The notes beneath the pieces are model-generated. The model saw nothing but the letters and a program-made list of their open reading frames with translations. It was not told the DNA's origin and did not search any database. The position numbers and the translations under genes were made by a program. DNA of 62,807 nt from Phycisphaerales bacterium (GTDB taxonomy: Bacteria; Planctomycetota; Phycisphaerae; Phycisphaerales; SM1A02): the NCBI GenBank assembly GCA_022446795.1, contig JAKVBX010000001.1:15160-77966 (forward strand), read 5' to 3'. This document shows positions 1-62,807 of the stretch, one piece after another. How positions within the stretch are numbered: the first letter of the stretch is position 1; every line of letters begins with the position of its first letter.

Positions 1-1154
1 TCGGCATGCTCGATGAGGAACAACTCCCAGAGCCGGTGATTGCGGACGATCGACTCCGCGGCTCGTTGTCCCGCGTCGGTCAGTGTGACGTTTCCGTTGG
101 CATCCACACGGACGTCATGGCGAGTACGGTGAACCAGGCGACGAACCTGCCGCTCGCTCCAGCTTCGATGCGCCACCAGTGTCTCGATCGTGGTCGCCCC
201 ACTGGCCTCCAGGCATTCCCAGGTGGCCCGGAGAAGATGCTGGCGATCCGTTCGTCGCTTGAGGCCCCACGCCCGGACACTGCGCATCAGCAGGCCTTGC
301 CGAGGACCCAGGACCAGGCTGATACAGAAGAAGCCCGCCGCGGACAACACGATGATCGCTCCCGCGGGCAGGCGTGGCACCAGGGCGCTGATGGTCACGC
401 CGACCCAGGCGCTCAGGGCGCCCAGGCCCGCCGCCGTCACCATCATCACGGACAATCGATCGGTCCAGTATCGCGCCGAGGCGGCAGGAATGATCAACAG
501 CGCCAGCACCAGGATCAACCCGACCGCCTGCAGGCCGATCACGGTGACGGCCGTTCCCAGCAGCATCAGCGCGACATCCAGTCCGATGACGGGCCACCCC
601 TGGCTGCCGGCGAAGTGCTCATCGAAGCACAGCAGTCGAAGTTCCTTGTAGAGCAGCATGGACAGCAGCACGACAATGACCGCCGCGATCCCGATGCCGA
701 TGGCGTCAGATCGCACCATCGATGCGGTCTTGCCGTAGATGATCGACTCGAGGCCCGCCTGGGTTCCGGTGGGCAGGTCCTGGATGATGCCAAGCAGCGC
801 GATGCCCAGGCCGAAGGCCGTGCTCATCACGATGGCCATGGCGGCGTCTTCGCGAAGCAGCGTCGTGCGTCGAATCATCAGGACCAGGCCTGCAGCGCAC
901 AGTCCGGCAATGGCCGCACCGATGAGCAGGCCGGGCGGCCACCGCCCGCTGCTGCCGGCGGCCACCATCACCAGGAAGGCCACGGACACGCCCGGAAGCG
1001 TGGCATGGCTGATCACGTCTCCGACCAGCGCGCGACGTCGCAGCAGCAGCATCGAACCGACGGTCCCCGCCGCGATGCCCAGCAGCACCGTCCCGATCAC
1101 CACGAGCCGGGTGTTGTAGTCCTGCAGAAGAAGAACGCGGAAGAAGTCAGCCAC
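1..1154 (-). CDS. Mn/Zn ABC transporter permease fused to a C-terminal DtxR-like regulator domain (partial)
   Basis: This frame opens at a GTG (1154) 3 nt after the ATPase stop, with GGAGGG about 8 nt upstream, and runs without a stop through 384 codons to the window edge, so the C-terminus is missing. Residues about 1-290 are an ABC-3 family permease: many hydrophobic segments and the family-like stretch LLRRRALVGDVISHATLPG near residues 37-55. Residues from about 310 are soluble and read as a winged-helix DtxR/MntR-type domain ending in LTDAGQRAAESIVRNHRLWE, typical of that family. Known precedent: chlamydial YtgCR is a permease-repressor fusion. Inferred role: membrane subunit of Mn(II) or Zn(II) import with a regulatory tail; whether the tail is cleaved off or binds DNA cannot be told here. 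Third gene of the operon with the binding protein and ATPase. Confidence 0.85.
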   Translation of the reverse strand, partial: MADFFRVLLLQDYNTRLVVIGTVLLGIAAGTVGSMLLLRRRALVGDVISHATLPGVSVAFLVMVAAGSSGRWPPGLLIGAAIAGLCAAGLVLMIRRTTLLREDAAMAIVMSTAFGLGIALLGIIQDLPTGTQAGLESIIYGKTASMVRSDAIGIGIAAVIVVLLSMLLYKELRLLCFDEHFAGSQGWPVIGLDVALMLLGTAVTVIGLQAVGLILVLALLIIPAASARYWTDRLSVMMVTAAGLGALSAWVGVTISALVPRLPAGAIIVLSAAGFFCISLVLGPRQGLLMRSVRAWGLKRRTDRQHLLRATWECLEASGATTIETLVAHRSWSERQVRRLVHRTRHDVRVDANGNVTLTDAGQRAAESIVRNHRLWELFLIEHA

Positions 1155-1157
1155 GGC

Positions 1158-1982
1158 TCACCCTCCCTCGACGCCTCGGTGCGCCTGGCCCAGCGCCGTG
1201 GCCGCCTGATCAAGCAGCGTCAGCCGGCCGCCGAAGGTCCGCCGCAGGTTCTCGACCGTGAAGACTTCCGTCACCGGCCCCGCCGCAACAACCCGCATGT
1301 TCAACATCACGACCCAGTCAAAGGACTCGCGGACCGTCTGCAGGTCATGGTGGACACACACGACGGTCTTGCCGCTTGTCCGCAGCGCCGACAGTACGTC
1401 CAGGATGGCCTCCTCGGTAGCGGCATCAACGGACGCGAATGGCTCATCCATCAGGAACAGGTCTGCCTCCTGCACCAATGCCCGCGCCAGGAAGACCCGC
1501 TGCTGCTGTCCGCCGGAGAGTTGACTGATCTGTCGACGCGCGAGATCACCCAGCCCCACGCGTTCCAGCGCGGCCATCGCATCGGCACGTTCGCGCCGCC
1601 CCACCGGTCGACACCATCCCAGCCGTCGATAGGTCCCCATCGCCACGACATCCAGCGCACTGACCGGGAAGTCCCAGTCCACCGACTCGCGTTGCGGCAC
1701 GTAGGCCACGCGCTGCCGCTGCGCCGCGATGGGACGGCCCCAGAACCGCACCTCGCCCGAGACCTGCGGCACCATGTCCAGGCAGGCCTTCAGCAGCGTG
1801 CTCTTGCCCGCGCCGTTGGGGCCGATGATGCAGACCAGTCGCCCTTCCGGAACATCAACGTCGACATCCCACAGGACCGGCTTCCGCTCGTAGGCGACGG
1901 TCATGTCATGAATGGACAGCGGGGCGCGATCATCATGTTCGCTGCCCCGGGGTGATGCGGCGGTGACGCGTGGCGCTGCCAT
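1158..1982 (-). CDS. Mn/Zn ABC transporter ATP-binding protein
   Basis: 274-residue ATPase that powers metal import at the inner membrane face. Walker A GPNGAGKST lies at about residues 56-64, the Q-loop region is VPQRESVDWDFPVSA, the ABC signature is LSGGQQQRV, and Walker B is DLFLMDEPF followed by VCVHHD as the switch histidine. The YVPQRESVDWDFP segment is typical of the Mn/Zn/Fe chelate branch (MntB, TroB, ZnuC-like). It starts 11 nt after the binding-protein stop and ends 3 nt before the GTG of the permease, so the three are one transcription unit. The first about 22 residues are polar and not part of the fold; a later start is possible but none has a better ribosome binding site. Confidence 0.93.
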   Translation of the reverse strand: MAAPRVTAASPRGSEHDDRAPLSIHDMTVAYERKPVLWDVDVDVPEGRLVCIIGPNGAGKSTLLKACLDMVPQVSGEVRFWGRPIAAQRQRVAYVPQRESVDWDFPVSALDVVAMGTYRRLGWCRPVGRRERADAMAALERVGLGDLARRQISQLSGGQQQRVFLARALVQEADLFLMDEPFASVDAATEEAILDVLSALRTSGKTVVCVHHDLQTVRESFDWVVMLNMRVVAAGPVTEVFTVENLRRTFGGRLTLLDQAATALGQAHRGVEGG

Positions 1983-1993
1983 CGCGGAACCCG

Positions 1994-2980
1994 TCAGGAC
2001 CCTTCCGTTCCGGGGCTGGCCCCGGGGTCCGGCTCAGGCACGTAGGGCTCACCACCGAGGGCGGCAGCAATCGTGTTCATGTTGTGCTCGATCATGCCCA
2101 CGTATGTCCCGGCCGGCGTTCCGGGCTGGCCCATCGCGTCCGAATAGAGCTCACCACCCACGATGACCTCATGGCCCCTGGCCCGGGCGCCTTCGATCAA
2201 GGCCTGCACGTTCTTGGGCGACACGCTCGACTCGATGAACACGGCCGGGATCTTCCGCTCGACCAGGAAGTCAACCAGTTCATTCAGATCGGACAGGCCC
2301 GCCTCCGATTCGGTGGAGAGCCCCTGGATGCCCCGCACTTCGAGTCCGTAAGCCCGACCGAGATACTGGAAGGCATCGTGAGCCGTGACCAGGACACGTT
2401 GGTCTTTCGGAATCGACCTCATGGTCGCGGTGACCCTGCGGTTGAGTTCTCGCAACCGAGCGACGTAGGCCTGGGCATTGGCTCGATAGGTTGGGCAGCC
2501 CTCGAGGTCCGCTTCGCACAGGACCTTGGTGACCCCCTCCACGGCGGCCGCCCAGGTCTTGACGTCCATCCACACGTGCGGGTCGGGATGATCGGGCGAC
2601 TCGACATCGACCAGGAGCAGGTCCTCGGGCAACGTGGCGGTCACCGCGTGCACGGGAAGTCCCTTGGCCTTGGCCCGCTTGAACACGTCACCCATGCGGC
2701 CCTCGAGCTTGAGACCGTTGTACAGGACGACGTCAGCGGCCAGGATCCGACGGACATCAGCAGCCTTGGGCTTGTAGAGGTGAGGATCCACGCCCTCGCC
2801 CATGATGCTCACCACCGTGGCTCGATCGCCGGCGATGTTCCTCGCCAGGTCCGCCACCATTCCCGTGGTCGCGACGATGGACCGACGTGGCGTGTCCTGC
2901 CCGCTCGCCGGCCAGGTGAGCAATCCAACCACCAGGGCCAGCGGAAGCACGATAAATTTGTAACACATGCTACATTTCAT
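1994..2980 (-). CDS. Metal ABC transporter substrate-binding protein (TroA/ZnuA/MntC cluster A-I)
   Basis: 328-residue secreted solute-binding protein that captures Mn(II) or Zn(II) for the transporter encoded downstream. From the ATG at 2980 it has a signal peptide (hydrophobic FIVLPLALVVGLLTW, cleavage near PASGQD). The four expected metal ligands are present: H67 (DPHLY), H135 (DPHVW), H201 (TAHDAFQYL) and D281 (YSDAMG), the His-His-His-Asp set of TroA-type proteins, compatible with Zn or Mn. The frame can be extended upstream to a GTG at 3070, but that would put the signal peptide 30 residues inside and run through the operator and the regulator's own start. The chosen start has no clear Shine-Dalgarno and overlaps the operator region; ATG 2968 is an alternative. 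Confidence 0.9.
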   Translation of the reverse strand: MKCSMCYKFIVLPLALVVGLLTWPASGQDTPRRSIVATTGMVADLARNIAGDRATVVSIMGEGVDPHLYKPKAADVRRILAADVVLYNGLKLEGRMGDVFKRAKAKGLPVHAVTATLPEDLLLVDVESPDHPDPHVWMDVKTWAAAVEGVTKVLCEADLEGCPTYRANAQAYVARLRELNRRVTATMRSIPKDQRVLVTAHDAFQYLGRAYGLEVRGIQGLSTESEAGLSDLNELVDFLVERKIPAVFIESSVSPKNVQALIEGARARGHEVIVGGELYSDAMGQPGTPAGTYVGMIEHNMNTIAAALGGEPYVPEPDPGASPGTEGS

Positions 2981-2995
2981 GTAGCGTATGCTACA
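2959..2995. promoter_or_regulatory. Tandem operator-like repeats between the metal transporter operon and mntR
   Basis: Two 16-bp near-palindromes, TGTAACACATGCTACA (2959-2974) and TGTAGCGTATGCTACA (2980-2995), match at 13 of 16 positions and start exactly 21 bp apart, two helical turns. Their facing halves also make the perfect palindrome GCTACAT-TTC-ATGTAGC (2969-2985). They lie at the start of the binding-protein gene and 38 bp upstream of the divergent regulator gene. Inference: binding site for the adjacent MntR-type regulator, which would repress the transporter and possibly itself when metal is plentiful. Confidence 0.75.
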
Positions 2996-3032
2996 CTTTC
3001 GACGATAGACCGTCAAGCATGGATCTGAAGAC

Positions 3033-3437
3033 GTGAGCTCCCTCTCCAACCAGTTTGCCAAGACCCGCACCGACCACGCCTCGGAGACCGCCGAGGACTA
3101 CGTGGAGGCCATCGAGGACATCCTCGGCCAGCAGGATTCCTGCCGCGTCAAGGACCTTGCTCAGCGGATGGAGGTCAGCCACGTGACCGTCACCCGGATC
3201 CTCCAGCGGCTGGCCTCGGAGGGCCTGGTGACCAAGGAGCCGTACGGCCCCGTCAGCCTGACCCCGACAGGCAAGCAGATGGCCCAGGCCTCCCGCCGCC
3301 GCCATGAGCTTCTCCTGGAGTTCCTCCTGGCACTCGGGGTGCCCGAGACAGACGCCATCCGAGACACCGAGGGCATGGAACACCACGTCTCCGAGGCCAC
3401 CCTGCGGTGCATGGAGACCTTCCTGGCGAACCGGTAG
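3033..3437 (+). CDS. mntR: MntR-type manganese-dependent transcriptional regulator (DtxR family)
   Basis: 134-residue DtxR-family regulator with a winged HTH (about residues 37-80) and the metal-binding dimerisation part, without the SH3-like C-terminal domain, as in Bacillus subtilis MntR. The Mn ligands of MntR (D8, E11, H77, E99, E102, H103) have equivalents at D22, E25, H91, E113, E116 and H117 with identical spacing, so a Mn-responsive sensor is well supported. The start is GTG; the nearby upstream ATG at 3019 runs into a stop after five codons. It is divergent from the metal transporter operon and flanks the tandem operators, which it probably binds. Confidence 0.92.
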   Translation: MSSLSNQFAKTRTDHASETAEDYVEAIEDILGQQDSCRVKDLAQRMEVSHVTVTRILQRLASEGLVTKEPYGPVSLTPTGKQMAQASRRRHELLLEFLLALGVPETDAIRDTEGMEHHVSEATLRCMETFLANR

Positions 3438-3624
3438 CAGCGTCCTCCAGCCCCCTGTGGCACGCCCAGGACCTGATCTGTCAGGAAAATCCAGGTAATC
3501 AGTGAGATCAGGCCGCCCCGGTCGCAGTTCCAGTGGCGAGGGCTCCATCGGTGACCTCCGGATGACTCCTCATCCACACCTCGCTGGTCCCACCACACGT
3601 TCCGCGATCCGCAAGGAGTTCGAT

Positions 3625-5340
3625 ATGAAACGGGAATACAAGGCTGTCGTACGCGCACTTGGAATGATTGTTGGCGGCGCACTGATCGGTGCTGCTGCCC
3701 AGGCCGATTGTCCCCCCGGCTACGTCCTGGACTGCCTGGGCAACTGTGGCCCGGCTCACTGGGTCGATGACTCGTCCTGTGATGATGGCAGTTACCAGGC
3801 TTCCGGCAACCCCATCTTCTTCAACTGCCCCCAGTGGGGCTTCGACGGCGGTGATTGCGACCCCGACCTGTGGCGACCGATCTTCGGTGCCGCGGTGCCG
3901 TCCATGGCGGCCCTGGATATCGCCATGCTCAACCTGATGAACGACAAGGACATCACGGCCGCCACCATGGGCGTCATGAAGGACGGCGTCGTCGTCTACC
4001 AGCGGTTCTTCGGCTGGCAGGATCAGGCTCGCACCGAGCCGTTGCTTTCAGACACCATGATGCGTGTCGCCTCGGTGACCAAGCCACATACCGCCGCGTG
4101 CATCCGCGCGTTGATCGCCGATGGCGTCATCCAGCTGAATGACAACGTCTTCGACGTCGGCCAGCCCGGCGGCGGCCTGCTGGACATCGAGCCCTTTGAC
4201 GGGCTTGGTCACCCCCAGCTCGCCAATGTCACCGTCGACCATTGCCTCCGCCACCGTGGTGGCTGGAATCGCAACTCGACCTACGGCGTCGGCGACCTGA
4301 CCTACAAGGAAATCGAGATCAAGACCGCCCTGGGCCAGGATGCCCCCCCGACCCCGGAACAGGTCTGCAGCTGGGTTCTCAGCCAACCCCTGCAGCACAA
4401 CCCAGGTGCCACACGGGCCTACTCCAACGTCGGCTTCATGGTCCTTGGTCTCATCGTCGAACAATACGCCGGGAAGGATCCGGTCGAGTTCCTCCACGAA
4501 CGGGTGCTGGCTCCGACAGGCGTTCTGTCGGCTGAGGTGGAACTTGGTCGGACCCTCCCGGCGATGCGTCATGCGAGTGAACCCTGGTATGACGACCAGG
4601 GCAAGACCGGACTCAACGTCTTCGCTTCGCTGAGCGATCTGGCCAACAACCCGGACGGCCAGTATGTTCCGCGGCCCGACGGCGCCTGGTGCCAGGAAGC
4701 GCGAGTCGGCCAGGGTGGCCTGATCATGACCCCCCGTGCCCTGCTGCACTTCCTCGACAACTACCAGACCGCCGGTGACAACATCGGTATCCCCCGCAAC
4801 AAGTCCACCGAGTCCACCAGTTGGAACTGGTTCCACTCCGGATCCCTGCGCACCGGCACCAGCTCGATCGCGCACCAGTGGGGTGATGGCTACAACTTCG
4901 TCGCCATCTTCAACAAGACCGAGCTTGACTCGGACGAGCAGTCCTACCCCGCGATCATGCGTGACACCTTCCGCACCATGATGAGCAACGGGACCATCAC
5001 CGTCCCCGATTGTCCGCCGGGCTACGTCTCTGATTGCAACGACAACTGCGTCCCCGCCGTCTGGCTGGGCAACGGGGTCTGCGATACCGACACCTGGTTC
5101 GGCTCGATCGAAGCCGACTTCAACTGTGCCCAGCTGAACTGGGACGAGGGCGACTGCACCCCCTGCCCGTCCGACCTGGATGGCAACGGCGAGGTCGACA
5201 TCAATGACATCCTCCAGGTCATCGCTGACTTCGGCATGTGTGCTGACCCCAGCAACTGCCCCAGCGACTTCGATGGGGACGGCTACGTCGACATCGATGA
5301 CCTGCTGGCCACCATCGGGGCTTTCGGGAGCTGCTTCTGA
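3625..5340 (+). CDS. Secreted beta-lactamase-fold serine hydrolase with LNR-like modules and C-terminal dockerin-like tag
   Basis: 571 residues, starting at ATG 3625 with AAGGAG 6 nt upstream; longer in-frame starts lack a ribosome site and would bury the signal peptide. Order: signal peptide (1-27), a Cys-rich LNR-like module (DCPPGYV...GGDC, about 28-78), a class C beta-lactamase/DD-peptidase-type domain (about 90-465) with the catalytic tetrad SVTK (S150-K153), YSN (266-268) and HSG (404-406), a second LNR-like module, then two Ca-loop dockerin-like repeats at the C-terminus (DLDGNGEVDINDIL; DFDGDGYVDIDDLL). The catalytic motifs are intact, so it is probably an active esterase or peptidase outside the cytoplasm; the substrate is unknown. 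No linked partner gene. Confidence 0.9.
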   Translation: MKREYKAVVRALGMIVGGALIGAAAQADCPPGYVLDCLGNCGPAHWVDDSSCDDGSYQASGNPIFFNCPQWGFDGGDCDPDLWRPIFGAAVPSMAALDIAMLNLMNDKDITAATMGVMKDGVVVYQRFFGWQDQARTEPLLSDTMMRVASVTKPHTAACIRALIADGVIQLNDNVFDVGQPGGGLLDIEPFDGLGHPQLANVTVDHCLRHRGGWNRNSTYGVGDLTYKEIEIKTALGQDAPPTPEQVCSWVLSQPLQHNPGATRAYSNVGFMVLGLIVEQYAGKDPVEFLHERVLAPTGVLSAEVELGRTLPAMRHASEPWYDDQGKTGLNVFASLSDLANNPDGQYVPRPDGAWCQEARVGQGGLIMTPRALLHFLDNYQTAGDNIGIPRNKSTESTSWNWFHSGSLRTGTSSIAHQWGDGYNFVAIFNKTELDSDEQSYPAIMRDTFRTMMSNGTITVPDCPPGYVSDCNDNCVPAVWLGNGVCDTDTWFGSIEADFNCAQLNWDEGDCTPCPSDLDGNGEVDINDILQVIADFGMCADPSNCPSDFDGDGYVDIDDLLATIGAFGSCF

Positions 5341-5402
5341 CCCATCGACCTGACTCTCCCTGTCGGGATTCCTCCCTCCAGATACGGGTCCCGATTTCCC
5401 AG

Positions 5403-5437
5403 CTCCCCCGGCTCATGGCGCCGGGGGAGTTGTTTTT
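5403..5437 (+). terminator. Rho-independent terminator after the serine hydrolase gene
   Basis: Perfect 10-bp stem CTCCCCCGGC / GCCGGGGGAG with a 7-nt loop, followed by TTGTTTTT, 62 bp after the stop codon. Confidence 0.88.
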
Positions 5438-5804
5438 CGAGGGCTTTTCCCTGCTTAATCGTCGTTATTGGGGTCCCCAGGGCGGTTGGCAAAAAAACTG
5501 CCCGCCTCGCGCGCCGGACCATGCCCCCAGGTCTTTCTCAGGTGAAGACGATCACAAGACTCCCCCGAGATCATCTTCGACACTCCTCCATATCCTCTCC
5601 ATTCTCTCCATGCACCGAGGACCAGGCGACGCCAAAAGGCATCGCCTGGCTCTCGTTTTGGCCCCTGCCACCCCTTCCTGAAACCCCGGGAAGGCCCCTC
5701 GCGAACATCCTGCCAGGGACTTCCCGACTTGTGGCTTGAGCCCGCCGTGAGGCTTGGACACAATGAGGTCTGGCCGTCCCCTGGAACCACCGGAGAACCC
5801 ACCC
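5438..5804. other. Intergenic stretch without a recognisable gene
   Basis: 367 bp between a terminator and the start of the protease gene. No convincing coding frame, tRNA or strong hairpin is seen. It presumably holds the promoter of the downstream protease gene, but no clear -35/-10 pair could be picked out. Confidence 0.6.
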
Positions 5805-7895
5805 ATGGCTCGCCCCCGATCCCTCGTCGCCGCCGGACTCGGACTGCTCACCCTCCTCAGCACCGCCGCCTCGGCACAGGTCGCGAACCTGATCCGACAA
5901 TCGGTCCCGGTTCGGGTGGAGAGTGGAAGCCTCGTCAACGAGACGGACCAGGTCCAGGTGCTCTTCCAGCAGATCGTCACCGTTGACGATGCCGCCTCCA
6001 TGCAGGTCCGCTTCGGCCGAACCACGCTGCCCGATGGTGCCCGGATCCGCCTGACCTCGCTCACCGACGGCCACGTGCAGCATCACAACCGTGAGACGCT
6101 CCGCCAATGGCAGGGTGGCAGTGCCTGGTTCAACGGAACCATGGTGCTCGTCGAGTTGGTCGCCGATCCCGGCACGGCCCCGACACACCTCACCATCAGT
6201 GAAGCCCGGTACCTGGAACAACTCGGTGACAACCGATCGATCTGCGGCTCAACCGATGACCGCGTGCCCAGCGACGATCCCCGGGCCGGTCGCGTGTTCC
6301 CCATCGGATGCAGCGGCTGGATCATCGATGATCCCAATCGCACCTGCCTGACTGCCGGGCACTGCTCGGACAGCGACGGCGACGTGGAGATCATGCAGTT
6401 CAACGTCCCGCTGAGTGATGCCAATGGCAACTGGCAACAGCCGGGCCCCGAGGACCAGTATGCGGTCGACCCCGAGTCGCTCCAGTTCAACTACTCCACC
6501 ATCGGTGACGACTGGGCCTACTTCGGCTGCTTCCCCAATACCGAGACGGGGCTGACCCCCTACCAGGCCCAGGGCGACTCCTACATCCTGGCGGACGTGG
6601 CACCACCGGTAGACGGGCAGAACATCACCATCATCGGTTACGGCACAACCAGTTCCCCGATCGACCCGACCTGGAACCAGGCCCAGAAGACCCACACCGG
6701 TCCCTACGCCGTCCAGGATGGAACGTCGATCGGCTACGTGGTCGACACGACCGGTGGCAACAGTGGCTCCGCCGTTCTCGATGAGAGCACCGGGCTGGCC
6801 ATCGGCATCCACACCAACGGTGGCTGCAGCAGTGGCAACAACTGGGGCTGTGGCATTCACAATGCCGGCCTCCAGGACGCCCTGGCCAACCCCAAGGGCG
6901 TGTGCATTCCCCAGATCCTCGAGTTCAGCCTGCCGGATGGACGACCCGAGTCGATGCTCCCGGGAATGACCCATGACCTGGACTTCACGGTCTCCGCAGG
7001 CGATGAAGAACCCGTCGCTGGTTCCATCGCGCTGGTCGTCATCATCGATGGCACCGAGGTGGAACCGGCGGTGACGAGCCTGGGCGGTGATCTCTACCGC
7101 GCCACCATCCCGGCCCTCGAGTGCGAACAGGATGTGTCCTTCTACCTGCGGGCGGAAGGCAATGCCGGCGGCATGGCCTACCTTCCCTTCGGTGGCGCCG
7201 ATGATGCCTACCCCATCGCGGTGGGCACGTTGGACGACACGGTCGTGATGTCCGAGGAATTCTCATCGGGCCTGCCGACGGGCTGGTCGGCCTCTGGACT
7301 CTGGCACGCCGTCGATGGCGCCTGCGCCCCGGCGAATGACTGTGGCGAGTCCACCAGCTTCTACTTCGGGCAGGACGGCAGTTGCACCTACGACACCGGC
7401 GGCACCGCCACCGGTTCGCTGTCCACACCGGCCATGTCCCTGGACGGCATCTACGGGGCACTCACCCTGACGTACTGCTCCACGCTCCAGACGGAGGACT
7501 ACAGCGGCTACGACGTCGCCCGGGTCCTCGCCAACGGGGTGGTCGTTGACGAGGTCGACGAATCCAGCAGCTGGCAGGAACGAACGGTGTCGATCTCCGG
7601 CATCACGGGTGACACCCTGACGATCACCTGGGAGTTCAATTCGGTCGACGATCTGTACAACGGGTTCACCGGCTGGCACATCGACAATCCGACGCTCATC
7701 GCCACCGAGGCGAATTGCGACCCGGCGGAACCCTGCCCGGCTGATGCCAGCGGCAATGGTGCCGTCGACACGGATGACATCCTGCTGGTCATCGCCCATT
7801 GGGGCGAGAGCGGTGGCGCCGCGGACATCAACAACGACGGCACCGTGAATACCGCCGACATCCTGCTCGTTCTGAAGTTCTGGGGACCCTGCTAG
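5805..7895 (+). CDS. Secreted trypsin-like serine protease with C-terminal dockerin-like tag
   Basis: 696 residues from ATG 5805 (GGAG about 11 nt upstream); the upstream in-frame ATG would precede the signal peptide (LVAAGLGLLTLLSTAASAQ). The chymotrypsin-fold catalytic triad is visible: H186 in CLTAGHCS, D236 in DDWAYF and S320 in GGNSGSA, so it should be an active endopeptidase. After the protease domain come beta-rich segments (about 380-640) including a part resembling a jelly-roll domain, then two Ca-loop repeats (ASGNGAVDTDDIL; INNDGTVNTADIL) ending WGPC. Extracellular. The stop codon overlaps the stop of the convergent glycosyltransferase gene within the tetranucleotide CTAG. Confidence 0.9.
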   Translation: MARPRSLVAAGLGLLTLLSTAASAQVANLIRQSVPVRVESGSLVNETDQVQVLFQQIVTVDDAASMQVRFGRTTLPDGARIRLTSLTDGHVQHHNRETLRQWQGGSAWFNGTMVLVELVADPGTAPTHLTISEARYLEQLGDNRSICGSTDDRVPSDDPRAGRVFPIGCSGWIIDDPNRTCLTAGHCSDSDGDVEIMQFNVPLSDANGNWQQPGPEDQYAVDPESLQFNYSTIGDDWAYFGCFPNTETGLTPYQAQGDSYILADVAPPVDGQNITIIGYGTTSSPIDPTWNQAQKTHTGPYAVQDGTSIGYVVDTTGGNSGSAVLDESTGLAIGIHTNGGCSSGNNWGCGIHNAGLQDALANPKGVCIPQILEFSLPDGRPESMLPGMTHDLDFTVSAGDEEPVAGSIALVVIIDGTEVEPAVTSLGGDLYRATIPALECEQDVSFYLRAEGNAGGMAYLPFGGADDAYPIAVGTLDDTVVMSEEFSSGLPTGWSASGLWHAVDGACAPANDCGESTSFYFGQDGSCTYDTGGTATGSLSTPAMSLDGIYGALTLTYCSTLQTEDYSGYDVARVLANGVVVDEVDESSSWQERTVSISGITGDTLTITWEFNSVDDLYNGFTGWHIDNPTLIATEANCDPAEPCPADASGNGAVDTDDILLVIAHWGESGGAADINNDGTVNTADILLVLKFWGPC

Positions 7896-8791
7896 CTCGA
7901 CGAAGCGGTGTCATCATCGGACGTGGCAGTTGATCGCGGCATCACGTCGGTCTCGAAGGCCGAGGTTCCGCGGCGGAGCAGCCGGTACTTCACGTTGATC
8001 ATGCGCTCGTAGATCGCGATCAAGCGGGCGTACATGAGGCCGGCTCGACCCTCCAGCAGTCCACGCTGGATGATCAGCAACTGGATCACGCGGAGCTTGT
8101 CCCGCATGGGCAGGCGGAAACTGATTCGCTTCATCGCCCGGCGACGTCGAATCCGGTCACCGCTGAACAGGTCACTGATGCGGATCTCGGTGCCATCGTT
8201 GATGGCCTGGTGCGCTTCCTCGGTGGAATAGCGATTGTGCTTGCCCAGCCAGTCCGACACACCCTTGCTGAAGGCATAGTGCAGGTAGGGCTCATCGATC
8301 GTGCCGATCTCACCATCCGTGAGTTCCCGTTGGCCATGCCCATGGTCCTGGAAGCGCATCCGTCCCTTGTGGAACAACCGCATCTGGTACGCGGGATAGC
8401 TACCACATCGCTTGAGCCATCGGCCCATCAGCATGAGCTTGTTGGGCAGGTAGAAGCCCGCCTCGGGCGGATCGCGCTGGAAGAGCGTCCGCAGCGCCGC
8501 CACGAGTTCCGGGGTCAGTCGCTCGTCCGCATCGAGATGGAGAATCCAGTCGTGCCGAACCGGGATGTTGTCGATGGCCCAGTTCCGCTGGGCACCGAAA
8601 CTCTCGAAGGGATGGTTCCAGATCGAGGCGCCCGCCGACTCGGCCAGTTCGCGGGTGCGATCGGTCGATCCGCTGTCGAGCACATGGACATCATCCAGCG
8701 CCTCGCAACTGTGGATGCAGTCCGCGACATTGATCTCCTCATTCAACGTGAGGATGACGACGGAAATCGGGATGGATGACGACTCAGTCAT
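7892..8791 (-). CDS. Family 2 glycosyltransferase
   Basis: 299-residue cytoplasmic GT-A transferase. It shows the family 2 opening SVVILTLNEEINVADC, the DSGSTDRT nucleotide-binding turn and LHLDADERLT with the DxD metal motif; the overall pattern resembles WaaE/KdtX-like enzymes that add sugars to lipopolysaccharide core or cell-surface glycans. The C-terminal half carries conserved aromatic and basic positions (HGHGQRE, YLHYAFSKG) seen in that subgroup. The start at 8791 is chosen because the fold begins right after it; two in-frame ATGs upstream (8824, 8845) are possible and none has a good ribosome site. The acceptor is unknown. It is convergent with the protease gene and divergent from galE. 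Confidence 0.85.
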   Translation of the reverse strand: MTESSSIPISVVILTLNEEINVADCIHSCEALDDVHVLDSGSTDRTRELAESAGASIWNHPFESFGAQRNWAIDNIPVRHDWILHLDADERLTPELVAALRTLFQRDPPEAGFYLPNKLMLMGRWLKRCGSYPAYQMRLFHKGRMRFQDHGHGQRELTDGEIGTIDEPYLHYAFSKGVSDWLGKHNRYSTEEAHQAINDGTEIRISDLFSGDRIRRRRAMKRISFRLPMRDKLRVIQLLIIQRGLLEGRAGLMYARLIAIYERMINVKYRLLRRGTSAFETDVMPRSTATSDDDTASSS

Positions 8792-8914
8792 GGATGTCGA
8801 GTCAGATGCGTGATCCGCGACCATTCGAGACTTGGAGACTCCCATGCCCTGGCCTGGCGATGGCCACGGGCCCAAATCCAGTCACCCCGATGCCCGGGAG
8901 CGGCCCCCGGTTGC

Positions 8915-8923
8915 TGATATAGT
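8915..8923 (+). promoter_or_regulatory. Candidate extended -10 promoter of galE
   Basis: TGATATAGT is a TGN-extended -10 element (hexamer TATAGT), 35 bp before the galE start codon in an otherwise GC-rich gap. No good -35 hexamer is seen, consistent with an extended -10 type. Assigned by eye only. Confidence 0.4.
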
Positions 8924-8958
8924 AATCGACCTTTCCGAAGCCGAGGAGTACAGGTCAC

Positions 8959-9990
8959 ATGCGAGTTCTCGTTACCGGTGGAGCTGGCTATATCGGGTCC
9001 CACGCAGCGCTTCGCCTGCTGCTGGATGGCCACGACGTGGTCACCATCGACAACCTCTCCCGGGGCCATGCGCAAGCCGAGGCCACCCTCGAGACCCTCG
9101 GCGGTGACCGCTACACGCCCATCCGCTGCGACCTGCACGAGACGGAGCGACTGAGCGAGTTGCTGACCTCCGAGCAGATCGAGGTCATCATGCACTTCGC
9201 CGCCTTCGCGGAAGTCGGCGAGTCCGTGGATCACCCGCTCCGCTACCACCACAACAACATCGCCGGCACCGTGTCCGTCCTGCGGGCCATGCACGAGGCC
9301 CGCACGCCGCGGATCGTCTTCTCCTCCTCCTGCTCGACCTATGGCGAGCCTGCGGCGGATCAGATTCCCATCAACGAGGACACGCCGCAGAGCCCGATCA
9401 ACCCCTACGGCGCCTCCAAGCTCCAGTGCGAGCGGATGCTCGCGGACCTCGCGGAGGCCAAGCGTCGGGCCAACGAGCCCTTCGCCTACGCCGCCCTGCG
9501 TTACTTCAACGTCGCTGGCTGTGATCGACAGACCCGCGTCGGCGAAGATCATCGCCCCGAGTCCCACCTGATCCCGATCTGCCTGCAGGCGGCCCTGGGC
9601 CAGCGACCGAAGATGTCGATCTTCGGCACCGACTACCCCACGCCCGACGGCACCTGCATCCGCGACTACGTTCATGTCGAGGATCTGGCTGATGCCCATG
9701 TCCGGGTCATGGGTGTGCTGGAACCCGGCGATGAGCGCCGCTACAACGTCGGCATCGGGAAGGGCTTCTCGGTCCGCGAGTGCATCGAGTCGGCCAAGCG
9801 TGTCACCGGCGTCGACTTCCCCGTGGAAGAAGCCGAGCGTCGCCCCGGCGATCCGCCGGAACTCTACGCCGACGTCAGCAAGATCGAACGGGAACTGGGC
9901 TGGAAGGCGTCGATCACCGACATCGACGAGACCGTCGAGTCCGCCTGGAAGTGGTTCAAGACCTACCCCCACGGCTGGCCGGAATCCTGA
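8959..9990 (+). CDS. galE: UDP-glucose 4-epimerase
   Basis: 343-residue extended short-chain dehydrogenase that interconverts UDP-glucose and UDP-galactose in the cytoplasm, supplying surface-glycan precursors. It has the NAD Rossmann motif GGAGYIGSH (residues 7-15), FSSSCSTYG with the active-site Ser/Thr region, and the catalytic YGASK (Tyr-X3-Lys). Length and collinearity fit GalE throughout, including the late NVGIGKGFSVRE and the C-terminal GWKASITDIDETVESAW. GAGGAG lies 12 nt upstream of the ATG. The neighbouring divergent glycosyltransferase supports a role in surface polysaccharide. The stop codon directly abuts the stop of the convergent Nudix gene. Confidence 0.96.
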   Translation: MRVLVTGGAGYIGSHAALRLLLDGHDVVTIDNLSRGHAQAEATLETLGGDRYTPIRCDLHETERLSELLTSEQIEVIMHFAAFAEVGESVDHPLRYHHNNIAGTVSVLRAMHEARTPRIVFSSSCSTYGEPAADQIPINEDTPQSPINPYGASKLQCERMLADLAEAKRRANEPFAYAALRYFNVAGCDRQTRVGEDHRPESHLIPICLQAALGQRPKMSIFGTDYPTPDGTCIRDYVHVEDLADAHVRVMGVLEPGDERRYNVGIGKGFSVRECIESAKRVTGVDFPVEEAERRPGDPPELYADVSKIERELGWKASITDIDETVESAWKWFKTYPHGWPES

Positions 9991-10854
9991 TCACCCCTCG
10001 GCCATCACGCCCGGATCCAGCGGCATCGAGATCCCCCGGCGAATCTCAGCAAGCCCCGGCTCGTCCGGGCTGATCCGCCCGGTGCGCAGCAGGTAGTCGA
10101 TCACCGCGACGGCCGAGTTGAACTTGAACGCGGCGCTGTCCCGGACGATCGCCGCCACTTCGTCGATCGGCATCAACTGGAATGACTCCACCTCACCGTC
10201 GACCGCCACCGGTTCGAAGTCCGGCGGGACCTCCAGGTCGTAGAGGAACATCGCGTGACGACGCAGGCCCCGCTCGCCGGCCATGACGTAGGTCATCACC
10301 CCGGCCGGCCGGGCCGTCGCCGCCAGGTCCGCCGGCATGCCGGCTTCCTCGCCGCACTCCTTGAGCACGTTCTGCTCCATGGTGAGTCCCAGCGGCCACC
10401 CCCCGGCCACCATGTTGTCGAGTTGGCCCGGGAACGTCGCCTTGGTTCGCGACCGTCGCGCCACCCACATGGCGTCCGCCACCAGCCCGTTGAGATGAAA
10501 GCCCGTGGCGATGACCCCGAAGGCCTCGACCGCCCCGCGATCAATGGCCATGAGCGGTGTCGCCCCCACCTCCGCCACCACGCCATACTGCTCACCCACC
10601 GCACCAGCAACGAAGCCGTCCTCACGCAACTGCGGGAGCAACGCATCAACCGCCTCGGTACGGGACTGGACATCATCCAACGCCGGCACGACCTCCAGGT
10701 CATCACCGACGAGCCGGAAGACATCGGAACAGTCCGCCAGGCGAGTCTTCAGATCAGTTCGAACATGACCCGCGACCACGTCCCCGATCCGCCATCGGCA
10801 GAACGCCGACAGGTCATGTCGGTTGGCCTCTTCAACACGGTCGAGAAAGGTCAT
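9991..10854 (-). CDS. Nudix hydrolase of the DUF4743 / thiamine-pyrophosphokinase-associated type
   Basis: 287 residues. An N-terminal about 110-residue region resembling DUF4743 precedes a Nudix domain with the box GGWPLGLTMEQNV-KECGEEAG, in which the essential E-X2-E-E core (KECGEEAG) is kept while the upstream Glu is replaced by Leu, as is usual in this subgroup. Relatives in fungi and plants remove phosphate from damaged thiamine diphosphate derivatives; that activity is only a family-based inference. Cytoplasmic and monocistronic. The start ATG at 10854 is the first in frame. Its end abuts galE tail to tail with no intergenic base. Confidence 0.82.
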   Translation of the reverse strand: MTFLDRVEEANRHDLSAFCRWRIGDVVAGHVRTDLKTRLADCSDVFRLVGDDLEVVPALDDVQSRTEAVDALLPQLREDGFVAGAVGEQYGVVAEVGATPLMAIDRGAVEAFGVIATGFHLNGLVADAMWVARRSRTKATFPGQLDNMVAGGWPLGLTMEQNVLKECGEEAGMPADLAATARPAGVMTYVMAGERGLRRHAMFLYDLEVPPDFEPVAVDGEVESFQLMPIDEVAAIVRDSAAFKFNSAVAVIDYLLRTGRISPDEPGLAEIRRGISMPLDPGVMAEG

Positions 10855-10913
10855 GACCCCTCATCCTAGCCTCGCCGTCACGGCCGGATCGAGCGGCGCG
10901 TAGAATTTCGAGC

Positions 10914-11813
10914 ATGACACCGGTCGGGAGAAACCGGATCGCACTCATCGCCCTGGGCCTCGCCCTGCTGGTGATCGCTGCCGTCGCCCCCATCCGTTCG
11001 CCTGGGACGACACCCCACGCTCGACCCGGACTGGATCGGATGATGGCCTTCCATGACACGTTGTGGTGTGGTTCGCTGCCACGGAGTTCAGAAGCCTGGA
11101 CCACCCTGCACGACCTGGGCGTGCGCACGCTGATCAGCGTCGATGGCGCCATGCCCGATGTCGAGGCGGCCACCAGTCACGGCCTGCGTTACATCCACCT
11201 GCCGATGAGCTACGGCGTCATCACGACCGAGCAGCAGCGACGACTTGTCGCCGCGGCACACGATGCCCTGGCCCAGGGACCGGTGTACGTGCACTGTCAC
11301 CATGGTCACCATCGCTGCGCCGCGGCCGCGGCCGTCATGACCGTCGGCCTGGGACACCTCACCCCGGACGCCGCGATGAAGCAGATGACGATCTGCCGGA
11401 CCTCGCCGTCCTATACCGGGCTGTGGAACACGGTGGCCGACATGACCCCACTCCCCATGACCGAGGTCGAACAGGTCAGTCGCGACTTTCCACAAGCCGT
11501 CGCGCCACGTGGCATGGTCGCCTCCATGACCGAAGCCCAGGATGCACTTGACCAGTTCAAGGCGCAGAAGCCAGCCGACTGGCAACCGGCACAGGCCGCT
11601 CGACTCGCGGAGATCTTCCGCCACCTGCAGGTCGATGCCGCCATCGAGTCCTATCCACCGGCCTTCGCCAACGCCCTGGACGACACCTGGAAGCAGGCCG
11701 ACGCCCTCGAGCAGGAACTGGCCCGGGCCAACCGGACACCGGGACGGGCCACGACCATCCTGGAGCGGCTGGAGACCTCCTGCACCGCCTGCCACAAGGC
11801 CCACCGTCGCTGA
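10914..11813 (+). CDS. Membrane-anchored fusion of a Cys-based phosphatase domain and a cytochrome c'-like domain
   Basis: 299 residues. Residues 8-27 are a signal anchor or uncleaved signal peptide. Residues about 45-190 form a dual-specificity/tyrosine-phosphatase-like domain with the P-loop HCHHGHHR (C128 to R134), fitting the HC-X2-G-X2-R signature; the P-loop is exceptionally His-rich. Residues about 195-299 are predicted helical and end in CTACHKAHRR, a CxxCH haem c motif (C290, C293, H294) near the C-terminus, as in four-helix-bundle cytochromes c'. Both halves would therefore lie outside the cytoplasm. Function is not known: a haem-linked phosphatase, or a phosphatase fold used for another purpose, are both possible. 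It stands alone, divergent from the Nudix gene. Confidence 0.8.
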   Translation: MTPVGRNRIALIALGLALLVIAAVAPIRSPGTTPHARPGLDRMMAFHDTLWCGSLPRSSEAWTTLHDLGVRTLISVDGAMPDVEAATSHGLRYIHLPMSYGVITTEQQRRLVAAAHDALAQGPVYVHCHHGHHRCAAAAAVMTVGLGHLTPDAAMKQMTICRTSPSYTGLWNTVADMTPLPMTEVEQVSRDFPQAVAPRGMVASMTEAQDALDQFKAQKPADWQPAQAARLAEIFRHLQVDAAIESYPPAFANALDDTWKQADALEQELARANRTPGRATTILERLETSCTACHKAHRR

Positions 11814-11885
11814 ACCGGCAGGCCGTCGTCCTCACCATCGCCAAAAAGGAAACTCGGCCAGGGTCACGTCGTGACCCCGGCCGAA

Positions 11886-11959
<74 letters not shown>

Positions 11960-11998
11960 TCATATCCTCTAAACCAAGCCCTGGAAGGGCCTTGCGAA

Positions 11999-12081
11999 TG
12001 GGCGCGGGAGGATTCGAACCTCCGAAGGCGTACGCCAACAGGTTTACAGCCTGTCCCCTTTGGCCACTTGGGTACACGCCC
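11999..12081 (-). tRNA. tRNA-Tyr (anticodon GTA)
   Basis: Type II tRNA with acceptor GGGCGTG / CGCGCCC, anticodon stem ACAGG / CCTGT, loop CTGTAAA giving GTA, and a long variable arm (stem GGCGTACGCC), as expected for tRNA-Tyr. Discriminator A. The 3' CCA is not encoded. Confidence 0.96.
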
Positions 12082-12465
12082 GGGCCGTGGAGGGTACCCA
12101 AGGGACGAGGCCTGGGCAAGCCAATCTTCCAGGGGCCCCCACGGAGCATCCCCCGGAGGCCCATGGCCACCCGGGCCCCAGCCGAACGACGCTTGGAAGA
12201 TATTTGAAAAAATCCACGCGATCGAAACAGGGTCCGGATTCCCGCTGAACGATACGCCAGGCCACACGAGGCGCAAATAGTGCCGAACCGGCATCGAATA
12301 CGACTGTGACGTGCCCTTGGAATACTCATCCTCGGACCCACCTTCGTCCGATGGTTTCCAACGGCTTCGAGGGCGGCTTGGAGTGTGTCCCTCGATCAAA
12401 CGCCTGCGCCGTGTTCACGGATGAACGCGCGAGGCAACAGACCTCATCGAGGAGACATGGACGTT
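12082..12465. other. Intergenic stretch without a recognisable gene
   Basis: 384 bp between the divergent tRNA pair and the small membrane protein gene. It holds an AT-rich patch (about 12197-12215) that could be part of the tRNA promoter on the minus strand. No coding frame with a ribosome site and no strong terminator hairpin is visible. Confidence 0.5.
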
Positions 12466-12708
12466 ATGAACAGTATCAATGTCGTCAAGGGATGGATCCG
12501 AGAGTTCATCGACCTGGCCCTGCTCTTCATCGCCGTGGGCGTTGTCGTGCAGATCATCTTCGGTCCTGATGTGGCATACCTGTCCAGCATCACCGAGAAC
12601 CTGATGAACTTCATCGCCGAACTCGGCACCAACGGCTTCGTCGGCCTGATCGCGCTCTTCGTGATCGTCTGGGTGTTCACCAAGGGTGGACAGACTCAGC
12701 ACAGCTGA
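12466..12708 (+). CDS. Small two-helix membrane protein, function unknown
   Basis: 80 residues with two hydrophobic segments (about FIDLALLFIAVGVVVQIIF and GFVGLIALFVIVWVFT) around a polar stretch. The start ATG 12466 is preferred because GGAG lies 11 nt upstream; the ATG at 12457 has the same motif only 2 nt away. The gene stands alone and ends in a strong terminator, so it is a real transcription unit. The first helix begins with an amphipathic WIREFIDL run. I do not recognise the family; the pattern is reminiscent of small channel-like or stress membrane proteins, but nothing shows that directly. Confidence 0.72.
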   Translation: MNSINVVKGWIREFIDLALLFIAVGVVVQIIFGPDVAYLSSITENLMNFIAELGTNGFVGLIALFVIVWVFTKGGQTQHS

Positions 12709-12730
12709 GCCGACTGATAACTGAATAGTT

Positions 12731-12768
12731 CAACCCGCCCACGCCTCGGCGTGGGCGGGTTGTCTTTT
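12731..12768 (+). terminator. Strong rho-independent terminator after the small membrane protein
   Basis: Perfect 14-bp stem CAACCCGCCCACGC / GCGTGGGCGGGTTG with loop CTCG, then TCTTTT, 23 bp after the stop codon. Confidence 0.95.
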
Positions 12769-12887
12769 GCCACATGGCCGTGTCATTCTCGATTCAAGTA
12801 GATCTTGAAATGCAACTGTTCAGGGGACAATCCGCGACCGGGATAACCACCTTCGCCTTCCCCGTGGTACCTTGAGGTCGTCCGAGT

Positions 12888-13040
12888 TCACCAAGACGCA
12901 CGGGCTTGGTGGCGGATATGAAATCGGCAACGATCTCAACCAGGGGAAACCCTGGTCAAGGCACGGGGGTGTGGGTGGGCAGGATTTGACTGCTCGCGTC
13001 TCGGTGACTTGCCCGTGTTTCAGTCTCCGATCCGGAGACC
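12888..13040 (+). other. Hairpin-rich region, candidate structured RNA or mRNA leader
   Basis: Several clean stems lie in a row in DNA that codes poorly: CACCAAG / CTTGGTG (12889-12911), ACCAGGG-GAAA-CCCTGGT with a GNRA tetraloop (12939-12956), a long-range CACGGG / CCCGTG (12962-12967 with 13012-13017) enclosing a GGGCAG / CTGCTC stem, and GTCTCCG / CGGAGAC (13023-13039). An AGGAG and an ATG follow at 13067-13079. It could be a leader of the small frame at 13077 or a free RNA. It matches no riboswitch or housekeeping RNA I can name. The strand is assumed from the downstream ATG. Confidence 0.4.
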
Positions 13041-13076
13041 CGTCGCCGAACCGCGTGCAACGCACAGGAGACGCCA

Positions 13077-13409
13077 ATGGCGTCGGAGGCACGCGGCCCC
13101 ATGACTCATCCCCTCGATCACCTTTGGAGGAGAGCCGGAAACACCACCGGGCGAGCCATGTTCGCGTTGCGACCGACCGCGATGGCATCTCCCGTCATCC
13201 GTTCATGGCGTGACAACAGGCCGACGACACTGCACTGGGTCAGCGTGGTCGGCACCGATCGTGCAGCACTACACGATCCTGTTGGCACACCGGCGTCGCT
13301 GGGACTGACGCCTGCGGATCAACGAGCCGTGCGTGATGACGAGTCGCCGTGGTACAGCGACCGTGTCCCTATCCCTGCCCCCCCCGCCCCGGCATTTGCC
13401 GGGGCATGA
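13077..13409 (+). CDS. Possible hypothetical protein of 110 residues
   Basis: This frame has AGGAG 7 nt before its ATG and contains no hydrophobic segment or known motif; it is rich in Arg and Pro. Codon use is less biased than in neighbours (it contains AGG and AGA). A 7-bp perfect hairpin CCCCGGC-ATTT-GCCGGGG (13387-13404) overlaps the last codons. It may be a true small gene behind the structured region, or that stretch may be noncoding. No function is proposed. Confidence 0.3.
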   Translation: MASEARGPMTHPLDHLWRRAGNTTGRAMFALRPTAMASPVIRSWRDNRPTTLHWVSVVGTDRAALHDPVGTPASLGLTPADQRAVRDDESPWYSDRVPIPAPPAPAFAGA

Positions 13410-13533
13410 TTGGCGTGGCCCGGTCGTCGGTGGATGGCCGGGTCGCGCTCTTTTTGGTCATGTGCACTGCGAAGAACGGAGCCAGCCGGTTCGACTCATG
13501 GGCCAAGCCGAAGGCGTCCCTCCCGAGCGTCAA

Positions 13534-13606
13534 AGCCACCGACCGGAATCGAACCGGTAACCTCCAGATTACAAATCAGGTGCTCTGCCAATTGAGCTAC
13601 GGTGGC
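13534..13606 (-). tRNA. tRNA-Thr (anticodon TGT)
   Basis: Acceptor GCCACCG / CGGTGGC, D-arm GCTCAATTGGCAGAGC, anticodon loop TTTGTAA giving TGT, T-arm CCGGTTCGATTCCGG. The anticodon stem CCTGA / TCTGG has one central T-T mismatch. Discriminator T. The 3' CCA is not encoded. Confidence 0.94.
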
Positions 13607-13828
13607 GAGGCTCGTGAGCCTACGGTTCCCAGCCGACGCTGACAACCGCCGTGGGAACAACTCGAACGGATCCTGCCGAATACCCGGCCCCGGACCGCCT
13701 CCTGTTGCCCCGAACCACGATTTTAACCTTTCCAGCGGTCCGTTCGAACCGAAGCTGCTCCCGGGGGCTACTGGTTTCGAGGAACCGCCGGCTCCACCGG
13801 GCTTGAGCGGACTGAGGAGTACATACCA

Positions 13829-16015
13829 ATGGTCTGTCACCCGCTCACGCGGCTTGTCCGCATCGGCCTGATCCCCATCCTGACCACGACCTTCGGACTG
13901 CCGGCCGCCGCCGCCACGACCGACCTGGTCGCCAACGGGTCATTCGAGAACAGCCTCTCCAACTGGACGACTTCCGGGGATGCCTCGGTCGTCGCCGGTG
14001 GTTGGAACGGTTCGCAATACCTGCAACTGGTCCCCACCGCCGATGTCTCCGCCGAAGCCTGGCAACGCATCGAGGGCCTGGCACCCCGGACACGCTACAC
14101 CGTCGCCGCCCGCGTGCAGACGGATGATCACCTCGCACCGCCGATCGTCGGTCTTCGCAACGGACCACAGATCGCCAAGGCCTCCGGCTGGGTCGCGATC
14201 GACGAGGAAAACCGCTGGGTCGAACGACGCTTCGAGGTCTTTACCGACGACGGACAGACATCGCTCGATGTGTACCTGCAGGCCTGGAAGACCGACATCG
14301 GGGCCACGATACGCGTGGACGATGTCCGCCTCTACCAGGGTCGAATCGATCCGCCGGTGGCTGATCCCGGTGACCCACCCTTCCCCGGGCCGCCCGCATT
14401 CAGCACGGTCCCGTCACCTGGTGAGAACATCGTGATCAACGGTGACCTGTCCGATGAAACCGGCAACCCCTGGAGCCTCGGGATCGAGGCCTCGATCGAG
14501 AACATCGATGGCGCCGCCGCCATCCAGCTCGTCTCGACCGCGGATACCTCGCGGGCCTCACAGGTACCCGGGCTGGCCCTGCCACCGGGCCGATCATGGA
14601 TCCTCACGGCCGAAGCCAAGGTGGACCCCGGCGTGATCTCCAACATCTATCTCACGGGGACCAATGAGTTCTTCGCCAACGTCGCCATCGATGCAACGGA
14701 CTGGACCACGATCGAACTGCCCTTCACGACCAAGGAGGACTGGGTCGGAAACGTGAAGCTGACGCTGGAGAACTGGAAGAACCAGCCCGGCGCCGCCTGG
14801 TTCCGCAACATCCGCTGGGAAGCGACCGGCGAGGAATGGTCACCCACGACCGATGCCGTACCCGTGCCGCAGACCGAGACCCTGGATGAGAATTTCTCCT
14901 CAGGCCTGGACATGGATGACTGGCTGATCTCCACCAAGGCCTGGGGTGGTGACAACGGCGGCGTGAGCCCGCTGAACGTCTCCATCGTCGACGACATCGA
15001 CAACGGCCAGCCCATCAAGGCGCTGCGACTTCAGGCCAATGGCGATCTGTATACCGGTGACACGGTCCACTATGGTCGCAAGACCAGGGTCGGGTCCGCC
15101 ATCGCCACGCGACAGTACTTCGCCTCCGGTCGATACGAGGTGCGGGCCCGGGTCGCCCCCGAGTTGGGCGCGGTGACCGCGTTCTGGCCGTTCCACTACA
15201 TCGATTACCAGAAGGGTGAAGCCGGGTACTGGCATGAGCCCAATCCGCGCCGCAACACCGAGATCGACTGGGAGTTCCCGACGGATCTCATGGGTACCGG
15301 CCAGGACCAGGCCGCCGAGTACGGCCTGGATGCCAGTGACATCGCCTTCACGAACGCCCGCACCAACAGCTGGGGCGGCCAGTTCGGCGGCGAAGGCGGT
15401 GAGCACAAGGGACGTCGCGTCATGCACGATGCCGAGGGCAACATCGTCGACCTGGCCCAGGACAGCCTCGACGGGAAATATCACACGTACACGATCGAGT
15501 GGCACAGCGGATCCGATCTCGGCGACGACGGTGATACCCGTGACGAAATCGGCTGTGTCCGCTGGTACTTCGACGACCTGCTGATCGATGAACTGTGGGA
15601 TGTCGAGTTCGGCCAGGGCAACGTGCCCTTCCGCGCCGCCCGCTTCTGGATCGGCGTCTGGTTCGCCGCGGCCGGCTATGGCGACGAGGTGGGTTGGGGC
15701 GGCAGTCCCGACTTCGACTCGACCGCGCTGTACATCGCTTCCGTCAAGATCGAACCCTTCCTTGAGCCACGCGACACCTGGGTCCGCGAGACCGTTCCGA
15801 ACATCGAGTGGGCCATGCCCGACCAGTACCCCGCCGGACCGGCTACACCCGAGTGCCCGGCCGACCTGGACGGCAACGGCAACGTCGGCGCGACGGACGT
15901 GCTGATCCTGCTGGCTGGCTGGGGGACCGCAGACGGCGATGTCACCGGCGACGGCCTCACCGACGTCCAGGACGTGCTGGCCCTGATCGACGCGTGGGGC
16001 AACTGCCCCACGTGA
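13829..16015 (+). CDS. Secreted GH16 family polysaccharide hydrolase with carbohydrate-binding modules and dockerin-like tag
   Basis: 728 residues; GAGGAG lies 9 nt before the ATG. Order: signal peptide (to about residue 29), two jelly-roll modules of CBM4/9/22 type (about 31-170 and 190-335, each opening with a NGSFE or NGDLS motif), a GH16 catalytic domain (about 350-665) with the motif EIDWEF, whose first Glu is the nucleophile and second the acid/base, and two C-terminal Ca-loop repeats (DLDGNGNVGATDVL; DVTGDGLTDVQDVL). GH16 enzymes cut beta-1,3/1,4-glucans, agar, porphyran or carrageenan; the substrate cannot be fixed here, but an algal polysaccharide is a reasonable guess. No linked SusCD-like or sulfatase genes. 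Confidence 0.9.
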   Translation: MVCHPLTRLVRIGLIPILTTTFGLPAAAATTDLVANGSFENSLSNWTTSGDASVVAGGWNGSQYLQLVPTADVSAEAWQRIEGLAPRTRYTVAARVQTDDHLAPPIVGLRNGPQIAKASGWVAIDEENRWVERRFEVFTDDGQTSLDVYLQAWKTDIGATIRVDDVRLYQGRIDPPVADPGDPPFPGPPAFSTVPSPGENIVINGDLSDETGNPWSLGIEASIENIDGAAAIQLVSTADTSRASQVPGLALPPGRSWILTAEAKVDPGVISNIYLTGTNEFFANVAIDATDWTTIELPFTTKEDWVGNVKLTLENWKNQPGAAWFRNIRWEATGEEWSPTTDAVPVPQTETLDENFSSGLDMDDWLISTKAWGGDNGGVSPLNVSIVDDIDNGQPIKALRLQANGDLYTGDTVHYGRKTRVGSAIATRQYFASGRYEVRARVAPELGAVTAFWPFHYIDYQKGEAGYWHEPNPRRNTEIDWEFPTDLMGTGQDQAAEYGLDASDIAFTNARTNSWGGQFGGEGGEHKGRRVMHDAEGNIVDLAQDSLDGKYHTYTIEWHSGSDLGDDGDTRDEIGCVRWYFDDLLIDELWDVEFGQGNVPFRAARFWIGVWFAAAGYGDEVGWGGSPDFDSTALYIASVKIEPFLEPRDTWVRETVPNIEWAMPDQYPAGPATPECPADLDGNGNVGATDVLILLAGWGTADGDVTGDGLTDVQDVLALIDAWGNCPT

Positions 16016-16027
16016 TCATGGATCACG
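16011..16027. terminator. Hairpin between convergent genes, possible bidirectional terminator
   Basis: Perfect 7-bp inverted repeat CGTGATC-ATG-GATCACG that includes the GH16 stop codon and ends 7 bp before the end of the metalloprotease gene. There is no T-tract on either side, so its role as a terminator is only likely by position. Confidence 0.4.
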
Positions 16028-16033
16028 CCGCGA

Positions 16034-18154
16034 TCAGCAGGACTGGCCCCAGGCTGACAACGCCATCAGGATGTCGTTGACGTCAACCTGCCCGGATCCA
16101 TCCACGTCCTCGGGACAGTCCGTGCAGCCCCAGGCCGCGATGATCGCCAGCATGTCGTCGACATTGATGACGAGGTCGCCATTGGCATCACCCGGGCAGG
16201 CGATGGTCTCGTAGCTCCAGGCCACGTCGGGCACGACCTGCTTGCCGGTCCCGGGACCCTGCCAACGCACGATCAGCCCGGCGCCGCCACCACGCTCGAA
16301 GAACTCGACGCGAATGGCATGCGTGCCGGCCAGGAGTCCGATCTCACCGGATCGCTCCTGCATGCCGTGCAGGCCATCGTTGTCCACGACCTCCTGGTCA
16401 CCGATGTACAGCTTCGAGCCATCGTCGGACTCGGTGTAGAGCGTCCAGTACCCGCTGGCGGGAACATCGATGAACCCGGTGAAGACCGCGCCGACGTCAT
16501 CGCTGAGTCCACTGGTGATGAACTCGCCACCCGTGCTGGGGAAGTCGATGAGCGTCACCACGTCACCGGCAAAGGACTCCAGCGTGTCGAAGTCGGGCAA
16601 CTCGGAAAGCTGTGACAAGGCGTAGTAGTCCACCGGTGCACCCGGGGCCGGGCCGACCACGACATCCGGCAGCCGGAGCTGCACGACGTCGATCGTCACG
16701 ACTGCCGAGGCCCCCATCGTCAACTGGTAGCTGAAGGTGTCCACGCCCGTGAACCCGGACGCGGGCTGATAGCGCAACAGATCCGTGCCATCGACCAGGT
16801 CGATGGTCCCGCCCTCGGCGGACAGCACATCCCAACTGGCCAACTCGGGATTGAAGGTCTCATCACATCCCGTGAGCCGGTCGTTGGCGAGAACATCGAT
16901 GTCGGCCAGGTCACCGGGCAGCATCACGACCAAGTCATCGACGGCGGTTCCGGATTCCTCCACCTGGAGATCACACCCCGGCTCCAGGCTGTCCATGTAG
17001 GCCAGCATGACCTCCTGGACTTCCGGATGGAAACCCAATCGCACGTTGCCGAGTCCACCGGGACAGGTATGGCAGTAGGACATGATCGTCCCGTTCTCCG
17101 CACCGGCGCAGTCACCATTGCCGCAGTTGTCCAGCGGCGGGCTGTACCCGTCATGCGTATGCAGCGTCCCGTGGTTGTGGCCGAGTTCATGGGCCACGAC
17201 AACCAGGTCCCAGTTGCCACCATTGTTGTCTTCGAGCGGATAGGGGAACGATCCCTCGATGTACCCGGAGACGGCATAGCCCCAGTCCGTATTGCACAGG
17301 ACGCTCAGCCAGGCCACACCGCCATAGGGCAGGTTCGTCCGGCCGGTGATCATGTGTGCCACCGTTCGGTCAACGCCACCCTGCTGAGCCGCCCAGTGGT
17401 CACGGAACTGGTTGAGCATGTCCGTCGAACTGTCGGGATCGTATGGGTCCTCGTCCGCCGCCCACGTTCGCAGGAACGGGATCGAGAAGCGAAGGTTGAT
17501 CTCGTCGCGATAGATCTCGCTCACGGCACCAACCAGGGTCACGCAATAGGCAGCCGCGGCGTCCGCGTCACCACCATAGAGCCGCTCCGCCAGTTCCCAG
17601 TCGGTATCGATCGCCAGTCGTGTCACGCGACATGGCGTCGGGTCCGTGTTGAAGCCACGCTGCGAAGAGACGTCCACGGGCCGCGGCGGCTGACCGTCGA
17701 TGGTCTGGATCCGACAGGCCGGAGCCTGCATGATGTCACCGGTGAACGAGGCGGCATCGGTCATCTTCAGCGGATGATCCCCCCCGGGACCCGTGCTGAT
17801 GATGAACATGCCCTCGTCACACTGGATGTATCCCTCGGTGAAGTAGCTGGAGATCGCCATGTACACGCGACTGCCCGCATCACCCTCCACCGTGCCGCGC
17901 CACAACTCGAGGCCACCGAGGTCGGCGGCCCGCTGCCCCTGTCCATCCTCGACCACCACGCGTGCACCGGGCTCGATGACGTCGAAGGTCTCGAGATCCA
18001 GGGTGCAGGTCAGGCCGGGCCGGACATCGATGGTCACCTGGCAGGTGCCCTCGCGGGCCTGGTCCAGGGCCTCTTGAAGCTGGTGGGCACCATGGTGAGG
18101 AAGATCAGCTTGAGCGGCCAGGGCGAAGGCCGCAACGACAGCAGTAACGGACAT
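16034..18154 (-). CDS. Secreted M12-type (reprolysin-like) metalloprotease with PA14 domain and dockerin-like tag
   Basis: 706 residues; AAGGAG lies 10 nt before the ATG. Order: signal peptide, propeptide-like region (about 20-190), metalloprotease domain (about 195-395) with the zinc motif HELGHNHGTLH (HEXXHXXGXXH), a cadherin-like/Big_9-type linker (about 400-495), a PA14-type domain (about 505-640) with the YTESDDGSKLYIG signature, then two Ca-loop repeats (NGDLVINVDDML; DGSGQVDVNDIL) ending GQSC. An active extracellular endopeptidase is expected. Convergent with the GH16 gene, and 127 bp downstream of mnmG on the same strand. Confidence 0.9.
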   Translation of the reverse strand: MSVTAVVAAFALAAQADLPHHGAHQLQEALDQAREGTCQVTIDVRPGLTCTLDLETFDVIEPGARVVVEDGQGQRAADLGGLELWRGTVEGDAGSRVYMAISSYFTEGYIQCDEGMFIISTGPGGDHPLKMTDAASFTGDIMQAPACRIQTIDGQPPRPVDVSSQRGFNTDPTPCRVTRLAIDTDWELAERLYGGDADAAAAYCVTLVGAVSEIYRDEINLRFSIPFLRTWAADEDPYDPDSSTDMLNQFRDHWAAQQGGVDRTVAHMITGRTNLPYGGVAWLSVLCNTDWGYAVSGYIEGSFPYPLEDNNGGNWDLVVVAHELGHNHGTLHTHDGYSPPLDNCGNGDCAGAENGTIMSYCHTCPGGLGNVRLGFHPEVQEVMLAYMDSLEPGCDLQVEESGTAVDDLVVMLPGDLADIDVLANDRLTGCDETFNPELASWDVLSAEGGTIDLVDGTDLLRYQPASGFTGVDTFSYQLTMGASAVVTIDVVQLRLPDVVVGPAPGAPVDYYALSQLSELPDFDTLESFAGDVVTLIDFPSTGGEFITSGLSDDVGAVFTGFIDVPASGYWTLYTESDDGSKLYIGDQEVVDNDGLHGMQERSGEIGLLAGTHAIRVEFFERGGGAGLIVRWQGPGTGKQVVPDVAWSYETIACPGDANGDLVINVDDMLAIIAAWGCTDCPEDVDGSGQVDVNDILMALSAWGQSC

Positions 18155-18281
18155 GTCGGTCTCTCCTTGGCTCCACGGACACAGGAGCCTCTAACGTCCA
18201 TTTGAGTGTGCGACCGCGTTCAAGGCAAGGACAGGACCCGGATTTCGACGCTCCAGCAGCCTCAGCCCACGCCGACGATGA

Positions 18282-20213
18282 TCAGCCCCGGTGCAGGGCC
18301 ACGGCCAGGAGGGTCACGTCGGCTGGTGTGACGCCCGCCAGGCGAGCAGCCTGCCCCAGCGTCGTGGGTTGGAAGCGAGCCAGGGCCTCGGCCGCCTCGG
18401 CACGAAGTCCACTGGTACGGGACGCGGCCAGGGCGTCGGGAATGCTCCGGCGGTCAATATCCCGGTGCCTGGCGACCAGGGACCGCTGGCGACGGACGTA
18501 GCCCTCGTAGCGAGCGTCATTCATGACCCGCTCGACCAGGAACGGATCACAGGGCTGCTTCAGCTGGGCCATGACCTCGCTGACCGTCGTCTCCGGTCGG
18601 CGGATGCGATCACGAAGCGTCCGGCCATCATCCACGCGAATCGTCGTCGTCAGCGCATCGATGCGATCCAGTTCCGCCTGGCGGTCACACCACGCGGTCC
18701 ACTGGCGGTTGTCGACGAGCCCCCACTCGTGCGCCCGGGTCGTCAGTCGGGTATCGGCATTGTCCGCCCGCAGCAGGAGGCGATGCTCCGCGCGACTGGT
18801 GAACATGCGATAGGGCTCGCGTGGTGTCTTGGTCACCAGGTCATCCAGCATGACACCGATGTAGGCCTCGTCCCGCGCGAGCCGGACGAGCTCCTGTCCC
18901 TTCACGGCCCGAGCCGCGTTGAGCCCGGCCATGACGCCCTGTCCGGCCGCCTCCTCGTAACCGCTGGTGCCATTGATCTGCCCCGCGAGGAACAGGCCCG
19001 GGATGCGCTTGGTCATCGTGGTGGAATCCACCTGGTGCGGCCACACCATGTCGTACTCGACGGCGTAGCCGTAGCGGAAGATCTCGGCCTTTGCACACCC
19101 GGGCATGGCTCGCACCAGCTGATCCTGAACGTCCGCCGGCAGCGAGGTACTGATCCCGTTGCAGTAGATCTCGTCGGTGTGCAGCGACTCGGGTTCCAGG
19201 AAGACGTGGTGCTGATGACGATCAGCAAACCGCACCACCTTGTCCTCGATCGACGGGCAGTACCGCGGACCATGTTCCGCCTCGATGCCGCCGTTGTACA
19301 TCGGGGCGAGGTGAAGGTTGTCACGGATGAGGTCGTGCATCTCGGGCGTGGTATGCGTGATTCGACACGAGACCTGCGGGAGTCCCGGGAAGCGGTGTCC
19401 CGGGATCGCATCGACGGGATAGTCACTGAAGCGAACCGGCTGCTCATCCGCGTCCTGCCCCGGAAGCGCGTCCCAGTCGAGGCTTCCACGACGAAGCCGC
19501 GGTGGCGTCCCCGTCTTGAGGCGACCCAGTTCGAAGCCCAGTTCACGCAGCGTGTCGGACATCGACGTGGCCGGCGGTTCATTGATGCGGCCGCCGGGCG
19601 TCCGTTCATCACCCGTGTGCATGAGTCCACGCATGAAGGTGCCGGTCGTCAGCACGACGGATCGGGCCCGGAGTTCGACCGGCTCCGCTGATGGCGTCTC
19701 CGGCGTCGCCGGCCAGATGGGCTCGGCCAGTTGATCTCGCCACCGGGTCCCATCGTCCGAGCGGGGATGCACCCGACCCGCGCCGCTGGGCAATCGAACG
19801 CCGACGACGTGACCATCCTCCAGGATGATCGACTCGACCGTTGCCGCGATGACTTCGATGGCGGGACATGTGGCCAGCAGCCGCTGGACTTCCGACGCAT
19901 AGGCATAGCGATCGGCCTGCGCTCGTGGACCACGGACCGCTGGTCCGCGGGACGTATTCAGCATGCGGAACATGATTCCCGTGGCGTCGATGGCGCGGCC
20001 CATGAGCCCCCCCATCGCATCCACCTCGCGGACCATCTGTCCCTTGGCCAACCCACCGATCGCCGGATTGCAGCTCATGGCCGCGATTCGATCGGGTCGC
20101 ATGGTGACCAACGCCACCGACCCACCCGGCCCCAGCGCATGAGCCGCCGCCCACGCCGCCTCGACACCGGCGTGACCGCCACCAATCACGATGACGTCAT
20201 GGTCTGTGCGCAT
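18282..20213 (-). CDS. mnmG: tRNA uridine-5-carboxymethylaminomethyl modification enzyme MnmG
   Basis: 643 residues, full length for MnmG (GidA). With MnmE it installs the cmnm5 group on the wobble uridine of tRNAs. FAD motif GGGHAGVEAA (residues 12-21), the MnmG signature SCNPAIGGLAKG, the second family motif GPRYCPSIEDK and NGISTSLP are intact, as is the C-terminal helical domain that binds MnmE. mnmE is not in the window. The gene follows korAB by 12 bp and is probably cotranscribed with them. Confidence 0.97.
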   Translation of the reverse strand: MRTDHDVIVIGGGHAGVEAAWAAAHALGPGGSVALVTMRPDRIAAMSCNPAIGGLAKGQMVREVDAMGGLMGRAIDATGIMFRMLNTSRGPAVRGPRAQADRYAYASEVQRLLATCPAIEVIAATVESIILEDGHVVGVRLPSGAGRVHPRSDDGTRWRDQLAEPIWPATPETPSAEPVELRARSVVLTTGTFMRGLMHTGDERTPGGRINEPPATSMSDTLRELGFELGRLKTGTPPRLRRGSLDWDALPGQDADEQPVRFSDYPVDAIPGHRFPGLPQVSCRITHTTPEMHDLIRDNLHLAPMYNGGIEAEHGPRYCPSIEDKVVRFADRHQHHVFLEPESLHTDEIYCNGISTSLPADVQDQLVRAMPGCAKAEIFRYGYAVEYDMVWPHQVDSTTMTKRIPGLFLAGQINGTSGYEEAAGQGVMAGLNAARAVKGQELVRLARDEAYIGVMLDDLVTKTPREPYRMFTSRAEHRLLLRADNADTRLTTRAHEWGLVDNRQWTAWCDRQAELDRIDALTTTIRVDDGRTLRDRIRRPETTVSEVMAQLKQPCDPFLVERVMNDARYEGYVRRQRSLVARHRDIDRRSIPDALAASRTSGLRAEAAEALARFQPTTLGQAARLAGVTPADVTLLAVALHRG

Positions 20214-20225
20214 CCGGAGGAACCC

Positions 20226-21254
20226 TCAGTCGATGGTCCAGGTCTGGCGACCCTTGACCAGGTCCTCCAGGGACGCGTCAGGCTTCTTCTCGATCGCCTG
20301 GTTCATCTGCTCACGCGACGCCGCCTCGTAGCTGGCCCGCTCCGAGTCAACGAAGATCACGCCCATCGGCTCCGGGAACGCCGGCTGGTACATGTGCGCC
20401 AGGATGGACGCCTGGACCCGGTTGGTCTCGTCATGCACCATCAGGTCATCCTCGGTCACTCCGTCCTGGCCGATCGTGACGACCTCGGGACTTCCGCCGA
20501 CCACCCGGATGCCCTTGTCGCGATCCGTTCCGAAGACGAGCGGCTTGCCGTGCTCCAGCAGGACGGTGGTCTCCGGCCGGCTCTCCTTCTGTGAGGCGTA
20601 GAACCAGGCCTTGTGGTTGAAGATGTTGCAGTCCTGGTACACCTCGATGAAGGCCATGCCCTGGTGCCCGGCACCACGAGTCATGAGCGACTCCAGGAAC
20701 TTTGCATCGATGTCAAGGCTGCGGGCGACGAAGGTGCACTCCGCGGCCAGGGCCAGGGCGATGGGATTGATCGGGGTATCCAGGGAGCCCATGGGCGTGG
20801 ACTTGGTGATCTTGCCCTGTTCGCTCGTGGGCGAGTACTGGCCCTTGGTCAGGCCGTAGATGCGGTTGTTCAACAGGATCAGGTTGATCCCGACGTTCCG
20901 CCGCATGCTGTGAATCAGGTGATTGCCACCGATGGACAGCAGATCGCCATCGCCCGAGACCAGCCAGACATCCAGCTCCGGGTTGGCCAGCTTGATGCCG
21001 GTGGCAAAGGCGGGCGCTCGACCGTGGATGGAATGCAGGCCGTAGGTCTCCATGTAATACGGGAACCGGGCGGCGCAACCGATGCCGGAGACGAAGACAT
21101 AGTCTTCCTTGCGTCGACCCAGCTTCGGCAGGGTCTTGCGAACGGCGGCCAGGACGGCGTAGTCACCGCACCCCGGACACCAGCGGACATCCTGGTCGGT
21201 CGTGAAGTCCTTCGCCTTGTAGACGGGCAGTTCCGTGGAAGCGTGCTCGATCAT
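20226..21254 (-). CDS. korB: 2-oxoacid:ferredoxin oxidoreductase, beta subunit
   Basis: 342 residues. The beta subunit binds thiamine diphosphate and, with the alpha subunit encoded just upstream, oxidatively decarboxylates a 2-oxoacid (2-oxoglutarate or pyruvate) to the acyl-CoA while reducing ferredoxin. Visible motifs are WCPGCGDY near the N-terminus, the TPP/Mg motif GDGDLLSIGGNHLIH, and NNRIYGLTKGQYSPTS, which is typical of the 2-oxoglutarate branch. Its ATG overlaps the korA stop by 4 nt, so the two are translationally coupled. Confidence 0.94.
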   Translation of the reverse strand: MIEHASTELPVYKAKDFTTDQDVRWCPGCGDYAVLAAVRKTLPKLGRRKEDYVFVSGIGCAARFPYYMETYGLHSIHGRAPAFATGIKLANPELDVWLVSGDGDLLSIGGNHLIHSMRRNVGINLILLNNRIYGLTKGQYSPTSEQGKITKSTPMGSLDTPINPIALALAAECTFVARSLDIDAKFLESLMTRGAGHQGMAFIEVYQDCNIFNHKAWFYASQKESRPETTVLLEHGKPLVFGTDRDKGIRVVGGSPEVVTIGQDGVTEDDLMVHDETNRVQASILAHMYQPAFPEPMGVIFVDSERASYEAASREQMNQAIEKKPDASLEDLVKGRQTWTID

Positions 21255-23143
21255 GCTGCACCTCCCTGCATGTGGTGCCGGATACGGTCGGCCAGATCCT
21301 TCGACTGGAAGCTCCGACCCTTCAACTCATTGATGCTGATCGCATCCTTCATGTAGCGACCGCGGATCAGCATGCACAACTGGCCGAGGTTGATCTCCGG
21401 GATGATGACCTGCTCGTAGCGGTCGAGGATCTCACCGAGGTTGCCCGGGAACGGGTTCAGGTGCCTCAGGTGGGCATAGGCCGGACCGTTGCCCTCCCGC
21501 TCCAGGATCGCCACCGCAGATGAAATGGCACCACTGGTGCCGCCCCATCCGAGGATGAGCGTCGAGGAATCGGTGTTGCCCGTGACTTCCAACGGCGGAA
21601 TCACCTGGACCGCGGCCTGAACCTTGTCATGCCGCGCCCGCGTCATGGCGTCGTGATTCTCGCCGTCGTAGCAGACGTTGCCAGTGTCGATTTCCTTCTC
21701 CAGCCCACCGACTCGATGCTCCAGGCCGGGCGTACCGGGCTTCACCCACGGTCGGGCCAGGGTCTCGCCATCACGGAGATACGGCAGGAAGCCGTCCTCG
21801 GCATTGGACTGGGTCGGATGCTGAACGGTGATCGGTTCGTAGCTGGAGATATCCGGGACACGCCACGGCTCGGCACCGTTGGCGATGCCACCGTCGGTCA
21901 GGAGAATGACCGGGCACATCTGTCGCACGGCCAGCCGCACGGCCTCGATGGCCGAGTCGAAGCAGTTCGAGGGACTGGAGGCGGCAATGACGATCACCGG
22001 TGCTTCACCGGAACGGCCGTACATCGCCTGGAGCAGATCGGCCTGCTCGGTCTTCGTCGGCATGCCCGTCGCCGGACCAGCCCGCTGCACATCGACGATC
22101 ACGATGGGGAGTTCCAGCATGGTCGCCAGGCCCATGCCCTCGCCCTTGAGGGCCAGGCCCGGACCGGAGGTGCCGGTGACACCGATGTTGCCTGCGAAGC
22201 TGGCTCCAATGGCCGCACAGACGGCGGCGATCTCATCCTCGGCCTGGAAGGTCTGCACCCCGTAGTGCTTCAGGCTGGAGAGCCCGTGCAACAGGTCGCT
22301 GGCCGGCGTGATGGGATAGCCCGCGTAGAGCACCTCGGTGTCGGCCAACCGACCCGCGGCCGCCAGGCCGATGACCAGGGCCTCGTTTCCGCTGATCTTG
22401 CGATAGAGGCCCGGTTCCAATGGGGCCGGGCCGACGGTGTACCGGGAGGGGAACATCTCGGCGGTTTCACCGAAGTGGTAGCCCGCCTTGAGCGCCCGCA
22501 CGTTGATCGCGGCCACCTCGGGAAGTCCCTTCTTGTCCTTGAAGTAACTCTCCAGGTGCGCGATGGTGTTGTCCAGCGGGCGTTGATACAACCAGTAGGC
22601 GATCCCCAGTGCGTACATGTTCCGGCACCGGTCGACGTCCTTGGCCCCCATGCCGGATTCCGCCAGGGACTCCCGGGTCAATCGGCTGATGGGAATCTTG
22701 TGCAGCTGGTAGCGACGAGCCAGTTCGTCGTCGTCGAGCGGATTCTCATCCTCCTCGTAGCCAGCCTTCTTGAGGTTGACCTTGGTGAACTCGTCCTCGT
22801 TGGCAATCACGATGCCGCCGGGCTCCACGTCGCCGATGTTCATCTTGAATGCGGCGGGGTTCATGGACACCAGGGCATTGATGGCATCGCCCGGCGTGTG
22901 AATGTCGTGGCTGGCGAACTGAATCTGGAATCCCGATACCCCGAAGGTCGTCCCGCGAGGGGCCCGGATCTCCGCCGGGAAGTCCGGGAAGGTGGCGAAG
23001 TCGTTCCCCACCACCGCCGAGGTGTTGGTGAACTCCCCGCCGGTCAACTGCATGCCGTCACCGGAATCACCGCAGAAACGGATCGCGACGGATTCGAGCG
23101 GGATGGCAGCAGGGGCCTCGGTCGGCGTGGTCGTAGCTGTCAC
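21251..23143 (-). CDS. korA: 2-oxoacid:ferredoxin oxidoreductase, fused gamma-alpha subunit
   Basis: 630 residues from a GTG at 23143, which has AGGA about 8 nt upstream; the open frame extends much further 5' but that part is low-complexity and lacks homology. The N-terminal about 200 residues are the gamma domain (FCGDSGDGMQLTGGEF, GFQIQF), followed by the alpha (pyrimidine-binding) domain with GYPITPASD and GTSGPGLALKGEGMGLA. Gamma-alpha fusion is the usual form in many bacterial 2-oxoglutarate:ferredoxin oxidoreductases. Implies a ferredoxin-linked step in the TCA cycle instead of, or beside, 2-oxoglutarate dehydrogenase. Confidence 0.94.
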   Translation of the reverse strand: MTATTTPTEAPAAIPLESVAIRFCGDSGDGMQLTGGEFTNTSAVVGNDFATFPDFPAEIRAPRGTTFGVSGFQIQFASHDIHTPGDAINALVSMNPAAFKMNIGDVEPGGIVIANEDEFTKVNLKKAGYEEDENPLDDDELARRYQLHKIPISRLTRESLAESGMGAKDVDRCRNMYALGIAYWLYQRPLDNTIAHLESYFKDKKGLPEVAAINVRALKAGYHFGETAEMFPSRYTVGPAPLEPGLYRKISGNEALVIGLAAAGRLADTEVLYAGYPITPASDLLHGLSSLKHYGVQTFQAEDEIAAVCAAIGASFAGNIGVTGTSGPGLALKGEGMGLATMLELPIVIVDVQRAGPATGMPTKTEQADLLQAMYGRSGEAPVIVIAASSPSNCFDSAIEAVRLAVRQMCPVILLTDGGIANGAEPWRVPDISSYEPITVQHPTQSNAEDGFLPYLRDGETLARPWVKPGTPGLEHRVGGLEKEIDTGNVCYDGENHDAMTRARHDKVQAAVQVIPPLEVTGNTDSSTLILGWGGTSGAISSAVAILEREGNGPAYAHLRHLNPFPGNLGEILDRYEQVIIPEINLGQLCMLIRGRYMKDAISINELKGRSFQSKDLADRIRHHMQGGAA

Positions 23144-23283
23144 GGGTTGATCCTGGCAGTATGAAAGAACGGGATCGGGCCTGAATCCGGCCCCTTTGGA
23201 ACGGTTCCAGTTTAGCAGGACAGGACCGCCCCACGACCACGTCATGCCAGGTCCCAGCGGGCCGCCGGGGCCCCGAGCGGGTG

Positions 23284-24375
23284 CTATTCGCCCCGTCGCC
23301 CCCAGGTGCCCATCAGGATGGCCATGTCCAGGACATCTACCCGGCCGTCGGCATTGAGATCGCCCTTGGGCCCCTGTTTCCCGGTATCCGGCGCGTCGGT
23401 CTCGTCGCACCGCGTGTCCGGCCCGGCCCAGGTCCCCGCCGCTTCCTGGCAGGCCGACTTCCGAGTCAGGATGCAGGAGCCACCCACGAAACAGGCGCCC
23501 AGTGGATCCGCCTGGTTCAGTGATCGGGCGCTGCCGGCGATGTCGTCATTGGGCGTCCGGAATTCGTTGCCCTCTCCGAATCGCCCTCGGCTTCGCCAGC
23601 CGTGATAGGCCGCACCGCCCTTGTACGCCCCCATGTTGTTGAGGAAGATCGAGTCGGTCACCGTGGTGGCGCTGTCATAGTCGTACAAGGCGCCACCATT
23701 GAATGACGCCCGGTTCTCCGAGAACATGCCCTGGACGATTGTCGTGTCGCTTCGATTGTCGCTGAAGACGGCTCCACCACCGAAGATCGCGTTGTTCTGC
23801 TCAAAGGTGCAGGACGTGAAGCTCAGTGTCGACCGACTGGCATAGACCCCGCCACCCTTCTCTGCCGTATTGCCGGCGAAGCCGCACGCGGTGAACTGGC
23901 TGTTGCTGTTCCGGGCATAGACCCCACCCCCGTTGTAGGTCACGACGTTGCCCTGGAACTGACAGTTGCTGATCGTCGGCGAAGCGCCCACCAGGAGCAG
24001 GCCACCGCCGACCGTCGCCTTGTCGCCATATTCCCCTTGATCACCGGAGCCGCTGATCACGACCAGTCGATCGAGACGCGTCAGGGGTCCCTCGCCCGAG
24101 ACACATCGCACGACGCTGCCCTTGAGGTCGGTGCCGTCGAGGATGGTCGGCGAATCACCTCGCCCCTTCAGCACGATGGCCTTTCCCTTCAGATCGATGG
24201 TCTCGCGATACCGGCCCGGGGCGATGCTGACGATGTCACCGCGGCCGGCCTGGTCGATGGCCTCCTGGATGGTCTGGAAGTCCTCGGGGACCTGGTGCTG
24301 GGCCGCCCAGGCGGCCATGGGCAGGGCCAGGACAATAAGAAGGCCGCTGAGAAGGTCGTGGTGACGGTTCGGCAT
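23284..24375 (-). CDS. Secreted right-handed beta-helix protein with a single dockerin-like repeat
   Basis: 363 residues; the start at 24375 has AGGA 8 nt upstream and is followed by a signal peptide (LLSGLLIVLALPMAAWA). The body is a series of short beta-strand coils with the recurrent pattern NxAxxGGGVYxxxS (for example GNTAEKGGGVYASRS, ENRASFNGGALYDY), typical of parallel beta-helix proteins related to polymorphic outer-membrane or NosD/pectate-lyase folds. It begins with VPEDFQTIQEAIDQAGRGD, seen in such planctomycete proteins. A Cys-rich segment precedes a single Ca-loop repeat (DLNADGRVDVLDMAILMGTWG). No catalytic motif is visible, so a binding or surface-structure role is as likely as enzyme activity. 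Confidence 0.85.
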   Translation of the reverse strand: MPNRHHDLLSGLLIVLALPMAAWAAQHQVPEDFQTIQEAIDQAGRGDIVSIAPGRYRETIDLKGKAIVLKGRGDSPTILDGTDLKGSVVRCVSGEGPLTRLDRLVVISGSGDQGEYGDKATVGGGLLLVGASPTISNCQFQGNVVTYNGGGVYARNSNSQFTACGFAGNTAEKGGGVYASRSTLSFTSCTFEQNNAIFGGGAVFSDNRSDTTIVQGMFSENRASFNGGALYDYDSATTVTDSIFLNNMGAYKGGAAYHGWRSRGRFGEGNEFRTPNDDIAGSARSLNQADPLGACFVGGSCILTRKSACQEAAGTWAGPDTRCDETDAPDTGKQGPKGDLNADGRVDVLDMAILMGTWGRRGE

Positions 24376-24518
24376 GGCTGTTCCTGGGCCTCCGGGCGGG
24401 AAACGGTGGGAGCCGCCTCCCGGGCAATTGTAGGACCGAAATCCGGAAGAGGAGGTCCGGCGCTTGGCCCCCGCCCGCACGGCTGGTAGCATATGCGGCT
24501 CGGCACAGGAATACACCC

Positions 24519-24836
24519 ATGTCACCAGACACGATTACGCCCAACTCGACGATGACCTTCACCGTCACCGCAAGCCCGAAGCGGAAGGCCGTTTCCAAGA
24601 CCATCGAGCGGCTGATGGGCATGCAGACCGACGTCCAGCGGGGTCGCAGCAAGCTGGCCACCCAGCGTCGCCTCAAGGACAACGTCACCTATATCCGCGC
24701 GGGTCGCCCCTGGGTCAACCGCAAGCGGCTGACGAAGCTCGTCCGTGCAGAGCCGGGTGCCACCTTCTCGATCCACGTCACCCCGCAGATCGTGGACGAT
24801 CTCCGCAGCGTCGCCTCGTACCTCGAGACGGCCTGA
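24519..24836 (+). CDS. Small basic protein, function unknown
   Basis: 105 residues with AGGA 8 nt before the ATG. It is basic in the first two thirds (KRKAVSKTIERL, RGRSKLATQRRLKDN, RAGRPWVNRKRLTKL) and ends in an acidic-hydrophobic helix (IVDDLRSVASYLE). No signal peptide, membrane segment or cysteine. The distribution of charge would suit a nucleic-acid-binding protein, but no known fold is recognised. Divergent from the beta-helix gene; the Nudix gene converges on it from the other side. Confidence 0.7.
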   Translation: MSPDTITPNSTMTFTVTASPKRKAVSKTIERLMGMQTDVQRGRSKLATQRRLKDNVTYIRAGRPWVNRKRLTKLVRAEPGATFSIHVTPQIVDDLRSVASYLETA

Positions 24837-24863
24837 TCCGGATTACTCCAGCATCGAACAGGA

Positions 24864-25523
24864 TCACGCGTTGCACAACGCGGTCATCCGCTGCGCGATC
24901 GGACTGAGGCCCGCGGGCAGGTCGGTCGACCGGAACCAGTTCAACTGGTCGTATTCCAGCGAACCCACCGGGGTCGCGTTGGCCTTCAGCCTGATCCGGT
25001 GAATGACCTCCCAGGAATAGGCCTGCGGGTCGTAGGTCACCGCCAGCGACTCCGGCGATTCCACGGCGTGACACCCCGTTTCTTCCTGCAACTCCTCCAG
25101 GATCGTCTCCTCGGGAGACTGGCCCGGCTGCACCGAACCACCGGGAACGAACTCCCACTGGCCCGGGTAGTACATGACCCAGTCGGCTCGCTGGCCCAAC
25201 AGCAGTCGATCCTCGCTGTAGACCAGGGCCTTGGCGCCCAACGTCCGTGCCCCGCAGTCGAGTCCATTGACCTGGACCGCGTAGTAGCGATAGGCACAGG
25301 GCGCCACGCGAATCGTCACGGTCCCCTCGTCGGTGCCCTGGACGTCCAGCACGTGAAGCACCTGCCCGTCGAAGGCCCGGGGATTGGCCTCACAGATGGC
25401 CTGCCACGCCGCATCGATCACCTTGGGATCAACACCGGAGGGCGTCCACGGATCCTCTTCCGTGATCACCACCGGCGCGGTCCGCACGGGAACCAGCCGT
25501 TGAAAGTCGCCGTGCTGGCTCAC
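24864..25523 (-). CDS. Nudix hydrolase
   Basis: 219 residues from a GTG that overlaps the ALDH stop by 4 nt. An N-terminal about 85-residue extension precedes a Nudix domain (about 88-210) with GGSVQPGQSPEETILEELQEETG. The metal-binding core EELQEETG is present, but the first box Glu is Gln and the box Arg is Glu, so the substrate range may differ from classic members. Substrate unknown; a nucleoside-diphosphate derivative is the family expectation. Translational coupling to the dehydrogenase suggests a joint, perhaps repair or salvage, role, which is inference. Confidence 0.82.
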   Translation of the reverse strand: MSQHGDFQRLVPVRTAPVVITEEDPWTPSGVDPKVIDAAWQAICEANPRAFDGQVLHVLDVQGTDEGTVTIRVAPCAYRYYAVQVNGLDCGARTLGAKALVYSEDRLLLGQRADWVMYYPGQWEFVPGGSVQPGQSPEETILEELQEETGCHAVESPESLAVTYDPQAYSWEVIHRIRLKANATPVGSLEYDQLNWFRSTDLPAGLSPIAQRMTALCNA

Positions 25524-27061
25524 CCGAACTCGATGCCCTGGGCCAGCGGCACATCATCACCCCAGTTGAGGGTGCAGGTCTGCCGCCGCATGTACTGCCG
25601 CCAGGAATCGGAGCCCGACTCGCGTCCACCACCGGTGTCCTTCTCACCGCCGAAGGCGCCGCCGATCTCGGCACCGCTGGTGCCGATGTTCACGTTGGCG
25701 ATACCGCAATCGGAACCGTCGTGGGAGAGGAACCGCTCGGCCTGTCGCATCGAGTCCGTGAAGATCGCGCTGGACAGTCCCTGGTCGACATCGTTCTGGG
25801 CCGCGATCGCCTCGTCGAGATCCTCGTACTCGTAGATGTACAGGACCGGCGCGAAGGTCTCGTCGCGGGCGATGGATGGATCCGCACCCGCCGGGATCCG
25901 GACGATGGTCGGCGTCACGAAGTGACCCGCGTCACCGGAGTAGCGGTCGATGCCCTCGACGCCACCGCAGAGGATCTCGCAGCCTTCGCTGGCGGCCTTC
26001 TCGATGGCGGCCCGCATGTTGGCGACGGAATGCTCGTTGATCAGTGGGCCCACGAGGGTCTTGCCATCCATGGGATCACCGATGGAGACCTGCTGGTAGG
26101 CCTTGACCAGTCGCGAGGTGACATCATCGACGACGGTCTTGTGGCAGAACAGTCGACGGGTGGTCGTGCACCGCTGGCCCGCGGTCCCCACGGCACCGAA
26201 GAGCACGCCCCGGAGCACGAGGTCCAGGTCGGCGGTCTCCGTGATGATGATGGCGTTGTTGCCGCCCAGTTCCAGCAGGCTGCGGCCCAGTCGCTTGGCG
26301 ACCTGGGTGCCCACGTGCCGCCCCATCCGGCACGAGCCGGTCGCACTGATCAGGGGCAGGCGACGATCCGCGATCATCGTCTCGCCGACCTGGTCATCCG
26401 TTCCGATGATCAAGCCGAAGAGATCGCACGGATCGCCCTGGCTGGGCGTGAAGATGTCCTGTTCCTTCATGACGCGATGCGCCACGTTCGTCATGGCGAC
26501 GGCACACAGCGGCGTGACGAGGCTGGGCTTCCACACCATGGCATTGCCGCACACGGCGGCGATCATGGCGTTCCAGGCCCAGACGGCCACCGGGAAGTTG
26601 AAGGCCGTGATGATTCCGATCGTGCCCAACGGATGCCACTGCTCGTACATCCGATGCTGGGGCCGCTCGGACGTCATGGTCAACCCGTACAACTGCCGGG
26701 ACAGTCCCACGGCGAAGTCGGCCACATCGATGCACTCGACGACCTCACCGACACCCTCGGGGAAGATCTTGCCCATCTCCATCGTGACGAGCGCCCCCAG
26801 TTCCTGCTCGTGCTCACGGAAGGCGTTGCCGATCCGCCGGACGATCTCGCCCCGCTTGGGCGCCGGCAGCATCCGCCATTCCTTCTGGACAAGCTGGGCT
26901 CGCTTGACCAGGTCGTCGTAGTCCGACGTGGTCTGGAGCGCGACGGCCCCCAGGGTCTCGCCGGTCGCCGGGTTGGTGGAGACCACGCAGTTGTCACTGG
27001 ACGGATCGACAACGAGCGGGTGATCGATGAGGTGAGCGAACGGTAGGGTCTGGACTTTCAT
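25520..27061 (-). CDS. Aldehyde dehydrogenase, ALDH7 (alpha-aminoadipic semialdehyde dehydrogenase-like)
   Basis: 513 residues from ATG 27061. NAD(P)-dependent oxidation of an aldehyde to the acid. The active-site segment GTAGQRCTTTRRL contains the catalytic Cys, and LELGGNNAII the general-base Glu; both match the antiquitin/ALDH7 group, which oxidises aminoadipate semialdehyde in lysine breakdown and other reactive aldehydes. ITAFNFPVAVWAWN and GGEKDTGGGRESGSD are further family signatures. No lysine-degradation genes are linked. The frame can extend 18 codons upstream, but the homology starts at the chosen Met. Confidence 0.92.
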   Translation of the reverse strand: MKVQTLPFAHLIDHPLVVDPSSDNCVVSTNPATGETLGAVALQTTSDYDDLVKRAQLVQKEWRMLPAPKRGEIVRRIGNAFREHEQELGALVTMEMGKIFPEGVGEVVECIDVADFAVGLSRQLYGLTMTSERPQHRMYEQWHPLGTIGIITAFNFPVAVWAWNAMIAAVCGNAMVWKPSLVTPLCAVAMTNVAHRVMKEQDIFTPSQGDPCDLFGLIIGTDDQVGETMIADRRLPLISATGSCRMGRHVGTQVAKRLGRSLLELGGNNAIIITETADLDLVLRGVLFGAVGTAGQRCTTTRRLFCHKTVVDDVTSRLVKAYQQVSIGDPMDGKTLVGPLINEHSVANMRAAIEKAASEGCEILCGGVEGIDRYSGDAGHFVTPTIVRIPAGADPSIARDETFAPVLYIYEYEDLDEAIAAQNDVDQGLSSAIFTDSMRQAERFLSHDGSDCGIANVNIGTSGAEIGGAFGGEKDTGGGRESGSDSWRQYMRRQTCTLNWGDDVPLAQGIEFG

Positions 27062-27141
27062 CGCCGGATTGTATCGAGACCGCCCCATGACTGGACGGGT
27101 CGACTCCACTACCATGGGCCCGGACCGCAGGAGCTCAGCCC

Positions 27142-27804
27142 ATGCCGCTGGATCGAACCGGAATCGCCAGGCGCGCCGCCCAGGAACTGCAGGACGGCTT
27201 CTACGTCAATCTCGGCATCGGGATGCCCACCCTGGTGGCCAACCATGTCCCGGACGACATGACGGTCTGGCTCCAGTCGGAGAACGGCCTGCTGGGCATG
27301 GGCCCCTTCCCCGCCGAAGACCAGGTCGATGCCGACCTGATCAATGCCGGCAAGCAGACCGTCACCGCCGTGCAGGGCGCCAGCTACTTCTCCAGCGCCG
27401 ACTCCTTCGCCATGATCCGCGGCGGCCACATCGACCTGGCCATCCTCGGGGCCATGGAGATCTCGCAGGAAGGCGACATCGCCAACTGGATGATCCCGGG
27501 CAAGCTGGTCAAGGGCATGGGTGGCGCCATGGATCTCGTTGCTGGCGTCAAACGAGTCGTGGTCATGATGGACCACTGCAACAAGAAGGGGCAGTCCAAG
27601 CTGATCCCGGAGTGCACGCTGCCACTCACCGGTGTCCGATGCATCGACATGGTGATCACGGACCTGTGCGTCCTGGAGATGGATCACGATCGACATCGCT
27701 TCGAACTGGTCGAGCTCGCACCCGGTGTGACCGTGGATGACGTGCTGGAGAAGACCGCCGCCGAGATCATCGTCGAGCGTGAGCCCGCCGCGATCTCCGC
27801 CTGA
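27142..27804 (+). CDS. scoB: 3-oxoacid CoA-transferase, subunit B
   Basis: 220 residues, full length for a class I CoA-transferase B subunit. It has the opening ARRAAQELQDGFYVNLGIGMPT and the catalytic Glu in SENGLLG (residues about 53-59), which forms the glutamyl-CoA thioester. The enzyme moves CoA from succinyl-CoA to acetoacetate or a related 3-oxoacid. It normally needs an A subunit encoded next door; none is adjacent here, the divergent upstream gene being the ALDH and the convergent downstream gene the sigma factor. Confidence 0.9.
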   Translation: MPLDRTGIARRAAQELQDGFYVNLGIGMPTLVANHVPDDMTVWLQSENGLLGMGPFPAEDQVDADLINAGKQTVTAVQGASYFSSADSFAMIRGGHIDLAILGAMEISQEGDIANWMIPGKLVKGMGGAMDLVAGVKRVVVMMDHCNKKGQSKLIPECTLPLTGVRCIDMVITDLCVLEMDHDRHRFELVELAPGVTVDDVLEKTAAEIIVEREPAAISA

Positions 27805-27830
27805 CCACGACAATCGCCTCCAACGAACAA

Positions 27831-27854
27831 GCGGCGGACCCGGGGGTCCGCCGC
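27831..27854. terminator. Hairpin between convergent genes, likely bidirectional terminator
   Basis: Perfect 10-bp stem GCGGCGGACC / GGTCCGCCGC with loop CGGG, between the CoA-transferase and sigma-factor stop codons. T-tracts are weak on both sides. Confidence 0.65.
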
Positions 27855-27882
27855 CTGCGTGTGTTCGTGTTGCCGATGTCGA

Positions 27883-28746
27883 TCAGAATTCCTTCGATCG
27901 GTGCTGCATCTGCGCCTTGAGCCTCGCGAGGATCGACGAGTGCATCTGGCTGACGCGTGATTCGGAGAGATCGAGCGTGATGCCGATCTCCTTCATCGTC
28001 ATCTCCTCGTAGTAGTAGAGGACGATGATCAGTCGCTCGGCCCGGGAAAGTCCCTTGGTCAGCAGCAGCTTCAGGTCGTCACGCTGCAGACGCGAGACCG
28101 GGTTCTCCTGCCGCTTGTCACGGACCACGTCGATCTCGCGGACATCCTTGCTGGAATCGGTCTCGAACCACTTGCGGTTCAGCGAGACGACGCCAACGGG
28201 ACGAGCATCCCGGCAGATCTTCTTGTATTCATCGGGGTCGACGGCCAGTTTCTCGCCGACCTCGGCATCGGTCGCCGTGCGACCGTGCTCCATTTCCAGT
28301 TCCTTGCGGGCCCGCTCGACCTTGGCGGTCCTGGACCGGACGAGGCGTGGCACCCAGTCCATCGCGCGAAGCTCATCGAAGATGGCCCCGCGGATCCGCT
28401 GCGTGCAGTAGGTCTCGAACTTCACGCCGCGTTCGATGTCATATGCATCGATCGCATCCATCAGGCCGAACAGGCCCGAGGACATGAGGTCCTCTACCTC
28501 CACCTCTGCCGGCAGGCGGGTGGCCATCCGCTCGGCGGTGTACCGCACCAACGGAAGGTAGTTCTCCATCAGGAAATTCCGGATCGCCTCGGTTGGTGTC
28601 TCCTGGTAGAGACGCCACACCTCCTCGATCGGTTTTTCCGAAAGGTCCGATATCGCGCTGGTCGATGACGGATCGCCGGCGGCCGATGTGGTCGGCTGTT
28701 TCGGCGGCGTCACCGCGCTGCGATTACGTTCAGAAAGACTCGGCAT
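27883..28746 (-). CDS. fliA: Flagellar/motility RNA polymerase sigma factor (sigma-28, FliA/WhiG type)
   Basis: 287 residues from ATG 28746 with AAGGAG 8 nt upstream. Region 2 reads YLPLVRYTAERMATRLPAEVEVEDLMSSGLFGLMDAI, followed by RIRGAIFDELRAMDWVPR, the FliA/WhiG hallmark; region 3 and region 4 (LILYYYEEMTMKEIG-like and LDLSESRVSQMHS HTH) are complete. It would direct late flagellar transcription. The N-terminal about 50 residues are a polar extension. Last gene of the motility block; no anti-sigma FlgM is adjacent. Confidence 0.94.
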   Translation of the reverse strand: MPSLSERNRSAVTPPKQPTTSAAGDPSSTSAISDLSEKPIEEVWRLYQETPTEAIRNFLMENYLPLVRYTAERMATRLPAEVEVEDLMSSGLFGLMDAIDAYDIERGVKFETYCTQRIRGAIFDELRAMDWVPRLVRSRTAKVERARKELEMEHGRTATDAEVGEKLAVDPDEYKKICRDARPVGVVSLNRKWFETDSSKDVREIDVVRDKRQENPVSRLQRDDLKLLLTKGLSRAERLIIVLYYYEEMTMKEIGITLDLSESRVSQMHSSILARLKAQMQHRSKEF

Positions 28747-28855
28747 TGGTCCGCTCCTTGACCCTGTCGCCGTTGTCGAGACGTCCCCTCGTGAGCGCTC
28801 GACCGTGTGTGTCTTCGGTGCACAACTCGTCCGTGAGTGTGTCCCGACAGTACCG

Positions 28856-28885
28856 ACTATAGCAAACGTCCGTGTATGCACACAA
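28856..28885 (-). promoter_or_regulatory. Candidate sigma-70 promoter upstream of the sigma-28 gene
   Basis: On the minus strand, TTGTGT and TATAGT are separated by 18 bp, about 110 bp before the fliA start and just after the stop of the preceding gene. This would give the sigma factor its own promoter inside the motility block. Assigned by eye. Confidence 0.4.
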
Positions 28886-28901
28886 GAAGGAGTCGCCAAG
28901 G

Positions 28902-29255
28902 CTATGCAGCTTCTCGCCGCTCTTGTGTTTCGGACGTTGATTCCTCGGTCTGAAGCGAATCGTCGGAAATCGCGACATCGCCGGAAACTTCGTCACAACC
29001 AGACGTCGAATCGGCATGAACTGCGCGTTGGATCGCCCAACCGGCCAGGACACCCCCGATCCAGAACCCGCCCATGGCCAGGACCCCCCGGACCAGGATG
29101 GTCAGGGGTTCGTTATCGGCCTGGAGCCCCGCGACAATGGCGATGACCAGGGCCGAAAGCCCCGCCAACGCCCCCAGGAGGCCCGGCAACAGCCGCCAAT
29201 GAGGGTCCATGCCCCCACCTGCAACCTGTTGTTTATCCTCTTGCCCCATAGGCAC
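28902..29255 (-). CDS. Small membrane protein of unknown function within the motility cluster
   Basis: 117 residues from GTG 29255 (GGAG 5 nt upstream). Two hydrophobic segments (LLPGLLGALAGLSALVIAIVAG and ILVRGVLAMGGFWIGGVLAGW) are followed by an acidic Ser/Thr/Glu-rich cytoplasmic or periplasmic tail of about 45 residues. The topology suggests both ends on one side of the inner membrane. The family is not recognised. Its place between flhG and fliA on the same strand makes a motility-linked role likely but unproven. Confidence 0.7.
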   Translation of the reverse strand: MPMGQEDKQQVAGGGMDPHWRLLPGLLGALAGLSALVIAIVAGLQADNEPLTILVRGVLAMGGFWIGGVLAGWAIQRAVHADSTSGCDEVSGDVAISDDSLQTEESTSETQERREAA

Positions 29256-29291
29256 TTGAACTCCGATGCCAGGCCCCCGGACCCCCGCCGA

Positions 29292-30188
29292 TCAGGCCTT
29301 GGCCCGTCGCGAGGACATCCACTGCACGAAGCGTCCGAGAAATCCGCCTCTCTCCTGCGAACCGCATGCCGAGTCGCCCCCGAGCCGGGCCGCGAGGCGG
29401 TGAATCGACCGGCTGGCCGCCGAATTGGGCTCCGAGATCACGAAGGGCAGCCTCGCCCGAACAGCCCGGCGGACCGCCTCATCCCGGGGGATGACCCCCG
29501 CCAGGGGCAGGCCGAAATCCAGGAACTGGCGGCAGGCCCGGTCCATCCGGAGGTGGACCTCGCGGGCCTCCTCATCGCTGTCAGCCGAGTTGATCAGCAG
29601 GTCCGGTGTCCGCCCCGGCACGTGGCGACGGGTCGTCTTGATGAAGGCATAGGCATCGGTGATCGAGGTCGGCTCCGGGTTGGCCACGACCACCAGGGCA
29701 TCCGCAGCGGCCGCAAAGCCCATGACATCAGCCCCGATCCCGGCAGCCAGGTCGATGAGCAGCACGTCGGCCTCGGACTCCAGCATCGCCAGTTGTGACA
29801 GCACGGCATCCCGACGTTCCGTGGACAGGCCCGCCAGGTCCGCGGCACCCGAGGACCCCGGGATCAACTCGAACCCTCCCGGGCCGGTCATCATCACGTC
29901 CTTCAGTTCATGCGTGCCACGCAGGACGGACTCAAGGGTCAGCCGTGGATCAAGACCACAGAGCACATCCGCATTGGCCGTTCCCAGGTCCGCATCGAGG
30001 ACCACGGTGCGACGACCTTGTTGCGCCAAGGCGGTCGCCAGGTTCACCGTGATGTTGGTCTTGCCGACCCCCCCCTTGCCCGAGGCGATCGCCACGGCCA
30101 TCGACAGCCGCGGAGACGACGGGGACGGCGCGTCACCGCTGACCGTTCCAGCCAGTTCCCGCAGCATGGTGGCCTGGTCATGGATCAC
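29292..30188 (-). CDS. flhG: Flagellar number/placement ATPase FlhG (MinD-like)
   Basis: 298-residue MinD/ParA-type ATPase. It has the deviant Walker A GKGGVGKT (about residues 37-44), VVLDADLGTANADVL with the switch I Asp, and DVLLIDLAAGIGADVM. FlhG works with FlhF to control the number and position of flagella by switching the membrane state of FlhF. The polar N-terminal about 30 residues contain LREL, in the place of the FlhF-activating motif. The GTG start overlaps the flhF stop by 4 nt. Confidence 0.92.
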   Translation of the reverse strand: MIHDQATMLRELAGTVSGDAPSPSSPRLSMAVAIASGKGGVGKTNITVNLATALAQQGRRTVVLDADLGTANADVLCGLDPRLTLESVLRGTHELKDVMMTGPGGFELIPGSSGAADLAGLSTERRDAVLSQLAMLESEADVLLIDLAAGIGADVMGFAAAADALVVVANPEPTSITDAYAFIKTTRRHVPGRTPDLLINSADSDEEAREVHLRMDRACRQFLDFGLPLAGVIPRDEAVRRAVRARLPFVISEPNSAASRSIHRLAARLGGDSACGSQERGGFLGRFVQWMSSRRAKA

Positions 30189-31504
30189 GTGCGAAAACTC
30201 CGAATGGTGTTCCCGATGGCCGGGCCACGCAACACCATGTTCGCCAGGACATCACCGGAGGCCGGCTCGATGTCGGCAGGGACCTCCTGGCCGGTTGTCA
30301 CGAAGCTCAGTTCCCGCCCGATCCGGCTGAGGACCTCGACCAGCATGCCGAAGCTGACCGCTTCATCAAGCTTGGTCAGCACGATGCGATCCACGCCAAG
30401 CGGCAGGAAGGCCTCTGCTTCCTTGAGCAGGACCTGCTCACCCGCCGTTCCCGAGAGGACGAGGTGTACCTGGTCCGGCTGGGCGGCATCCAGGAATCGG
30501 CCCAGTTCATCCAGGCGACCTTCATCTCGCTGGCTTCGGCCCGGCGTGTCGATGATGACGATGTCGACGTCCCGCAGTCGCTCCAGCAGGTCCGCCATCT
30601 GCTCGGGACGATCCGCCACGTGCAGCGGCATGCCGAGGATCTCGGCATAGGTCCGCAACTGGGCGACCGCCGCCACGCGATAGGTATCACAGGTCACCAG
30701 GGCCACGCGGGCGCCACGATGGAACCGGCAACTCGCGGCGATCTTCGCCGTCGTGGTCGTCTTGCCGACACCGGTCGGGCCTACGAGGGCAATGACCAGC
30801 GGCGTGTCGGTGACTCGGTCCGGCAATGGCGACTTGGAAATCGGGATGTAGGCCGAGAGGTGATGAATGACACGCTCCCGGACCCGGTTCGTATCGTCGA
30901 GTTGTCCACCGAGTTCATGGCAGACCGCATGCACGACCTTGGCCGCCAGTTCACCGGAGACCTCGTTGGAGATCAGGTCCACGTACCAGCGGACCATGGC
31001 CTCGGGCAACCCGTCCGGGATCGCATCAGCCGGCAACTGCATCTTCTGTCGCTTGAGGACCTGGCCGACCAGGTCACGAAGTTCATCCAGTTCCCCACGG
31101 ACGGCGTCCGCCTGCACGGGTCCGGGCTTGGGCTCGCGAGCGGCATCTGATTCCAAACGCTCCAGCATCGCCCGGGCCATGCGCCGCGTCGCGTCACGAT
31201 CCGGCGGATCATCCGGCGGCGTCCACTCCAGCGCCGGTGGATCGCACGGCGTCGCATCATCACCCAGGTCCACTTGCGGCGTGACTGGCTCGGTCGTGAC
31301 CTCGGCCGCCTGGCCGGACCGCGATGCTCGAACCTCCTCGGCCGTCGCGGCATGTACCTCGACAACGGTGGCGCCCAGCCATCCCCAGAACCCCCGGCGA
31401 CGACTCGTACGAGTCTCGAGGATGACGGCATCAGTTCCCAGGTCCTGGCGAAGCCCGGCAACGGCTTCACTCATGGACTTGGCGCGGTAGATCTTGCTGT
31501 TCAC
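30185..31504 (-). CDS. flhF: Flagellar biosynthesis SRP-like GTPase FlhF
   Basis: 439 residues from GTG 31504 with AAGGAGGG 8 nt upstream. It comprises the basic N-terminal B-domain (SKIYRAKSMSEAVAGLRQDLG), a low-complexity linker, an N-domain (about 150-225) and the SRP G-domain with GPTGVGKTTTTAKIA (G1), LVTCDTYRVAAVAQLR (G2) and DIVIIDTPGRSQRD (G3), plus LTKLDEA (G4). Length and motifs are those of FlhF, which marks the flagellar assembly site at the membrane. Coupled to flhG. Confidence 0.95.
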   Translation of the reverse strand: MNSKIYRAKSMSEAVAGLRQDLGTDAVILETRTSRRRGFWGWLGATVVEVHAATAEEVRASRSGQAAEVTTEPVTPQVDLGDDATPCDPPALEWTPPDDPPDRDATRRMARAMLERLESDAAREPKPGPVQADAVRGELDELRDLVGQVLKRQKMQLPADAIPDGLPEAMVRWYVDLISNEVSGELAAKVVHAVCHELGGQLDDTNRVRERVIHHLSAYIPISKSPLPDRVTDTPLVIALVGPTGVGKTTTTAKIAASCRFHRGARVALVTCDTYRVAAVAQLRTYAEILGMPLHVADRPEQMADLLERLRDVDIVIIDTPGRSQRDEGRLDELGRFLDAAQPDQVHLVLSGTAGEQVLLKEAEAFLPLGVDRIVLTKLDEAVSFGMLVEVLSRIGRELSFVTTGQEVPADIEPASGDVLANMVLRGPAIGNTIRSFRT

Positions 31505-31558
31505 GATCGAGCCCTCCTTGGCTCCTCTGGGTGCCCCGGCTCAGCCGAGGACGGGACA

Positions 31559-33712
31559 TCAGGCGACGGCCATCGGCGCCGACGGTTCACGTTCCATCTG
31601 CACGAGCCCGACGGACTCGACATCAATACCCTTCTCGATCTCGTTGTAGGCCAGCACGACCATGCCCGGTATCCGGCTCTCCAGGATCTGCCACAACTGC
31701 GATCGAACACTGGGCGAGGTGATCACGAGCGGATGATACCCGCGAGTCAGCAACCCCTCGACGGTCCGGGCCACGGCGGCCACGAGTTCCTGGATCATGG
31801 CTGGCGGCATGGTCAGGGTGGTACCGGCCGGACCTCGCTCGATGTGCCCGGACACCTGCTCCTCCAGTTGCGGATCCAGCGTCACGCAGTGAATGCGGAG
31901 TTGGCCATTCTCATCGGGGCGGGCGTGCTGCTGGGAGATGCTCCGCCGCAGTGCATTGCGTACGTATTCACTCAGGACAGCGGCATCACGCGTCTGCGGT
32001 GCCCAATCACCCATCGTTTCAAGGATCGTCTCAAGGTCACGGACCGGGACCCGCTCCCGCAGGAGATTCTGAAGCACCCGCTGGACCTCGGCCGGTTTGA
32101 CCACGGCCGGAACGGTCTCCTCGACCAGCTTGGGAGCCGAGGTCTTGAGCTGCTCGATCAGGCGACAGACCTCTTCGCGGGATACCAGGTCAGCAGCATG
32201 GTCGCGGACCAGTTCAGTGAAGTGCGTCGCCAGGACGCTGGAGGCATCAACGATGGTGTAGTGCAGCATCTCTGCGCGGGCCTGCTGATCGCGGTGAATC
32301 CAGGTCACGTCAAGACCGAAGGCCGGTTCGCGACCGGACACACCCTCCAGCGGTTCCGTGGCATCACCGGAGTTCATGGCCATGACCAGTTCGGGATACA
32401 CCTGCCCTCCGGCCAGCACCGCGCCACGCAGGCGAACCTGGTACCGGTTGGCATCCAGTTGCACGTTGTCCCGGATCCGGACCGGTGGCACCACCACGCC
32501 CAGTTCGACGGCCAGTTGTCGACGAACGGCCGCGATGCGATCGAGCAGGTCGCCGCCACGGCTGACGTCGACCAGCGGCACCAGGCCGTAGCCGATCTCG
32601 ATCTCGAGAACGTCGACCGCAACAAGGTCCTCGGCGGAAGGCTCCACCTCGGGGCCGGCCTCGGCTTCCTGTTCACTGGACCGCATCTCCTGGCGGGCCT
32701 GTTCGGTGTGCTTGCGCTGGACGGCCCACCCGACGGTGCCGATGAGGATCGCCGCGAACAACAGCGGAATCGTCGGCAGCGGCGTCATGGCCATGATGGC
32801 CAGGAAGAAGGACACCATGTAGAGCGCCCGGGGCTGGGAGACCAGTTGCCGCGGTACCTCTTCACCGATGGTCTCGCTCTTGCCGGTCCGGGCCACGATC
32901 AGTCCGGCGGCCACGGCGATGATGAACGAGGGGATCTGGCTGACCAGGCCGTCACCGATGGTCAGTGTCGTGAAGACCGAGACGGTCTCGCTGAAGTCCC
33001 AGTTCTTCATGAACAGGCCGATGCCGATACCGCCGAGGATATTGACGACCGTGATCACGATGCCCGCGATCGCATCGCCCCGAACGAACTTGCTGGCACC
33101 ATCCATGGCCCCGTAGAAGTCCGCCTCCTCGGTCACCGCGTCACGCCGCTGCCGGGCCTCCTTCTCATCGATCAAGCCCGCCGAGAGATCCGCGTCGATG
33201 GCCATCTGCTTGCCGGGCATGGCGTCCAGCGTGAAGCGAGCCGCCACCTCGCTCATGCGGGTGGCGCCCTTGGTGATGACGACGAACTGCACGACCACCA
33301 GGATCACGAAGATGATCAGGCCCACGATGATCGAGGACCCCACGACGAAGGTGCCGAAGGACTCGATGACACGCCCGGCCACCAGCATGGCGCCCTCCGG
33401 CGTCGGGGCATCGGCCGTGAGGATCAAGCGGGTGGAGGCCACGTTGAGCACCAACCGCATGAGCGTGGCGGCCAGCAGGATGGAGGGAAAGGCGCTGAAG
33501 TCCAGCGCCCGTCGCATGTAGACCGTGGTCAGGAGAATGACGGCCGCCAGGGCGAGGTTGCCCGCGAGCAGCACATCCAGCATCACCGGCGGCACCGGGA
33601 TCACCAGCACACCCAGCAGTGTCAGGATCGCGACCGGCACCATCATGTGCCGCCATCGGCTGACCCGCTGGGCCAGGGACTGCAGAGAGGATGGTGCCGT
33701 GAGGGTGCTCAT
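31559..33712 (-). CDS. flhA: Flagellar type III export gate protein FlhA
   Basis: 717 residues, full length. The N-terminal half has about eight membrane helices with the FHIPEP-family core sequence FPSILLAATLMRLVLNVASTR near the start; the C-terminal half is the cytoplasmic ring domain that docks export chaperones. The end overlaps nothing; its start overlaps the flhB stop by 4 nt, so export genes flhB and flhA are coupled. Inner membrane, centre of the flagellar export apparatus. Confidence 0.96.
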   Translation of the reverse strand: MSTLTAPSSLQSLAQRVSRWRHMMVPVAILTLLGVLVIPVPPVMLDVLLAGNLALAAVILLTTVYMRRALDFSAFPSILLAATLMRLVLNVASTRLILTADAPTPEGAMLVAGRVIESFGTFVVGSSIIVGLIIFVILVVVQFVVITKGATRMSEVAARFTLDAMPGKQMAIDADLSAGLIDEKEARQRRDAVTEEADFYGAMDGASKFVRGDAIAGIVITVVNILGGIGIGLFMKNWDFSETVSVFTTLTIGDGLVSQIPSFIIAVAAGLIVARTGKSETIGEEVPRQLVSQPRALYMVSFFLAIMAMTPLPTIPLLFAAILIGTVGWAVQRKHTEQARQEMRSSEQEAEAGPEVEPSAEDLVAVDVLEIEIGYGLVPLVDVSRGGDLLDRIAAVRRQLAVELGVVVPPVRIRDNVQLDANRYQVRLRGAVLAGGQVYPELVMAMNSGDATEPLEGVSGREPAFGLDVTWIHRDQQARAEMLHYTIVDASSVLATHFTELVRDHAADLVSREEVCRLIEQLKTSAPKLVEETVPAVVKPAEVQRVLQNLLRERVPVRDLETILETMGDWAPQTRDAAVLSEYVRNALRRSISQQHARPDENGQLRIHCVTLDPQLEEQVSGHIERGPAGTTLTMPPAMIQELVAAVARTVEGLLTRGYHPLVITSPSVRSQLWQILESRIPGMVVLAYNEIEKGIDVESVGLVQMEREPSAPMAVA

Positions 33713-34815
33713 GCGGGCAGGGCCTCACCGGTTGCGACATCAACGGCGGATGCCAACTGTTCATTGGCTCGCTGGACCTGGGCCAGGATCTCGGCCACGG
33801 CCCGGTAGAAGGACTGTGGAATGGGCTGGCTGACGTCGACCTCACGATGCAGCGCACGAGCCAGCGGCGGACGTTCCACCAGGGGAATATCGTGACGGCG
33901 GGCCAGTTGCCGGATCCGCAGGGCCAGGTGATCAAGTCCCTTGGCCACGACGATGGGCGCCCGCATGGTGTCCGGGTCGTACGCGATGGCGATCGAGACG
34001 TGCTCGGGATTGGTCACGATCACATCGGCACGCGGCACGGCTGACGCGACGCGTTGCATGGCCAACTGCTGCTGAAGGCGAAGACGACGACGACGGTGAT
34101 CCGGATCACCCTCGGCCTCCTTCATGTCATCCCGGACCTGCTGCCGCGTCATCCGCAGGTCGCGTTTCCGCTTCCACCGCTGCCAGGCATAGTCGAGGAT
34201 GCCCAGGAGCACGAGCACACCGGCCGTCCGGAACGCCAGGTCCAGCATCATCCAGCCCGTGAAGACCATGCCATCGAGCATGGGAAGCGTCGGCAACCCC
34301 AGCAGTCGCTCCTGGTACTGCACGATGGTCAGCACGGCGACGGACAGCACGATCAGGACCTTGGTCGAGTCGAGTGACACCCGGACCAGGCCCGAGGGAC
34401 CGAAGATCCGTCGAATGCCGCGGATCGGATCCAGTCGTTCCGGCTGGAACTTCAATGGCTTCGCGGTAAACAGGAACCCGACCTGGGAGACATTCGCCAA
34501 CCACGTGGCCAGCATCACGACCAGCAGGAAGGGCAGCAGTCCTCGCATCATGGACCAGCCCACGTGCGCCAACGCCTGCCAGGCGGTCTCGGTTGCTGCC
34601 GGATCATCGAGCGCACCGAGGTCCAGCAGGCGGCGGAGCATCACCTGGCCCTCGTTGAACATGAGACTGACCAATCCCCAGGTCGCCAGGGTGGCCAGGG
34701 CCAGGGCCAGGCCGCTGCCCAGGTCCTGGCTGCGCGCGACATTGCCCTCATCGCGGGCTTCTCGCAAGCGTCGCGGCGTCGCTTCCTCTGTTCGTTCGCC
34801 GAGATCCTCGGCCAT
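33709..34815 (-). CDS. flhB: Flagellar type III export switch protein FlhB
   Basis: 368 residues: four membrane helices in the first about 220, then the cytoplasmic FlhBC domain. FlhB normally cuts itself at Asn-Pro in NPTH to switch from hook to filament export; here the motif is NPEH (within VIVTNPEHVSIAI), keeping the Asn-Pro bond but with Glu for Thr. N-terminal ERTEEATPRRLREARDEGNVARS is the usual family opening. Located between fliR (3 nt away) and flhA (4-nt overlap). Confidence 0.95.
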   Translation of the reverse strand: MAEDLGERTEEATPRRLREARDEGNVARSQDLGSGLALALATLATWGLVSLMFNEGQVMLRRLLDLGALDDPAATETAWQALAHVGWSMMRGLLPFLLVVMLATWLANVSQVGFLFTAKPLKFQPERLDPIRGIRRIFGPSGLVRVSLDSTKVLIVLSVAVLTIVQYQERLLGLPTLPMLDGMVFTGWMMLDLAFRTAGVLVLLGILDYAWQRWKRKRDLRMTRQQVRDDMKEAEGDPDHRRRRLRLQQQLAMQRVASAVPRADVIVTNPEHVSIAIAYDPDTMRAPIVVAKGLDHLALRIRQLARRHDIPLVERPPLARALHREVDVSQPIPQSFYRAVAEILAQVQRANEQLASAVDVATGEALPA

Positions 34816-34818
34816 CAG

Positions 34819-35610
34819 CTACTCCTCAAGCGTCGGGCGACGCACCCACTCCGTCAGCGTCGAAACCAGGTCGTTGATCGCATCGAAGCCAACGGCTTCG
34901 AGGACCGTGATACCGGCGAACATCACCCCGAATCCCAGGAGCAACCGCAACGGGAAGCCCAGGCTGAGGATGTTCAATTGCGGCACAGTGCGTGACACGT
35001 AGCCCAGGGCGATGCTCTGCAGAAACAGGATGGCCAGGACCGGCGCCGCCACCCGCAGGGCGATCTCGAAGGCCGAGAGCAGCATGCCCACGAGCAGGGC
35101 CAGGACGCCCTCGCTCAACGCGATGGCACCCGGCGGAATATTGGTGAAGGTGTGCAGCAGTGACTCGAGAACCACGTCCAGTCCGCTCATGGCCAGGAAG
35201 ATCACCAGCGCCACGAAGAAATACAGTTGCCCCGTGAGATCGGCGTCGTCCTCGGCATGCGTGTCGTAGAAGGTGGCGAACCCCAGGCCCATCTGCTGCC
35301 CGGCCAGTTGGCCACCGATCCGCAGGGCCATCAATGGCACCGAGGCCAGCAGACCGATCGCCACGCCGATCAGGATCTCCATGCTCACCAGGGGCAGCAG
35401 CGTGAAGGGCTGCAGCCCACCGGGAACGGACGGCACCGCCTGGAGTGACACCAGCACCGGATAGACCGCGAAGCCGATGACGAAGGCCAGGAGTACCCGC
35501 ACCTTGACCGGTACCGCGCGGGAGGACAGCACCGGCGCGAAGACCATCAGTCCCCCGATCCGGAAGATCACCATGAGCAACCCCGGGATGTGCAGCGACA
35601 GTGCGGTCAT
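34819..35610 (-). CDS. fliR: Flagellar export gate protein FliR
   Basis: 263 residues, predicted to have six hydrophobic segments, with the FliR opening (FRIGGLMVFAPVLSSRAVPVKVRV) and QMGLGFATFYD, a conserved feature. One subunit of the FliPQR core channel of the flagellar type III secretion gate in the inner membrane. Followed 3 nt later by flhB. Confidence 0.95.
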   Translation of the reverse strand: MTALSLHIPGLLMVIFRIGGLMVFAPVLSSRAVPVKVRVLLAFVIGFAVYPVLVSLQAVPSVPGGLQPFTLLPLVSMEILIGVAIGLLASVPLMALRIGGQLAGQQMGLGFATFYDTHAEDDADLTGQLYFFVALVIFLAMSGLDVVLESLLHTFTNIPPGAIALSEGVLALLVGMLLSAFEIALRVAAPVLAILFLQSIALGYVSRTVPQLNILSLGFPLRLLLGFGVMFAGITVLEAVGFDAINDLVSTLTEWVRRPTLEE

Positions 35611-35628
35611 CGATCAGTGTCATCTCCT

Positions 35629-35880
35629 TCATGGAGCGGTGAACATCTCCACGGCGAAATCGCTGATCTGAGCCACCATCCATGCCAGCATCAGGATCGA
35701 GGCCACGAGCATCGCGATGATCTTGGGCACGAAGCTCAACGTCTGTTCCTGGACCTGGGTCACGGCCTGCACGAGGCTCACGATCAACCCCACGATGAGA
35801 CCGACCCCGAGGACCGGGGTCGCCAGCAGAAGCGTGTAGTACAACGCGATGCGGACGGCATCGATGGCTTCAGCGCCCAT
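35629..35880 (-). CDS. fliQ: Flagellar export gate protein FliQ
   Basis: 83 residues, two membrane helices and the central VGLIVGLIVSLVQAVTQVQEQTLSFVPK segment diagnostic of FliQ (conserved Q, E, Q, T, L, P). Part of the FliPQR export channel. It sits 24 bp after fliP and 18 bp before fliR. Confidence 0.96.
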   Translation of the reverse strand: MGAEAIDAVRIALYYTLLLATPVLGVGLIVGLIVSLVQAVTQVQEQTLSFVPKIIAMLVASILMLAWMVAQISDFAVEMFTAP

Positions 35881-35904
35881 GATCGAACTCCTGTTGCGCG
35901 CGCA

Positions 35905-36780
35905 TCATGGCCCTGCTCCCGTCAGTCCCCCGATCACGTGCTGGATCGCCTCCGGCTGGTAGATACCAGTCATCAGCGAACCCACCAGCAACGACCAGCC
36001 ATCGACCAGCACGAACAGCAGGATCTTGAAGGGCAATGAGATCAAGACAGGGGGCAACATCAGCATGCCCATCGAAACGAGCATGCTCGCGATCACGAGG
36101 TCGATGACGAGGAATGGCAGGAAGACACGGAAGCCCACGAGAAAGGCCACCTTCAGTTCACTGAGGATGAACGCCGGGATCAAGGTGACCATGTCGACAT
36201 CGGAACGCTCCAGCGAACCCGGATCGGACGTGTCGACGCCGCGGAAGTTCAGCATCATGTAGACGCCGGACCAGTTCCCCGTGGCCTCGATCTGCGCGAA
36301 CATGTAATCCCGCAGCGGCTGCTTGGTTTGCTGCCAGGCTTCCTCGTAACTGGTGATCTCGCCCTCGGCATAGGGCTTGATGCCGTTGGCATACATGGCA
36401 TTGAGCGTCGGGGCCATGACCACGAAGCTGATGAACAGGCTGAGGCCGATGATGACCTGCGTCGGTGGCAGTCCCTGTGTTCCCAGGGCCTGTCGCAGCA
36501 GGCCCAGGACGATCACGATCCGCGTGAAGCACGTGCACAGCAGGAGAATCGACGGCGCCAGTGCCAGGATCGTCAGCAGGACCATGATGTTCAACGTGGT
36601 CGACAACTGACCATCCAGCCCGGGCACGACGTTGGATACGTCCTCCAGGACCTCGATGGGATTGATGACCGGGGGCGACCCGGGTGACGTGGGCTCGGAA
36701 ACCTGGCCGAAGGCCACTGGCGAGGCCAGGGCCACCATCGCGATCACCACGATGAACCACCATGATCCGCGTCGAATCAT
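35905..36780 (-). CDS. fliP: Flagellar export gate protein FliP
   Basis: 291 residues with an N-terminal signal peptide, usual for FliP (VVIAMVALASPVAFG). The family core is plain: CTCFTRIVIVLGLLRQALGTQ, LPPTQVIIGLSLF and GMLMLPPVLISLPFKILLFVLVDGW. Forms the export pore with FliQ and FliR. Its start overlaps the fliO stop by 4 nt. Confidence 0.96.
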   Translation of the reverse strand: MIRRGSWWFIVVIAMVALASPVAFGQVSEPTSPGSPPVINPIEVLEDVSNVVPGLDGQLSTTLNIMVLLTILALAPSILLLCTCFTRIVIVLGLLRQALGTQGLPPTQVIIGLSLFISFVVMAPTLNAMYANGIKPYAEGEITSYEEAWQQTKQPLRDYMFAQIEATGNWSGVYMMLNFRGVDTSDPGSLERSDVDMVTLIPAFILSELKVAFLVGFRVFLPFLVIDLVIASMLVSMGMLMLPPVLISLPFKILLFVLVDGWSLLVGSLMTGIYQPEAIQHVIGGLTGAGP

Positions 36781-37433
36781 GACCCGCTCCGCCAGCCGGG
36801 CAGGCGGCGGCTCCGCGTCGCGCGGACCGGTTCCACCGGGGGCCGCCTGGTCAGGTCAACGACTCGATCCGACGATTCGGCCGTGGCCATGGCCAGGTCC
36901 TGCTTGAAGTCGCCGGTCGATGAGGCCACGTCGCGTCCACCGGCGGCAAGCGAAGCGCGGAGGTTGGCGACCTCCGCCGGGTCCGTGATCTCCGAAAGCG
37001 TTCGCATCGATCCGCCACCCTGGTGGGCAACGATGATCCGCGGCCCGACCTGGACCAGGACGATCTGCTGACCCCGCGCAACGGGATAGCGGGCATGGAC
37101 ATGGACCACGCCCTCGGGACGACGCCCAAGCGGCATGCCCGACATGCGGCGAAGGACGTATCGAAGTCCCAGCAACAGCGCGACGACCGCGGCCAGGGCG
37201 CCGCCGACCCGGGCCATCTCCAGAACACCAGGCATGAACCCGCCGCCGGACGTGGTCTCGCCGGCTTCCACCGCGACGGGCGGTGGCCCGAGGGGGAGAT
37301 GCTCACGAGCAGGAACCGTCAGGTCCGGGGAGACCGAGGCCTCGTCGCCATGCCCCGGGGAGGAGAGTCCCAGGAGGATGATCGCGACCAGGGCCGCCAG
37401 GCATCGAGAGATAGAAGGTGCGGTTGGTGCCAT
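36777..37433 (-). CDS. fliO: Flagellar export scaffold protein FliO
   Basis: 218 residues from ATG 37433, which has GGAG 5 nt upstream; ATG 37457 lacks one. A signal peptide is followed by a periplasmic stretch, one membrane helix (VGGALAAVVALLLGLRYVLRRM) and a cytoplasmic FliO domain (VVHVHARYPVARGQQIVLVQVGPRIIVAHQGG). FliO helps assemble the FliP ring. Sequence conservation is low in this family, so the call leans partly on position directly before fliP. Confidence 0.85.
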   Translation of the reverse strand: MAPTAPSISRCLAALVAIILLGLSSPGHGDEASVSPDLTVPAREHLPLGPPPVAVEAGETTSGGGFMPGVLEMARVGGALAAVVALLLGLRYVLRRMSGMPLGRRPEGVVHVHARYPVARGQQIVLVQVGPRIIVAHQGGGSMRTLSEITDPAEVANLRASLAAGGRDVASSTGDFKQDLAMATAESSDRVVDLTRRPPVEPVRATRSRRLPGWRSGS

Positions 37434-37486
37434 CCTGGCTCCGCCGGCTGAATCCATTCAGCCCGTCGAATCATGCTCCGGTGTGA

Positions 37487-37978
37487 TCAGGCCACGTTTG
37501 GCTCGGCATGCGTTGGATCGCCAGAGGAGAGGATCTCGCTGATCCGGATACAGAAGGTGTCGTCCAGGACGAGCACCTCGCCGCGAGCCACGGGACGACC
37601 GTTGACCAGGATGTCCACCGGATCACCGGCAGCCTTGTCCAGTTCAACAACAGCCCCGGACTGGAGTTGCAGCACGTCATCCACCAGCATCCGGGTCCGT
37701 CCCAGTTCCACGGTCATGGCCAGGTGAACATCGGCCAGCATGGACAGGTCGGAACCGGGTGCCGCGGAGATGACCGGGCCATCCAGTTCCGGGGACGACA
37801 TGCCAGTGGCCTGTCGCTGCCGGGTCGACATCGTCAGGCGGTCCGCCGCTTCCTGGACCTGCCTCATGGCCTCCGCGGCCATCACCTCGGGGTCCTGGTG
37901 CGACTCCTCGGCAGGCGGGGTCGGCACTTCTTGCGCCTCGACGTCCTGTTGCTCGTGGGAATTCGGGTGCTCAGCCAT
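37487..37978 (-). CDS. fliN: Flagellar motor switch protein FliN
   Basis: 163 residues from ATG 37978 with GGAGGAG 5 nt upstream. A polar N-terminal half is followed by a C-terminal SpoA domain (about 88-160) with the FliN pattern LADVHLAMTVELGRTRMLVDDVLQLQSGAVVELDK and VDILVNGRPVARGEVLVLDDTFCIRI. Part of the C-ring that sets rotation direction and aids export. No fliM or fliG lies in the window. Confidence 0.93.
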   Translation of the reverse strand: MAEHPNSHEQQDVEAQEVPTPPAEESHQDPEVMAAEAMRQVQEAADRLTMSTRQRQATGMSSPELDGPVISAAPGSDLSMLADVHLAMTVELGRTRMLVDDVLQLQSGAVVELDKAAGDPVDILVNGRPVARGEVLVLDDTFCIRISEILSSGDPTHAEPNVA

Positions 37979-38155
37979 CCTGGCTCCTCCGCACGCGTCA
38001 CCGGCTGTCCGCAGTCGCTCGGTGCGGGACGTCCATGTCCACGCGAGAACCGGGTCGACCTTGGCTCGACGCCGAAGCGCCAAGACAGCCGGTCAACCTC
38101 CCTCATCGGCCCTCGAAGGGCGATCCCTGAAGAATGAGTGCCTGCAGTCGTTGGT

Positions 38156-38683
38156 TCAGTCGGCCCGGAAACCCGTACCCGAGATGATGATGACCTCCCG
38201 GATGATGGGATCACCGCTGGCGGCATCGCGGCCGAAGCGTTCCAGCATGTGGTCCTTCATCCGACGTGACATCGTCTGCAGATCCGGCTCATCGAGGTGC
38301 GCAGGATCTGCCGAACGCCACAGGTGAGTCACCGCCGCACGGAACTCGTTGCCCCGACGAGCGATCTCGGAGGACACCCTCGGGTGGTCCATCGCCCGCA
38401 CCTGGAGGACGACCTCCACGTCGTAGACCCGCGTGAAACCGGCTCGGTTGTTCTGCAGACGCTCCGCGAGGAGCGGGATCTCGACCAGTTGCTGACCGGG
38501 CGTGGGTTCGGCGATCGACCATTCGTCCGCCTGGACGCCGCTGGGCGGTCCCGCCAGCATCAACAGGCCGACGGCCGCAACCACTTCCAGGGTCGCGGTG
38601 ACCACGGCGGCGGCCACCAGCATCCGGCGGCGTGGACGTCGGGCAGGCGACTGCTGTTCCATGTTCATGGTGTCATCGTTCAT
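38156..38683 (-). CDS. fliL: FliL-like flagellar basal-body-associated protein
   Basis: 175 residues from ATG 38683 (AGGGGGAG 8 nt upstream). It has one N-terminal membrane helix (MLVAAAVVTATLEVVAAVGLLML) after a basic cytoplasmic stretch, then a periplasmic domain compatible with FliL (paired EIPLLAERLQNNRAGFTRVYDVEVVLQVR, later FRAAVTHLW and DPIIREVIIISGTGF). FliL links stator units to the motor. Similarity is weak, but the place between motB and fliN supports the call. 177 bp to fliN hold no other clear gene. Confidence 0.75.
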   Translation of the reverse strand: MNDDTMNMEQQSPARRPRRRMLVAAAVVTATLEVVAAVGLLMLAGPPSGVQADEWSIAEPTPGQQLVEIPLLAERLQNNRAGFTRVYDVEVVLQVRAMDHPRVSSEIARRGNEFRAAVTHLWRSADPAHLDEPDLQTMSRRMKDHMLERFGRDAASGDPIIREVIIISGTGFRAD

Positions 38684-38709
38684 GATGCTGACTCCCCCTG
38701 CCGTGGATC

Positions 38710-39477
38710 TCACGGCGCGGTTGACCAATTGGCTGCGGTCCGGGTGACCCCGGTATCCATGGTCGGCTCGAGCACGTCCTCGGTCAGGAGGATGTCGACC
38801 CGCCGGTGATCGGCCAGTTCCGCTTCGCGATAGGCCTTGGCGTTGATGGGTTCGCGGGTCCCGACCGCCTCCAGGCGGAACAGCCGATCCTCGATGCCAG
38901 CCTCGACCAGCACGACCTGCACGGCCACGGCGCGGTGGAAACTCAGTTCATCGAGATTGCGCCACGGGGCATGCGGTGGCAGGTACTTGTTCGCGGCATG
39001 ACCGCGGATCACGATCCGGTTGCGACGACCAGCCAGGAGCGGCGCCAGGTCCAGGACCGCCTGGCGGCCCTCGACCGTGAGATCGGCCGAGGCCGGTGCG
39101 AACATGGCCGGACCACCGATCGTGAACTGCAGACCGTTGGGCACGCTGCGAACGCGTGTGCGCGGGCCGGTCGGGCCCGCATCCACGACGTGGCTGCGAT
39201 TGGGTTCAAGCTCGTCCCGCTTCGCGGTGACGGTATCCAGGGCCTGGATCATGCTCTGAAGTGGAACATCTTCGGTCGGCAGGATGCCGACCTGACCGGT
39301 GAATCCGAAGGCGGCCTTCACCGCATTGGCCACCCGCTGGTACTCCCGATCCCGTTTCAACTCCGAGAACATCTGGAGCAGGATGAAGAAGCACAGGAGC
39401 AGGGCCATCATGTCCGCGAACGTGATGATCCACGCCGGGGAGCCCTCGTTCCGGGATTTGTTTCGTGCCGAGTTCAC
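38710..39477 (-). CDS. motB: Flagellar motor stator protein MotB (OmpA-like)
   Basis: 255 residues from a GTG that overlaps the motA stop by 4 nt. N-terminal WIITFADMMALLLCFFILL carries the proton-binding Asp of MotB in its single membrane helix; the C-terminal half is an OmpA-like peptidoglycan-binding domain (RIVIRGHAANKY, RAVAVQVVLVEAGI, HRRVDILL). Anchors the stator to the cell wall, which implies the organism has peptidoglycan or a similar wall. Confidence 0.93.
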   Translation of the reverse strand: MNSARNKSRNEGSPAWIITFADMMALLLCFFILLQMFSELKRDREYQRVANAVKAAFGFTGQVGILPTEDVPLQSMIQALDTVTAKRDELEPNRSHVVDAGPTGPRTRVRSVPNGLQFTIGGPAMFAPASADLTVEGRQAVLDLAPLLAGRRNRIVIRGHAANKYLPPHAPWRNLDELSFHRAVAVQVVLVEAGIEDRLFRLEAVGTREPINAKAYREAELADHRRVDILLTEDVLEPTMDTGVTRTAANWSTAP

Positions 39478-40250
39478 GCGGCCTGCCTCAGGACGCCCTC
39501 GACGCGCGAGCGCGGGGGCAGGAAGGTGCGGAGCTTGGATTCCACGTGGCGGGGATTGTCTCCCGCCTGGATGCCCAGGACGCCCTGGATGGCCATGGAC
39601 CGAACGCGGACTTCCTCGGTCGTGCGGGCCGCGAGCTTGTCCGCCAGCGGCAGGAAGACGAGGTTCGCCAGCAGCGCGCCATAGAGCGTTGTCAAAAGGG
39701 CCGCAGCCATGCCGGCACCGATCGCGGAGGGATCGTCCATGTTCGCGAGCATCGCGACGAGTCCGATCACGGTCCCGATCATGCCAAAGGCGGGAGCATA
39801 CCGGCCGAGTTGTTCGAACATGCTGCGGCCAGCCTCGTGCCGTTCCACCAGCACGTCGAGCTCGGTCTCGAGCACCATGCGGATCGTCTCCGCATCAGCA
39901 CCGTCAATGGCCAACTGCACGCCCCGGACCAGGAAGGGGTCATCGATCTCTTCCAGCGTTCCCTCCAGGGCCAGGACGCCCTCGCGACGAGCCACCTCGG
40001 AGAGGCTCACGAGCCGGGCGATCTGCTCCTGGGGCGTGATGCACCGGTGAAGCAGGGTCTTGAGACTGACCTTGTGAACCCGGAAGAAGCGTCGCAGGGG
40101 GACCGATGTCAGCGTCGCCGCACCGGCACCACCCACCACGATCAGGAGCGCAACCGGGTCCACGTACGCGCCGAATGAGCCGCCAATGACCAGGGCCACG
40201 GCCACGCATCCAGCACCAAGCAAGAGTCCAGTAATAGTGGAAAGGTCCAC
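39474..40250 (-). CDS. motA: Flagellar motor stator protein MotA
   Basis: 258 residues from GTG 40250 with GGAGG 7 nt upstream; the frame extends much further 5' without homology. Four membrane helices; the cytoplasmic loop keeps the charged RREGVLALE region that contacts FliG, and the prolines near the ion path (RYAPAFGMIGTVIGLV) are present. First gene of the minus-strand motility block, with its promoter presumably in 40251-40406. Confidence 0.94.
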   Translation of the reverse strand: MDLSTITGLLLGAGCVAVALVIGGSFGAYVDPVALLIVVGGAGAATLTSVPLRRFFRVHKVSLKTLLHRCITPQEQIARLVSLSEVARREGVLALEGTLEEIDDPFLVRGVQLAIDGADAETIRMVLETELDVLVERHEAGRSMFEQLGRYAPAFGMIGTVIGLVAMLANMDDPSAIGAGMAAALLTTLYGALLANLVFLPLADKLAARTTEEVRVRSMAIQGVLGIQAGDNPRHVESKLRTFLPPRSRVEGVLRQAA

Positions 40251-40406
40251 GGATTCGCCTCCATCTCTCGTCAGAACGCGAGCCCGATCCGCATCGGATC
40301 CACCGCTGGGACGGGCCGGGTGCTCGCATCGGCCCCTCCCGAGGCCGACTTGAGCGAGATGGCGGGCTCGCCGGAGAATCCCGCACGACCCGCCCCCTCC
40401 GGTACC

Positions 40407-41675
40407 ATGCCCGCCATGGCGACACGAATCCGCCGCTTGGCGTACTGGCCGATGCTGCTCCTGGTCCTCCTTCCCGCCGCCCCGGCACTGGGACAGAAGG
40501 ACTTTGAGCTCGACGATTCCGATAACTGGAAGCTGGTCGGCCAGCCCGATCCCAATACGCCCGCGGGCAGCCTCGCCCGCGCCCGCGAGTTGCTGGCCGA
40601 GGGCCAGGCCAATGCCGCCTACAACATGGCCAATCGCTGGCTGGCTCGGAACGGTGACTCCTCCCTGGCCGCCGACGCCTACCTGCTTCGTGCTGATGCC
40701 CTGGTGGCGATGGCCGACTACTACGAGTCCCTCTACGACTACGAGTACGTGATCCGGCGATATCCCGCCTCCCCCACGTTCACGCTGGCCCTCGCCCGGG
40801 AACTGGAGATCGCCAGCATGTTCGCCCACGGGACCCGGCGGAAGATCTTCGGACTGCGCATCGGAGACGCTTCCGACGAAGCCGAGGAGATCTTCATCCG
40901 GGTACAGGAACGCGCGCCGGGCAGCCAGCTCGCCGAACAGGCGGGCATCGAGTTGGCCGACATGTACTTCCGCCAGAGTCGCATGGAACTGGCGGCCGAC
41001 ATGTATGCCATCTTCCTGGAGAAGTACCCCCGATCACCCTTCTGCGACAAGGCCCGGCGTCGGCTGATCTACTCCAACATCGCGACCTTCAAGGGCCCAC
41101 AGTTCGATATCGTCGGACTGCGGGAAGCCAAGCGTGAACTGGAGAAACTCCTGGCGACACGGCCCGCGGAAGCCGAGCGGATCGGTGCCCGCGCCCTGAT
41201 CAACCGGATTACCGAGTCGGAAGCCACCAAGCTGCTGACCACGGCCCAGTGGTACAACCGCACCGGCGACCCGATCGCCGCGGAGTTCTACATCCGGAAC
41301 CTTCTCGAGCGATTCCCCCGTTCTGCGGCGACGATCCGGGCCCTGGAGGAAATCCCGGGCATCCTCGCGCAACTGCCGGAAGTCACGCTGCAACAGGCAC
41401 CGGACTACGAGTTGCTGAGGCAGACCATTCTGAACCTGGATCGTGCCGCGCTGGCCTCGACGCTGCCGGGCACCGCCCTGGATGAGAACGGGCAACCCAT
41501 CCCCGTCGACCTCCCCGCCACGTCGACGGAGCCAGGACTCTCCACACCCGATACGGCCATGCCCCCGGACAACTCCAACGCGGTGGACCTGGACGAGGCG
41601 ATGCGGCGGCAATCCGCACCGGTCGAGGTCCAGCCCGGCCAACCCACGCCACCCAGCGCGGGAGACGAACCGTGA
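40407..41675 (+). CDS. BamD-like tetratricopeptide protein of the cell envelope
   Basis: 422 residues. A signal peptide (LAYWPMLLLVLLPAAPALG) is followed by helical TPR-type repeats of the YfiO/BamD kind (ARELLAEGQANAAYNMANRWL, YYESLYDYEYVIRRYPAS, AADMYAIFLEKYPRSPFCDKARRRL). BamD is part of the outer-membrane protein insertion machine; here there is no lipobox Cys at the cleavage site, and a C-terminal Pro-rich tail is added, so the exact role is not certain. The start could also be ATG 40416. Its stop overlaps the GTG of the LptE-like gene by 4 nt, pointing to outer-membrane biogenesis. Confidence 0.78.
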   Translation: MPAMATRIRRLAYWPMLLLVLLPAAPALGQKDFELDDSDNWKLVGQPDPNTPAGSLARARELLAEGQANAAYNMANRWLARNGDSSLAADAYLLRADALVAMADYYESLYDYEYVIRRYPASPTFTLALARELEIASMFAHGTRRKIFGLRIGDASDEAEEIFIRVQERAPGSQLAEQAGIELADMYFRQSRMELAADMYAIFLEKYPRSPFCDKARRRLIYSNIATFKGPQFDIVGLREAKRELEKLLATRPAEAERIGARALINRITESEATKLLTTAQWYNRTGDPIAAEFYIRNLLERFPRSAATIRALEEIPGILAQLPEVTLQQAPDYELLRQTILNLDRAALASTLPGTALDENGQPIPVDLPATSTEPGLSTPDTAMPPDNSNAVDLDEAMRRQSAPVEVQPGQPTPPSAGDEP

Positions 41676-42190
41676 GCACAAGACTGACAGGAGCCCTGGC
41701 GATCCTGGTGATCCTTCTCGTGGGCTGCAACGAGGATCCGACCAAGGGCTGGTCCAGCAAGTCCATCTTCACCTCGCAGGTGAAGACGGTGTCCGTCCCG
41801 ATCGTCCAGAACTCCACGCAGTATCGGGAGATCGGGTTCCTGCTGACCGATGCGGTCATCAAGGAGATCGAGGCCCGGACGCCCTGGATGGTGACCTATT
41901 CCAGCCGGGCGGACACGGTCCTGACCATGACCATCACCGACGTCCAACTCCAGACCATCTCCCTCTCCAATGTCACCGGCCTCAACGAGGAGGTCGTGGT
42001 GTCCCTGACAATCGATTTTTCCTGGGACGACCTGGAGACCAACCAGCCGATATTCGCCCGCAAGGGGTTCTCTGCAGGGGGCCTTTTCGTGCCGTCGCAG
42101 CCCTCCGGCGAGACCCTGCAAGTCGGCCAATTCCAGGTCGTACAGCAGATGGCCAGCGATATCGTCGATGAGATGGCAGCGTCCTGGTAG
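41672..42190 (+). CDS. lptE: LptE-like LPS-assembly lipoprotein
   Basis: 172 residues from a GTG overlapping the upstream stop. A lipobox (LVGC, Cys at about residue 19) follows a short hydrophobic signal. The remainder has the LptE pattern: SIFTSQVKTVSVPIVQNST, LTDAVIKEIEARTPWMV, ADTVLTMTITDVQ. LptE forms the plug of the LptD translocon that places lipopolysaccharide in the outer leaflet, so this supports a diderm cell. LptD is not in the window. Confidence 0.85.
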   Translation: MSTRLTGALAILVILLVGCNEDPTKGWSSKSIFTSQVKTVSVPIVQNSTQYREIGFLLTDAVIKEIEARTPWMVTYSSRADTVLTMTITDVQLQTISLSNVTGLNEEVVVSLTIDFSWDDLETNQPIFARKGFSAGGLFVPSQPSGETLQVGQFQVVQQMASDIVDEMAASW

Positions 42191-42285
42191 GAATCGACCT
42201 CGGAGGCGACGGTCGGCGTATCATGACGTGATGGATTTTCCCCGGTGAATCGCCCTGGAAGGCGATCACCCGGCCAGAGTGCACC

Positions 42286-44346
42286 ATGTCCAACGATCAG
42301 AACCAGCAGAACGAACCCGGATCGAAACCTCCCGGCAACCAGCCCCAGCAGCAGGGCCCGCCTCCCAACCGGATGGGCCGCGGCCTCCTGAGTTGGGTCA
42401 TCATCCTCGGCCTGTTGATCGTCTTCTTCATGATGATCAACCAGTCCGAGTCGGGTGACGAGGTCGCCAGCTGGGGGCAGTTCAAGGTCCTCGTTGATCC
42501 CGAGACGGGCAGCGTCTGGGAGTCCAGCCCCGGCAGCCCCGAGCCTGTCGAGATCCGCAACAACCGGATCGTGGCGATGATCGCGCCCAACACGGGCCTG
42601 AACAACACGGACAAGCCACGTGCCGCCTTCGTCAAGATCGATGCCGCCCACCGCGACACGTTCCGCAAGGAACTCGGCGAAATGGGTGTGGATCATGTGA
42701 ACAACACCGGCAACAGCGTCTGGGGACAGTTGCTGATCGCCGTACTGCCCTTCCTGCTCGTCGTGCTCTTGATCTGGTTCCTCATCGCCAGATCGATGCG
42801 CGGTGCCGGTGGTGGCCCAGGCGGCATGCTCGGCAGCTTCGGCAAGTCGAAGCACCGAATCTCCACCAAGGAGAATACGAAGGTCCGCTTTACCGATGTC
42901 CAGGGCATTGCCGAGGCCAAGGACGAGGTGCAGGAGATCGTCCAGTTCCTCAAGAACCCCCGCAAGTTCCAGCGACTTGGTGGACGAATTCCCCGCGGCG
43001 TGCTCCTGGTTGGCCCTCCCGGCTGCGGCAAGACGCTGCTGGCCAAGGCCATCGCCGGCGAAGCCGATGCGCCCTTCTTCTCGATTTCCGGTTCCGACTT
43101 CGTCGAGATGTTCGTCGGCGTCGGTGCCAGCCGTGTCCGTGACCTGTTCAAGCAGGCCAAGGAAAACGCCCCCTGCATCATCTTCCTCGACGAGATCGAC
43201 GCCGTCGGTCGACGCCGAGGCGGCGGATTCTCCTCCGGTGGACACGACGAACGCGAACAGACCCTCAACGCCATCCTCGTCGAGATGGACGGCTTCGAGG
43301 CCACCGACCAGGTCATCGTGATCGCCGCCACCAACCGAAGCGACGTGCTCGACCCGGCCCTCACCCGGCCCGGGCGTTTCGACCGACAGGTCCACGTCTC
43401 CCTGCCGGACCTGGAGGGTCGCTACCGCATCCTCGATGTGCATGCGAAGAAGATCAAGCTGAGCGAAGACGTCGATCTCAAGCGGGTCGCCCGAGGAACG
43501 CCCATGTTCTCCGGCGCCGACCTGGCCGCACTGATCAACGAGGCCGCGATTCTCGCAACGCTCGAGAACAAGGACCACGTCGAGCAGCACGACCTCGAAG
43601 AGGCCCGAGACAAGATTCGATTCGGCCGCGCCCGCAAGAGCCGGCGCATCGAAGAGAAGGAACGAGCCGCCACCGCCTATCACGAGGCCGGGCATACCGT
43701 CGTCCAGGCGCTGCTCGACGATGCCGACCCCGTTCACAAGGTCACGATCATTCCCCGTGGACAGGCCATGGGCGCCACGTTCAGCCTTCCGGAGAAGGAC
43801 CGCTACGGCTACAACCGCCGCTACCTCGAGGCCACGATGCGAGTGCTCTGCGGCGGCCGGATCGCGGAACAACGACAGACGGGCGACGTGTCGTCCGGTG
43901 CCGCGATGGACATCCAGATGGTGACCGACTTCGCCCGGCACATGGTCCTGGAATGGGGCATGTCCGATCGACTGGGCTTCGTGAACTATGGCCGAGATGA
44001 CTCCCGCGACGGGCTGGTGCTCGACAAGGACCACTCCCCCGAGACGGCCCGCATCATCGACGAGGAAATCAAGCGACTCATCGATACCGCCTACGACAAC
44101 ACGACGCGGATGATCGACGAGCACTGGGACAAGGTTGAAGCGATCGCCCAGGCGCTGCTCAAGTTCGAGACCCTGCAGAGCCAGGAAGTCATCGATCTCA
44201 TCGAGGGCCGACAGATCGACCGACCCACGGTCAGCGATCTGCTGGATGAAGAGTCCAAGGCCTCGCCTGACTCACCACCGACGACCCCGGCCAACGAAGG
44301 GCCCGATGAAGAATCCACCGGCGATTTCGTGCCCTCACCGGCCTGA
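42286..44346 (+). CDS. ftsH: ATP-dependent zinc metalloprotease FtsH
   Basis: 686 residues. Two membrane helices flank a periplasmic domain (about residues 30-160); the AAA domain has [19 protein letters not shown] (Walker A), [12 protein letters not shown] (Walker B) and the [18 protein letters not shown] plus [22 protein letters not shown]; the protease domain has HEAGH with the usual third ligand region. FtsH extracts and degrades membrane and regulatory proteins. Low-complexity acidic C-terminal tail. Monocistronic with a following hairpin. Confidence 0.97.
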
Positions 44347-44380
44347 TTTCACCGTTTCATCGAACAATTCCGACCCCTGG

Positions 44381-44410
44381 CGAGCCCCGGAAGAACTCTT
44401 CCGGGGCTCG
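44381..44410 (+). terminator. Hairpin after ftsH, probable terminator
   Basis: CGAGCCCCGGAAGA / TCTTCCGGGGCTCG, a near-continuous perfect inverted repeat with a very short loop, 35 bp after the stop. Only TT follows, so termination without a T-tract is assumed from position and stem strength. Confidence 0.65.
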
Positions 44411-44527
44411 TTACATCGCCGTTACCAATATCCAGGCACTTCGTACGTATGTTCCCGTGTAGCCCATTCGCTTTCACGCATACCCACGGTCCCCCCTGAG
44501 ACCTCATTGCCACCGGGAACTCGCCAC

Positions 44528-46927
44528 ATGCCTCCACTCCGAACACTCCTCCCCTCCTCCCTCGCCCTTCTGCTGGGCGTCACGGCCTTGCCGGCCGCGG
44601 GCCAGCATGTCCCACCACCGGGTGACGTGACCCCCCACACGGTCTGGATCACGCCACAGCGGCGGCCGATCCCGATGCCCGATGTCGCCGGTCAGATCGA
44701 ACTGACCAAGGTCGATGTCGATGTCACCGTGACCGGACGAGCGGCGACAACGACCATGGAACTGGCCGTCACCAATACCGGCCGCCAGCCCGCCGAGGGC
44801 GTGCTGCTGGTTCCGGTTCCGGATGGCGCCGTGGTCGGCGCCTTTTCCTTTGACGGCGAAGGCATCGAGCCCACCGCGAAGATCCTCCCCGCCGGCGAGG
44901 CCCGCTTCATCTATGACGAAATCGTGCGGCGTGCCAAGGACCCGGCCCTGCTCGAGTTCGCCGGATGGAACCTGCTTCGCTCCAGTGTCTTCCCCGTGCC
45001 CGCCGGTGCCACCCAGCACGTGCGGATCTCGTGGGACCAGGTCCTGCCTGCAGATGACAATCGCATCGACCTGGCCCTTCCTCGGTCCGAAGCCGTCGAC
45101 GACGTTCCCTGGACCGTCACGGTGAACATCGCGAATGCGGACGACACCGGTGCCATCTACTCGCCCAGTCATGACATCGTGATTGATCGCAAGACCGATG
45201 GTGATGTCACGGTCTCCTCCACCGTCACCGGCACGTCCCCCTTCCTGTTGTCCTGGCTCGAAAATGCCCGGAAGGGCGGCGGAACCGTCTTCACGTTTCC
45301 CGATCCCACCATCGGTGGCGGGTACTTCCTCCTGCTGATGGACATGCCCGAGATCCCGGCCGATCGCCCCCGTGACCCACGCGAGGTGACGATCGTCCTG
45401 GACCGGTCCGGATCCATGGCGGGAGAAAAGATGCGACAGGCGCGAGCCGCCGCGATGCAGATCATCGCCGCCCTCGGACCGGACGAAGCATTCAACATCA
45501 TCGACTACTCGACCACCGTCGAGGCGTTCTCCCCGCAACCCGTTGCCGCAACCGAGGACGCCCGCCGCGAGGCCGAAGCGTATCTCGCGGCGTTGCGTCC
45601 CAACGGCGGCACGAATATCCACGACGCGTTGCTGGAGGCCATCCGGCAGCCGGCCAGCGAACACCGGCGATCCATCGTCCTGTTCCTGACCGATGGCATT
45701 CCCACGGTCGGCCGCACCGGCGAACGAACCATCCGCGAGATGGTCGAGACCGGAAACCGCGAGGGCCGCCGGATCTTCACCTTCGGTGTCGGCAGCGATG
45801 TCAACGCCCCGTTGCTCGACCGCGTCGCCACCCTGACCCGCGGCAGCAGTGCCTACGTCCTGCCCAACGAGTCCGTCGAGGTCAAGGTTGCCAGCGTGTT
45901 CGAACGGCTCGCGGGCCCCGTCTTCAGCGATGCCACGATCACCGTGGCCAACGGCCGGGGCGAAGTCTCCACGCAGTTGGTTCATGACCTCATGCCGACG
46001 GTCATTCCTGATGTCTTCGATGGTGAAGACCTGATCCTCCTGGGCAAGTACCGCGGCGAAGATCCGATCCAGTTCATCGTCGATGGGAACCTGCTGGGCG
46101 ACCAGTACCAGTTCGACTTCCAGGCCAACCTCGATGACCTGGCCACCACGCGGCACGCCTTCGTGCCGCGACTGTGGGCCGGCCAGCGGATCGCCTACCT
46201 GATCGATGAAGTCCGCCAGCAGGGCGCCAGTGATCGTCCCGGACCCAGCCCCTCGATCGAAGATCTGCTTGGTGACCCCCAGGTGGCCGAACTGATCGAG
46301 GAGATCGTCCGACTGTCCCTCGAGCATGGCATCCTCACGGAATACACCGCCTTCCTGGCCACGGATGGCACCATGCCGATGACGCCCGATGACGGTCCGA
46401 TCATCCGCCTGGGCCAGACGGACACGTTGTATTCGCTTCAGCCCCAGGGAGATGGTTTCGCCTTCGCCAGCAGAGGCGTTCACCTGTACGGGATGATCTG
46501 CGCCGAGGAACTCAAGGACAAGGCGATCGGCACCCGCTCGGGCGCCGGCGCCGTGACCCAGTCCCTGTCGCTGGACCAGCAACAGAGCAGCGTCAATCTC
46601 TCCGGGTTGAATACCTGGTATGCCGATCGCGAGGGCGACACCGAGTCGGGCTATCTCAAGGTTGATGTCCGCAACAACGTGAAGCAATGCCACGACAAGA
46701 CATTCCTCATGATGTCCAACGCCTGGATCGAGTCGGACCTGGTGAACCGGGGCGAAGACACCCTGGTGCCCGACCAGATCGTCACCTTCGGATCCGACGA
46801 GTGGAACACCGTCGTGGATGAACTGATCGAATCCGGTCGCAGTGCCGTCCTGGCCCTCGACGGCCCCGTCCTTCTTGAACTGAACAATCGCCTCGTCCTG
46901 GTCTGCGGACCCGACGACGGCTGCTGA
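44528..46927 (+). CDS. Secreted VIT plus von Willebrand A domain protein
   Basis: 799 residues from ATG 44528, where a signal peptide begins; the frame stays open upstream but overlaps ftsH in another phase. Order: signal peptide (to about 25), VIT domain (about 45-175; ELAVTNTGRQPAEGVLLVPVPDGA), vWA domain (about 290-470) with the metal-ion site DRSGSMAGEK and LTDGIPTVGRTGER, then about 300 residues of unassigned sequence ending in Cys. VIT-vWA pairs mediate metal-dependent protein adhesion or complex assembly; in bacteria they also occur with sortase or envelope systems. Substrate or partner is unknown. The next gene is also a vWA protein, 31 bp away. Confidence 0.85.
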   Translation: MPPLRTLLPSSLALLLGVTALPAAGQHVPPPGDVTPHTVWITPQRRPIPMPDVAGQIELTKVDVDVTVTGRAATTTMELAVTNTGRQPAEGVLLVPVPDGAVVGAFSFDGEGIEPTAKILPAGEARFIYDEIVRRAKDPALLEFAGWNLLRSSVFPVPAGATQHVRISWDQVLPADDNRIDLALPRSEAVDDVPWTVTVNIANADDTGAIYSPSHDIVIDRKTDGDVTVSSTVTGTSPFLLSWLENARKGGGTVFTFPDPTIGGGYFLLLMDMPEIPADRPRDPREVTIVLDRSGSMAGEKMRQARAAAMQIIAALGPDEAFNIIDYSTTVEAFSPQPVAATEDARREAEAYLAALRPNGGTNIHDALLEAIRQPASEHRRSIVLFLTDGIPTVGRTGERTIREMVETGNREGRRIFTFGVGSDVNAPLLDRVATLTRGSSAYVLPNESVEVKVASVFERLAGPVFSDATITVANGRGEVSTQLVHDLMPTVIPDVFDGEDLILLGKYRGEDPIQFIVDGNLLGDQYQFDFQANLDDLATTRHAFVPRLWAGQRIAYLIDEVRQQGASDRPGPSPSIEDLLGDPQVAELIEEIVRLSLEHGILTEYTAFLATDGTMPMTPDDGPIIRLGQTDTLYSLQPQGDGFAFASRGVHLYGMICAEELKDKAIGTRSGAGAVTQSLSLDQQQSSVNLSGLNTWYADREGDTESGYLKVDVRNNVKQCHDKTFLMMSNAWIESDLVNRGEDTLVPDQIVTFGSDEWNTVVDELIESGRSAVLALDGPVLLELNNRLVLVCGPDDGC

Positions 46928-46958
46928 ACCTCCTCTCTCTGACCAAGGAACCAGACCC

Positions 46959-48197
46959 ATGAACTTCTTCCTGCTCCCAACCATCTCGCTCTCGATCATC
47001 CTGGCCTGTGGCGAAGGCGAAACCACCATCCCGGACGCCACGCCGACCGGGAACGCCACCGCGACCACGCCGCCAGCCACCCCAAGCCGTCCCGTCGTGG
47101 ACCTGGCCATCTGCCTCGATACCAGTGGCAGCATGGACGGTCTCATCGATGCGGCGCGTCGCAACATCTGGACGGTCGTCAATGACCTCGCCCTCGCCGA
47201 ACCGGCCCCCGAGATCCGAATCGCCTTCCTGACCTTCGGCAATGACGGGCACGATGAAGCCGACGGCTGGGTGAAGGTGCACTCCTCCCTGACCGGTGAC
47301 CTGGATCTCATCTCCCAGGAGTTGTTCGCCCAGGTCACCAACGGCGGCACCGAACTGGTCGCTCGCGTCGTGGACCGGGCCGCCAACGCATTGGAGTGGA
47401 GCGCCGATCCCGATTCGCTCAAGATCATCATCGTCGCCGGCAATGAAGCCGCCGACCAGGACACCGAGATCAGTTTCCGCGATGCGTGCCGACGCGCCAT
47501 CGCCAAGGGCATCATGGTCAACTCGATCTACTGCGGCGCCGAATCCGATGCCGAGGCCTCGGCCTGGCGGGAAGTCTCGATGCTGGCCGACGGCTCCTTC
47601 GCCACGATCGACCAGGACAGCACGATGGTCGAGATCCCCACGCCATTCGATGACGACCTCATGGCGCTGAACGGCTCGTTCAACGAGACCTACCTCTACT
47701 TCGGCGCCGGTGGCCAGTCCCGATGGATGCGGCAGACCGTCGAAGACGAGAACACCATCCGGCTCGGTGCCGGGGCAGCAGCGGGTCGAATGGCCTGCAA
47801 GACCACCAGTGCCTACGGCAATGCCGAATGGGACCTCTGCGATGCCGTCCAGGAGGGGGCCGTCGACCTGGAGCAGCTGGATGCGGAGGAACTCCCCGAG
47901 GAAATGCAGGACATGACCACGGAGCAGCGACGGGCCTACATCGCGGGAAAGCAGGCACAACGCGATGAACTGACCGAGAAGATCCAGGACCTGACGAAGA
48001 ACCGCGAGGCCTTCATCGCCAAGGAAAAGGCCCGCCTGGCGGTGGACGAATCCCGTTCACTGGGCACGGTCCTCCGGGCCGCCATCCGCAAGCAGGCCCT
48101 TGCCAAGGGCGTCGTGATCCCCGCACCCGTTGCCCCGCCGGTTGCCGAAACCCCAGCCGATGACGCCGCCCCGAAGGCTGCCGAGGCTGGATCCTGA
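46959..48197 (+). CDS. vWA-domain lipoprotein
   Basis: 412 residues. A lipobox-like ILACGE follows the signal segment. The vWA domain (about 45-235) has DTSGSMDG at the metal-ion site and a long insertion; after it comes a long helical, charged region (about 305-375, MTTEQRRAYIAGKQAQRDELTEKIQDL) and an Ala/Pro-rich tail. Similar vWA proteins are common in planctomycetes with unknown roles. In the same operon as the VIT-vWA protein and 94 bp before the response regulator. Confidence 0.82.
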   Translation: MNFFLLPTISLSIILACGEGETTIPDATPTGNATATTPPATPSRPVVDLAICLDTSGSMDGLIDAARRNIWTVVNDLALAEPAPEIRIAFLTFGNDGHDEADGWVKVHSSLTGDLDLISQELFAQVTNGGTELVARVVDRAANALEWSADPDSLKIIIVAGNEAADQDTEISFRDACRRAIAKGIMVNSIYCGAESDAEASAWREVSMLADGSFATIDQDSTMVEIPTPFDDDLMALNGSFNETYLYFGAGGQSRWMRQTVEDENTIRLGAGAAAGRMACKTTSAYGNAEWDLCDAVQEGAVDLEQLDAEELPEEMQDMTTEQRRAYIAGKQAQRDELTEKIQDLTKNREAFIAKEKARLAVDESRSLGTVLRAAIRKQALAKGVVIPAPVAPPVAETPADDAAPKAAEAGS

Positions 48198-48291
48198 TCT
48201 CCAGGGCCCCTCTTTCCTCCCCGCGGCTCCCCGCATCGTTCCCGGTGCGGGAGTCGCGTTCCCTAAGATTGCCAGCAAGGAAACCCGCAGC

Positions 48292-48984
48292 ATGCTTCCA
48301 ACGGTCATTCTCGTCGTCGAAGACGATGCCTCGATTCGCCGCGGCATGATCGATGCCTTGCAGGTGTCGGGGTACGAACCGCGGGAAGCCACCAATGGCC
48401 AGGAGGCCATCACGGCCATCGATGCCGGCGACATCAACCTCGTGCTGCTGGACGTGATGATGCCCGAGGTCGATGGTTTCGGTGTCCTGGAACATCTTCG
48501 CAATCGATGGCCGGACCTTCCCGTGATCATGGTCACCGCCCGTGGTGGCGAACAGGACCGGGTCCGCGGTCTCTCCGGCGGCGCTGATGACTACATCGTC
48601 AAGCCCTTCGGCATCCGGGAACTGCTGGCAAGGGTCGAGGCCGTCATGCGTCGAACCGCCACCACGCCAACCGGCGCCCGCACGCTCGTTCGAGGTGCCG
48701 TGACCGTCGACCTGGCGAACCGGTGTGTTGCCGGTGACGAGCCGGTCCCCTTGACCGATCGCGAGATCTCGATCCTGGAACTGCTGGCTCGACATCCCGA
48801 TCGCGCCGTCTCCCGTGACGAACTGCTGCAACGCCTGTGGGGCACCGCACCCCAGGGCATCGAAACCCGGACCGTCGACATTCACGTTTCACGCCTCCGC
48901 GGCAAGCTCGGTGACGGCTTCATCGAGACCGTGCGAGGCTGCGGGTATCGCCTCGATCCCGCTGTTGAACGGGCCGAGTCATGA
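48292..48984 (+). CDS. OmpR/PhoB-family response regulator
   Basis: 230 residues from ATG 48292 with AAGGAAA 10 nt upstream. Receiver domain with the acidic pair EDD (10-12), phosphorylation site D54 in LLDVMMPEVDG and KPFG; C-terminal winged-helix DNA-binding domain (about 135-225; ETRTVDIHVSRLRGKLGDGFIETVRGCGYRL). It controls transcription on phosphorylation by the kinase encoded next, which overlaps its stop by 4 nt. Targets unknown; the adjacent vWA genes are candidates. Confidence 0.94.
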   Translation: MLPTVILVVEDDASIRRGMIDALQVSGYEPREATNGQEAITAIDAGDINLVLLDVMMPEVDGFGVLEHLRNRWPDLPVIMVTARGGEQDRVRGLSGGADDYIVKPFGIRELLARVEAVMRRTATTPTGARTLVRGAVTVDLANRCVAGDEPVPLTDREISILELLARHPDRAVSRDELLQRLWGTAPQGIETRTVDIHVSRLRGKLGDGFIETVRGCGYRLDPAVERAES

Positions 48985-50885
48985 AGTCCTATCGAACATG
49001 GTGGACCAGCTACGCGTCCTGCAGCCTGCTGTTGATCGTGGCCACCACGTGGATCACGTTCTCCGTGCTTGCCATGGAGCAGCGTCAACTCCAGTTCGCT
49101 GCCGCCTCGAAGTTGCAGGATGACATCCGGCTCGCGCTGTGGCGGATGGACTCCGCGACCGACTCGATGCTCGCCATGGAATCGACTCGTCCCTTCTTCC
49201 ACTACCGGTCCTACTACCCGCACCAGCGGGCCTATACGAAGCTGCTGGAGGCCTTCGGACCCGACGACCTCCTGGTGCCCTCTCCCCTGCTTGAGTACGA
49301 CTCCCCCGTCGTCCTCCTTCACTTCCAGAAGGAAGTCGACGGCGCCTGGACCTCTCCCGAGGTCCCACGCGGCAACCTGCGTGACCTGGCCGAGTCCACC
49401 GGTATCGATGCGGACCGAATCGACTCCCGGGACGAACTGCTCACGCTGATCACACGGAGCTTCGAAGGGTTCCCGATCGCCCACACGGGCGACGACGGAT
49501 CACCCGAGGGCAGCACCGTGGAAATGTGCCTGGCGGAAGATGAGGTCATCGGTGCCTCCCCGGCCGCTTCGGCCCAGTCGGACTACGGATTCGATCCAAG
49601 CCAGCAGGAACTCGACACGTACTTTGGAATGAGCGGCGGCGGGTCGCGAAGCACGACCGAGGACGCCGAGAACCTGGGAAAGGTCTACCAGCGGTCCGTC
49701 CAGGAACTGGAAGCCCGGGAAGGGTGGCTGGCTCAGAACGTCATCGCTGGACAGGCCGCCCAGGCCGACCTGGGCATGAGCATCGCCCCCGACGTGGGCG
49801 TGGTCGAAGTCACCTCGTTCGTACCCAGTTGGGTCGATACCGGGCGACCGAGCCTGGTCTTCAACCGGAATGTGACCGTGGCGGATACCCAACTGCAGCA
49901 GGGCTTCCTGGTCGACTTCCCCGCGCTTTCCGAGCAGTTGCTTCAACAGGTCAACGACCTGTTCCCGCAGGCTCAACTGCAACCCGTCGTTCCGGGCGTG
50001 GACCTGCCCGTCGGCGCCGAAACGCGTCGATTGGCCACCCTTCCGGTCCTGCTGGACGTCCGCGAGACGCCCGAGGTCCTCCGAGCCGGCATGACCCCGA
50101 TTCGAGTGGCGCTGCTGGTGGCCTGGTTCGCGGTGATCGCGGTGATCGTCGCCGTCGGGCTGACACTCCGTTCGATCATCGCCTACTCACAACGACGAGC
50201 CCGCTTCGCCTCTGCCGTGACCCACGAACTGCGTACCCCACTGACGACCTTCCAGATGTACTCGGAACTCCTGGACGAGAACCTCGTACCGGACGAGGAC
50301 ACTCGACGCGAGTACCACAGCACGCTTCGCAAGGAGTCCGGTCGACTGGCCCGGCTGGTCGAGAACGTCCTGGCCTACTCACGGCTGGAGGATGGCAGAC
50401 ACGACACGCGTCGCGAGACCCTGGGCGTCGCGGACCTGGTGAATCGGGTCCTGCCATCGATCGCCGCCCGGGTGGACGCCGGCTCGATGTCCTTTGATCC
50501 ACCCGAGGTCGACGCCGTGAGCGGTTCCCTGGACACGGCTCCAGACATCGTCGAGCAGATCCTCGTCAACCTGGTCGACAACGCCTGCAAGTACGGGGCT
50601 GATCCCATCAGCTTCCGCATCTCCGGACGGGGCCAGGATCTTCATCTCGACATCGTGGACCAGGGCAGCGGCATCCCCGCCGCCATCGCCGATCGGATCT
50701 TCGAGCCCTTCGATCGCGGCAACCGGCAGGGTGGAGACCCCACCGCGGGCGTCGGCCTGGGCCTGGCACTCTGCCGGGAATTGGCACGCGACATCGGAGG
50801 CGACCTCACCATCGGCGAGGGGCCCGGGACGGTCTTCCGGCTGCGGCTACCGCTGCAACGGGATGCCGGCGATCAGCAGGGCTGA
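48981..50885 (+). CDS. Sensor histidine kinase with a large extracytoplasmic domain
   Basis: 634 residues. First membrane helix at about 10-30 (CSLLLIVATTWITFSVLAM), a sensor region of roughly 340 residues outside the membrane, second helix at about 375-400 (LLVAWFAVIAVIVAVGLTL), HisKA with THELRTPLTT (His near residue 415) and HATPase_c with NLVDNACKYGAD (N box), DQGSGIP (G1) and GVGLGLAL (G2). All kinase motifs are intact. The sensor domain is not a known fold to me. Its end overlaps the convergent cupredoxin gene by 13 bp. Confidence 0.93.
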   Translation: MKSYRTWWTSYASCSLLLIVATTWITFSVLAMEQRQLQFAAASKLQDDIRLALWRMDSATDSMLAMESTRPFFHYRSYYPHQRAYTKLLEAFGPDDLLVPSPLLEYDSPVVLLHFQKEVDGAWTSPEVPRGNLRDLAESTGIDADRIDSRDELLTLITRSFEGFPIAHTGDDGSPEGSTVEMCLAEDEVIGASPAASAQSDYGFDPSQQELDTYFGMSGGGSRSTTEDAENLGKVYQRSVQELEAREGWLAQNVIAGQAAQADLGMSIAPDVGVVEVTSFVPSWVDTGRPSLVFNRNVTVADTQLQQGFLVDFPALSEQLLQQVNDLFPQAQLQPVVPGVDLPVGAETRRLATLPVLLDVRETPEVLRAGMTPIRVALLVAWFAVIAVIVAVGLTLRSIIAYSQRRARFASAVTHELRTPLTTFQMYSELLDENLVPDEDTRREYHSTLRKESGRLARLVENVLAYSRLEDGRHDTRRETLGVADLVNRVLPSIAARVDAGSMSFDPPEVDAVSGSLDTAPDIVEQILVNLVDNACKYGADPISFRISGRGQDLHLDIVDQGSGIPAAIADRIFEPFDRGNRQGGDPTAGVGLGLALCRELARDIGGDLTIGEGPGTVFRLRLPLQRDAGDQQG

Positions 50886-51682
50886 CCGTAGACGTTCAAG
50901 AGGTCCAGGAGGTCATCCACGTCGACGTCGCCGTCGCCATCGCCGTCGGATGAACACCCAGCGGAACAATCTCCACCGTACTCGCCGAGCAGGTTCAGCA
51001 GATCGTCGACATTGATCTCGCCATCACCATTGCTGTCGCCGGGGCAGTCGTCATCGCCACCATTGATGGTGATGCTCGCAATCATGCCGGAGGCGCAATG
51101 CGGCACGCAGAAGTAGTCCTGCGTCGTGCCGGCAGCGGAGTCGGGAACCTGCCAGAAGACCAGCGGGTTGAGGTTGCTCAGTGACTCGTTGAGCACACCG
51201 TCGGAAACGCAGTTGCTTCCGAAGGTCACCGTGTGCGAACCACCTCCGTGAACCCAGATGACGGTATCGCCCGGATTCACGGTCACGCTGGGAGGATCAA
51301 AGGCGAAACCGTTCGTGCTGATCTCGTGAATGACACCGTTACCCTGCAGCAGGGCACCGAACTGGTTGCCATTCACGCAGTGGCCACCCTGGTCGCAGTA
51401 GTACTCGATGACGGATGCGGCATCGGCCGGCACGGTCCACTCGAACGTACTGGTGATGATTCCGGAGTCGATCAGGCCGTCCGGGTTCCCGCAGGACTCG
51501 CCGGAGGTCACGTCATGCGTGCCGCCCACCTTGATCCAGCGGATGACGTCACCGGGCTCGACGAACACGAACTCGGGGTCGTAATACGTATTGCCCACGT
51601 CGATTTCAATCGTGTCACTCATGGCAAGGGACAAGCACCCGACGATGGTGAGGGGCGCGATGATCAGCGTGGACATGGACAT
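50873..51682 (-). CDS. Secreted double plastocyanin-like cupredoxin with dockerin-like tag
   Basis: 269 residues from ATG 51682. Signal peptide (LIIAPLTIVGCLSLAM), then two cupredoxin domains. Domain 2 has the full blue-copper set: His in GGSHTV and C-X2-H-X4-M in FCVPHCASGM. Domain 1 has His in GGTHDV but a longer loop, CDQGGHCVNGNQ, with no Met. Two Ca-loop repeats follow (SNGDGEINVDDLL; DGDGDGDVDVDDLL), ending YGQPC. Probably an extracellular electron-transfer or copper-binding protein. The start has GAGG about 11 nt upstream. Confidence 0.87.
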   Translation of the reverse strand: MSMSTLIIAPLTIVGCLSLAMSDTIEIDVGNTYYDPEFVFVEPGDVIRWIKVGGTHDVTSGESCGNPDGLIDSGIITSTFEWTVPADAASVIEYYCDQGGHCVNGNQFGALLQGNGVIHEISTNGFAFDPPSVTVNPGDTVIWVHGGGSHTVTFGSNCVSDGVLNESLSNLNPLVFWQVPDSAAGTTQDYFCVPHCASGMIASITINGGDDDCPGDSNGDGEINVDDLLNLLGEYGGDCSAGCSSDGDGDGDVDVDDLLDLLNVYGQPC

Positions 51683-51839
51683 GGTCTTGGTACCTCGTGT
51701 TTGACCGGTATGCACTCCGCGGGAACCGCCACCACTGGGATGGTGCAGGCCCGCCTCAGACCCATCAATCTAGCTCGATTGCCCGCCACGCAGCACCCAA
51801 AATCAGGAATCTGGGCGAATCCACGGCCCGGAGGCCCCA

Positions 51840-53195
51840 CTAATCCCCCAGCAGCCGCTTCCGCCTCAGGATGTGGTGATAGTGCTGAGCGAAGCGGTGA
51901 GCCTCGTCCCGGATGGCCTGGCAGAGCTTCAGGCCCGGGTTCTCCCGCCCCAGCCGCACTGGCTCCGCGCGATCCTGGACCCAGATCAGTTCCTCTCGCT
52001 TGGCCAGTGAGATCACCAGTGGTGGCTGCTCGGGCATGTCGGAAAAGGCCTCCAGGGCGGCGTTGAGCTGACCCAGGCCGCCATCCACGAGAACCACATC
52101 GGGGTAGAGCTCCTGGCCCTGGCCCGCGTCCCGGTACCGGCGACGGACAACTTCACGAATCGCCCCGTAGTCGTCGTTGTCGACGGTCTTGATGCGGTAC
52201 CGGCGGTAGCCATCCTTGAAGGGCCGACCATCAATGAAACAGACCTTGGACCCCACGGTCTCGTCCCCACCCAGATGCGCGATGTCGATCGCTTCCATGC
52301 ACCGGATCGGCATCTCTTCACCCAGCGTCCGCTGCAGGGACCGCAGGCCCGCGGCCGGGTCAGTGGCGAAGACCGTGACCTCCGGCTGCCACTGCTGATC
52401 GGAGTCCTGCCCCCGTTCATCCAACCGCTCGATGGCCTGGACCTGGTCCCGCAGGCTGGCAGCCCGTTCGTAGTCCCGGGCCTGGGAGGCCGATGCCATC
52501 GCTTCCTGGAGTTCCTTCAGGACGGCCGTTCGCTGCGAGCCCAGGAACCGAATCAAGCGGTCAATGTCCTGGCGATAGGTCGTGGAATCGACCCGGTCCG
52601 CACAGGGCGCCGTGCACAATTCGATCGCATGCAGCAGGCACGGCCGGAAGTACCGGTTGGCATCCGCCCCTTCCTCGATCTCGAGATGACACGTCCGGAA
52701 GCGGAAGATCCGCTGCATGACCTGCACGGCCTCGCGGAGCGCGCCGGAAGACGAGAAGGGACCGAAGACCCGTGCCCCCTTGAAGGCCCGGTCCTGTGGT
52801 GTCCGCGTGACATAGACCCCGGGAAACTGCTCCCGCGTGGTCACGACGAGGTAGGGATAGGACTTGTCGTCCTTGAGCAGGATGTTGTAGCGAGGCCGGA
52901 TGTCCTTGATCAGCCGAGCCTCGACCAGCAGGGCCTCCCACTCACCATCCGCCTCGATCACGTCGATCTCTTCGACCCGGTCCAGCATGGGCTGCTTGCG
53001 TGGCCCCAGGTCGGCCGAGGGAACGAAGTAGGACCCGACCCGACTCTTCAGCGAGGACGCCTTCCCGACGTAGAGCACCTCACCCGAGTCGTCCTTGAAC
53101 AGGTACACACCAGGGCCATCAGGCAGTTCCCGGGCCTTGGCGGCGAGGTCCGCTCGCCGTGGGTCCTGGTCCGATACTGGCGGCTCCTGGCTCAT
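51840..53195 (-). CDS. uvrC: UvrABC excinuclease subunit C, short form without HhH domain
   Basis: 451 residues from ATG 53195 (AGGA 8 nt upstream). It contains the GIY-YIG nuclease domain (PDGPGVYLFKDDSGEVLYVGKA), a Cys cluster region, a UVR helical domain and the UvrC RNase H-like nuclease domain with LVDGGLGQLNAAL and RDEAHRFA. It ends about 12 residues after that motif, whereas typical UvrC (about 600 residues) continues into a (HhH)2 DNA-binding domain; the reading frame after the stop shows no HhH remnant. UvrC makes the 3' and 5' incisions in nucleotide excision repair. Confidence 0.92.
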   Translation of the reverse strand: MSQEPPVSDQDPRRADLAAKARELPDGPGVYLFKDDSGEVLYVGKASSLKSRVGSYFVPSADLGPRKQPMLDRVEEIDVIEADGEWEALLVEARLIKDIRPRYNILLKDDKSYPYLVVTTREQFPGVYVTRTPQDRAFKGARVFGPFSSSGALREAVQVMQRIFRFRTCHLEIEEGADANRYFRPCLLHAIELCTAPCADRVDSTTYRQDIDRLIRFLGSQRTAVLKELQEAMASASQARDYERAASLRDQVQAIERLDERGQDSDQQWQPEVTVFATDPAAGLRSLQRTLGEEMPIRCMEAIDIAHLGGDETVGSKVCFIDGRPFKDGYRRYRIKTVDNDDYGAIREVVRRRYRDAGQGQELYPDVVLVDGGLGQLNAALEAFSDMPEQPPLVISLAKREELIWVQDRAEPVRLGRENPGLKLCQAIRDEAHRFAQHYHHILRRKRLLGD

Positions 53196-53265
53196 TCCTG
53201 CCATCCTACGCCCCCAAACCGGCCTCCAGCCCCCCCGAATCCCCCTGGAATCGCCCACCTGGCGG

Positions 53266-53293
53266 TTGGCGGGGGCAGCAATGGGGCTATACT
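53266..53293 (+). promoter_or_regulatory. Candidate sigma-70 promoter of the Cys-rich lipoprotein gene
   Basis: TTGGCG and TATACT with 16-bp spacing, leaving a 5' leader of about 75 nt before the ATG at 53376. Assigned by eye. Confidence 0.45.
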
Positions 53294-53375
53294 GATGCTC
53301 TGAAACGAAACCCAAGCCTCGCTAAGGCCTTGGCCGATGGAGGCGTTACTCCCTAAGTGAAGGATGTACAGAATC

Positions 53376-53618
53376 ATGAAGACCATGCTTGCCACCATCG
53401 GAATCTGCGTTGCCATGGCAGTCGCTGGCTGCGGCCAGAAGGCTGACACCAACACCAACCTCGGCGCTTTCGACGACTCCGCACCCGCCGCGTGTGCCAC
53501 CTCGTGCGCCACTTCGTGCTCCTCCGCCGCCAAGGCGAAGGCCTCCTCCGGCTGCTGCGCCAGCAAGGCTGCTGCAAGCTGCCCCATGTCCAACAAGATG
53601 GACAGCGAAGTCAACTGA
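53376..53618 (+). CDS. Small Cys-rich lipoprotein
   Basis: 80 residues. Signal peptide with lipobox VAGC, so a membrane-anchored lipoprotein; the mature part has six more cysteines in patterned pairs (CATSCATSC, CC, C) in an Ala/Ser-rich, otherwise plain sequence. ATG 53364 is an alternative start. It is monocistronic, with its own promoter-like and terminator-like sequences. The spaced Cys would suit metal binding or disulfide scaffolding; no known family is recognised. Confidence 0.75.
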   Translation: MKTMLATIGICVAMAVAGCGQKADTNTNLGAFDDSAPAACATSCATSCSSAAKAKASSGCCASKAAASCPMSNKMDSEVN

Positions 53619-53647
53619 AGCTCTTCATCGAGCAAATGACTTATCCT

Positions 53648-53679
53648 CATCACCCTCGCGGCACGCCGCGGGGGTGATG
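53648..53679 (+). terminator. Hairpin after the Cys-rich lipoprotein gene
   Basis: CATCACCC / GGGTGATG stem enclosing a GC-rich inner stem, followed by TTCTGC. It lies between the lipoprotein stop and the pyrC start. Confidence 0.6.
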
Positions 53680-53717
53680 TTCTGCGCACTCGGCTCGATT
53701 CCCGGGGACGAAATCAA

Positions 53718-55064
53718 ATGGCCACGATCCTGATACATGGCGGGCGGATCATCGACCCGGCATCCGGCACGGATGCGACCGGGGACATCTTGATTCGCGA
53801 GGACCGGGTCGAGCAGCTCTCGCTCGACGAGCCGTTACCACGAGACGCCGACACGCTGGTGAATGCCGAGGGATGCATCGTGACCCCGGGTCTCGTCGAT
53901 CCCCACGTTCACCTGCGTGAGCCCTCGATTGGCCAGGCCCATCGCGAGACGATCGCGATCGGTGCGGCCGCGGCCGCCGCTGGTGGATTCACCACGGTCT
54001 GCAGCATGCCGAACACCAACCCCCCGCCCGACACGCCCGACCGTGTCCGGGACCTGGTCCATCGCGGAAACCAGACCCGCGGTTCCAGGGTCTTTCCCGT
54101 GGCCTGTGGCACGATCGGTCGATCCGGCGAGGTTCCGACGGATGTTGCCGGGCTCATTGAGGCTGGCGCCATGGGCATTTCCGACGATGGCGACGGCGTC
54201 GCCGATGACGAGGTCATGGCGACGATTCTCAAGCGGGTCGCCGAGGCCGACACCTGCTTCATGCAGCACTGCCAGGATCCGGCGATGACGGTGGGCGCCG
54301 CGATGAACGCCGGCGCACTGGCCCTTCGTCTCGGCTTGGGCGAATGGCCCCCTGCTGCCGAGACCAGCATGATCGAGCGGGATGTCCGACTCAACGCCGG
54401 GCCCGGCGCCCGATACCACGCGCAACACCTGAGCTGTGCCTCCAGCGTGGATGCCATCCGCGCCGCACGAGCTGCTGGCCAGCCGGTCACGGCCGAGGCC
54501 AGTCCCCATCACCTGCTGCTCACCGAAGCCGCCTGTGATGGATACAACACCGTCGCCAAGGTCAATCCACCACTCCGGACCGAGGCCGACATCGAGGCCA
54601 TCAAGATCGGTATCGCCGAGGGCGTCATCACGATGCTGGCAACCGACCAGGCACCGCACCCGCCACAGGCCAAGGCCACGGACTTCGCCTCGGCCGCCTT
54701 CGGCATGGTGTCAATCGAATGCGCCCTGCCGCTGTACAAGCGGGCGCTGATCGACGGCGGGGTCATCGACTGGCCTCGGATGATCGCGATGATGACCACG
54801 GAACCGGCGGCCCTCACCGGCCTGCACCGGCTGGGGATCGGGCGGCTGGAAGCCGGCGGCCTGGCCGACGTGACCCTGATCGATCCCACCCTCGAGTGGA
54901 CCATCGACGCCTCGGCCTTCCTGAGCACCGGCCGCAACTGCCCCTTCGAGGGCTGGACCGTGTCGGGACGGGCCATCGGCACGATCGTGGCCGGAACCCC
55001 CCGCTGGATGCTCCCCGGGGACCGCCTGGAGGCCCCCGTCGCCTGCCAGCCATCTCGCCATTGA
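53718..55064 (+). CDS. pyrC: Dihydroorotase, class I
   Basis: 448 residues. Amidohydrolase-fold enzyme for the third step of pyrimidine synthesis (carbamoyl-aspartate to dihydroorotate). The zinc site is complete: DPHVHLREP near residue 60, the Asp of SDDGDG, FMQHCQD, PHHLLLTE and the catalytic Asp in ATDQAPH. This is the class I type, monomer length about 430-450. No other pyr gene is adjacent; the next genes are rpsB and tsf. Confidence 0.94.
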   Translation: MATILIHGGRIIDPASGTDATGDILIREDRVEQLSLDEPLPRDADTLVNAEGCIVTPGLVDPHVHLREPSIGQAHRETIAIGAAAAAAGGFTTVCSMPNTNPPPDTPDRVRDLVHRGNQTRGSRVFPVACGTIGRSGEVPTDVAGLIEAGAMGISDDGDGVADDEVMATILKRVAEADTCFMQHCQDPAMTVGAAMNAGALALRLGLGEWPPAAETSMIERDVRLNAGPGARYHAQHLSCASSVDAIRAARAAGQPVTAEASPHHLLLTEAACDGYNTVAKVNPPLRTEADIEAIKIGIAEGVITMLATDQAPHPPQAKATDFASAAFGMVSIECALPLYKRALIDGGVIDWPRMIAMMTTEPAALTGLHRLGIGRLEAGGLADVTLIDPTLEWTIDASAFLSTGRNCPFEGWTVSGRAIGTIVAGTPRWMLPGDRLEAPVACQPSRH

Positions 55065-55279
55065 ACCACGCTCGCTGGCCCGGTACGATGCGGGACTTGA
55101 CCTTCGCTGGGAACGTCCCGGCAGGGCCATACCCTGGAACCGTGGCCCACACGTGGGTGGTCCGCGGATCGACTTCACCCCCGGCCGTCTTGACGGCCAG
55201 TCCCAAGCGCCCTTGCGCAGGTTGCGGGCCAAGCCCGATTCCACGACTGCCTGCCGGTGTCGCTGCCGAGTACGAACCC

Positions 55280-56173
55280 ATGTCCGACACACTCGTTCAG
55301 GATCTCCTGCAGGCCGGTATTCACTTTGGCCAGCGGAGAAGCGCCTGGAATCCCCAGATGAAGCCATACATCTGGGGCGTCCGGAACCGCATTCACATCA
55401 TCGACATCCGCGAGACGATCCGCGGCCTCCTGCTGGCCAAGCGGTTCATCACCAAGACCGTCCAGAGCGGCAGGGACGTCTGCTTCGTCGGCACCAAGCG
55501 ACAGGCACGCGGCGCCGTGGAGACGCTGGCCAGCGAGGTCAAGATGCCATGGGTCGTCGAGCGTTGGCTCGGCGGCACGCTGACGAACTTCCGGACCATC
55601 CGCGAACGACTGCGTCGGCTCGAGGAACTCGAGGGCCTGGTGGAGTCGGGCGAGATCGACTCCTATTCCAAGAAGATGACCTCGCAGCTCATGCGTGAGA
55701 AGCGGAAGATCACCCGCAACCTCGAGGGCATCCGGCACATGAACAAGCTGCCCGGCGCCGTGGTCGTCATCGACACGTCACGGGAATTGAACGCCCTCCG
55801 CGAGGCTCGGGCCCTGCACATTCCCACGATCGCCCTGATCGATACCGACGGCAATCCAGACACCTGCGACCTGCCCATCCCCGGCAACGACGACTCGATG
55901 CGATCCATCGAGGTCATCATGCGTGAGCTGACGGCCGCCGTCCGCGAGGGCATCGAGCAACGACCCGCCGAGAACCGCAAGGAAGAACTCGCGGAAGAGA
56001 CCGCCGGCGACGCCCAACCGGCTCGCAAGCAGCGATCCTCCTCCCGCAGCCGATTCCGCGGACTCGCTTCCGCCTCCGCCACTGCCGAGTCGGCGGCGAA
56101 GGACACGGCCGACACCGCCACCGCGGAGCCGGTCCCCGCACCGCCCGCCCCGGAAGGCGACGCCGCCTCGTGA
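55280..56173 (+). CDS. rpsB: 30S ribosomal protein S2
   Basis: 297 residues from ATG 55280, where the S2 homology begins (LLQAGIHFGQRRSAWNPQMKPYIWG). Family blocks GTKRQARGAVE, ERWLGGTLTNFRTI, PGAVVVIDTSRELNALREA and PTIALIDTDGNPD are intact. A C-terminal about 60-residue Ala/Glu/Arg/Ser-rich tail is extra to E. coli S2. The 215-bp gap upstream, with strong G+C hairpin potential, may be the leader; S2 autoregulation of rpsB-tsf is known in other bacteria. Confidence 0.96.
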   Translation: MSDTLVQDLLQAGIHFGQRRSAWNPQMKPYIWGVRNRIHIIDIRETIRGLLLAKRFITKTVQSGRDVCFVGTKRQARGAVETLASEVKMPWVVERWLGGTLTNFRTIRERLRRLEELEGLVESGEIDSYSKKMTSQLMREKRKITRNLEGIRHMNKLPGAVVVIDTSRELNALREARALHIPTIALIDTDGNPDTCDLPIPGNDDSMRSIEVIMRELTAAVREGIEQRPAENRKEELAEETAGDAQPARKQRSSSRSRFRGLASASATAESAAKDTADTATAEPVPAPPAPEGDAAS

Positions 56174-56234
56174 CCCCCTGACCTGAACCCACACGGATCT
56201 CTGTATCCCGTCACCTGAACCAGGAGTACTGACC

Positions 56235-57023
56235 GTGACCGTTGCTGCAAAGGACGTGATGTCCCTTCGCCAGAAGACCGGCCTTGGCATGATGGACTGC
56301 AAGGAAGCACTGATCGCCACCGATGGCGACATGACTGCCGCCGAGGAGTGGATCCGCCAGAAGCGTAAGGGCAAGATGGACAAGCGCACCGAGCGCACCA
56401 CCGGCGAAGGACGCATCGGCATCCACATCGACGGCGATCGCGCCGTGATCGTGGAAATCAAGACCGAGACGGACTTCACCGCCAAGAATGACGACTTCGT
56501 CGCCATGGTTGACAGCGTCTGCGACCTCGCGATGGGGCAGTCCACCGGCGATGTCTCCGCCACGGATGACATTCAGAAGCTCATCGACGATGTCCGCATC
56601 AAGACCGGCGAGAATGCCAACTACTCCCGCGGCGAGAAGCTCGAGGGTGGGACCTACGGAAGCTACATCCACCACGATGGCAAGCGGGCCTGCCTGATCC
56701 AGGTGGACGGCGATGTCGGTGATGACGTGCTCAAGGGCATCTGCCAGCACATCGTGTTCTACAACCCGGCTGCCATCGGACCCGAGGATGTCTCGGCCGA
56801 GACGGTCGAGCAGATCCGTGCCAAGGGTCTGGCCGAGGCCAAGGAGTCCGGCAAGAACGAGGAGATCGCTTCCAAGATTGCCGAGGGCAAGGTTCGGAAG
56901 TACCTCGAGGAAAACACGCTCATGAAGCAGAAGTACGTGCTTGATGAGACCCAGACGATCGAGGACATCATGCCCTCCGATCGCAAGATCACCCGCTTCA
57001 TCCGCTACACGCTGGGCGAGTGA
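56235..57023 (+). CDS. tsf: Translation elongation factor Ts
   Basis: 262 residues from GTG 56235, with AGGAG 8 nt upstream. It has the EF-Ts opening MSLRQKTGLGMMDCKEALIATDGDM (UBA-like) and the TDFTAKNDDF core, then the dimerisation part. It is the guanine-nucleotide exchange factor of EF-Tu. Cotranscribed with rpsB as in most bacteria. Confidence 0.97.
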   Translation: MTVAAKDVMSLRQKTGLGMMDCKEALIATDGDMTAAEEWIRQKRKGKMDKRTERTTGEGRIGIHIDGDRAVIVEIKTETDFTAKNDDFVAMVDSVCDLAMGQSTGDVSATDDIQKLIDDVRIKTGENANYSRGEKLEGGTYGSYIHHDGKRACLIQVDGDVGDDVLKGICQHIVFYNPAAIGPEDVSAETVEQIRAKGLAEAKESGKNEEIASKIAEGKVRKYLEENTLMKQKYVLDETQTIEDIMPSDRKITRFIRYTLGE

Positions 57024-57047
57024 CCACTGACTGAATCCACGACCAGG

Positions 57048-57078
57048 CCGCTTCCTCCCGTGAGGAAGCGGCTTGTCT
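57048..57078 (+). terminator. Rho-independent terminator after tsf
   Basis: Perfect 10-bp stem CCGCTTCCTC / GAGGAAGCGG with loop CCGT, followed by CTTGTCT, 25 bp after the tsf stop. Confidence 0.85.
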
Positions 57079-57086
57079 CATGGGGG

Positions 57087-57773
57087 TCACTCGGGTGCGC
57101 CGCGGGACTGCCGCTTGAAGATGTAGGGACCGGCCGTCGAGCCCCACACCTGCTCGCCATCGGCGGAATAGCCCCGGTCCCAGATCAGGATGCGGTCAGC
57201 CCGAAGAGTCACGTCCGAGGTGAGGTAACTGGCACCGTCCAGCGTGCTGGGACAACCGGTGCCATCGATGCCGCCGGTGTACGTGTTGCCGTCAACCCGT
57301 TCAAAGACCACATGACAACCCGGCCGCGGGACCAGTGACTTCGGATTCAGACCGCCCAGTGATCCGTTGCCTCGCCATGGCGAGGTGTAGTCCAGGGGAT
57401 TCCCCGGCATGCCGAAGACCTGGCTCTCGATCCGCCCGTCGTCCTGGATGACCAGTCGGTAGATGCGTTGACGGTACGGCCGGTCCAGGTCGTCCTCGTG
57501 GGACTGCTCGACATAGAGCCACGGCCCGTCTTCACGCGCTGTCCAGATGGGGACCTGGACCAGGCGAATGTCGTGGTACTCACCGGGCGACTGCCTGGCC
57601 TGAGCCCGGTTGCGGAAGGTCCCGGTCATCCACTTCGTCACCGTCTTGATGGACTCGCGACGCTCCTTGCCGGTCGGGGGACTCTTCGGCCCCGACTGAC
57701 ACCCCATGACGAGGATCACGGACAGGATCAACATCGTGATCACGACGATTCGAATGCAGGGTGACGTGTTCAT
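57087..57773 (-). CDS. CpcT/CpeT-like family lipoprotein
   Basis: 228 residues from ATG 57773. A lipobox VMGC follows a hydrophobic segment (VVITMLILSVIL). The mature part resembles the CpcT/CpeT fold: KWMTGTFRNRAQARQSPGEYHDIRLVQVPIW, WLYVEQ, RIYRLVIQDDGRIESQVFGM, and TGGIDGTGCPSTLDGASYLTSDVTL. In cyanobacteria this family attaches bilins to phycobiliproteins, but many members occur in non-phototrophs with unknown function. Convergent with tsf, 63 bp away from its stop. Confidence 0.75.
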   Translation of the reverse strand: MNTSPCIRIVVITMLILSVILVMGCQSGPKSPPTGKERRESIKTVTKWMTGTFRNRAQARQSPGEYHDIRLVQVPIWTAREDGPWLYVEQSHEDDLDRPYRQRIYRLVIQDDGRIESQVFGMPGNPLDYTSPWRGNGSLGGLNPKSLVPRPGCHVVFERVDGNTYTGGIDGTGCPSTLDGASYLTSDVTLRADRILIWDRGYSADGEQVWGSTAGPYIFKRQSRGAPE

Positions 57774-57823
57774 GGTGAAACACAGTCTCCGGGCTGCCTG
57801 GATGTTTGGCAACCGGGCCGGTG

Positions 57824-58117
57824 TCAGTCCGCCGAGAGGGTATCGGGCCCCTTGCCCGCTCGCTTCTCGTAGTGGCCGTCGCCGGCCTTCTCGTACTTGG
57901 TGAATCCAAGCCGATCGAGGTTCGCGTTGGACAACTGCGACTTGGTCGCCGAGTCCGACCACTTGCCGGCGATATTCGGCACCGACGGGATCCGCCGCAC
58001 GGGCACACCCGTCTCGGGATGAGCCGTCAGCGGATCCTCCGACATGGGCTGAACGACCTCGAAGATCTCACCCTCGGATCCATCATCGGTCACGACCTGG
58101 TACGTGTACGTCGGCAC
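57824..58117 (-). CDS. FmdB-like protein without zinc-ribbon cysteines
   Basis: 97 residues from a GTG. The sequence follows the FmdB layout (PTYTYQVV at the start, FEVVQPMSEDPLTAHPETG, PVRRIPSVPNIAGKWSD) but the four Cys of the CxxC pairs are replaced, so it probably no longer binds zinc. FmdB proteins are of unknown, perhaps regulatory, role. The gene lies 50 bp before the CpcT-like gene and starts 4 bp after ggt on the same strand, so likely cotranscribed. Confidence 0.8.
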   Translation of the reverse strand: MPTYTYQVVTDDGSEGEIFEVVQPMSEDPLTAHPETGVPVRRIPSVPNIAGKWSDSATKSQLSNANLDRLGFTKYEKAGDGHYEKRAGKGPDTLSAD

Positions 58118-58121
58118 GATG

Positions 58122-59903
58122 TCAGTGTACGCCCACGCGGCCGCTGATGATGAACTCGAATCCCGGATCATCATTGATGATGACCGGGTCGATACCGGCG
58201 GGCACACCGCCCTTGCGAGGATCACTCGCGGGTCGGATCAAGCCATCCGGGGTGATCTCGATCATCTGGACCTTGCCCACCGAGGGACGACGACCCGTGG
58301 CATGCCCCGTAGCCTCGACCGCCTCGATGGCATCTCCATTCGCCCAGGCCTCCTCGAAGTCAAGACGATCGGGCATCCACTGGTGGTGGAACCGTGGCGC
58401 CGCGAGCGCCTCCACCGGCGTCATGCCGAAGACCAGCACGTTCAGGATGGCCTGGAGCGTACCGTTGATGATCCGGGGGCCACCCGAGGCGCCGGCGATG
58501 ACGCGGACCTGGTCACCCTCGAGCACGATCGTCGGCGACATGGACGAGAGCGGCCGCTTGCCCGGCGCCGGAAGATTGCCATCGGACTGCCTCAACCCGA
58601 ACGCATTGGCCTTCCCCGGGATCGTCGTGAAATCATCCATCTCATCATTGAGCACGATGCCCCACTCGGGAACGGCCACGAGCGAACCGAAGACCAGGTT
58701 GATCGTCTCCGTGCAGGCCACCGCCGATCCGTCCGCCGTGTACACGCTGAAGTGACTCGTGCCGGCATCCTCCGGCGGCAACACGCCGACCTCGCCGACC
58801 GGATGGACTCGATCAAAGTGGATGGACTCCGCCGCCACATCCAGTCGAGTTGGATCAACCATGTCGGCCACCGGCACCGCCACCATGGTTCCATCAGCCA
58901 TGTGCCGAGCCCGATCGGCAAAGGCATGCCGCATCGCTTCCGCCACGAGGTGGATCCACCGCGGTGACTCGGGGTCCAGATCCGGTACGTCATCGATTCG
59001 CCGGTCAATGATCCCGAGGATCGCCTGCATCGCCACCCCTCCACTGCTGGGTGGTGGCATGGACAGCAACTGGTAGCGATCCAGGACAAGCGTGCTCTTG
59101 AGTGGCTCCGTTTCCCGCACGCGGTAGCCGGCGAGGTCATCGATTGTCATCACTCCGCCGTATCGCACGGTCGTCCGTGCAATCGCCTCGGCCACCTCGC
59201 CCTGGTAGAACCCGGCAGGCCCCTCGGCGGCAATGCGACGCAGCAACCGCGCCTGTGCCGGCTGGCGCACCAGGTCTCCTGTCTCAAGCACTCCACTGCC
59301 GCACAACTCGGTCCAGACCCACTCGGAGGCATCCTGCAGTTCCGGGTTGGCCTCACGCACGCTGCCGACCTGGCGAGCGGCCGCCAACCAGGCATCATTG
59401 ACGGCAACCCCGTCCTGGGCCGCACGGATGGCTGGCTGGATGACGTCCGACCAGGGCAGTGAACCCCACTGTTGGTGCACCTTCCAGAGACCCGCCACCA
59501 TGCCCGGTACCCCGCAGGCGGCGCCGCCATAACGGCTCGCGGTTGCGGAGCGATCAACATAGAAGTCGCGCCCGACCGCAGCCGGTGCCATCTCCCGGTA
59601 GTCCACGGCCACCTCGACCGCGTCACGATCCCGGGTGGCCGGCAACCGGATGATCATGAACCCGCCACCACCGACACCACAACTGAACGGATGGGCCACT
59701 GACAGGCAGAAGCTGGTGGCGACCGCCGCGTCCACGACGTTGCCACCGCGTCGCAGCATCGCCGCACCGGCTTCCGAGGCGACTGGGTGATCCGCCGCCA
59801 CCGCGCCGGCGCGATACACCTGCTGGGGTTCCACCGGCCAGGAGCGTGGCCCGCAACTGGCCAGGCTCACCAGGACGACCAGGAGTGATGTGATTCGAAT
59901 CAT
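58122..59903 (-). CDS. ggt: Gamma-glutamyltransferase
   Basis: 593 residues with a lipobox-type signal (LVSLASCG). An Ntn-hydrolase precursor that self-cleaves before the catalytic Thr in [12 protein letters not shown], giving two subunits; the substrate-binding [16 protein letters not shown] and LSSMSPTIV (oxyanion Ser-Ser region) are present. It hydrolyses glutathione and gamma-glutamyl peptides outside the cytoplasm. Its start overlaps the TIM-barrel isomerase gene stop by 4 nt. Confidence 0.94.
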
Positions 59904-60736
59904 GTGGCACCAATCCCCGCATGCTGCTTGACCAGGTTGATCGCGACCTTGACATCCTCGATTCGGCTGCCACCGGCTTCTCGTTCGATTACGGCTTCGA
60001 GATCGGGTGCAATGGACTGGACCGCTGCAAAGAAGGCCGGCCAGTCCACGGCACCGGTACCCGCCGCGACTTCACTGCCCCACTCGCCAGGCGTGTCCGT
60101 GGGAACGGCGTCCTTGATATGTACCTGCATGATGTGCGGCGCCAAACGGCGGACGGCGTCCACGGGATCGCCCATGGCGTAGAGAATCATGTTGGCTGGA
60201 TCGAAGTTCACGCCAACCGTCTCCCGGTCGATGTCGCCCAGGACCTCAAGCAGCGTGTCCGCTGACTCCTGTCCCGTCTCGAAGGCGATCGCGACGCCCT
60301 GGTCCGCGAAGATCTTCGCGAGCAACTGCAGTCGGGTCACCATGGCCTGCCGTTCCGAGTCCTCGCGATCGTGGGGCAGGAAGCCTGCGTGAAGCGTCAC
60401 CAGGGTGAGGCCCGCCTTCCCGCACAGCACCGCCATCGCTCGGGCCATGGCCTCGTTGGCGGCCCAGGTCGTGGCCGGCCGAATACCGCCGGTCTTCGCG
60501 ATGGTTTCCAGCGTGCTGTAGTCCTCCCCGACCGGCTCCATCATGCCACTTGCGACCGATATCCCCGCGTCGGACAGGACCGTGAACACGTCACCCCACT
60601 GATCCCGATCGCTGACCGCGGGGCTGAGGGCCAGTTGAACTCGATCCAAACCCGTCTCACGGACCCGTTCGACCAGTTCGGCCGGGGAATCCGGCTGCAG
60701 GCTCCAGGAACACACTCCCAGGCGGGACAAAGGCAT
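59900..60736 (-). CDS. Sugar phosphate isomerase/epimerase (xylose isomerase-like TIM barrel)
   Basis: 278 residues. AP-endonuclease-2/xylose-isomerase-like fold: opening [22 protein letters not shown], metal-ligand strands [27 protein letters not shown] with the ligand Glu, [18 protein letters not shown] and HIKDAV with the ligand His. Typical of cytoplasmic isomerases acting on sugars such as 3-keto-sugars; the substrate is not determined. Overlaps ggt; divergent from the gene at 60843. Confidence 0.87.
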
Positions 60737-60842
60737 CGCGCACCTCCAATTCGGCCCAGGATTTGTTTCCCCCGGGGCCGGAAGAGCGTAGGATGCGGTC
60801 CCACGGACCCACCGTCAACGCCCGCCCCCCCTGGGATTCCAG

Positions 60843-61442
60843 ATGACCATTTCCGACAGCCAGAATGCCATGGCCCCCGCGGCCACCGCGATGAAGCCTC
60901 CCAGGCGGTCCCTGTACCAGCGCCTGGACGATTTCATCAGCCGGCTGAGCACCCGGAACAACTTCTGGCACCGGGTCTGCTCCCTCATCTGGCTGCCCTT
61001 CGCCTGGAAGTCGGGCATCACGATGAAGCGGCTCGGGACTGACCGATTCACCGCAATCCTGCCCTTCAAGCGGGTCAATCGCAACTGGTACAACGCCATG
61101 GCCGGGGCCGCCCTCCTGGGCAACTCAGAGGTTGCCGCGGGCATGTTCCTCTTCAAGGAATGTGGTTCCGATTACGCCGTGGTCTGCAAGGACATGCACT
61201 ACAAGTTCCTCCGCCCCTGCCTGGGTCCGGCCGTATACCGCATCGCCGATGGCGACGGCACGTCCGCCCGGATCCGCGAGGCGATCGAGGCCGGGGGCGA
61301 GTTCAACGTCGACCTGCAACTCGAGGTCTCGCAGATCCTCAAGAACAAGGGTCGCCAACTCCGGGTCGGGCGATGCGAGCTGACGTTCCACTGCACGCCC
61401 AAGACGATGGTCCGCCAACGACGTCGCCGCCCCCGCAACTGA
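60843..61442 (+). CDS. DUF4442-like hotdog-fold protein
   Basis: 199 residues. After a polar N-terminus with aromatic/basic membrane-like segment (NNFWHRVCSLIWLPFAWKSG) comes a hotdog-like region (RVNRNWYNAMAGAALLGNSEVAAGMFLFKECGSDYAVVCKDMHYKFLRPC), resembling the DUF4442 and PaaI-type thioesterases but without their usual catalytic Asp signature. A role in acyl-thioester handling is only a fold-based guess. 9 bp before the next gene on the same strand, so likely an operon. Confidence 0.65.
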   Translation: MTISDSQNAMAPAATAMKPPRRSLYQRLDDFISRLSTRNNFWHRVCSLIWLPFAWKSGITMKRLGTDRFTAILPFKRVNRNWYNAMAGAALLGNSEVAAGMFLFKECGSDYAVVCKDMHYKFLRPCLGPAVYRIADGDGTSARIREAIEAGGEFNVDLQLEVSQILKNKGRQLRVGRCELTFHCTPKTMVRQRRRRPRN

Positions 61443-61451
61443 TCACAGGGA

Positions 61452-62600
61452 ATGCACCACACCCTACGCACTGCCGCAGGCACCGCTGGCTGGGGGTTGT
61501 TCCTGACCTCCAGTTGGACCTGGTGCATCGGCATGTGGCTGCCGACCATCCTGATCGCCCGCTTCGGATGGCCGGGCTTCTGGTTGTTCCTGATTCCAAA
61601 CGTCGTGGGATGCACGGCGATGGGCTACGTGATCCGAACGCGGGAGTCATCGCTGGCGATGGTCGATCGCCACCGGGGTCCCATGCGGTGGTTCTCGGTC
61701 GCGACCGTCGCGTACCAGTTGTTCTTCCTGTCATACATCTTCGGCCTGCATGGCGATTGGCTCGGCCTGGGCGAGGGAAGCCTGGGCGCGCTGGTCATTC
61801 CCCTCGCGGCCCTCGGACTCGCGGTCCTCGCCAGTGCCCTGCCCTGGATCACCTGGCCATGGGTCGGGACGGCCGTCTTCCTGGCCACCGGTATCACCTG
61901 GCTCATCCTCGGCAACGGCGTCGCTGGACAGATCGCCTGGACGGGCAACGAACCACCTGTTGAACTCTGGCCGGCCGCCCCGCTGATCATCCTGGGTTTC
62001 CTGGCCTGCCCCTGGCTGGACCCGACCTTCCATCGGGCCCGGCAGTTGGCGCCGAATCGACATGCCTTCGGCGTCTTCGGCCTGACCTTCCTGGGCGTGC
62101 TGCTCTTCGTGACAACCTACTGCGACCTGGAGCGTGGCGTCCTGGAGATGCTCGGCCCGCTGATCCTGGCCTTCTTCCTCTACCAGGCGATCTTCACCAT
62201 GGCCGTGCATCTCCGGGAGATCCGCCTCCTGGCGGCGCCAGGGGCCTGGGGATCGACGGGTCTGCTCACGGTCGTGTCACTGGTGGGCATCGTGATCGGG
62301 TACAGCATCTGGTTGATCTGCTGTGCCGATATCGCCAGCAGTTGGCTGGCCGACACCTACCTTCGGTTCCTGGCGCTCTACGGTCTCGTCTTCCCAGCCT
62401 GGATTCTCATGTTCATGCTGGCCCGGACGCGGCTGGACGCCAGGTCGATCACGATCCTGTGCGCCGCCCTGCTCCTGGGATTCCCGTTCGCGGAGTACGG
62501 CATGATCCACGGATCGCACTGGTGGCTGCTGCCACCCGTGGCCTTCGTCCTGCTGGCGCCGGCATTGTCGACGACCCTTCAGTCGCGCCCGACGACGTGA
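61452..62600 (+). CDS. Polytopic membrane protein, function unknown
   Basis: 382 residues, almost all hydrophobic, with about ten predicted membrane helices in an inner-membrane topology. There are several aromatic clusters (SSWTWCIGMWLP, WPWVGTAVFL) and few charged residues. No transporter or enzyme motif is recognised. CAGGGA lies just upstream of the ATG. Follows the hotdog-fold gene by 9 bp; converges with secA. Confidence 0.75.
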   Translation: MHHTLRTAAGTAGWGLFLTSSWTWCIGMWLPTILIARFGWPGFWLFLIPNVVGCTAMGYVIRTRESSLAMVDRHRGPMRWFSVATVAYQLFFLSYIFGLHGDWLGLGEGSLGALVIPLAALGLAVLASALPWITWPWVGTAVFLATGITWLILGNGVAGQIAWTGNEPPVELWPAAPLIILGFLACPWLDPTFHRARQLAPNRHAFGVFGLTFLGVLLFVTTYCDLERGVLEMLGPLILAFFLYQAIFTMAVHLREIRLLAAPGAWGSTGLLTVVSLVGIVIGYSIWLICCADIASSWLADTYLRFLALYGLVFPAWILMFMLARTRLDARSITILCAALLLGFPFAEYGMIHGSHWWLLPPVAFVLLAPALSTTLQSRPTT

Positions 62601-62615
62601 TCTCAACCACGTCCG

Positions 62616-62807
62616 CTAGGCGTTTGCTCCACAACACTTCTTGTACTTCTTACCACTCCCGCACGGGCAGGGCTCGTTCCGACCCACCGTCACCTTCGCC
62701 GTCGCCGGCTTGCGCTTGCGCTGACTCTGCTGCGGCGCTGGCGCCGTCCCCGCGGACTCCGCCGTCGCAATGTCCTCCTGCTGCTGACGGGTCCCGACGG
62801 AAACCGC
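62616..62807 (-). CDS. secA: Preprotein translocase SecA, C-terminal fragment
   Basis: 63 residues and a stop codon at the window edge, the rest lying outside. A Gln/Lys/Arg/Ala-rich linker is followed by the SEC-C zinc motif [17 protein letters not shown], which ends SecA. This motif also ends some other proteins, but the flexible basic linker before it fits SecA best. SecA drives protein export. Confidence 0.8.

Follow-up and report, generated by a model that had tools for sequence, protein, structure and literature searches.

The gene described here joins a phosphatase-type domain, with the Cys-X5-Arg loop of that superfamily, to a class II cytochrome c of its own in one polypeptide predicted to be exported, and this pair marks a family spread over the planctomycetes, not a chance match. 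Each fold is known by itself; their conserved pairing is new. The gene lies in a stretch of 62,807 nucleotides from a Phycisphaerales bacterium, hereafter the window, and its features are collected in Table 1. Functionally, we posit that the product is an exported phosphatase-fold enzyme that would be coupled to how the pool of c-type cytochromes stands in redox terms, a reading to which we give a probability of about 0.42.

Table 1 Features of the fusion gene in the window (positions in the window) and of three relatives that bear a peroxidase domain (positions in the respective locus).
Feature	Positions	Strand	Basis or remark
Whole coding sequence, phosphatase-fold/class II cytochrome c fusion	10914-11813	+	ATG start, 299 amino acids and stop
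N-terminal hydrophobic segment (signal peptide or anchor), residues 4-25	10923-10988	+	Seen by eye in the sequence; residues 4-21 modelled as a helix
PTP/DSP-fold domain, residues 36-189	11019-11480	+	PTP-SAK; structural matches to DUSP23 and TpbA
Asp77	11142-11144	+	Kept in 144 of 146 aligned fused members
Tyr100	11211-11213	+	Invariant (146 of 146); directly precedes the position of TpbA Asp105 (Gly101 in the window protein)
P-loop HCHHGHHR, residues 127-134	11292-11315	+	Cys128 at the nucleophile position; Arg134
Class II four-helix-bundle cytochrome c domain, residues 192-299	11487-11810	+	Profiles and structural matches
Met205, predicted distal haem ligand	11526-11528	+	146 of 146; alignment with cytochrome b562 residue 7
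CTACHKAHR haem c attachment motif, residues 290-298	11781-11807	+	His294 as proximal ligand
Glutathione peroxidase-phosphatase-cytochrome fusion, L039	5122-6828
Glutathione peroxidase-phosphatase-cytochrome fusion, L047	5341-6876
Glutathione peroxidase-phosphatase-cytochrome fusion, L049	5329-6816

The first-pass annotation had described this reading frame as an exported protein with the loop HCHHGHHR and a terminal CxxCH, and this was borne out for a full-length product with a hydrophobic N-terminus, in which no lipobox was seen by eye. Of 20,000 shuffled versions of the protein, 0.12% contained HCxxGxxR and 0.035% contained CxxCHxxxR; none contained the two jointly. The window shows no evident partner for the fusion gene, which stands alone between a divergent NUDIX hydrolase-like reading frame upstream (9991-10854, minus strand, named by eye) and genes for tRNA-Pro and tRNA-Tyr on the opposite strand downstream. 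Elsewhere in the window, two exported proteins with C-terminal dockerin-like repeats (5754-7895 and 13829-16015) appear by eye to be one protease-like and one glycoside hydrolase-like. The genome also encodes a cytochrome c assembly protein and, on another contig, a second phosphatase-like reading frame (L262, 1658-2341) with the P-loop HCAAGAYR. No class II-type cytochrome was found near the latter; the 4 kb of sequence around it also holds a reading frame with two CxxCH motifs that is not class II-like. A PF01322 search of this genome returned no match and is uninformative, since it also returned none in 14 controls.

Relatives of the fusion protein were found in 32 of 61 near genomes, the window's own genome counted, including all six of its genus. 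Across the phylum, a full-length profile matched 247 of 392 genomes at 1e-3; at least 133 of the matches listed, in 132 genomes, span the model from position 19 or earlier to position 267 or later of its 275 (counted by eye), and the remaining listed matches cover mainly the phosphatase part, three of those at contig ends. Scanning 84,980 species genomes for the motifs yielded 558 stretches, of which 542 encode a relative, and the best 80 of these 542 carry 72 planctomycete titles, five titles of ‘uncultured bacterium’ and three other names on MAGs. A protein search of 72,556 plasmid records matched two, both from planctomycetes. In two annotated records, the relative from Aquisphaera giovannonii, whose homologue has the accession WP_148599161.1, is labelled no more than ‘dual specificity protein phosphatase’ and the one from Planctomyces sp. 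SH-PL62 ‘hypothetical protein’. Coincidence, an assembly artefact or a misread frame is a negligible explanation. Many relatives do come from MAG contigs and the start of one of them (L183) looks chimeric; nothing of the kind applies to the window gene, the same architecture is present in one complete chromosome (L064) and on plasmids of named isolates, and the spread of the family refutes the idea. A lipobox-like site was found by regular expression in 69 of 147 relatives, and, judged from sequence, the fusion family is predicted to be exported, whether periplasmic or membrane-anchored, and widespread in planctomycetes.

Both motifs are present in 108 of 110 loci drawn from the near genomes and the best motif-scan relatives, two collections that overlap in some identical genomes. 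This count includes a locus whose haem motif has one undetermined base (present twice) and one with the divergent P-loop TCETGRDR, and the two loci without both motifs (L015 and L077) end at a contig edge and, as their contigs are equally long, are probably one locus. Because the loci were picked by similarity to the fused protein, the number alone is no proof of joint conservation. The test proposed at the outset, joint conservation of C128, R134 and C290-H294, was upheld in 28 aligned near-genome relatives, in which C128, R134, C290 and C293 never vary and at least 90% keep H294. A larger alignment took in 146 of 163 fused proteins, with duplicates and rows with unknown residues left out; here C128, G131, R134, C290, C293 and H294 are fixed because the rows were chosen for CxxGxxR and CxxCH, and the unselected positions are the ones to be read. 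Among these, His95 and Pro97 are kept in all 146 proteins, as are Met205 and Tyr100, with Arg298 kept in 145 and Asp77 nearly as often (Table 1).

Both folds of the polypeptide, a DSP/TpbA-type domain and then a four-helix class II bundle, were recovered by structure prediction, with AlphaFold giving a model that contains no haem at pLDDT 93.1 and pTM 0.83 from an alignment of 53 sequences. At the sequence level, Pfam placed PTP-SAK in the window protein above its cut-off (9.2e-8). The phosphatase domain of the model best matches DUSP23 over 143 residues (Z 17.1, rmsd 2.6) and TpbA over 153 residues (Z 16.8, rmsd 2.9), and the 50 PDB entries listed for it, at Z 14.5-17.1, place it in the PTP fold. 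Its HCX5R loop sits between a strand (124-128) and a helix (134-145), as in the PTP/DSP superfamily. When the family profile was compared with the PDB, the best matches were two structures of TpbA (2m3v and 4r0s), and dual-specificity phosphatases were also retrieved.

The richness of the P-loop in His, which had seemed unusual in the window protein, is a family-wide feature (His129 in 137, His130 in 140 and His133 in 141 of the 146 aligned proteins), and the typical loop of the family reads HCHHGKHR. Departures from GxHR among fused members are CETGRDR in L248/L030, GRQR in L241, GTNR in L025 and L028, and GRYR in L026. The Cys that follows the loop in place of the common Ser or Thr had also been singled out, and turned out to be a local quirk, since the residue after the P-loop Arg is Ser in 92, Gly in 47, Ala in five and Cys in two of the 146. 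The Asp general acid of the PTP/DSP superfamily is lacking from the window protein, which has Gly101 at the position aligned to TpbA Asp105; across the alignment this position holds Asp in 66 proteins, Asn in 48, Ser in 13, Gly in five and other residues in 14. For this reason the predicted phosphatase activity is not assured and chemistry other than that of a phosphatase is possible, while Asp77 or Tyr100 may possibly act as a substitute general acid. The same unconserved acid, along with the extra His in the P-loop, would suit a pseudophosphatase whose P-loop merely binds a phosphorylated or metal ligand and whose cytochrome is a carrier or an anchor that reports the binding. We hold this to be decidedly unlikely. 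Pseudophosphatases often lose the catalytic Cys, whereas CxxGxxR is kept in all 58 reading frames that matched the phosphatase profile in a set of 60 regions from the phylum, and in all 20 of a second set, the profile itself having been built from members that bear the motif.

Turning to the C-terminal domain, Pfam matched the window protein on its own to cytochrome c' weakly (0.041, below cut-off), but of 53 aligned members, 45 match PF01322 with E values no higher than 0.01, the best at 8.4e-8. The family profile retrieved cytochromes c' and class II cytochromes c from the PDB at 4e-5 and weaker. Predicted alone (pLDDT 89.5), the domain is a four-helix bundle with a C-terminal CxxCH, as in a class II cytochrome c, although three fused members (L178, L179 and L196) have the CxxCH and yet no cytochrome-profile match at 1e-5. 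Structurally, it matches the cytochrome b562 derivative 3nmi (Z 12.7, 2.4 A, 97 residues) and chain A of 6r6n, from the Kusta0087/0088 complex (Z 12.8, 1.8 A, 96 residues), Z values of this size being weak by themselves for helical bundles. By the offset of the aligned ranges, Met205 falls on residue 7 and His294 on residue 102 of b562, the two iron ligands of that protein. Likewise by aligned ranges, Met205 falls on residue 32 of the 6r6n chain, an entry whose title names a C32M mutation and does not state the chain.

The distal Met is what decides the type of cytochrome. Cytochrome c' proper has no distal Met, and a five-coordinate cytochrome c' would have a helix A without a strong distal ligand; here, in sequence and model, helix A supplies a Met in addition to the CxxCH His, as in c556/cb562-like proteins. 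Of the cytochrome c'-like haem site that the first-pass annotation proposed, the class II bundle with its CxxCH thus stands and the c' type does not, because Met205 is invariant at the position of b562 Met7, and the domain is better read, on present sequence and model evidence, as c556/cb562-like than as c'. A closed, six-coordinate, low-spin His/Met haem is predicted, in which electron transfer is likelier than an open gas-binding site; His/Met cytochromes are electron carriers. The suggestion that the haem senses gas or NO, as part of a cytochrome c' to which the phosphatase is coupled, can draw on the match to PF01322, which is named Cytochrome C', and on the cytochrome c' chains among the PDB profile matches, but the invariance of Met205 led us to reject it as the leading idea, and we consider it highly improbable.

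Unfused relatives offer a view of how the partnership may have arisen. The 58 phosphatase matches of the first set, from which two mis-specified regions had been dropped, comprise 45 fused genes, two cut by a contig end, three unfused genes with GxHR (L181, L182 and L183) and eight unfused genes with GxDR; the 20 of the second set comprise 10 fused, nine unfused with GxDR and one unfused with GxHR (L233). Directly downstream of L181, L182 and L183, on the same strand, lies a separate gene for a class II-like cytochrome. Its product begins, as judged by eye, like a lipoprotein, ends in a CxxCH region and has Met in the column of Met205. PF01322 scores for these cytochromes are 5.7e-5, 0.0016 and 0.06, respectively, all below cut-off, and L183, as the weakest of them, is a weak case. 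The reading frame at L183 (1979-2935) has a start that resembles a tRNA-binding domain (PF01588, 0.0024, below cut-off), and the contig may be chimeric. No CxxCH reading frame was found near the eight unfused GxDR genes, nor a separate cytochrome near the nine further GxDR genes or L233. An adjacent cytochrome thus accompanies three of four unfused GxHR genes versus none of 17 unfused GxDR genes (Fisher p 0.003, not corrected for kinship), and His133 of the P-loop tracks the cytochrome. Evolutionarily, a tree of 73 of the 171 distinct phosphatase domains (137 columns including the P-loop, rooted on the GxDR rows), limited by few columns and long branches, separates GxDR from all others (SH-aLRT 96) and groups all fused rows and the two contig-cut ones in a fork (SH-aLRT 95) to which L233, L181, L182 and L183 do not belong, branching outside it. 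The simplest reading of this pattern would be that the two were neighbouring genes first and underwent a single later fusion.

Clustering of the neighbours in 80 loci and 45 larger regions revealed no universal operon partner. The clusters were either restricted to a single lineage or made up of broad enzyme families (kinases, ABC ATPases and sulfatases) without a fixed position. A gene caller based on GC3 chose the wrong strand in several loci and served only for by-eye gene lists. A glutathione peroxidase domain is N-terminal in four of 147 distinct fused proteins, all of one genus (L005, L009, L010 and L011, three of them present again as L039, L049 and L047), with PF00255 at 8e-41 and 9e-38 in the two scanned. 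In one lineage, genes for a CHASE8 hybrid histidine kinase and YfiR-like proteins stand tail to tail with the fused gene (L064/L141, which are one locus, L089 and L092; Pfam was run on L141, 5082-8738, and the same genes are present in L064). YfiN carries a CHASE8-type sensor, and these neighbours recall the TpbA/YfiN/YfiR system.

A third context involves transport. A kinase and an NtrC-type regulator lie upstream of the fused gene in L056, L091, L144 and L145, and genes for an ABC importer's binding protein and permease lie downstream in L086, L091, L144 and L145, L056 having a partial match where its contig ends; the importer ATPase was confirmed in L086 and L145, and L086 also holds a multihaem cytochrome. 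The gene order in L146 is multihaem cytochrome, binding protein, ATPase and fused gene, and in L181 (also L259) it is phosphatase, cytochrome and binding protein as separate genes, with a weak permease similarity further on in L181 (8e-10, no Pfam match). By NCBIfam, the binding protein is nearest to 2-aminoethylphosphonate binders (PhnS-like), far below the cut-off (118 versus 310 bits), and an assignment of the importer as an FbpA-like iron transporter was dropped in favour of this nearer match. Relatives of the binding protein are encoded in 56 of 99 genomes; among the places listed, the relative adjoins the phosphatase gene in two (G061 and G112) and lies 5 kb off on the other strand in a third (G134), and the genome of the window carries a single such gene, on a different contig. 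In Planctomyces sp. SH-PL62, the fused gene of plasmid pPL62-1 has a DUF3365 gene and a cluster for cytochrome c oxidase less than 6 kb away (L253, 6918-10843); these neighbours were not found near other members, save for a partial subunit I match in L159. The peroxidase, CHASE8/YfiR and ABC-importer contexts are each confined to few lineages and are suggestive.

These observations bear on a further explanation, namely that the protein is no phosphatase and is instead a redox enzyme on a phosphatase scaffold, whose Cys/His-rich P-loop would bind an oxyanion or a sulfur compound, with Cys128 forming a persulfide or S-sulfonate, for instance, while the cytochrome removes or supplies electrons. 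The general-acid position is unconserved, whereas Tyr100, Asp77 and the P-loop His are kept; the cytochrome-linked clade has mostly GxHR versus GxDR in its cytochrome-free sisters; a His/Met cytochrome would carry electrons; and a PhnS-like importer adjoins the gene in several loci, a multihaem cytochrome in two. There is also a weak similarity to the Blh/TIGR01244 sulfurtransferase models, but at 15.4 and 17.9 bits it falls far below their cut-offs of 85.85 and 625; moreover, the best PDB profile matches are TpbA and dual-specificity phosphatases, and no substrate is indicated. On balance we regard a redox enzyme of this kind as possible, if doubtful. Its fuller version, in which a new class of periplasmic redox enzymes would bind an oxyanion or sulfur substrate at the Cys/His loop and pass electrons to the class II cytochrome c, first as two genes and then as a fusion, and fed in some lineages by the PhnS-like importer, seems to us unlikely.

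Mechanistically, the reading that we prefer, redox coupling of an exported phosphatase-fold enzyme, would run as follows: an enzyme of the TpbA/DUSP type with the Cys-X5-Arg fold would carry a class II cytochrome c of its own, low-spin and with His/Met ligation, this cytochrome would exchange electrons with the periplasmic c-type pool, its redox state would be coupled to the phosphatase-fold active site, and dephosphorylation, or the binding of a phospho-ligand, would thereby follow the state of respiration. The two folds and their joint conservation were obtained by computation, as were the invariance of Met205 at the ligand position, the single fused clade and the two-gene form; we infer that the haem is attached and six-coordinate and that the P-loop hydrolyses phosphate esters, and the coupling would amount to redox control of the enzyme, not electron transfer to a substrate. 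A search of openly available papers found no phosphatase with a covalently bound, electron-carrying haem. The fusion suggests a phosphatase, or a relative with new chemistry, that is wired to respiration outside the cytoplasm. If the coupling is true, it would provide a direct link between respiration and dephosphorylation outside the cytoplasm, and if the P-loop does other chemistry, it would represent a new use for a very common catalytic loop. The wide distribution of the gene in planctomycetes, named isolates among them, makes the question accessible to direct tests.

Among known systems, TpbA, the periplasmic dual-specificity tyrosine phosphatase of Pseudomonas aeruginosa, is like the family in being exported, in having the same fold, at 18% identity over 153 residues, and in its P-loop as a whole (HCKHGNNR versus HCHHGHHR in the window protein). 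According to one report, it dephosphorylates peptides of the periplasmic part of YfiN/TpbB in vitro, with Asp105 as its proposed general acid (PMC4409338). It differs from the fusion family in having no haem domain, in the end of the P-loop (GNNR versus GxHR) and in its Asp105, which the family does not conserve. Human DUSP23/VHZ is the top structural match of the phosphatase domain, but it is a single-domain enzyme and shares 23% identity. The Blh/TIGR01244 proteins resemble the family in placing a PTP-like domain in a redox fusion, though their partner is, by the model name, a dioxygenase and not a cytochrome, and the scores are far below cut-off. The Kusta0087/Kusta0088 complex of Kuenenia stuttgartiensis is likewise planctomycete and built on class II-type bundles, but its members are free small cytochromes, and its titles suggest a Cys instead of a Met at the position that matches Met205. 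Finally, the class II cytochromes c (c' and c556) and b562 share the four-helix bundle with the family, with the C-terminal CxxCHxxxR, whereas in the planctomycete proteins the bundle is fused behind an enzyme.
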